Assembly (NCBI GenBank): GCA_955652395.1
Contig: CATPBJ010000193.1
Coordinates: 1 to 34,217, forward strand
Source of the DNA: an uncultured Terriglobales bacterium
Lineage (GTDB): Bacteria; Acidobacteriota; Terriglobia; Terriglobales; Acidobacteriaceae
Direction: 5' to 3'
Length of the DNA: 34,217 nucleotides
The position numbers were made by a program, and so were the translations under genes. Position 1 is the first letter of the stretch; every line of letters starts with the position of its first letter. The notes below the pieces were generated by a model, which worked only from the letters and a program-made list of their open reading frames with translations, made no database searches and had not been told where the DNA came from. This document shows positions 1 to 34,217 of this stretch, in pieces.

Positions 1-256
1 CGGTAGTGCGATATGGTTTGCCCGATCATAAAAGAGATCATCGAGGGTGGTTGGTCATGTTAGGCCGCGGGGCTTCGGCAAGTCAATTTGGCTCAATGTA
101 GGCGCGAGCGTCCCGCTTGTGGGAGAGCCGTCGCTGGCGCCGCAGCACGAGCGGGACGCTCGCGCCTACATTAATTCTCGCGATGCAAATGCACCCGAAT
201 CCACTCGGCACTGCCCTTCAAGTGCAACTGTTCAGAATGATTTCCATACCACAACC
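1..256. other. Non-coding left edge with long hairpin
   Basis: I see no convincing gene in this stretch. Its one structured element is the 23-bp perfect inverted repeat at 95-172, listed separately. The open frames that cross it have no recognisable protein character. Confidence 0.5.
95..172. repeat. 23-bp perfect inverted repeat (hairpin)
   Basis: Bases 95-117 are exactly the reverse complement of 150-172, with a 32-nt loop. The arm core GCGAGCGTCCCG recurs once at 10339-10350. It has the look of the short palindromic repeats scattered between genes here. There is no T-run, so it is probably not a terminator. Confidence 0.8.
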
Positions 257-699
257 CTACTCCGCCCACAGCCAGCAGGAATGGGCTGGAGCTACAGCCG
301 TGCGGACAACGTCCACTGAGATTTCTGTAACAGCCACGGCCGCGGCAGGCGCTGATCGCCGTGCCCGGAAGCTGGCCAGCACAAGGAGTGCATTGGTGAT
401 CAAAATGACGGCGAAGGCCAATCCCGGGACGAATGCGAGCCCGTCTCCCCGCTCCCCCCGCCACCTCGATGGCCAGGACTACCGTGATCAGTCCTCTAGG
501 CATGATCCAGAAGATCAATTCGCGGCGGTGCGCCGCAATTCCCCGCCACGCCCAGCGGCCGGAATGAATGGCCGAGCAGCACTCCCAACATCATCAGCAC
601 CAATACATCCGGGATTCGAGCCAGCCCAAAGGCGCGGTTGGCCAGAAAAGCCACCACCAGCAGACCGCCGACCAATCCCAAAATTAGCGCTGCGGACAT
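257..699 (-). pseudogene. Na+/H+ antiporter (CPA1/NhaP-like) remnant
   Basis: Two ends of a cation:proton antiporter survive with the middle gone. From the ATG at 699 about 45 residues read as a typical antiporter N-terminus: a hydrophobic first helix, then ARIPDVLVLMMLGVLLG. The match stops there. After a frame change, the text from about 520 reads as a typical C-terminal helix pair (FWIMPRGLITVVLAIEVA). A further frame change near 445 gives DGLAFVPGLAFAVILITNAL, and that frame runs on to a stop at 257-259. Intact family members are about 400 residues or longer, so some 300 residues have been deleted, with at least one frameshift in addition. It cannot make a working transporter. The identification rests on recognising family motifs by eye. 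Confidence 0.65.
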
Positions 700-832
700 T
701 CTTGCTCCATCGTCTTACGCGAACCTGGCTTCAGTTGTGCTCTCGGAAATGAGACCCGGACGAACTCGACCACGACATCTTATCGCGTGCTACTCTCGTC
801 CTCCGGGCGAAAACGCGCAGGAGAGAATTGCA

Positions 833-1696
833 TTGGCTTCCGCGGAACAACTTGTCCCCGTCGGCTTCAGCCTCGCGGCAGTGCTGTGCTGGGGAACCAG
901 CGACTTCACCGGCGGCTATGCCTCAAAGCGATCCGACGCCTTCATCATCACCCTGGTGTCGCACGCCGGCGGTTTCGTTCTGATGCTCACACTCGCCCTG
1001 CTTACCCATGCTTCTTGTCCTTCGCCTTCGAGCCGAAACTGGGCGCTGCTCGCAGGTGCGCTCGGGGGAACTGCATTAGCGATTTTCTATCGCGCTCTCG
1101 CCCGCGGAGACATGGGCATTACCGCGCCGGTGGCGGCCGTCCTCGGAGCCGCCATCCCAGCCGCATTCGCCATGATCACGCAGGGTTTGCCGGGGAAGCT
1201 CTCCGTCGTTAGTTTCGTGCTCGCCGGCATCGGTATCTGGCTCATTTCCCGCCCGGACGGCTCGGCCCGTAGCTGCGCGGGCATTTCCATGGCCGCGCTG
1301 GCCGGAGTTGGCTTTGCCGGATTCTTCATCTGCATCGATCGTGCCGGCGACAGTTCCGCCCTATGGTCGGCGGTGCATTCGCGTGTCGCGTCCCTGGTGA
1401 TCGTGGCCGCCATTGTCTTGTTTCGACGGATCCGGTTCCGACTGAGCCCAGATCGTTTGCGGCCTTCCGGCGCAATGCTCGCACTCTTTGCCGGATGTCT
1501 CGACGTCACCGGCACCGCGCTCTTCATCCGCGCCGAACAAACCGGCCGCCTGGATACGGCGGTCGTCCTGAGTTCCCTCTATCCCGTCATTACCGTTGTG
1601 CTGGCTCGAGTCATTTTGCACGAGCGCTTCACGCGTTGGAAGACGGTAGGCATCTTCGCCGCCCTGTTGGCGGTGCCGCTGATTGCGCTGCAGTAA
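833..1696 (+). CDS. EamA/DMT-family inner-membrane transporter
   Basis: A predicted 287-residue polytopic membrane protein of the drug/metabolite transporter superfamily. It shows about ten hydrophobic helices in two similar halves. The first half contains AVLCWGTSDFTGGYASKR and the second ends with the EamA-like RAEQTGRLDTAVVLSSLYPVITVVLARVILHE (split here only for reading). The open frame runs further upstream, but that part is hydrophilic and overlaps the antiporter remnant on the other strand. I chose TTG at 833 because CAGGAGAG at 818-825 gives a good ribosome binding site, and because the first membrane helix then starts about ten residues in, as is usual. The substrate cannot be read from sequence; relatives export amino acids or metabolites. 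It appears to be a single gene. Confidence 0.75.
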   Translation: MASAEQLVPVGFSLAAVLCWGTSDFTGGYASKRSDAFIITLVSHAGGFVLMLTLALLTHASCPSPSSRNWALLAGALGGTALAIFYRALARGDMGITAPVAAVLGAAIPAAFAMITQGLPGKLSVVSFVLAGIGIWLISRPDGSARSCAGISMAALAGVGFAGFFICIDRAGDSSALWSAVHSRVASLVIVAAIVLFRRIRFRLSPDRLRPSGAMLALFAGCLDVTGTALFIRAEQTGRLDTAVVLSSLYPVITVVLARVILHERFTRWKTVGIFAALLAVPLIALQ

Positions 1697-1714
1697 ATAG
1701 TTCAGGCTGGGATA

Positions 1715-1822
1715 GCCGCCCTTCGGATAGCGCCGGCATCTTGCCGGCTGGCTCGGAGGCATCCTGCCTGCCGGGGCGGACAAGATGCCCGCCCGACAGC
1801 CGGCGCTACTCCGAAGGGCCGC
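1715..1822. repeat. Imperfect inverted repeat, GTAGCGCCGGC family
   Basis: The left arm at about 1715-1737 and the right arm at about 1799-1822 are near-perfect reverse complements (left core TAGCGCCGGC, right core GCCGGCGCTA). The interior is GC-rich with further small hairpins. The same core occurs at 22304-22332 and inside dnaE2 near 18725, so this is a dispersed repeat family of the genome. Confidence 0.7.
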
Positions 1823-1827
1823 GCTGT

Positions 1828-1833
1828 TATAAT
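1828..1833 (+). promoter_or_regulatory. Candidate -10 box of hslV
   Basis: A perfect TATAAT lies 14 nt before the hslV ATG. The hexamer 17 nt upstream of it does not resemble TTGACA and lies in the repeat arm. If this is the real promoter, the hslV mRNA has almost no leader, which fits the lack of a visible ribosome binding site. Confidence 0.4.
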
Positions 1834-1847
1834 CAAGAATTGCGCTC

Positions 1848-2390
1848 ATGCCTACGAAGCGTCTGATTCGCTCCACCACAGTTCTTAGCGTCCGCCGCAA
1901 CGGCACTGTCGTCATGGCCGGAGATGGCCAGGTCACGCTCGGCGAAGGCGTCATCAAGCACTCCGCCAAGAAGATTCGCCGCCTGTATCAGGACAAGATC
2001 CTGGCGGGATTTGCCGGCTCGACGGCCGACGCTTTCACCCTCTTCAGCCGCTTTGAATCGAAGCTGGAGCAATATCACGGCAACTTGGGACGCGGCGCCG
2101 TCGAGCTCGCCAAAGACTGGCGCACCGACAAATTTCTGCGCCATCTTGAGGCCCTACTCCTGGTCTCCGATAAGGAGCAAACCTTCCTGCTCAGCGGCCA
2201 GGGCGACGTGATCGAGCCCGACGGTGGCATTGCCGCCATCGGCAGCGGAGGGCCGTATGCCCAGGCAGCAGCGCAGGCGTTAGCCGAGCACACCCAGCTG
2301 ACCGCGCGCCAGATCGCCGAAGAAGCAATGAAGATTGCAGGCAAGATGTGCATCTATACTAATGACAAGGTAACGATTGAGGAACTCTAA
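1848..2390 (+). CDS. hslV: ATP-dependent protease subunit HslV (ClpQ)
   Basis: HslV is the N-terminal-threonine peptidase that stacks with the HslU ATPase to form a cytoplasmic proteasome-like protease for misfolded and regulatory proteins. The 180-residue length is normal. [23 protein letters not shown] is the family N-terminus (read in two parts: TTVLSV and AGDGQVTLG), and [13 protein letters not shown] lies near residue 145. The catalytic threonine is Thr10, because the protein begins with nine extra residues (MPTKRLIRS) ahead of TTV. They must be removed to expose the nucleophile, whereas in E. coli only Met is removed. No alternative ATG or GTG start removes them. hslU follows 80 bp downstream, so the two probably form an operon. 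Confidence 0.95.
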
Positions 2391-2402
2391 AAGCGGACGT
2401 CA

Positions 2403-2449
2403 GACGTCAGACCTCGGACGCCAGCAATTTTTCCCCGAGGTCTGACGTC
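2403..2449. repeat. 15-bp inverted repeat between hslV and hslU
   Basis: GACGTCAGACCTCGG (2403-2417) and its exact reverse complement (2435-2449) flank a 17-nt loop. Extra half-copies (GACGTCAGACGTCAG, GAGGTCCGAAGTCCG) lie on either side. The same words recur at 11601-11625 and 27641-27740. It has no T-run and sits within a likely operon, so it is more likely a dispersed repeat or an mRNA hairpin than a terminator. Confidence 0.75.
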
Positions 2450-2470
2450 CGAGGTCCGAAGTCCGAATTT

Positions 2471-3892
2471 ATGGCCATCTACTTACCCGCTGCCGCTGAA
2501 GAAGAACAGATCGCCCTCGACGAACTCACTCCGCGTGAAATCGTCGCCGAGCTCGACAAGCATGTCGTAGGCCAGAAGGACGCCAAGCGCGCTGTCGCCA
2601 TCGCTTTGCGCAATCGTATGCGCCGCCAGAAGCTGACACCCGACCTGGCGGAAGAAGTCATCCCCAAAAACATCATTATGATCGGCCCCACCGGCGTGGG
2701 CAAAACCGAAATCGCACGCCGCCTGGCCAAGCTCGCCAACTCGCCTTTCCTCAAAGTCGAAGCTTCGAAGTTCACCGAAGTCGGCTACGTGGGACGCGAT
2801 GTCGAATCTATGATTCGCGACTTGGTCGAGATCGCCATCGAAATGGTGCGCGAAGAAAAGCTCGAAGACGTCTCCGACAAAGCCGAGCTCAATGCCGAAG
2901 AGCGCCTGCTGGATATCCTGCTTCCGCCCCCGTCTCCGCGCCCGGCTGAGGGATCCACCGGCGGTTTGATGCTCGAAGGGACGACCGCGTCGTCTTCCAG
3001 CAACGAATCGCAAAGCCGCACCCGCGAGAAACTTCGCCAGCAGTTGCGCGAAGGCAAGCTGGATGATCGCACCGTCGAAATCGACGTGCGCGAACGCAAT
3101 TTCCCTTCCTTTGAGATCATCTCCAATCAAGGTGTCGAAGAGATGGACGTCAACATCAAGGACATGTTGCCTAACCTCTTCGGCCAGCGCACCAAGAAGC
3201 GGAAGATGAAGGTCAACGAAGCCTTCGAGTACCTGATCCAGGAAGAAGAGCAGCGCCTGATTGACATGGACCAGGTCACCCGCCTGGCCATCGATCGCGT
3301 GGAAGATTCCGGCATCATCTTTCTCGACGAAATCGACAAGATCGCCGGACGCGAGAGCGGACACGGTCCCGACGTTTCCCGCGAGGGCGTGCAGCGCGAC
3401 ATCTTGCCTATCGTCGAAGGCACCACGGTGAACACGCGCTACGGCATGGTGCGTACCGACCACATCCTGTTCATCGCGGCCGGAGCGTTTCACGTTTCGA
3501 AGCCCAGCGACCTGATCCCTGAGCTGCAAGGCCGCTTCCCCATCCGGGTCGAACTGCAATCGCTCACCATGGAAGACTTCATCCGCATTCTGACAGAGCC
3601 CAAATCTTCACTGGTGAAGCAATACGTAGCCCTGCTCGAAACCGAAGGTGTGAAGCTGGAATTCACTCGCGAGGCCCAGGAAGAAATCGCGCGCTATGCC
3701 TTCCGCGTGAACGAAGGCACAGAGAATATCGGCGCCCGCCGCCTGCACACCATCATGGAGCGCGTCCTCGATGAGATCAGCTTCGACGCCCCCGACAAAA
3801 AAGGCGAACACATCAAAGTAGACGCTGACTATGTACGCAAGATGCTTGCTGACATCGTAAAAGACCAGGATCTGTCCCGGTACATTCTGTAA
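2471..3892 (+). CDS. hslU: HslUV protease ATPase subunit HslU (ClpY)
   Basis: HslU is the AAA+ unfoldase that feeds substrates into HslV. The protein is 473 residues. Walker A GPTGVGKT is at 72-79, the pore-loop motif GYVG at 105-108, Walker B IIFLDEID at about 282-290, and a C-terminal LSRYIL tail matches the HslV-activating tail of the family. The inserted I-domain (about 130-260) holds a low-complexity Pro/Ser linker, which is variable in this family. The gene follows hslV by 80 bp of repeat sequence. No strong ribosome binding site is visible before the ATG, and the repeat occupies that space. The call is secure. Confidence 0.97.
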
Positions 3893-4010
3893 CTAAAAAT
3901 TCCCACATTGAAACTTGGCACCGGCCGTGTGGTCGGGGGCGACTCGCCCGCGATTCTCAGAATCGCAACCGGCGTAGAAATCTTTCTGCTAAGCTACTGC
4001 TTGCACATCC

Positions 4011-5363
4011 ATGAAATCTATCGACCGCGAGCGCGTCAAGTCCCTCATGCAGCGCGAGCAGGAGCGCTTCGTAACCGAGCGCCCCAAATCCAAGGCACTG
4101 TTCGAACGCGCCGGCAAGTCATTGCTCGGGGGCGTGCCCATGAACTGGATGATCAAATGGGCCGGCGCTTTCCCGCCTTTCGTCCGCGAGGCCCAAGGTG
4201 CGCACTTCTACGATGTGGACGGGCACCGTTACATCGACTTCTGCCTGGGTGACACCGGCGCCATGACCGGACATTCTCCTTTCGCGACGGTTAAGGGAGT
4301 GGAAGACCAGATGAAGCGCGGCATCACCCTGATGCTGCCCACCGAAGACGCGATTTTCGTAGCGGAAGAATTGCAGCAGCGTTTCGGACTGCCCTACTGG
4401 CAATTCGCTCTCAGCGCCACCGACGCCAACCGTTTCGCGATACGGTTGGCGCGCCAGATTACAAAGCGCTCCAGGATTCTGGTTTTCAACTGGTGCTATC
4501 ACGGCACGGTGGACGAAAGTTTCATCACCCTGAAAGACGGTGTCGGGCAAGCGCGTCGGGGGAACATCGGCCCGCCTGTCGATCCCACGGTCACCACGAA
4601 GGTCGTCGAGTTCAATGATGTCGCGGCTCTTGAGCAGGCGCTGGAGTCGGCCGACGTAGCCTGCGTGCTGGCCGAGCCGGTCATGACCAACGTGGGGATC
4701 GTACACCCCGAACCTGGCTACCATCAGGCGTTGCGGCAGCTTACCGAAAAATTCGGGACTCTGCTTATCATCGACGAGACCCACACCATTTGTGCCGGAC
4801 CCGGAGGCTACACTCGCGCGGAAAATCTCGATCCCGACTTCTTCATTTTTGGCAAGGCCATCGCCGGCGGAGTTCCAGGCGCGGCTTACGGATTTACGGA
4901 AGCGGTGGCGACCTCCATCGCAAAGAACCAGAACCTCGAGGATTGCGACACCGGCGGCATTGGTGGAACGCTGGCGGGCAACGCGCTTTCGCTTGCCGCC
5001 ATGCGGGCCACGTTGACCAAAGTGCTAACCAAGGACGCATTCGCGCGCATGATACCGCCTGCCGAACGCTGGACTGCCGGAGTGCAAAAGGCGATCGCTG
5101 ACTTCGGCGTGCCCTGGCACGTCACCCGCCTGGGCTGTCGCGCCGAATATCAGTTTTCTCCCGCTCCTCCCAAAAATGGCGCCCAGGCCCACGACGCGAT
5201 GGATTTTGAACTGGAGCGCTTCATGCACCTGTACGCCATGAACCGCGGAATCCTGCTGACCCCTTTTCACAACATGGCCCTGATGTCGCCTCAGACCGAT
5301 CCAGAAGATGTCGATCAGCACACCCGCGTCTTCCGCGAAGCTGTCAAGGAATTGGTGGCATAG
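4011..5363 (+). CDS. Class III PLP-dependent aminotransferase (HemL-like)
   Basis: This 450-residue fold-type I PLP enzyme resembles glutamate-1-semialdehyde aminomutase and its relatives. The cofactor aspartate is in LLIIDETHTI (Asp255), and the Schiff-base lysine is Lys282 in FIFGKAIAGGVPG. The family feature DTGAMTGHS is near residue 81-89, and the N-terminal region has a substrate-side VDGHRYIDFCLGD. It differs from true HemL: HemL usually reads S-F-G-K-V-I-G-G at the lysine, and this protein carries an extra N-terminal helix. I therefore do not assign hemL. The substrate is probably an amino acid or keto acid and is unknown. The start is the ATG at 4011, 118 bp after hslU. It stands alone or at the end of the hslVU unit. 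Confidence 0.85.
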   Translation: MKSIDRERVKSLMQREQERFVTERPKSKALFERAGKSLLGGVPMNWMIKWAGAFPPFVREAQGAHFYDVDGHRYIDFCLGDTGAMTGHSPFATVKGVEDQMKRGITLMLPTEDAIFVAEELQQRFGLPYWQFALSATDANRFAIRLARQITKRSRILVFNWCYHGTVDESFITLKDGVGQARRGNIGPPVDPTVTTKVVEFNDVAALEQALESADVACVLAEPVMTNVGIVHPEPGYHQALRQLTEKFGTLLIIDETHTICAGPGGYTRAENLDPDFFIFGKAIAGGVPGAAYGFTEAVATSIAKNQNLEDCDTGGIGGTLAGNALSLAAMRATLTKVLTKDAFARMIPPAERWTAGVQKAIADFGVPWHVTRLGCRAEYQFSPAPPKNGAQAHDAMDFELERFMHLYAMNRGILLTPFHNMALMSPQTDPEDVDQHTRVFREAVKELVA

Positions 5364-5439
5364 CCGCCGACCGAAGTTTTCTCATTCCGAATGCAGCCGG
5401 GAAGTCCGCACGCCTTCTGTTACTCTGTTCGTTTCCGCA

Positions 5440-6570
5440 ATGAAGCGATCCGATTGGTGCATTCTGATCTGCGCGGTAGGCAGCGCTGTGCTTGTTTCTT
5501 GCGGCGCCGCGGGCGTTCCCATCCCGCCCGCTCTGGAACTGGCTAAGCCGGTCACGGATCTGCGCGCGGCGCGCAAAGGCGACAAGGTTTACCTTGCCTG
5601 GACCGTGCCGGCCAAGACCACCGACCGCCAGACCGTGCGTCATCCGGGTGCGACCCGCGTTTGCCGGAGCCTGAAGGTGCCCGTGGCAGATTGCAAGAAT
5701 CCGGCCGCGGAAATTCCGGCCACCCAATTCCCCTTGCCCGCTTCCCGATCAAACGACAAAGTCGCGCCACCCCCAAAAGTTCAGGCCAACTACACCGATA
5801 TCCTTTCGCAAGTCCTGCAAGAACAAGATCCCACCGCCGAAATCACATATGCGGTGTCAGTACAGAACGAAAATGGACGCAGCGCCGGACTCTCCAATCA
5901 GGTGCAGGTACCGTCCGCACCGACGCTACCTCCGCCGAATCATTTTCATGCAGACCTCAAGAACGACGGTGTGCTCCTTGCCTGGGACTGTCCAATCGCC
6001 ATCGCCACCTCGTCCTCAATCGCGTACAAACTGCGCATCTATCGCCGCGAACAAGGAAAGCAGGCGGATGCCAAAGTCAGCGACGCGAACTGGACGGACT
6101 GTTCACAGACTCAGCCCGCCAGCCCGTTGCCTGAATTTCTTGACCAGACTTTTGAGTGGGAGAAGCATTACGATTACCGCGCCACGGTAGTGACAGTTGT
6201 TTTTGAGCCCGGCAAGCCCGAAGTTGAAGTTGAAGGCGATGACACTCCGGCGGTCCCGGTTTTCACCCACGACGTTTTCCCCCCGGCCGTGCCCACCGGC
6301 CTGCAGGCAGTTTTCTCCGGTGTAGGTCAAGCGCCCTTCGTCGATCTGGTATGGTCTCCCGACACCGAAGCCGACCTTGCCGGTTACGACATCTTCCGTC
6401 ACGAGGAAGATGAACCGGCGGTAAAGCTAAACTCCGAACCGGTGAAGACCCCAGCCTTCCGCGACTCGAAAGTGCAACCTGGGAAGAAGTATTTTTACTC
6501 GGTATCAGCAGTCGATGAACGCCACAACGAAAGCGCGAGATCAGACGAGACCAGTGAGCAGGTACCATAG
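5440..6570 (+). CDS. Lipoprotein with fibronectin type III-like domains
   Basis: A 376-residue exported lipoprotein is predicted. The ATG at 5440 is followed by a basic N-terminus, a hydrophobic stretch and a lipobox LVSC with the lipidated cysteine at residue 21. Starts further upstream would bury this signal. The mature part contains at least two fibronectin type III-like beta-sandwich units. The best is the C-terminal one, with VDLVWSPDTEADLAGYDIFR and then KYFYSVSAVDERHNES, both standard Fn3 strand patterns. It likely sits on the inner or outer membrane facing the periplasm. Its partner or ligand is unknown. It starts 76 bp after the aminotransferase. Confidence 0.75.
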   Translation: MKRSDWCILICAVGSAVLVSCGAAGVPIPPALELAKPVTDLRAARKGDKVYLAWTVPAKTTDRQTVRHPGATRVCRSLKVPVADCKNPAAEIPATQFPLPASRSNDKVAPPPKVQANYTDILSQVLQEQDPTAEITYAVSVQNENGRSAGLSNQVQVPSAPTLPPPNHFHADLKNDGVLLAWDCPIAIATSSSIAYKLRIYRREQGKQADAKVSDANWTDCSQTQPASPLPEFLDQTFEWEKHYDYRATVVTVVFEPGKPEVEVEGDDTPAVPVFTHDVFPPAVPTGLQAVFSGVGQAPFVDLVWSPDTEADLAGYDIFRHEEDEPAVKLNSEPVKTPAFRDSKVQPGKKYFYSVSAVDERHNESARSDETSEQVP

Positions 6571-6710
6571 AGGCCGTCAGCCTCAGCGTTCGATGACTGC
6601 GCCGGGCCGCGAAGTGGCCGAAGAATGCAGCCCGAGGCATAAGCCCGGGCGAGACTCCGCTGCGCGGGAACTTTTACCTGCATCCTGCGATCTATTATGC
6701 TTAGGGAGAT

Positions 6711-7169
6711 ATGACTTTGTTGGATGCCACGCCTTACGATCCGGCTCCGGCGCGCCGGCGCAGGATCAGGATCCTCGCTGCTGTGATCGTAATCTTTGTT
6801 CTGGCGGCCCTGGTGTGGATGAATCGTTACTTGCCGGAAAAGCGGGTGGTGGACAAATTCTTCGCCGCACTGATGAACAAAGACTACGAGACAGCCTATG
6901 GGATCTATTACGCCGACCCGCAATGGAAGGAACATCCTACCCAATATTCCAGGTATCCCTTGAACCAGTTCATTCAGGATTGGGGTACCGGCGGACAGTG
7001 GGGGATCATCAGGAATTATAAAGTGAATGGCGCCAGCACTTGCTCAAGCGGCGCAAGCGGTGTTGTAGTGGACGTCATCGTCAACGACCGTGCCGAGCAC
7101 GCTCAATTGTGGGTAGAAAAATCCGACAAGACCTTGAGCCCGCCGCCCTGCGAACTCCTATTTCGTTGA
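6711..7169 (+). CDS. Single-pass membrane protein, unknown function
   Basis: I do not recognise this 152-residue protein. An Arg-rich cytoplasmic N-terminus (ARRRRIR) is followed by one membrane helix at about 22-41, then a soluble region of about 110 residues. The region KRVVDKFFAALMNKDYETAY resembles the start of small secreted DUF4864/NTF2-like folds. Two cysteines (CSSG and PPPCELL) could form a disulfide outside the membrane. The ATG at 6711 has AGGGAG at 6703-6708, and TATTAT at 6693-6698 could be a -10 box. It converges with fabD: the two stops are only 5 bp apart. Confidence 0.65.
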   Translation: MTLLDATPYDPAPARRRRIRILAAVIVIFVLAALVWMNRYLPEKRVVDKFFAALMNKDYETAYGIYYADPQWKEHPTQYSRYPLNQFIQDWGTGGQWGIIRNYKVNGASTCSSGASGVVVDVIVNDRAEHAQLWVEKSDKTLSPPPCELLFR

Positions 7170-7174
7170 CCTGT

Positions 7175-8128
7175 CTAGACTCGCTCCGCCGTGAGTTGTT
7201 CCAGAGTTTTCTGTAAAGAAGCCTCATCGCCCACGTTGAGGCATGCTGTCGAGCGGTCGATCTGGCGCATCAGGCCGCACAATACTTTCCCTGGGCCGAC
7301 TTCCACAAAGGCCTGGATTCCTTGAGCAATCAGCAGACGCATCGACAGATCCCATTTCACGGCGCCGGTTACCTGCCGAACCAGGGCATCGCGTGCGCGG
7401 TCGCCGTCTTCGATCGACGCTGCGTCAACGTTGCATACGATTGGGACTCCGGGTTTTTGAAATCCGAGGGAGTGGAGATCTTTCGCCAGCCTGTCCTGCG
7501 CCGGCTTCATCAGCGAACAGTGGAAGGGCGCGCTGACCGACAGCATGATGGCGCGCTTGGCGCCGCGTTCGCTGGCGAGTTTGGTAGCGCGCTCTGCAGC
7601 CGCCCTATGGCCGGAGATTACAATCTGTTCCGCTGAATTGATGTTGGCAGGCTCGCAAACTTCGCCCTGGGCAGCATCCGTGCACACCGCTGTGACTCTT
7701 TCCAAATCCATCCCCAGAATTGCGGCCATCGCACCGACACCTACCGGGACTGCTTCCTGCATATACTTCCCGCGGTTGCGCACGGTGCGTACTGCATCCG
7801 GGAAATCTATGGTACCGGCGGCAACGTGGGCGGAGTATTCGCCCAGACTGTGTCCGGCGACGAAGCTGGGGTTCACTCCCTTCTCGCGCAGAACTCGCCA
7901 GGCTGCGACCGACGTGGTCAGGATCGCGGGCTGCGTGATTTCCGTCAAGCGCAGCTTTTCTTCCGGCCCTTCGAAGCATAGTTGTGAAAGCTTGTAGCCG
8001 AGAGCATCATCGGCTTCGGCGAAAGTCTCTTGGGCCACTGGATATTTTTCCGCGAGCTCCTTGCCCATTCCCACGGCCTGAGATCCCTGGCCGGGGAAGA
8101 GAAAGGCGATAAATTGCAATGAAGTCAT
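7175..8128 (-). CDS. fabD: Malonyl-CoA:ACP transacylase FabD
   Basis: FabD moves the malonyl group from CoA to acyl carrier protein and so supplies the two-carbon donor for fatty acid elongation in the cytoplasm. The 317-residue length is standard. The oxyanion/substrate loop FPGQGSQ is at 11-17, the nucleophile elbow GHSLGEYS carries Ser94, a conserved arginine lies in VRNRGKYMQ, and the partner histidine is in APFHCSLM near residue 203. It is the last gene of a yceD-rpmF-plsX-fabD cluster. The usual neighbour fabH is not between plsX and fabD. The 156-bp gap holds only small palindromes. Confidence 0.96.
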   Translation of the reverse strand: MTSLQFIAFLFPGQGSQAVGMGKELAEKYPVAQETFAEADDALGYKLSQLCFEGPEEKLRLTEITQPAILTTSVAAWRVLREKGVNPSFVAGHSLGEYSAHVAAGTIDFPDAVRTVRNRGKYMQEAVPVGVGAMAAILGMDLERVTAVCTDAAQGEVCEPANINSAEQIVISGHRAAAERATKLASERGAKRAIMLSVSAPFHCSLMKPAQDRLAKDLHSLGFQKPGVPIVCNVDAASIEDGDRARDALVRQVTGAVKWDLSMRLLIAQGIQAFVEVGPGKVLCGLMRQIDRSTACLNVGDEASLQKTLEQLTAERV

Positions 8129-8164
8129 GATGTTTCACGTTGTGGCTGGTGTCTCATCTGCCCG

Positions 8165-8262
8165 GCCGAGCAGCGCTCGGCTACCTGGATCTCGGCAATT
8201 CAGGCTCGGAAATCAACCGATGCATACCGGGGCGAGCTTCGCTCGTCCGCCGGAGGACGTCT
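8165..8262. repeat. GC-rich palindromes between plsX and fabD
   Basis: Two short hairpins fill the gap: GCCGAGC/GCTCGGC (8165-8171 and 8175-8181), and GGCGAGC/GCTCGTC around 8231-8247. They resemble the dispersed intergenic repeats of the window. They may shape the polycistronic mRNA. Neither has a T-tract. Confidence 0.5.
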
Positions 8263-8284
8263 GGGTCCACGTGGTTCGTTGTAG

Positions 8285-9310
8285 CTACGTGCTTACTGGC
8301 ACAGGAGGCCTTAGCCCCGCCACTTCCTTGGCAATCTTGTCGTTGATATTGCGTTCGGCAAATTCGGCGGCCACGCGCAGCGCATTCTTGATCGCGTTCA
8401 TATTAGACGATCCATGTGTAATGAAACACACTCCCCGCACACCAAGCAAGGGCGCGCCGCCGTATTCCGTATGGTCGAGACGTTTCTTGAAATCAGCGAA
8501 GGCGCTGCGCGACAAAAGATATCCCACCTGGCGTGTGATCGTGGCCTTCAAAGTTTCTTTGAGCGTGGCGCGCACCAGATTGGCCACCCCTTCCGAAGTC
8601 TTCAACGCCACGTTGCCCACGAAGCCGTCGGCGACGATCACATCCACCTTACCGCTGTAGATGTCGCGCCCCTCCACGTTCCCGATAAAATTCAGCGGTA
8701 AATGCTTCAGTAGCTGGAAGGCCTCGCGAGTCAGCTCGTTGCCCTTGCTTTCTTCTTCCCCTATGGAGAGCAAACCGACGCGCGGGCGCCGGGTGCCAAA
8801 CATGCTGCGGAAGTAGATTTCTCCCATCACTGCGAACTGTTCCAGGTTTTCGGGCTTGCAGTCGACGTTGGCGCCGACATCGAGAAGGATAGCGACTGTG
8901 CTCACGGCGGTAGGAAAAACCGCAGCCAGGGCAGGGCGGTCCACTCCCGGAATCCCTCCCAGCACCATTTTTGCCGTAGCCATCGCCGCCCCGGTGTTGC
9001 CAGCGGTTACAAAGCCGACGGCGCGACCCTCGCGCACCAGCCTCACACCCACATGAATGGAAGAATCGCGCTTGGAGCGGACGGCCTGGACCGCCTTATC
9101 GTCCATGGTGATGACTTCACTGGCGTGGACGACTTCAATAGGGAGGCCGGCGGCTGCAGGATGGCCACCCAACTCGGCCCGCAGCTCAGCTTCGTTCCCG
9201 ACTAGAAGGACGTGAACGCCGTGGTGCCGGGCCGCCTGAATCGCACCTTCGATCTCAGGTTTCGGCGCCCGGTCCGAGCCCATCGCGTCCAGCGCTATGA
9301 CGCTTGGCAT
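8285..9310 (-). CDS. plsX: Phosphate acyltransferase PlsX
   Basis: PlsX makes acyl-phosphate from acyl-ACP, the acyl donor for PlsY in phospholipid synthesis. The 341-residue protein opens with the family signature [20 protein letters not shown] and contains [12 protein letters not shown] (about 105-116), [15 protein letters not shown] and the C-terminal HGSSN region. The start lies 12 bp after the rpmF stop, so the two are almost certainly co-transcribed. This arrangement (yceD, rpmF, plsX, fab genes) is widely conserved. No strong ribosome binding site is visible before the ATG, so translation may be coupled to rpmF. Confidence 0.96.
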
Positions 9311-9322
9311 GGAGAGTTCAGG

Positions 9323-9508
9323 CTAGCTAGCTTCTTTGACGTCCAGAACTTCGCGGCCCTTGTAGTGTCCGCATTTGGGGCAAGCGCGGTGCGGCATTTT
9401 ACGCTCGTGGCAGTTGGGGCACTCGGACAGCGAGTGACCTTTGAGTGCGTCATGAGCGCGACGGATGCTGGTGCGCCGTTTAGAGTGTCGCCGTTTTGGA
9501 TTGGGCAT
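9323..9508 (-). CDS. rpmF: 50S ribosomal protein bL32, zinc-binding form
   Basis: This 61-residue basic protein of the large ribosomal subunit starts with MPNPKRRHSKRRTSIRRAH, the normal L32 N-terminus. It carries CPNC and CPKC (separated by 13 residues), so it is the zinc-ribbon (C+) paralogue type. It sits between yceD and plsX as in many bacteria. C+ forms are often replaced by C- paralogues under zinc limitation; no second copy is in the window. Confidence 0.97.
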   Translation of the reverse strand: MPNPKRRHSKRRTSIRRAHDALKGHSLSECPNCHERKMPHRACPKCGHYKGREVLDVKEAS

Positions 9509-9568
9509 TCGATTCCTCTTTACTTCAATCTTCAGTCCAAAATTTTCTGCAATCTTGAATCTTTTGAA

Positions 9569-10120
9569 TCAGTGATCCAATTTGCCACGAATATCTTTCA
9601 ACGCCGACCAGCGGGGATCTTCCACCGGTTCAGCGCAAGCGCACTGTTCCGCATTCAGGTTCTTGCCGCAGTGTGGGCAAAGACCCTTGCAGTCGTCGCG
9701 GCAAATCACTTTCAGTGGAAGAGCAAGGATGACCTGCTCCTGCAAAACGTCTTCCAGGCGCAACCCTTCGCCCTGATAATAGCTGACCTCGGCCTCGGCG
9801 GAGGTGACAGAAAGCTCTTCGCGTCCCGCGTCAGACCCTTGCGGGCGATACAGCAAATCGAACTGGTGCGCCACATCCTGTACCACCGGCTCGAGGCAGC
9901 GAGCACAAGCCAACTCAACCCGGGTCTCCAGGTTCCCGTTGAGGCGTATGTCTTTTACTATCTTATGCTTGCCGTGCTGCTCTTCGACCAACTGAACGCG
10001 CCCGGCGGTGTGCAGCACTTCCACCTGGCGCAGGTCCTCGCCCAAGTCAAGCACACCCGGGCGAATCTCCTCTTCGAAATCAATGGGATGCAACTCAAGT
10101 TCTTGGATTTCGATGAACAT
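9569..10120 (-). CDS. yceD: YceD/DUF177 family protein
   Basis: A 183-residue member of the YceD (DUF177) family, which is found upstream of rpmF across bacteria and has been linked to 23S rRNA accumulation. Family features are the ELACARCLEPV motif (about 69-79), an acidic middle, the LEDVLQEQVILALPLK segment and a C-terminal cysteine cluster (CRDDCKGLCPHCG) that could bind zinc. GGGGGT lies shortly before the ATG as a possible ribosome binding site. It is the first gene of the cluster that runs through rpmF, plsX and fabD. Confidence 0.9.
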   Translation of the reverse strand: MFIEIQELELHPIDFEEEIRPGVLDLGEDLRQVEVLHTAGRVQLVEEQHGKHKIVKDIRLNGNLETRVELACARCLEPVVQDVAHQFDLLYRPQGSDAGREELSVTSAEAEVSYYQGEGLRLEDVLQEQVILALPLKVICRDDCKGLCPHCGKNLNAEQCACAEPVEDPRWSALKDIRGKLDH

Positions 10121-10248
10121 CAGGCACCCCCCGCGCTGCTAAATCGTACCGCGAAGACCCGCGGAAGCACGCTCTGAAGAGCAAGTTCTCCAGGAAGTAA
10201 CTTAAAGAATAAAGGGCGTGAGAAGGGGTGTCAAGGAAAGTAGGGCTC

Positions 10249-10440
10249 CTATCCCCAGCACAGGCGAGGACGCTTGGGCCAATTTCGGCATGGTTTGTTC
10301 TGGTAGCGAACGAGGAAATCCGAGGCTCGCAAGAGAAGGCGAGCGTCCCGGGTAACTAGTACCAAACCTTCCGTTTGTGCGGTGGCGCCGATCAACCGGT
10401 CGGCGGGATCGTGCGGATCGTCGTCCGCTGTCGCTGCTAC
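10249..10440 (-). pseudogene. VapC-like PIN-domain toxin, C-terminal remnant
   Basis: About 60 codons on the minus strand, ending at a TAG at 10249-10251, read as the last part of a PIN-domain ribonuclease. The sequence includes HDPADRLIGATAQTEGLVLV followed by TRDARLLL. Both are hallmark segments of VapC toxins, and they carry two of the acidic metal-ligand positions. No start codon or N-terminal half is present, and the in-frame TGA upstream (near 10450) closes the frame. No antitoxin gene is adjacent. The aldo/keto reductase starts on the other strand right beside the break. It is a relic of a toxin-antitoxin module and is not expected to be active. Confidence 0.7.
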
Positions 10441-10451
10441 ACTATTTCCTC

Positions 10452-11582
10452 ATGCTTCCCGGACATGCCACTGCCGCCGGCACCGCCCGTTATCGCGACC
10501 GCTTCCCCAATCTGCGCGACGCCGGCCACTTTCGCCAAGCTGAACATGTCCCGCGCGTGAGCCAGCTTTGGCTTTCCTCCATCGGACTGGGAACGTATCT
10601 CGGCGACCCCAGCGATGCCACGGATCAAGCCTACATGGCGGCCATTGAGGCCTGTCTCAAGGGCGGAATCAACGTTCTCGATACCGCCATCAACTACCGT
10701 CATCAGCGCTCGGAACGCAATATCGGCACGGTGCTCAAGCGGTTGATCGAGTCCGGGGAACTGCATCGCGATGAAGTTCTGGTTTGCACCAAGGCCGGCT
10801 ATCTTTCTTTTGACGGCAGTCCGCCCCCGGACCCGCGGGCCTACTTTCATCGCGAGTACGTCGAGACTGGCGTCCTTGATCCCAAGGATCTGGCGGGCGG
10901 GATGCACTGCATGTCATCCACATACCTTGAAAGTCAAATGGAGCGCTCACGGCGGAACCTCGGTCTCGAAACCATCGACCTGTTCTACATCCATAACCCG
11001 GAATCGCAGTTGGCGGACGTCTCCCGCGAAATTTTCCGCCAGCGCTTGAAAGATGCGTTTGCAGCTCTCGAAAGGCTGGTGAAGGCAGGCAAGCTTCAGT
11101 ACTACGGAGTTGCGACCTGGAGTGCTTTCCGCGTGGCGGACAGTTCCCGCGACTACATGGATCTTTCTGAGCTGGCAAAAATCGCGCACGAAGTCGCGGG
11201 CGAACACCACCGCTTCCGTTTCATCCAGCTCCCCTTCAATCTGGCGATGCCGGAGGCTTATGGGCTGGTCAACCAGCGGATGGGAAAAGACAAGATGTCG
11301 CTGCTCTCGACCTCGACCCGTCTGGGAATTGCGGTGATGGGCAGCGCCACGCTCTACCAGGCAAGGCTCACGCAGGGTTTGCCCGATTTCGTCGGCAGTG
11401 TTCTGGGAATGAAGACCGATGCAGACAACGCCATTCAATTCTCGCGCTCCGCGCCCGGCCTCACCACTTCCTTAGTCGGGATGGGCCGCAAAGAGCACGT
11501 GGCCGCGAATCTGAAGCCAGCCCTGACCAATCCAACTCCTCCACAAGAGTGGAAGAAGCTGTTCACCAGGACAAAAGAATAG
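10452..11582 (+). CDS. Aldo/keto reductase family oxidoreductase
   Basis: A 376-residue NADPH-dependent oxidoreductase with an AKR barrel is predicted. Visible signatures are IGLGTYLGDP, LDTAINYRHQRSERNIG (with the catalytic Asp and Tyr), VCTKAGY (catalytic Lys) and DLFYIHNPE (active-site His). The C-terminal part, with VGMGRKEHVAANL, is the usual cofactor-binding end. It is somewhat longer than the 320-residue average because of an insert around 115-150. The start is the ATG at 10452; the frame extends to 10377 but that part overlaps the toxin remnant and is Arg-rich without homologous character. It appears monocistronic. The substrate is unknown. Confidence 0.88.
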   Translation: MLPGHATAAGTARYRDRFPNLRDAGHFRQAEHVPRVSQLWLSSIGLGTYLGDPSDATDQAYMAAIEACLKGGINVLDTAINYRHQRSERNIGTVLKRLIESGELHRDEVLVCTKAGYLSFDGSPPPDPRAYFHREYVETGVLDPKDLAGGMHCMSSTYLESQMERSRRNLGLETIDLFYIHNPESQLADVSREIFRQRLKDAFAALERLVKAGKLQYYGVATWSAFRVADSSRDYMDLSELAKIAHEVAGEHHRFRFIQLPFNLAMPEAYGLVNQRMGKDKMSLLSTSTRLGIAVMGSATLYQARLTQGLPDFVGSVLGMKTDADNAIQFSRSAPGLTTSLVGMGRKEHVAANLKPALTNPTPPQEWKKLFTRTKE

Positions 11583-11619
11583 GATATTACCGGGTCCGCC
11601 AGGTGAGGTCCGAAGTCCG

Positions 11620-12345
11620 CTACTTCAGATCCTGCAGTTTCTGAGTCGCGAATTGCGCCACTTCGCTGGCGGGATTTTCCTTCTGGATTTGTTCGTAAAC
11701 GCGTTTAGCTTCGGCCCGCTGCTGGTTGGACGCATACATCTCAGCCAACTCCATCTGCGCCGTCGTCTTGCCTACGCTCCGCGTCGGCTTTGCGATCAGT
11801 TGGTTGTAGAGGCCAATCGCGTCCTTAGTGCGGTTGGTGTTGCGGTAAACCGACGCCAGGGCTAGTTTGGCCAACGCAGAGAGGTCCTCGTTGTGGGTCG
11901 AAGCTACTGCCATCAAATCTTGCTCGGCAGGGGCATTCTCCCCCAGTTGATAAGAAGTGAGGCCCAGAAAATAGCGGGCAAATTCTGCCGTGCGCGTATG
12001 CGGATACTGGTCCACGATTGACTGGAACTGTTTGCGGGCGTCCGTGGTGCGTTCCTTGGCCGAGGTGAAGGTCGGAAGATCAGGCTCGGCGGGAGCGCCG
12101 GCAGGTCGCAGTTGAGTGTCCAGCGTGCGCACCGCCTGGTTCAACAGGACGCTGGCTCTCTGGTCCTGCTGGTTCAGGTAGTACCAGCCGCCAAAAGAGG
12201 CGGCCAGTACCACGGCCAGAATCAGGCCTCCCATGAGGAGCTTTGACTTGTGCTCCTCCGACCAATGGACGGTGGCCTCGGCGGCGCCAATCGTGGCCCG
12301 GCTGAACTTATCTTCCTTAAGTCGATGACGAGTTTCTGCGCGCAC
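11620..12345 (-). CDS. Membrane-anchored TPR protein (YfgM-like)
   Basis: A 241-residue protein with a cytoplasmic N-terminus, one membrane helix at about 36-57 (LLMGGLILAVVLAASFGGWYY) and a soluble tail of TPR-type helical pairs. The repeats are visible as AEFARYFLGLTSYQLGENAPAE, then LAKLALASVYRNTNRTKDAIGLY, then AQMELAEMYASNQQRAEAKRVYEQI. The layout matches YfgM/TPR_21 proteins, which accompany the Sec translocon or outer-membrane assembly. That role is inferred from fold only. It is transcribed away from dksA across a 306-bp gap. A half-copy of the GTCCGAAGTCCG repeat lies just past its stop. Confidence 0.75.
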   Translation of the reverse strand: MRAETRHRLKEDKFSRATIGAAEATVHWSEEHKSKLLMGGLILAVVLAASFGGWYYLNQQDQRASVLLNQAVRTLDTQLRPAGAPAEPDLPTFTSAKERTTDARKQFQSIVDQYPHTRTAEFARYFLGLTSYQLGENAPAEQDLMAVASTHNEDLSALAKLALASVYRNTNRTKDAIGLYNQLIAKPTRSVGKTTAQMELAEMYASNQQRAEAKRVYEQIQKENPASEVAQFATQKLQDLK

Positions 12346-12651
12346 AAACGTCCCTTCTGTGAGATTAGCGCTGTGGGATTAACCGTCTTTGAGTCTAACA
12401 CGATGTTGAAGACCCGGCCTTGCGTCGGATGTTGATGGGCCGCCAGCGGAAAGGCTCCGTCCGGACGGGCTTGGGGAAGGGCACGAGTAAAGAACTCGTG
12501 CCCCTCCCATTGCATTCCCGGGCCCGTAGTCTTCGCCTCGGCCCAGGGAAGAAGCCCTGCCTTCCCGCCCACGTGCTTGTGTCGCAACCTTGCCTGAAAT
12601 GCGAAAGCCGCCGGATCGCTGGCGGCTTTTCGCTGCAGGAATCGCTTCAGA
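12346..12651. other. 306-bp intergenic region with hairpins
   Basis: No gene is supported here. It contains a perfect 10-bp hairpin (GGGCACGAGT at 12479-12488 with its complement at 12494-12503), a small AGGGAAGAAGCCCT palindrome near 12545, and the terminator-like hairpin at 12601-12633. Open frames that cross it are out-of-frame extensions from dksA and have no protein character. The promoter of the TPR gene presumably lies at its left side, but I see no clear boxes. Confidence 0.6.
12601..12633 (-). terminator. Intrinsic terminator after the dksA-like gene
   Basis: GCGAAAGCCGCC (12601-12612) pairs with GGCGGCTTTTCGC (12621-12633) around an 8-nt loop. It begins 18 nt past the dksA stop on the minus strand. 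The stem ends in A/T pairs, giving a short T-run on either strand, so it could work in both directions. Confidence 0.65.
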
Positions 12652-13020
12652 CTAGTGCGAAGTCTCCTCCAGAATTCCCTGTTCCAATTTCTCCTGGCAT
12701 TCGATGCAGTGCCGTGTCCAGGGCACCGCCTCCAGGCGTTTGGCATTGATTTCCTTGCCGCAGGATATACATTCCCCAAAAGCACCCTCGCGCAGCCGTT
12801 CCAGTGCGACTTCCACCATCTGTAACAGCTGACGGTCGTTGTTGCTCTGGTGAAAGAGGAATTCCTTGGTATAGGAACTCGCAGCCCGGTCCGCAATGTC
12901 CTGGGCCGAATCTTCGTCCACGGTCCGACCATCCTGCTCGGTGCGGGTAACCATGCGGCGCAGTTCTACCTGCCGCGATTCCAATCTCTTTTTGAAGTAG
13001 TCCAGCTTCTTCTTGTCCAT
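12652..13020 (-). CDS. DksA/TraR-type zinc-finger transcription factor
   Basis: A 122-residue protein of the DksA/TraR class, which enters the RNA polymerase secondary channel and adjusts transcription, often with ppGpp. The N-terminal half is a coiled coil (KKLDYFKKRLESRQVELRRM). The tip carries acidic residues (DEDSAQDIADRA). The C-terminal zinc finger is complete: CISC at about 85-88 and CIEC at about 106-109. The length fits short DksA-like proteins; E. coli DksA is 151 residues. It is flanked by an intrinsic terminator downstream. Whether it is the housekeeping DksA or a paralogue cannot be told from one window. Confidence 0.88.
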   Translation of the reverse strand: MDKKKLDYFKKRLESRQVELRRMVTRTEQDGRTVDEDSAQDIADRAASSYTKEFLFHQSNNDRQLLQMVEVALERLREGAFGECISCGKEINAKRLEAVPWTRHCIECQEKLEQGILEETSH

Positions 13021-13128
13021 GGATAATAATTTCGCGGCCCGCAGGCCGCGTCCTTAGCGCGTCATCGGCTATCAGTCAAACGAAAATGATATGCGCTTGA
13101 TTTGAGATGCGTCAACTGCCCCTGGCGT

Positions 13129-14433
13129 CTAATCCCGGGCGGGAGCACTTTTTGGCGGGGACGCTACACGCTTGAGGGCTCGCTCCAGAGTCTGGTCCAG
13201 CCCAGCCCTGGCTCGCTCGTATTCCTGCTGAGAAATGCTGCCTTGTTGATGCTCCACTTCCAACTGAAACAGCTCTTCCTTGAGCGCTTCAAGCAGCAAC
13301 CCGGAGCGGCCCGAAGCCGGCTGCCGGGTGGCAAGAGACTCAGGCACCTCCACATCTGATGCACCGAAATCCGGGATGGTCGCAAGCGATCTTTCCGGAG
13401 ATCTGGAGCGGTTGGTGATGTAGACGGCGCCCGCGGCCAGTATCACGGCAAAGCCTCCGAGGATGTACCAGCGATATTTTTCCAGGGGATCCGGAGCGTC
13501 GATTGGCGGACCCAGCCCTCCTCCAGGACGCGAATCGCGTGCGGCGGCAGCTCCGTTATCGGAAGCCGGAGCACCTCCGTTACTCTCGGCCTCGGTCAAA
13601 GTCCCTGTGCCCGAAATCTTGAACCCCAGCGACTGGCCCAGTTCAGTGTTTGACGCTACCTGCACCCTGGTGCTCGGCTCCCGGGGGTTTGCCCGCGACT
13701 CGAAGCCGCTGCCCGGGCTGGCTGAAAACTGCATGGTTTTGGGTAGCATGACGACAAAGTGCTGGGCTGGGTAGAGAGCCTTGGGATCGATGCTTAACTC
13801 GCCGCTGTAGGGGAGTTCGAATCCAATCTGAAACAAAGTCTGGCCGGGGCGCAATGGGAAATTGAAGGCGTAACGGTTCTTTTCTTTCTGTGGAACCGGA
13901 TCTGTCTTGAGCGGCTGCCCTCCTGCAGTCTCAGCGGAGGAATCCACGATCTGCGCCCCGTCGGGCAGATAGAACTCCAAGTTCTGGTCGCTCATCTGAG
14001 TGCGCGGCGGATTGGAAGTGTTGTTGACCGCGAATAGGCGGGTGACCTGAAGCTGGTTCCCCTGTGCCTGAAAACGCATAACGTCAGCGGTCACACCGAT
14101 CTCGTTGAGCTTTTTGGCGACGTCAAAGACTTGTACTTCGACGGAGTTCGAACCCGGAGGCGCCATGCTGTGGTAGGTCACGCCCTGGTGCACGGCGCGA
14201 ATCAGGTGGGGGCCGGTGTCGGGGAGATTGAAGCTGAAGTGACCGCTGGCGTCGCTCTTGGTGCGGGCAGCTTCTTCCATCCCCTGGCCCAGTTTGATCA
14301 GTATGACGTCATCCCCCGCGGAGGGCTTTCCGGTCGTTCCGTTCTTGAGCGTGCCGCTTAAAGTTTGCGCCGATGCACCGGTGCTTAGCAGGACAACCAG
14401 AGCGGCCACGACAACTCTTCCCGAGACCTTCAA
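13129..14433 (-). CDS. Exported carboxypeptidase-regulatory-like membrane protein
   Basis: A 434-residue protein with a cleavable signal peptide (cut after ASA, about residue 22), an N-terminal carboxypeptidase regulatory-like beta domain (LSGTLKNGTTGKPSAGDDVI, ARTKSDASGHFSFNL) and a long beta-rich region. One membrane helix follows (WYILGGFAVILAAGAVYI, about 337-354), then a cytoplasmic tail. The tail ends with a two-helix segment, LKEELFQLEVEHQQGSIS then QQEYERARAGLDQTLERAL, which resembles the CcmI N-terminal segment. It is the last gene of the ccmF-ccmH operon and overlaps the previous gene by 4 nt (ATGA), so it is translationally coupled. A role in cytochrome c assembly is inferred from position. 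Confidence 0.7.
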   Translation of the reverse strand: MKVSGRVVVAALVVLLSTGASAQTLSGTLKNGTTGKPSAGDDVILIKLGQGMEEAARTKSDASGHFSFNLPDTGPHLIRAVHQGVTYHSMAPPGSNSVEVQVFDVAKKLNEIGVTADVMRFQAQGNQLQVTRLFAVNNTSNPPRTQMSDQNLEFYLPDGAQIVDSSAETAGGQPLKTDPVPQKEKNRYAFNFPLRPGQTLFQIGFELPYSGELSIDPKALYPAQHFVVMLPKTMQFSASPGSGFESRANPREPSTRVQVASNTELGQSLGFKISGTGTLTEAESNGGAPASDNGAAAARDSRPGGGLGPPIDAPDPLEKYRWYILGGFAVILAAGAVYITNRSRSPERSLATIPDFGASDVEVPESLATRQPASGRSGLLLEALKEELFQLEVEHQQGSISQQEYERARAGLDQTLERALKRVASPPKSAPARD

Positions 14434-14747
14434 ACTCTGGCTCCTTTTCTACGATTGCTAAAGACAGCCGCAGCCCCGGCCCGTTCCAGTTGCGCCATCT
14501 CTGCCAAGACTCCGGCCGCTTCTTCCTCGAGCGATGACTTCAGCGACTGGTAGTCCTGATCGGGAAGTTTTCCCGCCTGGTGTTCAAAATTCAAATCGCG
14601 CAGGTTCTCATAAATGGCTTCCTTGCGTTCCTGCAAATATGCGAGCCGGGTCTTCTCCGGGCCCAGGTGCAGTCTTCCTGGAAGATAGAAGACATAGAAC
14701 AGAACGCAGAGCATCACCATGGCGCAGGTGAGAGTTGCAACCGTCAT
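14430..14747 (-). CDS. Small CcmI-like membrane protein
   Basis: A 105-residue protein with an N-terminal membrane helix (about 5-24) and a helical cytoplasmic or periplasmic tail. The tail contains LQERKEAIYENLRDLNFEHQ followed by AGKLPDQDYQSLKSSLEEE. This matches the pattern of the CcmI/CycH N-terminal region (LxxLxxDxxxGxLxxxDYxxxxxxLE), but the TPR part of a full CcmI is absent. Four-base overlaps link it to ccmH upstream and to the next gene downstream. It probably helps present apocytochrome to CcmF/CcmH; that is inferred from context. Confidence 0.7.
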   Translation of the reverse strand: MTVATLTCAMVMLCVLFYVFYLPGRLHLGPEKTRLAYLQERKEAIYENLRDLNFEHQAGKLPDQDYQSLKSSLEEEAAGVLAEMAQLERAGAAAVFSNRRKGARV

Positions 14748-15238
14748 ATTTGCGTGTCCTTTCTGGCCTGCGTGCGAAAATGTTCAAGCTCGGCGCCGCT
14801 TACCGGGAGGACGCCGCCCGGCGCAGCCAGCGCGGGTCTTTTTCTCCACGCCCGCACGATAAAGATGGTGGTCAGCAAACCTAAGACAAGGGCCAGAAAC
14901 GGCATGATCCATGCCACGCGGTTGAAGCCGGTGCCAGTGGGCGCGGCCAGCACGGTGGGGCCATATTTCTGCACGAAGTCTTGTAATGTCAGATCGTCAT
15001 TTTCGCCGCGATCGAGGCCAGCCATGAGCTCGCCGCGCATGCGGTCGGAATAGGTGCAGCCCACGTGGTTACATTCCAGCAGAATCTGGTTGCAACTACA
15101 GACGCACATCAACCGATGACCCAGACGGTTGAAGCGCGCCCCCTCGTCACTGGCGCCGAGGAAGGCAAACACCGTCAGGCAGAGCAGTGCGACGTGCAGG
15201 CTGCGTCGGAACGTTGCGTTTGTATCCGTCATCTTCAT
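14744..15238 (-). CDS. ccmH: Cytochrome c biogenesis protein CcmH/NrfF-like
   Basis: CcmH reduces or holds the apocytochrome c CXXCH cysteines for haem ligation in the periplasm. This 164-residue protein has a signal/anchor helix (about 13-30), a small helical domain and a C-terminal membrane helix (about 108-128). The usual LRCXXC motif is replaced by a cysteine-rich LMCVCSCNQ (Cys45, 47, 49) followed by LECNHVGC (Cys56, 61). The domain is otherwise recognisable by DRMRGEL and the FVQKYGPTVLAAP stretch. ATG at 15238 or 15232 could be the start; neither has a strong ribosome binding site. It lies 59 bp after ccmF in the same operon. Confidence 0.82.
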   Translation of the reverse strand: MKMTDTNATFRRSLHVALLCLTVFAFLGASDEGARFNRLGHRLMCVCSCNQILLECNHVGCTYSDRMRGELMAGLDRGENDDLTLQDFVQKYGPTVLAAPTGTGFNRVAWIMPFLALVLGLLTTIFIVRAWRKRPALAAPGGVLPVSGAELEHFRTQARKDTQI

Positions 15239-15297
15239 TGGGACCGCTTGCGCCGATGGTGCCTATGTGCCTTGGTGACCAGAAAAACTAAGTGGCA

Positions 15298-17316
15298 TTA
15301 GTCTCCAGCTCCAACCGGTGCAGCCTGGATCCGGGCCGGAGCCGTGACTCGAACCGGCGCCGCGTTCGGGATCAGGGCCAGCACCGTTCCGCCGATCATG
15401 ATCAATACTCCCACCCAGATCCACATGACCAGCGGATTCAGGTGGGCCTTGATGATGGGGCGTCCGGTTGCCTCATTGACCCCTTCATAAGTCAGGTAAA
15501 GGTCTTCTTTGTAGCTAGATCGAATTCTGGGCAGGGTCTGCGGCTGCTGGCTGGCTTTATAAAAGCGCCGCTCAGGATACATGGTCTCGATCTTGCGATC
15601 GCCCCTGAAGACGCTGATGATGGCCCATTCATTGCTGTAATTCGGATTGTCATCCTGGGTGTAAGACTCGCAGACCAGGGTGTAAGGGCCGATGGTCATC
15701 TTGTCACCAAAGCCCATTTCCTTTTCTTTGTCCTGATTGAAAGGAGTGCCGAGGATTCCGATGATCACCACAGCCACGCCGAAATGCACGATGTAGCCGC
15801 CGTAGCGGCGGGTGTTGCGATGGAACAAGTGCACCATCGAGGCCAGCAGGTTTTGCCCGGTGTGGCGCGCGATCACGCGCCCGCCGCGAATAAATTCCGA
15901 AGTGACCGTCAGTCCCACCAAGGCCGCCAGCATCGCGGCCATGAGCGCGTAGAAATAGGAAATATCCTTCCAGGGCCGAACTCCAAATACCATCATCAGA
16001 ATCCCGACCGCAATCGCTCCCAGTGCGGGCCACATGAAGTTGCGCTTCAAACTCTCCACCGAAGTCTTGCGCCACGCCAGCAGCGGGCCCACCGCAGTCA
16101 GCAGTAGCAATAGCAGCGCAACTGGAATCGCCACGTTGTTGTAGAACGGCGGTCCCACCGTGACTTTGTTCCCCTGCACGTATTCCGAGATCAGCGGGAA
16201 CCACGTGCCCCAGAGCACGGTAAAGCAAGCCAGCAGCAACAGCAGGTTATTAAACAGAAAGCTCGACTCGCGTGAAATCAGTGATTCCAGTTTGTGCTCG
16301 CTGCGCAGGTGCGACTTGTTCTTAAAAAAGAAAAAGGTAAAAGTGACGAGAGTGAGAACCAGAAACCACTTGAACCATCCGCCGATCGAAGATTGCGCGA
16401 AAGCATGCACCGAGCTGATGATTCCGCTGCGGGTCAGGAACGTTCCTAAAATCGCCAGCCAGAACGTGGCGAAAATCAGCCACATGTTCCACATCTTCAG
16501 CATGCCGCGCTTTTCCTGCATCATCACGGAATGGAGAAATGCAGTGCCGGTCAGCCAGGGCATCAACGAAGCGTTTTCGACTGGGTCCCATCCCCAATAC
16601 CCGCCCCAACCTAAAACTGAATACGCCCAGTGCGCGCCGAGAAACACTCCGCAGGTCAGGAAAGCCCAAGTCACCATGGTCCAGCGGCGGGTGATGTGGA
16701 TCCATTTTTCTCCGGGATAGCGCATGATCAGCGCGCCGAGCGCAAATGCAAAGGGTACGGTGAAGCCCACATATCCCAGATAAAGCATGGGAGGATGGAT
16801 CACCATTTCGGGATATTGCAGCAGCGGGTTCAGTCCTGCGCCATCCGCGGGCAATTCACCCTGCATGAGGGCAAAAGGATGGGCAGCGAAGTTAAGCAGC
16901 AGCAGGAAGAAAATCTGCACGGCGGCAATAATGGCGGACGCATAGGCGAAAAGCCGTGCGTCGGTTTTGTGCCGCAGCCGCAGTACTAGTCCGTAAGCTG
17001 ATAACAATAAAGACCAGAACGGCAGCGAACCTTCCTGCCCCGACCACAGCGTAGCGAACTTGTAGGGCGCCGGCAGATCGCGATTGCTGTGATGAAAAAT
17101 GTAGGCAATGGAGAAGTTATCCTGGAAGGCAGAAATGACCAGGATGAAGGCGGCAAGAAATACAACAGCAAATGTGGCGATGCCCGCCCGCCTCGCGGTT
17201 TCGCCCAGCCGTTCCGACCCCGGGCCCGGCCGAGCCAAAGCCAAGATCCCGGCGAGGAACGAGTAAGTGCTCAGTGCCAGCGCGAGCAAAAGCGCGAAAC
17301 TGCCAATTTGCGACAT
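15298..17316 (-). CDS. ccmF: Cytochrome c haem lyase CcmF/NrfE
   Basis: CcmF is the polytopic inner-membrane synthetase that joins haem from CcmE to apocytochrome c. The 672-residue length and about 14 helices fit the family. The haem-binding WWD domain WGGYWGWDPVENASLMPWL is at about 237-255. Conserved histidines occur nearby (HPPMLYLGYVGF at about 174 and GVFLGAHW at about 228). A large periplasmic loop lies near the C-terminus (residues about 520-620). It is the first gene of the operon ccmF-ccmH-CcmI-like-membrane protein. ccmE, ccmA-D and ccmG are not in this window and must lie elsewhere if System I is complete. The ATG has no clear ribosome binding site. Confidence 0.95.
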   Translation of the reverse strand: MSQIGSFALLLALALSTYSFLAGILALARPGPGSERLGETARRAGIATFAVVFLAAFILVISAFQDNFSIAYIFHHSNRDLPAPYKFATLWSGQEGSLPFWSLLLSAYGLVLRLRHKTDARLFAYASAIIAAVQIFFLLLLNFAAHPFALMQGELPADGAGLNPLLQYPEMVIHPPMLYLGYVGFTVPFAFALGALIMRYPGEKWIHITRRWTMVTWAFLTCGVFLGAHWAYSVLGWGGYWGWDPVENASLMPWLTGTAFLHSVMMQEKRGMLKMWNMWLIFATFWLAILGTFLTRSGIISSVHAFAQSSIGGWFKWFLVLTLVTFTFFFFKNKSHLRSEHKLESLISRESSFLFNNLLLLLACFTVLWGTWFPLISEYVQGNKVTVGPPFYNNVAIPVALLLLLLTAVGPLLAWRKTSVESLKRNFMWPALGAIAVGILMMVFGVRPWKDISYFYALMAAMLAALVGLTVTSEFIRGGRVIARHTGQNLLASMVHLFHRNTRRYGGYIVHFGVAVVIIGILGTPFNQDKEKEMGFGDKMTIGPYTLVCESYTQDDNPNYSNEWAIISVFRGDRKIETMYPERRFYKASQQPQTLPRIRSSYKEDLYLTYEGVNEATGRPIIKAHLNPLVMWIWVGVLIMIGGTVLALIPNAAPVRVTAPARIQAAPVGAGD

Positions 17317-17521
17317 GGGGAGGCCCGAACCGGTATTTTTTCAGAAACAGCGGGCTGAGGCAACCCACGAATGAAGCGGAAGCTAAATCACAAGGCCCGG
17401 GTAACGCACAGAGGTTACTCCGCTCCTGAGGTTTGAACGAAATCAAACTGCAAGACAACTTCTCAGCCTTGCCTCCCCAGGCGGCGCAAGGCGGAGCAAA
17501 CCTCCAACGAGGGCCTGGAAC

Positions 17522-17764
17522 CTAAGCGCTCTGCTGCTGGTCGTGACGAGCCAGCACTTCCTGCTCAGCCACCAGCCAATCCTCGTTTTCGTGGCCTGGA
17601 GTGTATCCCCGTTGCTCATACAGTTCGTACGCGCGACGGCGGATTTCTACTTCCAGGTCTGTCGGCGGCGAGTTCTTCTTGGGTTCACTCGGATTGATGG
17701 CAGGCATGGTTGCAATCTGCTTCCTGCGGGTGTTGCCATTACCAGGGGTTTTTACGCGAGCCAT
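17522..17764 (-). CDS. DUF2934 small protein
   Basis: An 80-residue hydrophilic protein whose C-terminal half, IRRRAYELYEQRGYTPGHEN followed by EDWLVAEQEVL, is the DUF2934 signature. These small proteins are abundant in Acidobacteriota and some Proteobacteria, and their function is unknown. The N-terminal 35 residues are basic and disordered. The start at 17764 has AAGGAG nine bases upstream. It stands alone between ccmF and dnaE2. Confidence 0.8.
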   Translation of the reverse strand: MARVKTPGNGNTRRKQIATMPAINPSEPKKNSPPTDLEVEIRRRAYELYEQRGYTPGHENEDWLVAEQEVLARHDQQQSA

Positions 17765-17970
17765 GATCGGATACTCCTTACATACCAGGGTTCAGCCATG
17801 AACCGAATGGATGAATGCGCCACATACACGTCGGACTCCACTGGGAGGGGTCCTACATAAATTGTGGCGGATGAACATGTAAATCATAAACCGGATGGCT
17901 GTGGATGGGCGAGAGGAAGCAAGAAAATATTGATTTACAAGAAACAATTTTGGTAATCGCTTACATGAGG

Positions 17971-20900
17971 CTAGTAAAAATCGTGCGAACTAGTCTCAGC
18001 CCGGGTAATTGATAACGACATTACCCGCTGCGCCTTCACTGAGATAACGTTATCTTGATTCTGCAGGATCCCTTCCACCATTAGAAATTGCTCGGAAGTC
18101 ACCAGCAGACGGTTTTTCTGAAAAAGGTCTGGCATGATGATGGCATTGGCGACTCCGGTCTCGTCCTCCAGGCTGAGAAAGACAAAACCCTTGGCGGTGC
18201 CGGGGCGCTGGCGGGCGATGACGCATCCCCCGATTCGCAGATACTTGCCGTTAGGAATGCCGGCGAGGTCGCTGGCTTTGCGAACTCCGATCGCATCCAT
18301 GCGCTCGCGGTGATAAGCCATGGGGTGCGGGCCTACGGTCATGCCGGTGCCGCGGAAATCGGCCACCAATCGCTCTTCAGGATTCATGGGGCGCAGCGGA
18401 GATTTGGCATCCGGCTCAGGAAGTTCGTCGAGCAGCGGCCCGGAGTAACGGACCGAGCGCTCGATCTGCCAGAGGGCGTCGCGACGATGGAGTTTCCCGC
18501 TTCCAGTTTCTGGTTTCCAGTGACCGGGACTGGAAACTGGAAACTGGAAACTAGAAACTGAATTGAGCGCTCCGATTTCTGCCAGTGTATTCAATTCATC
18601 CTTGCGTAGTTCGGGAACGCGATGAATGAGATCGTGAATAGAAGCGAACGGCGCGAGGTTGCGCTGACGAACCAGCGCCTGGGCAACTCCTTCCCGCATG
18701 CCGCGCACATAGCGAAGGCCAAGGCGTAGCGCCGGCGTCCCTTCGACTCCGCTCAGGGCAGGCCCGCCGGCTGTCCGGTGGGCGTCTCGCCCACCGTCCG
18801 TGAGTGACAAATTCTTTCGCCCCTCCGGGCCTTCATCTTCCTTTATTCTTTCTCCACGGCTTACGCCGTGGGCTACATTCTTTTGCCGCTCCGCGGCTGG
18901 AGCGTCATCATTTTCGTGGCGAACGACTTTCTGGCCAACGACCAACGACGAATGACCAACGACTGTCCCCACGACCGTACACTCCCACTCTGACTTCATC
19001 ACATCAATAGGAAATATCTTCAGCCCGTGCCGCTGCGCATCTTTCACAATCGTGGCCGGACGGTAAAAGCCCATCGGCTGGTTATTGAGCAGGGCGGCGG
19101 TGAATGCGGCGAGGTAATGACATTTCAGATAGGCGCTGGCGTATGCAATCAGCGCGAAGCTGGCAGCGTGGGACTCCGGAAATCCGTACAGCGCGAAAGA
19201 AGTAATCGAAAGTACGATCTGCTCCTGAGCCTCGCGTGAAATGCCGTTGCGCTCCATGCCGGCGCGAAGCTTGGCCTCAATTTCCTTCATGCGCTTTTCC
19301 GAGCGTTTGAATCCCATCGCCCGGCGCAAATCTTCAGCCTCGCCGCCGCTCAATCCGGCAACCACCATCGCCATGCGCAGTAACTGTTCCTGAAAAAGCG
19401 GGACGCCCAAAGTGCGCTTCAGCACCGGCTCCAGCGATGGGTGCGGATAGGTGACGACTTCACGTCCCTGGCGGCGCTGCAAAAACGGATTCACCATCTG
19501 CCCCACAATCGGCCCGGGGCGAATGATGGCGACCTGCACCACGATGTCATAGAAACGTTTCGGACGCAGTCGTGGCAGGCACGACATCTGAGCGCGGCTT
19601 TCGACCTGGAACATGCCGATGGTGTCGGCCTTTTGCAGCGTCGAGTAAACCGTGGGGTCGTCCGCCGGCAGGTGGGCGAGGTCCACTTCTTCGCCATAAT
19701 GATTGCGGATAAGCGTGATGGAATCTTCCAGCACGGCCATCATGCCCAGGCCCAGCAGGTCCACTTTGATAATGCCGAGATCAGCGCAGTCTTCCTTGTC
19801 CCACTGCACGACCACGCGGCCCGGCATGGACGCAGGTTCGAGCGGGACCACGGAATCAAGTTGTCCCTGGCAGATGACCATGCCGCCGGAATGCTGGCCC
19901 AGATGGCGCGGCAAATCCTGTACCGCTTCGCACAACTCAAAATATTTGCGCAGGCGAGGATGGCTCAGGTCCAATCCAGCGTCGTGGAAACGATGGTCGA
20001 GCGTGTCATGAGCATCGCGATATTCCCAGGTAGAGACTGCGGTGGAAACTTTGTCCAAAGTTTCGGGATCGAGGCCCAAAGCCTTGCCCATCTCGCGCGA
20101 CGCCATGCGACTGCGATAGGTGATGACGTTGGCGGTCATGGCGGCGCCACGCTCTCCGTAGCGTTTGTACAAATATTGAATGACGCACTCGCGCTGCTCG
20201 CCACTGGGCAGATCAAGATCAATGTCAGGCCACTCGCCGCGCTCCTCCGACAGAAAGCGCTCGAAAAGCAACTCCATGCCGATGGGATCGACCGCCGTGA
20301 TGCCGAGCGAATAGCAGACAGCGCTGTTGGCGGCCGAACCACGCCCCTGGACCAGAATGTTTTGCTCGCGGCAAAAGCGGACCAGGTCCCACACAATAAG
20401 AAAATAGCCGGCCAGCTTGAGTTTTTCGATCAGCGCCAGTTCGCGCTCGATCTGGCGCTGGGCGCGGCTTTTGAGGTCGGCACCGGACCGGCCATAGCGC
20501 TGCTGAAAGCCTTCCCGGGTGCGCTCCCGCAGGAAAGACATCATGGTCGCGCCTTCCGGCACGGGATACTTAGGAAATTCATATCCCAGAGCTTCGAGCG
20601 TGAATTCGAGCCGGGACGACAGTTCCACCGTGTTGGCCAGAGCTTCGGGCAAGTCGGCAAAGAGTGGTTGCATCTGCTGTGGCGATTTCAAGTGACGCTC
20701 GGAGTTGCGTGCCAGCAGACGCCCGGCCGTCGCCAGCGTGACATGATTGCGAATCGCGGTGAAGACGTCGCAGAGTTCACGTTCCCGCGGAGTCGCATAG
20801 CAGACACCATTGGTAGCTAACAGCGGAAGCTGCAGCGAGCGGGCAATATCGATGGTGGCGCGATTGCGAGCTTCCTGCTGGCGATGAAAATGGCGCTGCA

Positions 20901-21459
20901 ATTCCACATAGACATTGCCCTGGCCAAAAATGCCGGTCAGGCATTCCACCGAGCGGCGCGCCTCTTCCATGCCGTCCCGGGCCAGCGCGGTCGCCAGTGG
21001 ACCGTCATCGCCGCCGGTCAGGCAGATGAGCCCGGCAGCATGTTCCTGCAGTTCTTCTTTGCGGACAGCACCCTCGCCTTTCTGTGCCCGCAGCTTCATT
21101 TTTGTGATCAGGCGGCAGAGGTTCTGGTAGCCGGCGCGAGAAGAGACAAGGAGGGGAAGGCGGAAGAAATTGCAGATTTCAGATTTTAGATTGCAGATTG
21201 GTCGAGGCGGTTCGGGGTTCCAATCTTCAATCTGAAATCTGAAATCTGGAATTTCGCAAGTCACCTCCGCCCCCAAATGCGCCTTGACTCCCGCCTTCTT
21301 TGCTGCCATGTAAAAACGAGGCGCGCCATAGACGCCGTCGCGATCGAGCAGCGCCATGGCCGGCATGTTCAGGTGCGCGCATGTGGCGATCAGATCTTCG
21401 GGCAGAGAGGCGCCTTCGAGAAAGCTGAAAGCCGAGCGGGAATGCAGTTCGATGAACAT
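17971..21459 (-). CDS. dnaE2: Error-prone DNA polymerase DnaE2 (ImuC)
   Basis: A C-family polymerase alpha subunit used for damage-induced translesion synthesis. The N-terminal PHP domain starts FIELHSRSAFSFLEGAS. The palm acidic residues are in EWPDIDLDLPSGE (about 415), and the fingers include SGGMVICQG and KVDLLGLGMM. A C-terminal OB fold ends the protein (GCVIARQRPGTAKGFVFLSL). The 1162 residues exceed the usual 1030-1080. The excess is three in-frame insertions at about residues 68-97, 823-908 and 966-990, made of palindromic repeats (listed separately). imuA and imuB, common partners, are not adjacent. A candidate promoter lies at 21507-21535. No clear LexA box was found by eye. Confidence 0.93.
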   Translation of the reverse strand: MFIELHSRSAFSFLEGASLPEDLIATCAHLNMPAMALLDRDGVYGAPRFYMAAKKAGVKAHLGAEVTCEIPDFRFQIEDWNPEPPRPICNLKSEICNFFRLPLLVSSRAGYQNLCRLITKMKLRAQKGEGAVRKEELQEHAAGLICLTGGDDGPLATALARDGMEEARRSVECLTGIFGQGNVYVELQRHFHRQQEARNRATIDIARSLQLPLLATNGVCYATPRERELCDVFTAIRNHVTLATAGRLLARNSERHLKSPQQMQPLFADLPEALANTVELSSRLEFTLEALGYEFPKYPVPEGATMMSFLRERTREGFQQRYGRSGADLKSRAQRQIERELALIEKLKLAGYFLIVWDLVRFCREQNILVQGRGSAANSAVCYSLGITAVDPIGMELLFERFLSEERGEWPDIDLDLPSGEQRECVIQYLYKRYGERGAAMTANVITYRSRMASREMGKALGLDPETLDKVSTAVSTWEYRDAHDTLDHRFHDAGLDLSHPRLRKYFELCEAVQDLPRHLGQHSGGMVICQGQLDSVVPLEPASMPGRVVVQWDKEDCADLGIIKVDLLGLGMMAVLEDSITLIRNHYGEEVDLAHLPADDPTVYSTLQKADTIGMFQVESRAQMSCLPRLRPKRFYDIVVQVAIIRPGPIVGQMVNPFLQRRQGREVVTYPHPSLEPVLKRTLGVPLFQEQLLRMAMVVAGLSGGEAEDLRRAMGFKRSEKRMKEIEAKLRAGMERNGISREAQEQIVLSITSFALYGFPESHAASFALIAYASAYLKCHYLAAFTAALLNNQPMGFYRPATIVKDAQRHGLKIFPIDVMKSEWECTVVGTVVGHSSLVVGQKVVRHENDDAPAAERQKNVAHGVSRGERIKEDEGPEGRKNLSLTDGGRDAHRTAGGPALSGVEGTPALRLGLRYVRGMREGVAQALVRQRNLAPFASIHDLIHRVPELRKDELNTLAEIGALNSVSSFQFPVSSPGHWKPETGSGKLHRRDALWQIERSVRYSGPLLDELPEPDAKSPLRPMNPEERLVADFRGTGMTVGPHPMAYHRERMDAIGVRKASDLAGIPNGKYLRIGGCVIARQRPGTAKGFVFLSLEDETGVANAIIMPDLFQKNRLLVTSEQFLMVEGILQNQDNVISVKAQRVMSLSITRAETSSHDFY
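18490..18562. repeat. Repeat insertion 1 in dnaE2
   Basis: Tandem GGAAACT words form a long inverted repeat: CCAGTTTCTGGTTTCCAGT faces ACTGGAAACTGGAAACTGG across a short spacer. It encodes about 24 residues (VSSFQFPVSSPGHWKPETGS) between ALNS and HRRDALW, positions that are nearly adjacent in ordinary DnaE2. No stop is introduced. Confidence 0.75.
18725..18980. repeat. Repeat cluster insertion 2 in dnaE2
   Basis: A mosaic of short repeats sits inside the coding frame. It includes the GTAGCGCCGGC word, CCTTCGACTCCGCTCAGGG, a GGTGGGCG/CGCCCACC hairpin (near 18777-18797), GCCCCTCCGGGC, a CCACGGC/GCCGTGG hairpin (near 18854-18871), and a triple CGTTGGTC-type repeat (18936-18970). It adds about 80 residues of low-complexity protein between ECTV and LRLGLRY. 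Confidence 0.75.
21170..21255. repeat. Repeat insertion 3 in dnaE2
   Basis: Tandem CAGATTT/TAGATTG words on the left (21170-21200) face AATCTGAAATCTGAAATCTG on the right (21228-21250), forming a long imperfect hairpin. It encodes about 29 residues inside the PHP domain, between GAEVTCE and LPLLVSSR. Confidence 0.75.
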
Positions 21460-21506
21460 CGCCCCTGGCTGGAGGGAGGATAGTTTCGCTATTTATTCGC
21501 CATAAG

Positions 21507-21535
21507 ATTCTGGGGTGAAACGGCCAAATTGTCAA
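21507..21535 (-). promoter_or_regulatory. Candidate dnaE2 promoter
   Basis: On the minus strand TTGACA (21530-21535) and CAGAAT (21507-21512) are 17 bp apart, 48 bp before the dnaE2 ATG. The -35 is perfect and the -10 matches four of six. No SOS operator is obvious beside it. Confidence 0.45.
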
Positions 21536-21592
21536 GATAGGTAGCTTATCGAGCTTATCGAGAGGACTCTGGATTGCGGATTTTCAGATGGG

Positions 21593-22276
21593 TTAGCGAA
21601 AACTTCCCGGGATATCCCAGAACGACCGGTCCAAACCAAGTTCGTCGAATATCCTGGCGGCCTGATCCGGCGTCTTGCGCCGCCATTCAGGCGAGAGGTA
21701 GTCACCGAACCAGCGTTCGGCTAGGCCAACTCCTGTTTTGATATCAAGGATGGAACCGGTTGGATGTCCATGGCGGGTACACCAGGCGTCGATCTTTGTC
21801 TGGGGGGAGAAGAGCAGGATGTTTCCGCAAGGACAATAAGGATTGTCCCACCATCGAACTGGCGGGTACGGGAAATGCATAACCAAATCCGGGCGTGTTG
21901 CCTTGCCGCTCCTGACCTCAAATTGCAGCGACTGTCCCTCTCCGCCGTCTGAGGTCAATATGTTCACATCTTCATGAAGGGCGGCTCCGATTCCAAGCGC
22001 GCACCAGGCGCAGTTCGCCCACCACCCGCCTCGACTGCTCATGACCCAGAATTGCGTCGGGACCAGGGCGAACGGGTGCAAGCTCCACACCTGCAGCGAG
22101 TTCGGCACGAGAACCACTCCATGCATTTCGCTGAGCTGGCTCAGAGCATGTTCTGTTTCTTGGGGAGAGAGTTTAGCCAACGAGGCGAGGGTTGTTGGGT
22201 CTGGGGCGTGGCCGGTTTCAACCACATGCCGCATGAGCACATGGTGCAAATGTTCCGGAAGGCTGGGGTTCACCAT
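21593..22276 (-). CDS. MerB-like (alkylmercury lyase family) protein
   Basis: A 227-residue protein with an N-terminal winged-helix-like part (LSQLSEMHGVVLVPNSLQVW) and a MerB-type core. MerB cleaves carbon-mercury bonds with two cysteines and an aspartate. Here AWCAL supplies the first cysteine (Cys92), and YCPC (Cys148, Cys150) aligns with the second. The aspartate that follows AWCAL in MerB is Gly95 here. The activity is therefore doubtful, and another role is possible. I chose ATG at 22276; the frame extends to 22483 but the extra part overlaps ilvC and is not protein-like. No mer operon genes are nearby. It is 71 bp downstream of ilvC. Confidence 0.7.
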   Translation of the reverse strand: MVNPSLPEHLHHVLMRHVVETGHAPDPTTLASLAKLSPQETEHALSQLSEMHGVVLVPNSLQVWSLHPFALVPTQFWVMSSRGGWWANCAWCALGIGAALHEDVNILTSDGGEGQSLQFEVRSGKATRPDLVMHFPYPPVRWWDNPYCPCGNILLFSPQTKIDAWCTRHGHPTGSILDIKTGVGLAERWFGDYLSPEWRRKTPDQAARIFDELGLDRSFWDIPGSFR

Positions 22277-22303
22277 GATTTCTTCTAGGCTTTGACCTGG
22301 AAG

Positions 22304-22332
22304 GTAGCGCCGCCGGCAAGATGCGGCGCTAC
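22304..22332. repeat. Perfect 10-bp hairpin after ilvC
   Basis: GTAGCGCCGC (22304-22313) pairs exactly with GCGGCGCTAC (22323-22332) around a 9-nt loop, starting 15 nt after the ilvC stop. It belongs to the GTAGCGCCGGC repeat family. It lacks a T-run, but could stabilise the 3' end of the leu-ilv mRNA. Confidence 0.65.
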
Positions 22333-22347
22333 TGGGAGCGACCGAAT

Positions 22348-23382
22348 CTACGCCGGCACTTTGGCGCGCTTGCTGGTTTGCTTCACCGTGACCGGATCGA
22401 GGAAGGTCATCATGGCCCGCAACTCCTCGCCTACCTTTTCGATCTGCTGCTGCTGTTCTTTCTCGCGGGTGGATTCGAACCATTGGCGGCCCGTCTCGTT
22501 TTCCCTAATCCATTTTTTGGCGAAGGATCCATCCTTGATTTCGCGTAGTAACTGCCGCATGGTCTCGCGGGTTTGCTCAGTGACGATGCGCGGTCCGGCG
22601 GTGTAATCGCCGTATTCGGCAGTGTCGCTGACCGAGTAGCGCATGTAGTTGAGACCGCCACGATAGATCAGGTCCACGATGAGCTTCAATTCGTGCAAGC
22701 ATTCGAAGTAGGCGATCTCGGGCTGGTAGCCGGATTCGACCAGCGTTTCAAATCCCGCTTTAAGCAAGGCACTTACTCCGCCACACAGCACCGTCTGTTC
22801 ACCGAAGAGGTCGGTCTCGGTTTCCTCGGCGAATGTGGTTTCGATGACACCGGCGCGAGTGGCCCCGAGGGCCTTGCCATAGGAGAGTGCGAGTTGTTTT
22901 GCTTTTCCCGTGGCGTCCTGGTGGATGGCTAAAAGCGCCGGTGTGCCGCCGCCTTCCACGAACACTTCGCGCACGCGATGTCCGGGCGCCTTGGGAGCAA
23001 TCATCGAAACGTCGACGTTAGCCGGAGGGGTGATGGTCCCGAAACGGATGTTGAAGCCGTGGGCGAACATCAGGGTTTTTCCGGCAGTCAGATGGGGAGC
23101 GATTTCCCTTTTGTAGACTTCGTGCGCAACCGTGTCCGGCACCAGGACCATGATGACGTCAGCCCAGGCCGAAACCTCGGCGACCGTGCCGACGGTCAGG
23201 CCGCTGGCTTTGGCTTTGGCGCGCGATTCGCTGCTGGCCGGCAATCCGACTCGTACGTCCACGCCGCTGTCCTTTAGGTTGAGGGCGTGGGCGTGACCCT
23301 GGGAGCCGTAGCCGATGATGGCGACCTTCTTCGCCCGGATCAATGCCACATCGGCGGCATTCTCGTGATACATCTTCGACAT
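22348..23382 (-). CDS. ilvC: Ketol-acid reductoisomerase IlvC
   Basis: IlvC catalyses the Mg- and NADPH-dependent rearrangement and reduction of acetolactate (or acetohydroxybutyrate) in valine and isoleucine synthesis. The 344-residue class I form shows the nucleotide-binding GYGSQGHA at 24-31, FAHGFNI near 107-113, and the metal ligands Asp191 and Glu195 in [24 protein letters not shown] follows. The frame is open up to 23661, but the ATG at 23382 has AAAGGA six bases upstream and gives the standard N-terminus. It is the last gene of the leuA-ilvB-ilvN-ilvC operon, 67 bp after ilvN. Confidence 0.97.
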
Positions 23383-23449
23383 TGTTGTTCCTTTCGACGG
23401 ATAACGAGCGGTTTGACTTGTACGGAACTTTGTTTTGAACCGACCTTGG

Positions 23450-24001
23450 TTAGACCGAATATGACACGCCTTCATCCGCGGCAACCTGAGGTGTCTTGGT
23501 CTGGTTGGGGTTGGCCGAAGGCGAAGTCGTGCCGCGTCGCATAGCGACGATACCGGTGCGCACCATCTCCACCACACCGTAAGGACGCAGCACTTCCAGC
23601 AGGCCGTCGATCTTGTCTTCGCCGCCGGTGATTTCGATGGTGAGTGATTCGGGCGCGACATCCACCACGCGGGCGCGGAATACGCTGGCTAGTTCGAGCA
23701 CGTGCGAGCGGGCCTCATGGGTCGCGGCCACCTTAATCATCGCCAGGTCGCGGGCAATCGCCGGCTCGTGGGTGATGTTTTCGACCAGAAGCACGTTCAC
23801 CAAATTATAGAGATTGGCCTCGATGCGTTTGGCCTGGTCCGGATTCGTGTCGACCGTGATGGTCATGCGCGAAACCTCAGGCTTCTCCGTGCGACCAACC
23901 GTCAGCGAGTCGATGTTGAAGGCGCGGCGGCGGAACAGCGATGCCACACGCGTCAGCACGCCCGGTTTATTTTCCACGTACACCACAAATATGTTCAGCA
24001 T
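23450..24001 (-). CDS. ilvN: Acetolactate synthase small subunit IlvN/IlvH
   Basis: The regulatory subunit that binds branched-chain amino acids and activates the large subunit. The 183-residue protein has an N-terminal ACT domain ([33 protein letters not shown]) and a second domain with [16 protein letters not shown] near 145. The start chosen is the ATG at 24001, 7 bp after the ilvB stop and preceded by AAGG. The frame extends to 24034, but that would overlap ilvB. The last 25 residues are a low-complexity tail. The intact ACT domain suggests valine feedback is kept. Confidence 0.95.
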
Positions 24002-24008
24002 TTTGGCC

Positions 24009-25721
24009 TTATTCGTCCGCGGCAGTTTCGACAATGGGACTGGGCCGCCGGATCATGTCATTCAAAGACGCACCGGCTGCGACCATCGGGTAGACGGTGT
24101 CTTCCTGCTCCACTTTGAAGTCGAGCAGCACCGCCCCGTCGTGATCGCGCGCCGCCCGCACGGACGGCAGCACCTGTGAGCGCTCCGTCACCGCCATGCT
24201 GCGGATACCGTAAGCCTCCGCCAGTTTCACAAAATTTGGATTCAGCAGCGGTGTGGCTTCGTAGTTGCGCTCATAGAAAAATTCCTGCCACTGGCGCACC
24301 ATCCCCAGGAAGCCATTGTTGATGATCGCAATGTTGATCTTCAGCTTCTCCTGCACGATGGTCGCGAGTTCGGACATGGTCATCTGGAAGCCGCCGTCGC
24401 CGACGATCACCCAGACCTCCGCCTCCGGCCGCGCTACCTTAGCACCGATGGCCGCGGGCAGCGCAAAGCCCATGGTTCCCAGCCCCCCCGATGTAATCAG
24501 TGAGCGCGCCTTTTCGTGTTTGAAGTATTGCGCCTCCCACATCTGATGCTGGCCGACGTCGGTCACGACAACAGTATTGCTACCGCGGGTTTCGCGCCAC
24601 AGATCGTTGATGACGTGCGCCGCGTAGAGATGTCCGTTGTCGGGAAGTTTCTGAACGTCCCGCACCGCGGAATCGCCTTTTAACTTGTCGATGGAATCCA
24701 GCCATTCGGTGTGGTCGACCGACTCGACGCGAGGCAGCAACTCCTTGAGGACCTCGCGCAGATCGCCGACGAGCGCGACATCCACTTTGACATTTTTGTT
24801 GATTTCAGCAGGATCGATTTCGATGTGGATCTTTTTGGCATCCTGCGCGTAGGTCTTGAGATTGCCCGTGACCCGGTCGTCGAAGCGCATGCCGAGAGCC
24901 AGCAATAGGTCCGCTTCCTGGATGGCGTGATTTACCCAGGCTTCGCCATGCATGCCCATCATTCCGAGATTCAAAGGATGAGAAGCAGGAAACGCTCCCA
25001 ACCCGAGCAGAGTCAGGGCCACAGGAATGCCGGCCTTCTCCGCCAGGGTCAGAACTTCCGCCATGGCGCCGGAGACGATAATGCCGTGTCCAGCCAGGAT
25101 GAGAGGCCGCTTGGCCTTGTGGATCAACTCCAGCGCCTGTGCGTACTCCGTCTCCTCGGGAGAAAGATCAGGACGATAACCCGGTAACTGCGGCCGCGCA
25201 GCTTCCCAATTGAATTCGCAGGAAGACTGTTGCGCGTCCTTGGTTATATCCACCAGCACCGGACCCGGGCGTCCAGAGCGAGCCACGTAAAACGCTTCTC
25301 GCAACACACGAGCCAGTTGATCGGCGTGGGTGACGAGGTAATTGTGCTTGGTGATGGGCAGCGTGATACCGGTAATGTCGGTTTCCTGAAAGGCGTCGGA
25401 GCCGATCAGCTTGCTCCCCACTTGTCCCGTAATGCAAACAATGGGAGAGGAATCCAGCATCGCGGTGGCGATACCGGTCACCATATTAGTCGCACCCGGC
25501 CCTGAAGTCGCGACCGCAACCCCAACCTCGCCACTGGCCCGGGCGTACCCGTCCGCCATGTGGGTGGCGCCCTGCTCGTGGCGCACCAGGATGTGATGGA
25601 TATCGCTATGCTTCAACGCATCATACGCCGGCAGAATTGCGCCTCCCGGGTAGCCGAAGACATGCTTCACGCCCTCGCGCTCCAGACATTCCCACAGAAT
25701 TTGTGCTCCCGTTTTTGTCAT
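24009..25721 (-). CDS. ilvB: Acetolactate synthase large subunit IlvB
   Basis: A ThDP-dependent enzyme that joins two pyruvates, or pyruvate and 2-ketobutyrate, as the first common step of Val/Leu/Ile synthesis. The protein is 570 residues from the ATG at 25721. The catalytic glutamate is Glu49 in LVRHEQGATHMADGYAR. The middle FAD-binding domain has ALGMRFDDRVTG, and the ThDP/Mg motif GDGGFQMTMSELAT is near 440, followed by a matching Asn pair (IINN). The alternative ATG at 25760 overlaps leuA and has a badly spaced ribosome binding site. It lies 35 bp after leuA in the same operon. Confidence 0.96.
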   Translation of the reverse strand: MTKTGAQILWECLEREGVKHVFGYPGGAILPAYDALKHSDIHHILVRHEQGATHMADGYARASGEVGVAVATSGPGATNMVTGIATAMLDSSPIVCITGQVGSKLIGSDAFQETDITGITLPITKHNYLVTHADQLARVLREAFYVARSGRPGPVLVDITKDAQQSSCEFNWEAARPQLPGYRPDLSPEETEYAQALELIHKAKRPLILAGHGIIVSGAMAEVLTLAEKAGIPVALTLLGLGAFPASHPLNLGMMGMHGEAWVNHAIQEADLLLALGMRFDDRVTGNLKTYAQDAKKIHIEIDPAEINKNVKVDVALVGDLREVLKELLPRVESVDHTEWLDSIDKLKGDSAVRDVQKLPDNGHLYAAHVINDLWRETRGSNTVVVTDVGQHQMWEAQYFKHEKARSLITSGGLGTMGFALPAAIGAKVARPEAEVWVIVGDGGFQMTMSELATIVQEKLKINIAIINNGFLGMVRQWQEFFYERNYEATPLLNPNFVKLAEAYGIRSMAVTERSQVLPSVRAARDHDGAVLLDFKVEQEDTVYPMVAAGASLNDMIRRPSPIVETAADE

Positions 25722-25756
25722 GAACCCAGTCCTCGCGCTGTTTGTTGCCGCTGCAA

Positions 25757-27100
25757 TCATACTCCCCAGAGATAGTCTTCCTGCTCGCCCTCGCGCTCGT
25801 TCGAGTGCGCCGCGTGGGCGGCGTGCGCCTTTTCTTTCACACCTACCGGATCGAGATGTGCCGGCTGAACATCTTCTTTACTCACCGGGGCCATCCACGT
25901 GGACGCCGTCTTGCCGGCGCTATCCGGAAGGGTGGTAGTGCGGCTGGGCACATCGCGCACCAGATCGAGCAAGTGCCCATCCTCGATCGTCTTGATCTGG
26001 TCGGCCAGGGCCACAAAGCGACGGTATACATCGTCGAGTTGTGCCCGGTCGAAGGTGAAGCCCAGCTTCTCGTAGCGTACCCGCAGAGCATTCCGGCCCG
26101 AGTGCTTGCCCAGCACCAGGGAATTGTGGGGAGCGCCAACCGACTGAGGCGCTATGATCTCATAGGTCGATGGATCCTTGATCATTCCGTCCTGGTGGAT
26201 GCCGGCTTCGTGCGCAAATGCGTTCCGCCCCACGATGGCCTTGTGCGGCTGCACGTAAACGCCGGTGATTTCAGACAGGAGCTGGCTGGACGGAAATAGC
26301 TGCTCGGCCACGACCGCGGTGTGATACGGATAGTGCTCCGCCCGGACCCGCATCACCATGATCAGCTCTTCCAATGACGTGTTGCCGGCCCGCTCGCCGA
26401 TACCATTCACGGTACATTCCACCTGGCGCGCGCCCGCGCCTATGGCTGCCAGAGAGTTTGCCACCGACAATCCCAGGTCATCGTGGCAGTGAACCGAAAT
26501 GGTCACGCCGTCGATGGCTCGCACCCGGCGGCGCAGAGTCTGCATTAGCTCACCGAATTCATGGGGCACACTGAAGCCGACCGTGTCCGGAATGTTGAGG
26601 GTGGTCGCGCCTGCCTCAATCACGGCCTCCAGCACCTCGCAGAGGAAGCTGATGTCCGTGCGGCTGGCGTCTTCGGCGGAGAACTGGACATCTTTACAAA
26701 AGGAACGTGCCAGCTTGACGCCGTCGCGGGCCTGCTCCAGGCATTGCCGCCGCGAGATCTTCAGTTTGTGCTGCAAGTGGATATCAGAAGTGGCAAGAAA
26801 CGTATGAATACGCGGACGGGCGGCGCCTTCGAGGGCGCGCCAGGCTCGTTCGATGTCGCCTGGACAACTGCGCGCCAGCGCGGCGACCACGGGACGGCGA
26901 AGCTCGCGTGCCAGCACGCGCACCGCCTCAAAGTCCCCTTCCGATGCGATAGGAAATCCCGCCTCGATGATGTCTACACCCAGGCGATCCAACTGGTGCG
27001 CCATGCGCACCTTCTCGGCCACGTTCATGCTGCAGCCCGGAGACTGTTCTCCGTCGCGCAATGTGGTATCGAATATGGTTACGTGCTCTGCTTGAGCCAA
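25757..27100 (-). CDS. leuA: 2-isopropylmalate synthase LeuA, lacking regulatory domain
   Basis: LeuA condenses acetyl-CoA with 2-ketoisovalerate to begin leucine synthesis. Catalytic features are [13 protein letters not shown] at the N-terminus, HCHDDLG in mid protein, and the subdomain [13 protein letters not shown]. The protein is 447 residues, while usual LeuA is about 510-520. The sequence diverges after [14 protein letters not shown], and the C-terminal leucine-binding domain is replaced by a 60-residue Ala/His-rich tail. I set the start at TTG 27100 because GGGGAGGAAAG lies six bases upstream. The in-frame ATGs at 27160 and 27157 are inside the 3' arm of the attenuator terminator. It is the first gene of leuA-ilvB-ilvN-ilvC. 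Confidence 0.9.
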
Positions 27101-27146
27101 GTCTTTCCTCCCCGACCCCGAGGGCCGTGCTTGAACTGCAGAAACT

Positions 27147-27184
27147 AAAAAAGCCATCATCCGATGCGGTGGATGATGGCTTTT
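27147..27184 (-). terminator. Attenuator: intrinsic terminator before leuA
   Basis: On the minus strand a 14-bp perfect stem (27171-27184 with 27149-27162), an 8-nt loop and a six-T tail form a textbook intrinsic terminator 46 nt before the leuA TTG. A competing pairing exists: 27205-27216, which overlaps the leader-peptide stop codon, can pair with 27166-27177 (11 of 12 bases), taking up half of the terminator 5' arm and loop. This is the antiterminator expected if a ribosome stalls upstream. Confidence 0.88.
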
Positions 27185-27205
27185 GCTGATCTCGATATCG
27201 CTAAA

Positions 27206-27322
27206 TCATCCGCCGCTGTTTTGAGGTGCAAGCACCAGGCCAGGAATGGCCACGCTAAGGGCGAGAAGAACCAGTCGCACCTCCCGCGCTGCACGGCTAG
27301 CGACAATGGCTACACGGTCCAT
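27206..27322 (-). CDS. leuL: leu-ilv operon leader peptide
   Basis: A 38-codon reading frame runs ATG 27322 to TGA 27206-27208. Fourteen of its 38 residues are Leu, Val or Ile, and 11 of them lie in the 17 codons 15-31 (VRLVLLALSVAIPGLVL). The stop codon lies within the antiterminator strand and 21 nt before the terminator stem. This is the classic layout for ribosome-stalling attenuation: scarcity of charged Leu/Val/Ile tRNA halts the ribosome in codons 15-31, the antiterminator forms and leuA is transcribed. The ribosome binding site is weak (GGCT, about 10 nt upstream). The peptide itself probably has no function after synthesis. I use leuL by analogy with enterobacteria. Confidence 0.82.
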   Translation of the reverse strand: MDRVAIVASRAAREVRLVLLALSVAIPGLVLAPQNSGG

Positions 27323-27350
27323 AGAAAGTCAGCCTGATTCGTATATAGAC

Positions 27351-27379
27351 AGGCTACCGGCGTCCCTCGCCGCTGTCAA
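27351..27379 (-). promoter_or_regulatory. Candidate leu-ilv operon promoter
   Basis: On the minus strand TTGACA (27374-27379) is followed after exactly 17 bp by TAGCCT (27351-27356). Transcription would start near 27344, about 20 nt before the leader peptide ATG. The -35 is perfect and the -10 is weak (three of six). It is the only such pair I see between the upstream small gene and the leader. Confidence 0.5.
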
Positions 27380-27393
27380 TCCAAATTGCCGCT

Positions 27394-27585
27394 TTAGCCC
27401 ATCACTTTTTTCGATAGATCGCCGCCGCGTAGATGCTCTTCAAAGGCTAGGCGTAGCATGTCGCTCAGTTGATCTGGTTTGCTGCTCTGGACTTTGACGA
27501 GGATTCCTTCGTGGCAAACCGAGCATTCACCCGAAGCGGCCAAGCCCACCCGCAGTTTCGCTATTAATTCCGCCTGTTCAGCCAT
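27394..27585 (-). CDS. Small CXXC protein, unknown function
   Basis: A possible 63-residue protein with an amphipathic N-terminus and ECSVCHEG near residue 20, which could bind a metal or be redox active, then a helical tail (LSDMLRLAFEEHL). I do not recognise it. Its stop lies 15 bp before the -35 box of the leu promoter, and the base and codon pattern looks coding. The ribosome binding site is poor, so the start may be elsewhere or the gene may not be real. Confidence 0.45.
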   Translation of the reverse strand: MAEQAELIAKLRVGLAASGECSVCHEGILVKVQSSKPDQLSDMLRLAFEEHLRGGDLSKKVMG

Positions 27586-27640
27586 GCCTCATGCTGGCAC
27601 AAGGCTGCACGCCGGATATGAGCTTTGAAGGTACCCTGAG

Positions 27641-27740
27641 ACCGGCGTCAGACCTCAGGCGTCAACCCTCCGCTTAAAATCCGCAGAAGCTGGGCAGCCT
27701 GGTGTGAGGCCGAGGTCTGAGGTCCGACGCCTGACGTCCG
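27641..27740. repeat. GTCAGACCTC-type inverted repeat
   Basis: Words from the hslV-hslU repeat recur here: GTCAGACCTCAGGCGTC on the left faces GAGGTCTGAGGTCCGACGCC on the right, and CCGCTTAAA occurs on both sides. It fills most of the 205-bp gap upstream of the PilZ gene. It may overlap that gene's promoter. Confidence 0.65.
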
Positions 27741-27790
27741 CTTAAAGGTAACGAGACCGTGCCAGGTCCTTCCGTAATCTGCTAATTGGG

Positions 27791-28321
27791 ATGGACAAGG
27801 AGGATACTCGTCCTGTGAACGCCCTCCCCCAATCTAACGATCGTCGGGCTCCGCGATTGAATTTGTCCGACATCACTCCCGCAGTTCTCCGATTTGAAGA
27901 TGGCCATCGTACCCAGGGGCAGCTGGAAGTCATCTCGCTCACCGGGGGCATTGTGAGCCTGCCCAAACCGGTGGTTCGGGACTCGCGCGTAAAGCTGATG
28001 TTCGTGACTCCGACCGGGCCAGTGCTGGGCACCGCGGAAATGCTCAAGCCAGTTTCCTGGACCCAGCAACCCTTTCGCTTCGTTGGACTCGAAAAGGACG
28101 ACCAGCGGCGCCTGCAGGAGTCAATCCAGTCATCGTTTGGTCAAGTCAGCAAGGATCAGGAATGGATCGACAAGTATAGAGCTACCCTGGACCAGCGACG
28201 TCCTCCGCGCCAGCGTCTTTTCAGCTCACGCCTGGCGGCCTATACCTTGGCGATTCTGTCTTTGGGGAGTGCGATCTACCTCTTCAGTATCTTCAACACC
28301 TTCAATATTCATCTGCACTAG
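27791..28321 (+). CDS. PilZ-like domain protein with C-terminal membrane helix
   Basis: A 176-residue protein that starts with a PilZ-type N-terminus: DRRAPRLNL carries the RXXXR element, and VISLTGGI sits where the second PilZ motif (D/N-X-S-X-X-G) occurs. PilZ domains bind cyclic di-GMP. The match is partial, so binding is uncertain. Residues about 148-166 form one membrane helix (LAAYTLAILSLGSAIYLF). A GTG at 27815 with AAGGAGG at 27797-27803 is a serious alternative start, and it would still include the whole PilZ region. It is convergent with the STAS gene. Confidence 0.65.
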   Translation: MDKEDTRPVNALPQSNDRRAPRLNLSDITPAVLRFEDGHRTQGQLEVISLTGGIVSLPKPVVRDSRVKLMFVTPTGPVLGTAEMLKPVSWTQQPFRFVGLEKDDQRRLQESIQSSFGQVSKDQEWIDKYRATLDQRRPPRQRLFSSRLAAYTLAILSLGSAIYLFSIFNTFNIHLH

Positions 28322-28359
28322 ATTCATCTGCAGCAGCGCGGCGCGCCCACCAATCGAAT

Positions 28360-28704
28360 TCAGTGCACGTTGAACGATTGCACCGCGGCGTTCTCGTCTT
28401 CAAAAATCTGAAACAGATTCAGAACGCCAATCAGCTTCAGAGTTTGCATCACGAACTTGGAGGGCGTCACCAGCTTAACGCCACCACCGCGCTGCTTTGC
28501 CGAGGCCATCGCTTTGACCAGGATCCCGATGCCGCTGGAATCGATCATCGGCACTTCCGCAAAGTTGATGACCAGGCGCGTGTCCCCGGCAGCCATGGCG
28601 TCGTCGACGGTCTGACGAAAGCTGTCTACTCCGGGGCCCAGACGCAAAGCACCGCGAATCTGTAGGACCTGAACTTCTGAAAGTCTGCGGACGTTGATTT
28701 CCAT
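28360..28704 (-). CDS. STAS-domain anti-sigma-factor antagonist
   Basis: A 114-residue single STAS domain of the SpoIIAA/RsbV type. Such proteins bind an anti-sigma kinase and release a sigma factor when unphosphorylated. The signature FAEVPMIDSSGIGILVKA (about 48-65) contains the serine that is phosphorylated in relatives (Ser56 or Ser57). The frame extends upstream to 28920 but is not protein-like there. The ATG at 28704 has GAGGA six bases upstream. No anti-sigma kinase or sigma factor gene is adjacent, so the partners are encoded elsewhere. Confidence 0.88.
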   Translation of the reverse strand: MEINVRRLSEVQVLQIRGALRLGPGVDSFRQTVDDAMAAGDTRLVINFAEVPMIDSSGIGILVKAMASAKQRGGGVKLVTPSKFVMQTLKLIGVLNLFQIFEDENAAVQSFNVH

Positions 28705-28905
28705 GGTGTTCCTCGAGGGCCAATCCGTGGCCAGCGCGCCAGCCACCCGCGAACACTGACAGGTGGAAGGCAATTTGTTATATTGCCCGCTCAACTTACG
28801 GGAGCGGCCGCGAATTTGCAAGTGCGCCGGACGGCGACAAGGTAGCCTGGGTCCAAGATCTGGACAGCGGGCGCAAGGTCTCAACCTGGCTGGTCGGAGA
28901 AAACG

Positions 28906-28934
28906 GGGAGGCAGGCACAACCGCCCTGCCTCCC
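28906..28934 (-). terminator. Intrinsic terminator after degP
   Basis: GGGAGGCAGG (28906-28915) pairs exactly with CCTGCCTCCC (28925-28934) around a 9-nt loop. On the minus strand it lies 21 nt past the degP stop and is followed by CGTTTTC. The T-run is short, so termination strength is uncertain. Confidence 0.6.
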
Positions 28935-28955
28935 ACGGGAGAACTTCGTGACTGG

Positions 28956-30527
28956 TTACATGCCGCTGTTAGCGTTTTCCTGGGCTGGGTGCAGCACACG
29001 GAAGGTGTGGCCGCCGTCTGACCAGACCAGTACCAGCGCGTCGTGCCCCTCGGGCACGCTGCTCAGGGCCTTTTGAACATCGGCCGCGTTCTGCACCGGC
29101 TTGCGATCCACTTCGACGATCACATCGCCAGATTGCAATCCCGCGTTGTCGGCCGGGCTGCCCGGCTGCACTTGCTGGATCACGGCTCCGTGGAGATCGC
29201 TCGGTGCCTGCAGTTGTTCGCGAATTTCCGGAGTCATATCAGACAGACCAACTCCCCAGCGCGGTTTGCCTTGGCTGACCTCAGAGGTCTCTTTGCCGGA
29301 TTTATCCCGGCTGCCCATGGCTTCCAGGGTGACTGGAACTGTGACGCTCTTGCCATCGCGCATCACTTGCAGATGGATCGTCGTCCCCGGATTCTTCTGT
29401 CCGACTACAACCTGCAGCTCACCCGCATCGCTCACTTCTTTTCCGTCGATCTGGGTGATCACATCGCCGACTTTCAGGCCCGCCTTGGCTCCCGGCGCGT
29501 CAGACTCGACCTGGGTTACAACCGCGCCCACGGCGCTGTCCATGTGGAAGAACTTCGAATTGTCGGGAGTGACGTCGGAAATTCCGATTCCCATGTAACC
29601 GTGCGTCACCTTGCCAAACTGGACCAGCTTTTCCACGGTGGGACGCACGATCTGGGTCGGGATGGCGAAGCCCATGCCCGAGAACGAACCCGAGGGCGAG
29701 ATCAGGAACGTGTTGATCCCGATCACTTCACCGCGCACATTCACCAGCGGCCCGCCAGAGTTCCCCTGATTGATCGCCGCATCCGTCTGAATGAACTGGC
29801 CTGGCTTACGGGCATCGTCCGAGGATGGATTGGGACGGTTCAACGCGCTGACGATCCCGCGCGTGACCGTGAAACGGAATCCGAATGGGTTGCCGAATGC
29901 CAGAACGGTCTGCCCGGGATGCAGCTTCGTGGAGTCACCCCAGGGCGCGTTGGGCAGGTTATGGCCGTCCACTTTAATGACGGCAAGATCGGTCAGCGGA
30001 TCGGTGCCCACCACCTTGGCCGGCAGGATCCGGCGATCGCTCATGGTGACCCGAACGTCAGTGGCACCATCGACGACGTGGTTGTTGGTGACGATGTAAC
30101 CGTCGGGCGAGATAATCACGCCGCTGCCCAGGCCGTGCTCGACACGCGGCGGTTGCGGCCGCATCTGATGGCCAAACTGCTGACCGAATTGCTGACCGAA
30201 GAACTGCCCGAACGGACTATCCTGCAAGCCGTCCGGCAGATCGCCCCCGGCCATATTGGCTTTGGTGCGTGACGTCACCGTGACGTTCACGATTGCCGGG
30301 GTGACGCGCGCTGCCAGAGTCTCCATGGCCTGGTCGAGTGAAAGCAGCGCAGCTACATTGTTGTCATCGAGCGGCGTCGTAGTAGGCGCAGCCATGGGCG
30401 CGGCCTTCGCCGGCATCGCTTTGACGATATCGTAGGTCACGACCGAGCCCACCATCGCGATCGTCAGAATCGGGATGATGAGATACCGACCTACTCCTGT
30501 TTTCCAGCTTTGCATCCAGTTTTTCAT
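28956..30527 (-). CDS. HtrA/DegP-family periplasmic serine protease
   Basis: A 523-residue Do-family protease/chaperone for damaged envelope proteins. An N-terminal membrane anchor or signal (about 15-35) is followed by the trypsin-like domain with the catalytic triad His150 (TNNHVVDG), Asp180 (TDLAVIK) and Ser257 (GNSGGPL). Two PDZ domains follow (about 305-400 and 425-510). A Gln/Phe-rich loop (FFGQQFGQQFG) lies before the triad, like the LA loop of DegP. The ribosome binding site AGGAGA is well placed. An 18-bp palindrome identical to the one at blaI lies 21 bp upstream of the ATG, so it is probably under BlaI control. It sits directly after blaR. Confidence 0.94.
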   Translation of the reverse strand: MKNWMQSWKTGVGRYLIIPILTIAMVGSVVTYDIVKAMPAKAAPMAAPTTTPLDDNNVAALLSLDQAMETLAARVTPAIVNVTVTSRTKANMAGGDLPDGLQDSPFGQFFGQQFGQQFGHQMRPQPPRVEHGLGSGVIISPDGYIVTNNHVVDGATDVRVTMSDRRILPAKVVGTDPLTDLAVIKVDGHNLPNAPWGDSTKLHPGQTVLAFGNPFGFRFTVTRGIVSALNRPNPSSDDARKPGQFIQTDAAINQGNSGGPLVNVRGEVIGINTFLISPSGSFSGMGFAIPTQIVRPTVEKLVQFGKVTHGYMGIGISDVTPDNSKFFHMDSAVGAVVTQVESDAPGAKAGLKVGDVITQIDGKEVSDAGELQVVVGQKNPGTTIHLQVMRDGKSVTVPVTLEAMGSRDKSGKETSEVSQGKPRWGVGLSDMTPEIREQLQAPSDLHGAVIQQVQPGSPADNAGLQSGDVIVEVDRKPVQNAADVQKALSSVPEGHDALVLVWSDGGHTFRVLHPAQENANSGM

Positions 30528-30540
30528 TTCTTCTCTCCTG

Positions 30541-30569
30541 TTTTTAGCAACTAATTATTTAGTTGTTAA
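30541..30569 (-). promoter_or_regulatory. Candidate degP promoter around the operator
   Basis: TTAACA (30564-30569) and TAAAAA (30541-30546) are 17 bp apart on the minus strand, with the BlaI-type palindrome filling the spacer. The start point would fall on the ribosome binding site, which is a weakness. A promoter slightly further upstream is also possible. Confidence 0.35.
30548..30565. promoter_or_regulatory. BlaI-type operator at degP
   Basis: CAACTAATTATTTAGTTG is a 7-4-7 palindrome, placed 21 bp before the degP ATG. It is identical base for base to 32452-32469 at the blaI promoter. Because it is an AT-rich island in a GC-rich genome, chance identity of 18 bases is very unlikely. Confidence 0.75.
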
Positions 30570-30582
30570 CGATAAAAAAAAC

Positions 30583-31992
30583 TTAAATAGACTTGGCGGC
30601 AATTCCAGCTTCCACCTTGTTTTGCACCGGGCCCACCACGGTCACCCGCCACACGCACAGATCCCAGACGACGGCGCCATTGGAGTCGTACCGCCGGGTT
30701 TGTACAACTTCGGTTTGCATGACGAGAAAAAAAGTTTGAGGAACGACGCCGTCGCCTGTCATGCTCGCGCGGACCAGCAGCGGTGCCTCGGCTTGACGCG
30801 CGCCCGCAGGGATGATGCCAGTTTTGCTCACTGACTTGAACGCGCTTTTGACCGCAGACTTCGCAGCCGCGGGAGCCGAAGTGCTTTGTTCCGGACGGAG
30901 CTCGTCTTCACGCACCTGAAGTTTCGCGGGAACGACGGGGGCACCCATGTGCGACATCTGACTCGCTTCGAAGTCGCCGGCTGCGATCGAATTCGTGACC
31001 GACAGGGAAGTTGCGCCGTTCTCGAACGAGACCAGCTTCGTGGGGGCATAGGACAATGCCAGCAGGCAGACCAGGGACACACCGCTCACCAGTACGGGCG
31101 CCGGGCCCCACACTCGTGTGGCCCGCGAGCGGTTTACGTCCAGAATCTGGGTTACACGCAGCGATACGTTTCGCAACCGGTCGACCGCAGCCTGGCCCAA
31201 AGCGAGTCCCCGTCGCAGAAAACTTTTCTCGGCCAGTGATACCAGGCACTCCGCGTACGCCCGCGGACTTGTGGTCTCAATTTTTGCCAGCACCAGGTCA
31301 TCGCACGCCATCTCGCGCTCGAGCGCCAGCTTCTTCTCGATCCACCAGACGGCGGGATGGAAGAACAGCAGGGCGCCTAAGATCTTCTGTATCAGGTTGG
31401 TCCAGTCATCCCGGCGCCGAAGATGAGCCAATTCGTGCAGCAGGATCGCATTCAATTCCAAGGCGGAAAGTTCCTGCATGGTCCAGGATGGGATAACCAC
31501 CAGCGGCTTCGTGAAGCCGACTGCAGTCGGTACGCGCAGCTGCTCCGACACGCAGAGCTTGACTTCTCTCGGCGAATCAAAATCGGCCAAAGTCTTCTGC
31601 AGCATGGGATCGAGAGCTGTGACATCGACCGCCACGCAGGTCCTACGGAGCCGGTGCAAGTGCCAGAAACCGATGCCTACTCTAAGCAAGCCCAGGAAGG
31701 CCATCAGCAGCCAGCCAGCAAATATATAGAGTGCCCAGGATGCAGGCATGGTGATCTCAGACCGTTTCGTCAGCTCGGCGCCGTTTGAAACCCAATTGCC
31801 GAACAGAGGAAGCGCCGCTATCCCTAACAACGCTGCGAACCAGACTGCGAACCGCGTACCCGAATTCCGCGGGCCGATGGCACACAGCAGGAGCCAGGCC
31901 AGCAGCACGATGACCATGCCTTCCGCCGTGCAGTTGAGTATTCGTTCAGCGGACAGTGGGGCCAGAGATTGCAGGTTGAGAGCGCTGGTCAT
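30583..31992 (-). CDS. BlaR1/MecR1-like M56 family metalloprotease sensor
   Basis: A 469-residue membrane protein of peptidase family M56. Helices lie at about 24-40, 48-66 and 86-110. The zinc motif HELAH is at 186-190 in a cytoplasmic segment, with a further acidic ligand in EREMACDD near 227. A last helix follows at about 290-312. In BlaR1 the protease cleaves the BlaI repressor on signal. The outer C-terminal part (about 155 residues) is not a penicillin-binding domain; its signal is unknown. It overlaps blaI by 4 nt (ATGA) and is translationally coupled to it. Confidence 0.88.
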   Translation of the reverse strand: MTSALNLQSLAPLSAERILNCTAEGMVIVLLAWLLLCAIGPRNSGTRFAVWFAALLGIAALPLFGNWVSNGAELTKRSEITMPASWALYIFAGWLLMAFLGLLRVGIGFWHLHRLRRTCVAVDVTALDPMLQKTLADFDSPREVKLCVSEQLRVPTAVGFTKPLVVIPSWTMQELSALELNAILLHELAHLRRRDDWTNLIQKILGALLFFHPAVWWIEKKLALEREMACDDLVLAKIETTSPRAYAECLVSLAEKSFLRRGLALGQAAVDRLRNVSLRVTQILDVNRSRATRVWGPAPVLVSGVSLVCLLALSYAPTKLVSFENGATSLSVTNSIAAGDFEASQMSHMGAPVVPAKLQVREDELRPEQSTSAPAAAKSAVKSAFKSVSKTGIIPAGARQAEAPLLVRASMTGDGVVPQTFFLVMQTEVVQTRRYDSNGAVVWDLCVWRVTVVGPVQNKVEAGIAAKSI

Positions 31993-32402
31993 CTTTCTTC
32001 CCTCGATTGCAACAGCTCCCGCAGGCGCCGCAGTTCCTGGGCTTCGAGGCCCTTGTTTTTGGAACCCTTACTTTCGGAACTCATGTCTTCGAGAATATTT
32101 AGGACCAGCAGTTCATGTGAATTCTTGAAAAACCGGCTGACCAGATGCCGGATTTCGCAGCGCGTAGCTTCCTCCCGCTCCATGATGGGCTTATAAATAT
32201 GGGCCCGGCCGTCCTTGACGTGCTCGAGGTAGCCCTTGTTCTCCAGAACGCGAATGGTAGTCAGGACGGAGTTATAGGCCAGCGCGGGCTTCTCGGGAAG
32301 CGCATCGAGGACTTGCTGGACGGTGGCTGAACCTTTCTGCCACAGCACGTCCATCAGCCGAAGTTCGGCCTCGGTGAGAGTTTCAGACTTTCTCGGCGGC
32401 AC
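31989..32402 (-). CDS. BlaI/MecI/CopY-family repressor
   Basis: A 137-residue winged-helix repressor. LTEAELRLMDVLWQKGSATVQQVLDAL is the family N-terminus (read as LTEAELRLMDVLW then GSATVQQV), followed by YNSVLTTIRVLENKGYL. These proteins bind palindromic operators as dimers and are inactivated by cleavage. I use GTG at 32402, with AGAGGA nine bases upstream. The frame also opens at TTG 32447, but that codon lies between the -35 and -10 boxes of the promoter. The operator at 32452-32469 covers the -35 region, so autorepression is expected. It forms an operon with the M56 protease gene. Confidence 0.9.
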   Translation of the reverse strand: MPPRKSETLTEAELRLMDVLWQKGSATVQQVLDALPEKPALAYNSVLTTIRVLENKGYLEHVKDGRAHIYKPIMEREEATRCEIRHLVSRFFKNSHELLVLNILEDMSSESKGSKNKGLEAQELRRLRELLQSREER

Positions 32403-32424
32403 GAGCCATTTTCCTCTGTCTTTA

Positions 32425-32454
32425 ATTAGACGGAACCAGGGGCACAAATGTCAA
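32425..32454 (-). promoter_or_regulatory. blaI-blaR promoter
   Basis: On the minus strand TTGACA (32449-32454) and TCTAAT (32425-32430; five of six) are 18 bp apart. The last three bases of the operator palindrome are the first three of the -35 box. Transcription would start near 32418, just before the ribosome binding site of the GTG start. Confidence 0.65.
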
Positions 32455-32469
32455 CTAATTATTTAGTTG
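32452..32469. promoter_or_regulatory. BlaI-type operator at blaI-blaR
   Basis: CAACTAATTATTTAGTTG, a perfect 7-4-7 palindrome overlapping the -35 box of blaI. A partial copy of its right half (TTATTTGGTTG, 32480-32490) lies 21 bp further out, two helical turns away. It is identical to the degP site. Confidence 0.78.
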
Positions 32470-32509
32470 CTCGACAGGGTTATTTGGTTGTCCGGGTTAT
32501 TGGCCGCAA

Positions 32510-32575
32510 CTTCCACCCTGTCGTTCCTTCGCGACCTTTGCGGAATCCTTTGCGCCCTTTGCGGTTAAACGGGCT
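32510..32575. repeat. Short CTTTGCGG direct repeats
   Basis: ACCTTTGCGG, TCCTTTGCG and CCCTTTGCGG follow one another upstream of the NTF2-like gene. They resemble the low-complexity intergenic repeats elsewhere in the window. No function is evident. Confidence 0.5.
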
Positions 32576-32693
32576 TGATCTCCGCAAAATCAAATCTTTA
32601 ACCGAAAAGGTCGCCACCTACGACGCCATTCGCGGCCTTTGAGGTTTCCGCCGTCCTGTGCGACAATTTCTCGCCACCTGCGGAGGAACATCA

Positions 32694-33164
32694 ATGTACA
32701 AGCGCGTTTTGATCATTTTGGTTTGCGTTTTTGCATTCAGTGTCTCCGGCTTTGCAAGAAAGCCCAAGAAGAGGGTCGCGTCAGGTGCTCCTGACAAAGC
32801 CTATCTGCAGAAACTCATGGACGGTTGGAGTTCCCTCGATCCCGCCAAGATGGCCCAGTACTACGATCAGGGCGAGTACGCCTTCTTCGATATCGCGCCC
32901 CTGAAGTACAACAATTGGGCGGAGTACCAGATGGGCGCGACCGAACTGCTGAAGGGGTACAAACACCTGAAGCTGACCGTGAACGACGATGCCCAGATCC
33001 ACACAGACGGCAACCTGACCTGGACCGTCGCGACCGTTAAGGAAGACGGACTTACCACGGCTGGCAAGCATGAATTAGCCACGCTGCGCTGGACCGTGAT
33101 CTTCGAAAAACAAGCCGGCAAGTGGATGATCGTGCACGAGCACACATCCGAGCCGCTTCAGTAA
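32694..33164 (+). CDS. Exported NTF2-like (SnoaL/DUF4440) protein
   Basis: A 156-residue protein with a signal peptide (about 1-22, cut after GFA) and one NTF2-like domain. [22 protein letters not shown] is the opening helix. The curved sheet contains [15 protein letters not shown] and [24 protein letters not shown], the standard end of SnoaL/DUF4440 folds. These domains are small cones that bind ligands or act as scaffolds; no specific role can be given. The ATG at 32694 has GGAGGA seven bases upstream. It is divergent from blaI but too far (225 bp) to share its operator with certainty. Confidence 0.75.
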
Positions 33165-33253
33165 AGCGAACGATGCCGGACGAGGCGCAGGCTCCGTCCG
33201 ATCTCCTGTCAATCTCCCGGCCCTGCTTTTTCCCTCTGATAAGATGTGCTCCC

Positions 33254-34217
33254 ATGCCCGATGCTCAATCGATTCTTGGGCAGACGGTCTCCCACTATCG
33301 GATTATCGACAAGCTGGGCGGCGGCGGGATGGGTGTGAGGACACTTCCCTGGGCCGATTCGTTGCTCTGAAATTCCTGCCCGACGACATAGCGCAAGACA
33401 CTCAAGCCCTGGAGCGCTTTCGCCGCGAAGCTCGCGCCGCATCTTCCCTGAATCATCCCAACATCTGCACCATCTATGAAATTGGCGAGCATGACAGCCG
33501 CCGCTTCATGGTGATGGAGTACCTCGAAGGCAAGACTCTGCGGGACGCAATCCTGGGCCGCCCGATCGAGACTGACCGTCTGGTTGACCTGGGCATCGAA
33601 ATCGCCGACGCGCTCGACGCCGCTCATGCCAAAGGCATCGTTCATCGCGATATCAAGCCTGCCAATCTGTTCGTTACCGATCGCGGTTACGCGAAAATTC
33701 TCGACTTCGGTTTAGCCAAGATCAACGCGCCTACCGTTCGAAGTCCAGTGAAACACCGACGATGACCGAGGAGCATCTCACCAGTCCCGGAAGCGCGCTC
33801 GGCACCGTCGCCTACATGTCGCCCGAACAGGCGCTAGGGAAGGACCTGGACGCTCGCACCGATCTGTTCTCCTTCGGCGCGGTGCTTTACGAGATGGCCA
33901 CCGGGACGCTTCCCTTCAGAGGTGACACCTCCGCCGCGCTCTTCAATTCGATTCTTAACAAGGAGCCTGCCTCGGCGCTTCGCCTGAATCCTGGCCTGCC
34001 TTCGGAACTCGAACACATTATCGGCAAGTCCCTCGATAAGGACCGCGACGTCCGCTACCAGAGCGCAGCAGACCTGCGCGCCGACCTAACGCGCCTCAAG
34101 CGCGATACCACTTCCGGCAAAGTGAGCGCTGGCAAAGGGTCAATTGCGGAATCTGAAGAAAAAGCTCGTTGGCCTTGGGCGGTGATGGCCATCATGCTGG
34201 TGATCACGGGGGCGATC
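33254..34217 (+). pseudogene. Serine/threonine protein kinase, frame-disrupted, cut by window end
   Basis: A Hanks-type kinase (PknB-like) reads in three frames. The first frame, from ATG 33254, gives the start and glycine loop (KLGGGGMGV). At about 33335 the codons for the usual V-Y-K-A-E are missing, and the reading continues in a second frame with [14 protein letters not shown], the HRDIKPAN loop and DFGLAK. That frame ends at 33763-33765. From about 33740 a third frame carries [26 protein letters not shown] text and the rest of the domain, then a membrane helix as the window ends. All catalytic motifs are present but no single frame encodes them. It is either a recent pseudogene or sequence error. 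Confidence 0.75.

Follow-up and report, generated by a model that had tools for sequence, protein, structure and literature searches.

A predicted ribosome-mediated transcription attenuator upstream of leuA-ilvB-ilvN-ilvC and its relatives in Acidobacteriota

Attenuation of transcription through translation of a leader peptide is textbook knowledge for Proteobacteria and Actinobacteria. In E. coli, the leu, ilv and thr genes are preceded by the leaders leuL, ilvL, ivbL and thrL, which combine a peptide of cognate codons with mutually exclusive antiterminator and terminator helices, and attenuators of the E. coli trp type form a protector hairpin when they are not translated. Here we analyze a leader from an uncultured Terriglobales bacterium (Acidobacteriota, Acidobacteriaceae; contig CATPBJ010000193.1 of assembly GCA_955652395.1), the window being the whole stretch of 34,217 nucleotides that was studied. 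Cognate codons and an exclusive antiterminator/terminator pair are common to this leader and to the four E. coli leaders, and the Thr/Ile-rich leaders located before acidobacterial aspartokinase genes resemble thrL. The acidobacterial switch differs from the E. coli systems in four ways: strand 2 contains the leader stop, the model lacks a protector strand, several pathways have the same switch sequence, and Rfam gives no match.

Candidate leader peptides and terminators have been described upstream of ilvB in Corynebacterium, Mycobacterium and Streptomyces, and the leuA operons of the same actinobacteria are said there to carry a pseudoknot, the LEU element (PMC1262725, PMC10272879, PMC11857589). 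Compared by description, the actinobacterial ilvB leaders resemble the acidobacterial ones in their leader peptide and terminator but belong to another phylum. The uORFC-8-2 attenuator of cysS in Rhodobacterales is described with a conserved start codon, conserved cognate codons and a terminator, and was proposed to be ribosome-mediated (PMC8632094); it differs from the acidobacterial family in serving a single gene through two tandem Cys codons, again in another phylum. A broad survey of predicted attenuators assigns a function to almost none of those of Acidobacteria, for which the relevant passages name no leader-peptide class; its authors add one Firmicutes case to leader peptides shown, to their knowledge, only in Proteobacteria and Actinobacteria (PMC2965389). 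Acidobacteria appear in excerpts of another study only for leader-gene distances, with a citation of Lopatovskaya et al. 2010 (Mol Biol 44:128) (PMC4833913), and Acido-1 and Acido-Lenti-1 figure among the motifs of PMC2864571. Among the open papers listed by the searches, judged mainly from titles and the starts of abstracts, no report of leader-peptide attenuators in Acidobacteria was found.

The leader and operon of the window

The features of the locus, in the order of transcription, are as follows.

27374..27379, minus strand: predicted -35 hexamer TTGACA; 13 of 14 leaders, counting that of the window, have TTGACN at the matching position
27351..27356, minus strand: predicted -10 hexamer TAGCCT, 17 nt downstream of the -35 hexamer
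27206..27322, minus strand: leader peptide ORF, 38 codons, from ATG at 27322 to the stop TGA at 27208-27206
27230..27280, minus strand: codons 15-31 with 11 Leu/Val/Ile, predicted stalling region (leuA-type consensus SVAIxGLVLAP)
27225..27251, minus strand: nucleotide-conserved stretch (invariant columns) with two possible small hairpins, GGCC-loop-GGCC and GGTG-loop-CACC
27205..27216, minus strand: strand 2, predicted 5' arm of the antiterminator, GCGGCGGATGAT, containing the leader stop; its pairing with strand 3 exceeds that of 1000 permutations over 87 leaders
27166..27184, minus strand: strand 3, shared arm, core ATCATCC at 27177-27171 (sequence, terminator scan, covariation)
27149..27162, minus strand: strand 4, predicted 3' arm of the terminator, with the second GGATGAT copy at 27162-27156 (sequence, terminator scan, helix covariation)
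27147..27152, minus strand: terminator T-run, six T (sequence)
25757..27100, minus strand: leuA, 2-isopropylmalate synthase (NCBIfam/Pfam), start likely TTG at 27100
24009..25760, minus strand: ilvB, acetolactate synthase large subunit (NCBIfam/Pfam)
23450..24034, minus strand: ilvN, acetolactate synthase small subunit (NCBIfam/Pfam); the true start may be later
22348..23661, minus strand: ilvC, ketol-acid reductoisomerase (NCBIfam/Pfam); the true start is likely later

The original prediction had placed an attenuator in front of leuA-ilvB-ilvN-ilvC, and NCBIfam and Pfam assign exactly these four genes behind the leader. LeuA of the window, whose nearest named relative (91% identity) comes from a Terriglobia (Acidobacteriota) metagenome assembly (L079), gave no Pfam match for a regulatory C-terminal domain. 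This relative agrees with the acidobacterial origin first supposed for the DNA. Its likely TTG start is preceded by GGGGAGG, and the ATG at 27160 of the longer listed leuA ORF falls inside the predicted terminator. The start of ilvC is likely later than listed because the family match begins only at residue 94 of the ORF.

The claimed 38-codon peptide with 14 Leu/Val/Ile, 11 of them within codons 15-31, matches the sequence and the ORF list exactly; no good Shine-Dalgarno sequence was seen before its ATG. In the leader RNA, GGAUGAU occurs twice and its complement AUCAUCC (27177-27171) once, which can pair with either copy, not with both. The leader UGA sits within the first GGAUGAU copy, inside strand 2, and codon 31 starts 24 nt before it; this geometry is compatible with a ribosome at the stop masking the antiterminator arm and a stalled one leaving it free. 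A terminator scan of the region returned a single site, on the minus strand, with 14 pairs between 27184 and 27149 and T at 27152-27147, as expected from the predicted 14-bp stem with six T. The alternative pairing of 27216-27205 with 27177-27166 was likewise recovered (11 of 12 bases, overlapping the leader stop). Although a consensus scan called no promoter, the hexamers and spacing of the proposed promoter-like pair are conserved: TTGACN, 17–18 nt and TANNNT align in 13 of 14 leaders, with the window's predicted promoter at 27379-27351, and the exception (L130) is one base off in the first hexamer.

Relatives of the leader in the family and the phylum

We scanned the region upstream of 51 leuA loci of 49 genomes, the window's own included, among 61 genomes near the window. 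Leader and terminator were found together only in the window and in G001, from the same genus. A LysR-type gene seems to diverge upstream of eight of the nine other leuA copies that were viewed, among which is the second leuA copy of the window's own genome; the identity of this gene was tested for four of them (L002, L006, L009, L033), and all were LysR-type. ACCGC...GCGGT repeats upstream of other leuA genes had been considered as a T-box, but they lie in the LysR coding region and have no Rfam match. Orthology of leuA thus proved the wrong route to relatives, which were reached by a search with the leader DNA and by two covariance models.

The leader DNA matched 24 of 398 family genomes at E<=0.01 and 13 at E<1e-10, and from these 13 matches we built the covariance model R1. 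In the same 398 genomes, R1 retrieved 14 full-length leaders scoring 126–196 bits, the window's included, 12 of them before leuA (one of which, L127, has just a leuA start before ilvB) and two before ilvB. Homologues that keep the terminator and lack the branched-chain-rich frame or the antiterminator had been named as evidence against attenuation. This check did not refute it: all 14 leaders carry a Leu/Val/Ile-rich frame that closes at the TGA in GGATGA and is followed by the terminator. The ORF has exactly 38 codons in ten leaders and 35–40 in the others, and its core follows the consensus LLALSVAIxGLVLAP, with variants. In the 13 leaders that were aligned, the window's among them, the frame is always open and indels within the ORF are all of 6 nt, whereas those after the stop range from 1 to 12 nt, which argues for translation. 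The first T-run has only 3–4 T in 8 of these 13 leaders.

Weaker R1 matches (E<=0.01) were present in 44 of 398 family genomes and 36 of 299 class genomes. They comprise bare terminators and, in addition, the switch associated with other peptides before ilvD, ilvB, ilvA and aspartokinase genes. The switch of 47 leaders, leuA-type included, was aligned (alignment A2) and used to build a second covariance model, R2; members of A2 were all picked for a TGA at the expected place, and L158 and L172 were left out for want of it. R2 matched 64 of 396 genomes across the phylum at E<=1e-3 (best score 68 bits), some of these matches being bare terminators, and a match before an amino-acid gene of the classes given below was read in 39 of the 396.

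Among the listed phylum places we read 69, of which two were already known, and classified the remaining 67, naming the downstream gene with NCBIfam for ten representatives and with Pfam for others. By blastp to representatives, 46 of the 67 precede genes for aspartokinase, homoserine dehydrogenase, ilvB, ilvN, ilvC, ilvD, cimA, cysteine synthase, gltB or pheA. Two more were placed by tblastn (L226, aspartokinase; L242, pheA), which makes 48 places in 36 genomes; G079, G132 and the genome of the window bring the total to 39. L198 stands before a siroheme-synthase-like gene (Pfam). The other 18 places comprise three LysR-type genes, two MFS transporters, four small ORFs without assigned function, two cupin-like genes (L246 with a weak Pfam match, L245 with none), one unplaced locus (L244), one contig end and five false matches. 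Altogether, 75 classified leaders span 12 gene classes and, by hand-copied labels, 17 families. Weak matches rejected as bare terminators or unrelated sequences are L144–L148, L151, L152, L165, L167, L171, L176, L181, L183, L184, L247, L251, L257, L259 and L260. Applied to the window's own genome, R2 recovered the window leader (60.8 bits), its terminator in the reverse reading, and three non-leader matches of about 17 bits. Switch identity is 0.796 between leaders of the same family with another gene and 0.790 between leaders of other families with the same gene, values that favor neither a transfer of the switch from gene to gene within a lineage nor its inheritance along with each gene. The attenuator had been called unexpected in an acidobacterium; it is not isolated there, the switch being widespread in Acidobacteriota and in several amino-acid pathways.

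Outside Acidobacteriota, R2 matches at E<=1e-3 occurred in 3 of 121 genomes from the phylum to which G985 (titled Gemmatimonadetes) belongs and in 3 of 200 from that of G993 (Sphingomonas). In a mixed set of 20 genomes, 4 had a match at E<=0.01. The best score in these controls, which cover at most 339 distinct genomes, was 34 bits, and none of the 14 matches read, out of 16, showed a codon-rich leader whose frame stops within the switch ahead of an amino-acid gene. Control depth was no lower than that of the phylum search (22–150 candidates scored per genome versus 11).

Leader residues, covariation and predicted folds

The residues of the leader peptide track the downstream gene. The last 25 codons before TGA were compared by permutation in 91 leaders with a gene class; L201, L230, L249, L255 and L256, in which any TGA frame is shorter than 15 codons, were excluded, and where leaders of the R1 set offered two TGA candidates (L162, L179, L182) the more Leu/Ile/Val-rich one was taken. 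The threonine content is 0.156 before aspartokinase and homoserine dehydrogenase genes versus 0.054 elsewhere (p = 1e-4, and 2e-4 once similar peptides are removed, with 61 left). Leucine reaches 0.293 before leuA versus 0.093 (p = 5e-5; 0.008 in the reduced set, where two leuA leaders remain), isoleucine 0.187 before cimA and ilvA versus 0.081 (p = 0.0015; 0.03 reduced), and Leu, Ile and Val together 0.40 before branched-chain amino-acid genes versus 0.19 (p = 5e-5). Both cysteine-synthase leaders that were read (L252 and L258, on which alone this statement bears) have 7 Cys per 25 codons; the figure for the Cys class also counts L198 and, circularly, L244.

There are exceptions. Two leaders before pheA are rich in Val instead of Phe, and some ten leaders are non-cognate in the TGA frame. 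In several of the latter, inspection by eye revealed a second frame, richer in Thr/Met or in branched-chain residues, that closes at a TAG a few codons later (L209, L212, L221, L222, L223, L231, and also L201 and L230); in L243 the richer second frame closes at a second TGA. The switch therefore seems to close two frames. In L255 and L256, also by eye, TAG and TAA replace TGA at the stop.

In the 47 leaders of A2, 98.1% of the cells of the terminator helix are paired and 5 of its 11 pairs have changed on both sides; none of 500 shuffles was as high on all five measures. On the same alignment, covariation of the antiterminator was not above that of shuffles (81.1% versus 81.3%). The antiterminator was then evaluated on 87 of the 116 loci read, after omission of 19 of the R1 set (near-repeats, plus L158 and L172) and of ten of the R2 set (L199, L247, L249, L250, L251, L255, L256, L257, L259 and L260). 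With these leaders aligned by R2, whose structure holds the terminator only, strand 2 paired better with its own strand 3 than with the strand 3 of other leaders: pairing was 0.926 in the core versus 0.909 permuted and 0.489 in the 5' extension versus 0.365, none of 1000 permutations being as high in either case. Reduction to 51 leaders, the sole treatment of kinship, left 0.930 versus 0.904 and 0.412 versus 0.337, respectively. Own-strand pairing of the 3' extension was not above permuted values (0.489 versus 0.483, 87 leaders). Three cimA leaders have 17–19 contiguous 2:3 pairs, G-U included, and strands 2 and 4 share a 5-mer in 33 of 47 leaders. These alignments indicate that both helices are under selection.

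In predicted folds, the window leader cut before strand 4 forms 6.72 of the 7 core 2:3 pairs with a ribosome placed at any of nine Leu/Val/Ile codons, and the same 6.72 without a ribosome. The complete window leader folds as the terminator under all conditions tested; in the fold check suggested with the original prediction, this holds with or without a stalled ribosome. With 5 of 7 core pairs as the threshold, 44 of the 47 leaders are predicted to form the terminator when complete. When truncated, 38 form the 2:3 helix if a ribosome is placed 8 codons ahead of the stop, and 32 form it without a ribosome. Nine truncated leaders fall below the threshold with the ribosome so placed, among them L134, the nearest relative, which makes zero core pairs. 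For a ribosome at the stop itself, 2:3 pairing is zero by construction, the assumed footprint masking strand 2. The model contains no protector (1:2) hairpin, and the truncated untranslated window leader still forms 2:3; we take it that such a hairpin is not essential to the class of ribosome-mediated attenuators.

A predicted kinetic switch and its alternatives

The leader shows three features of ribosome-mediated attenuators: an ORF with cognate codons, a predicted terminator before the first gene and a predicted antiterminator that excludes the terminator. We consider it very probable, from sequence comparison and folding models, that it is a ribosome-mediated transcription attenuator and one member of a family spread through the phylum that combines a constant switch with varying peptides; from the same two sources we infer termination and its dependence on the ribosome. 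The attenuation originally proposed for this locus holds for every named element, each present and conserved, but not for the balance of the two helices, since the antiterminator loses to the terminator on the complete leader. Because of this, as judged from predicted folds, the switch would have to be kinetic. When charged Leu, Val and Ile tRNAs are plentiful, the ribosome would reach the UGA and cover the first GGAUGAU copy, AUCAUCC would pair with the second copy, and the resulting terminator would prevent transcription of leuA-ilvBNC. When they are scarce, the ribosome would halt within codons 15-31 and leave the first copy free to pair with AUCAUCC as soon as the latter is transcribed, before the second copy exists, so that RNA polymerase would read through. 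The ribosome itself would be the sole protector in this kinetic switch and, as no protector strand is present in the model, an untranslated leader is predicted to read through.

A regulatory nascent peptide whose own sequence arrests the ribosome, in response to the free amino acid or a different small-molecule ligand and not to codon starvation, is an improbable explanation. The leuA-type peptide is indeed conserved residue by residue (consensus SVAIxGLVLAP), as expected of an arrest peptide. However, the leaders of other genes differ in peptide and are mostly rich in cognate residues, as codon counting predicts, and conservation extends to the wobble bases, where a peptide effect would not require it. 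In 11 leuA-type leaders, third-codon-position identity is 0.80 for a stretch of 21 codons and 0.90 for its last 12, values somewhat inflated by anchoring the stretch on the most conserved motif, versus 0.49 in 60 leuA codons (0.62 in their best 12-codon window). The nucleotide conservation of the leuA-type leader is thus beyond the needs of a codon-counting leader.

This conservation of third positions is what a structured cis-regulatory RNA (a riboswitch or a protein-binding leader) with an incidental short ORF would show. Fold prediction also gives two possible hairpins in the conserved stretch, GGCC-AUUCCU-GGCC and GGUG-CUUG-CACC; covariation gave no support to these two, which might perhaps pause the polymerase. 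Such an RNA is nevertheless very unlikely to account for the leader: indels in the ORF are all of 6 nt, the peptide varies between pathways next to a constant stop-plus-terminator part, and residue content follows the downstream gene. Moreover, a scan of 27100-27400 with 4227 Rfam families gave no match up to E=1. At gathering score Rfam gave nothing in L004 and just a tRNA in 20 further loci, which carry such leaders (a related one in L172), and the T-box model had no match in any of these Rfam scans.

An ordinary intergenic terminator that ends an upstream transcript, next to a hydrophobic ORF arisen by chance, is hardly credible: shuffled versions of the region yield 0.9 terminator-like sites on average, and many weak model matches are bare terminators, so that the terminator alone is unremarkable, but its conservation is remarkable, ORF, stop position and terminator being kept in 14 leaders and promoter spacing in 13, with the stem oriented like leuA and ending 49 bases ahead of its start, and Thr- and Cys-rich leaders standing before Thr- and Cys-pathway genes.

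Within the preferred reading of a ribosome-mediated attenuator, we find it reasonably likely that one frozen switch, GGAUGAU...AUCAUCC...GGAUGAU, serves much of amino-acid biosynthesis in Acidobacteriota, the codon-rich peptides fused to it acting as sensors of Leu, Ile/Val, Thr and Cys. The peptide would be read in a frame that closes at the UGA or in one that closes at a UAG five bases further on. Any alteration of the switch would require three strands and a stop codon to change together, which would account for its fixity across the phylum alongside the exchange of peptides, and the switch would work without a protector hairpin, an untranslated leader reading through.

The mechanism looks to be of a known kind and the family to be new, in the form of a stop-bearing switch common to many amino-acid genes of the phylum. 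Acidobacteriota are abundant in soil. If our reading is correct, it would give this phylum a predicted amino-acid control system that a covariance model can annotate in sequence data, and the amino acid sensed by an operon could be read from its leader. One switch combined with many peptides and no protector strand would then also constitute a natural test of minimal attenuator design.

Stop codons of the switch

In family f42 (L209, L221, L222, L223 and L231), the richer leader frame was seen by eye to stop at the TAG of GATGATGTAG, and not at the TGA held in the first copy of the GGAUGAU/AUCAUCC/GGAUGAU switch. Judging from these sequences, the predicted switch thus seems to close two frames. 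A shorter leader at L172 (1501-1599), which belongs to another family, has GTGGCCATTACTGGCC and is devoid of the GGATGA switch; the gene that follows it looks, by eye, like a citramalate synthase.

Switch leaders in front of other genes

Leaders carrying the same switch precede prephenate dehydratase at L196 and L218, where they are rich in Val and not in Phe, and BCAA-rich ones are located in front of LysR-type regulator genes at L192, L197 and L233. At four other loci (L193, L195, L225 and L228), same-switch leaders rich in Leu/Ile are followed by a small ORF, roughly 75-90 aa long, with a convergent ilvC beyond it. The small ORF of L195, the one tested among these four, has no Pfam match. 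At L132 and L136, in two genomes, ilvB is located directly behind a leader of the leuA type, the Leu/Val/Ile-rich kind found in the window, an arrangement that appears as if the operon had lost leuA.

Other features of the window

Features of the window outside the leader:
17971-21459, minus strand: DNA polymerase III alpha gene (Pfam)
18853-18898, plus strand: Acido-Lenti-1 RNA match (RF01687, 45.9 bits)
21593-22483, minus strand: ORF after ilvC, with a Pfam match (1.5e-24) to MerB, a family of alkylmercury lyases

The Acido-Lenti-1 match is antisense to the DNA polymerase III alpha gene and lies within it.

Control of leuA

The LeuA protein of the window (25757-27100, minus strand; 447 aa) displays only the HMGL-like and HCS_D2 matches in Pfam; no C-terminal domain for regulation by leucine is matched there. 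Among the close leuA genes from this family, most are similarly short, judged on open frames. Feedback control might therefore be replaced by transcription control. A second leuA is present in the window's own genome (L002, contig C172 of G000) and in its nearest relative, G001 (L033), in both cases with a LysR-type gene diverging upstream, suggesting that the two leuA copies within one genome may be under different control.
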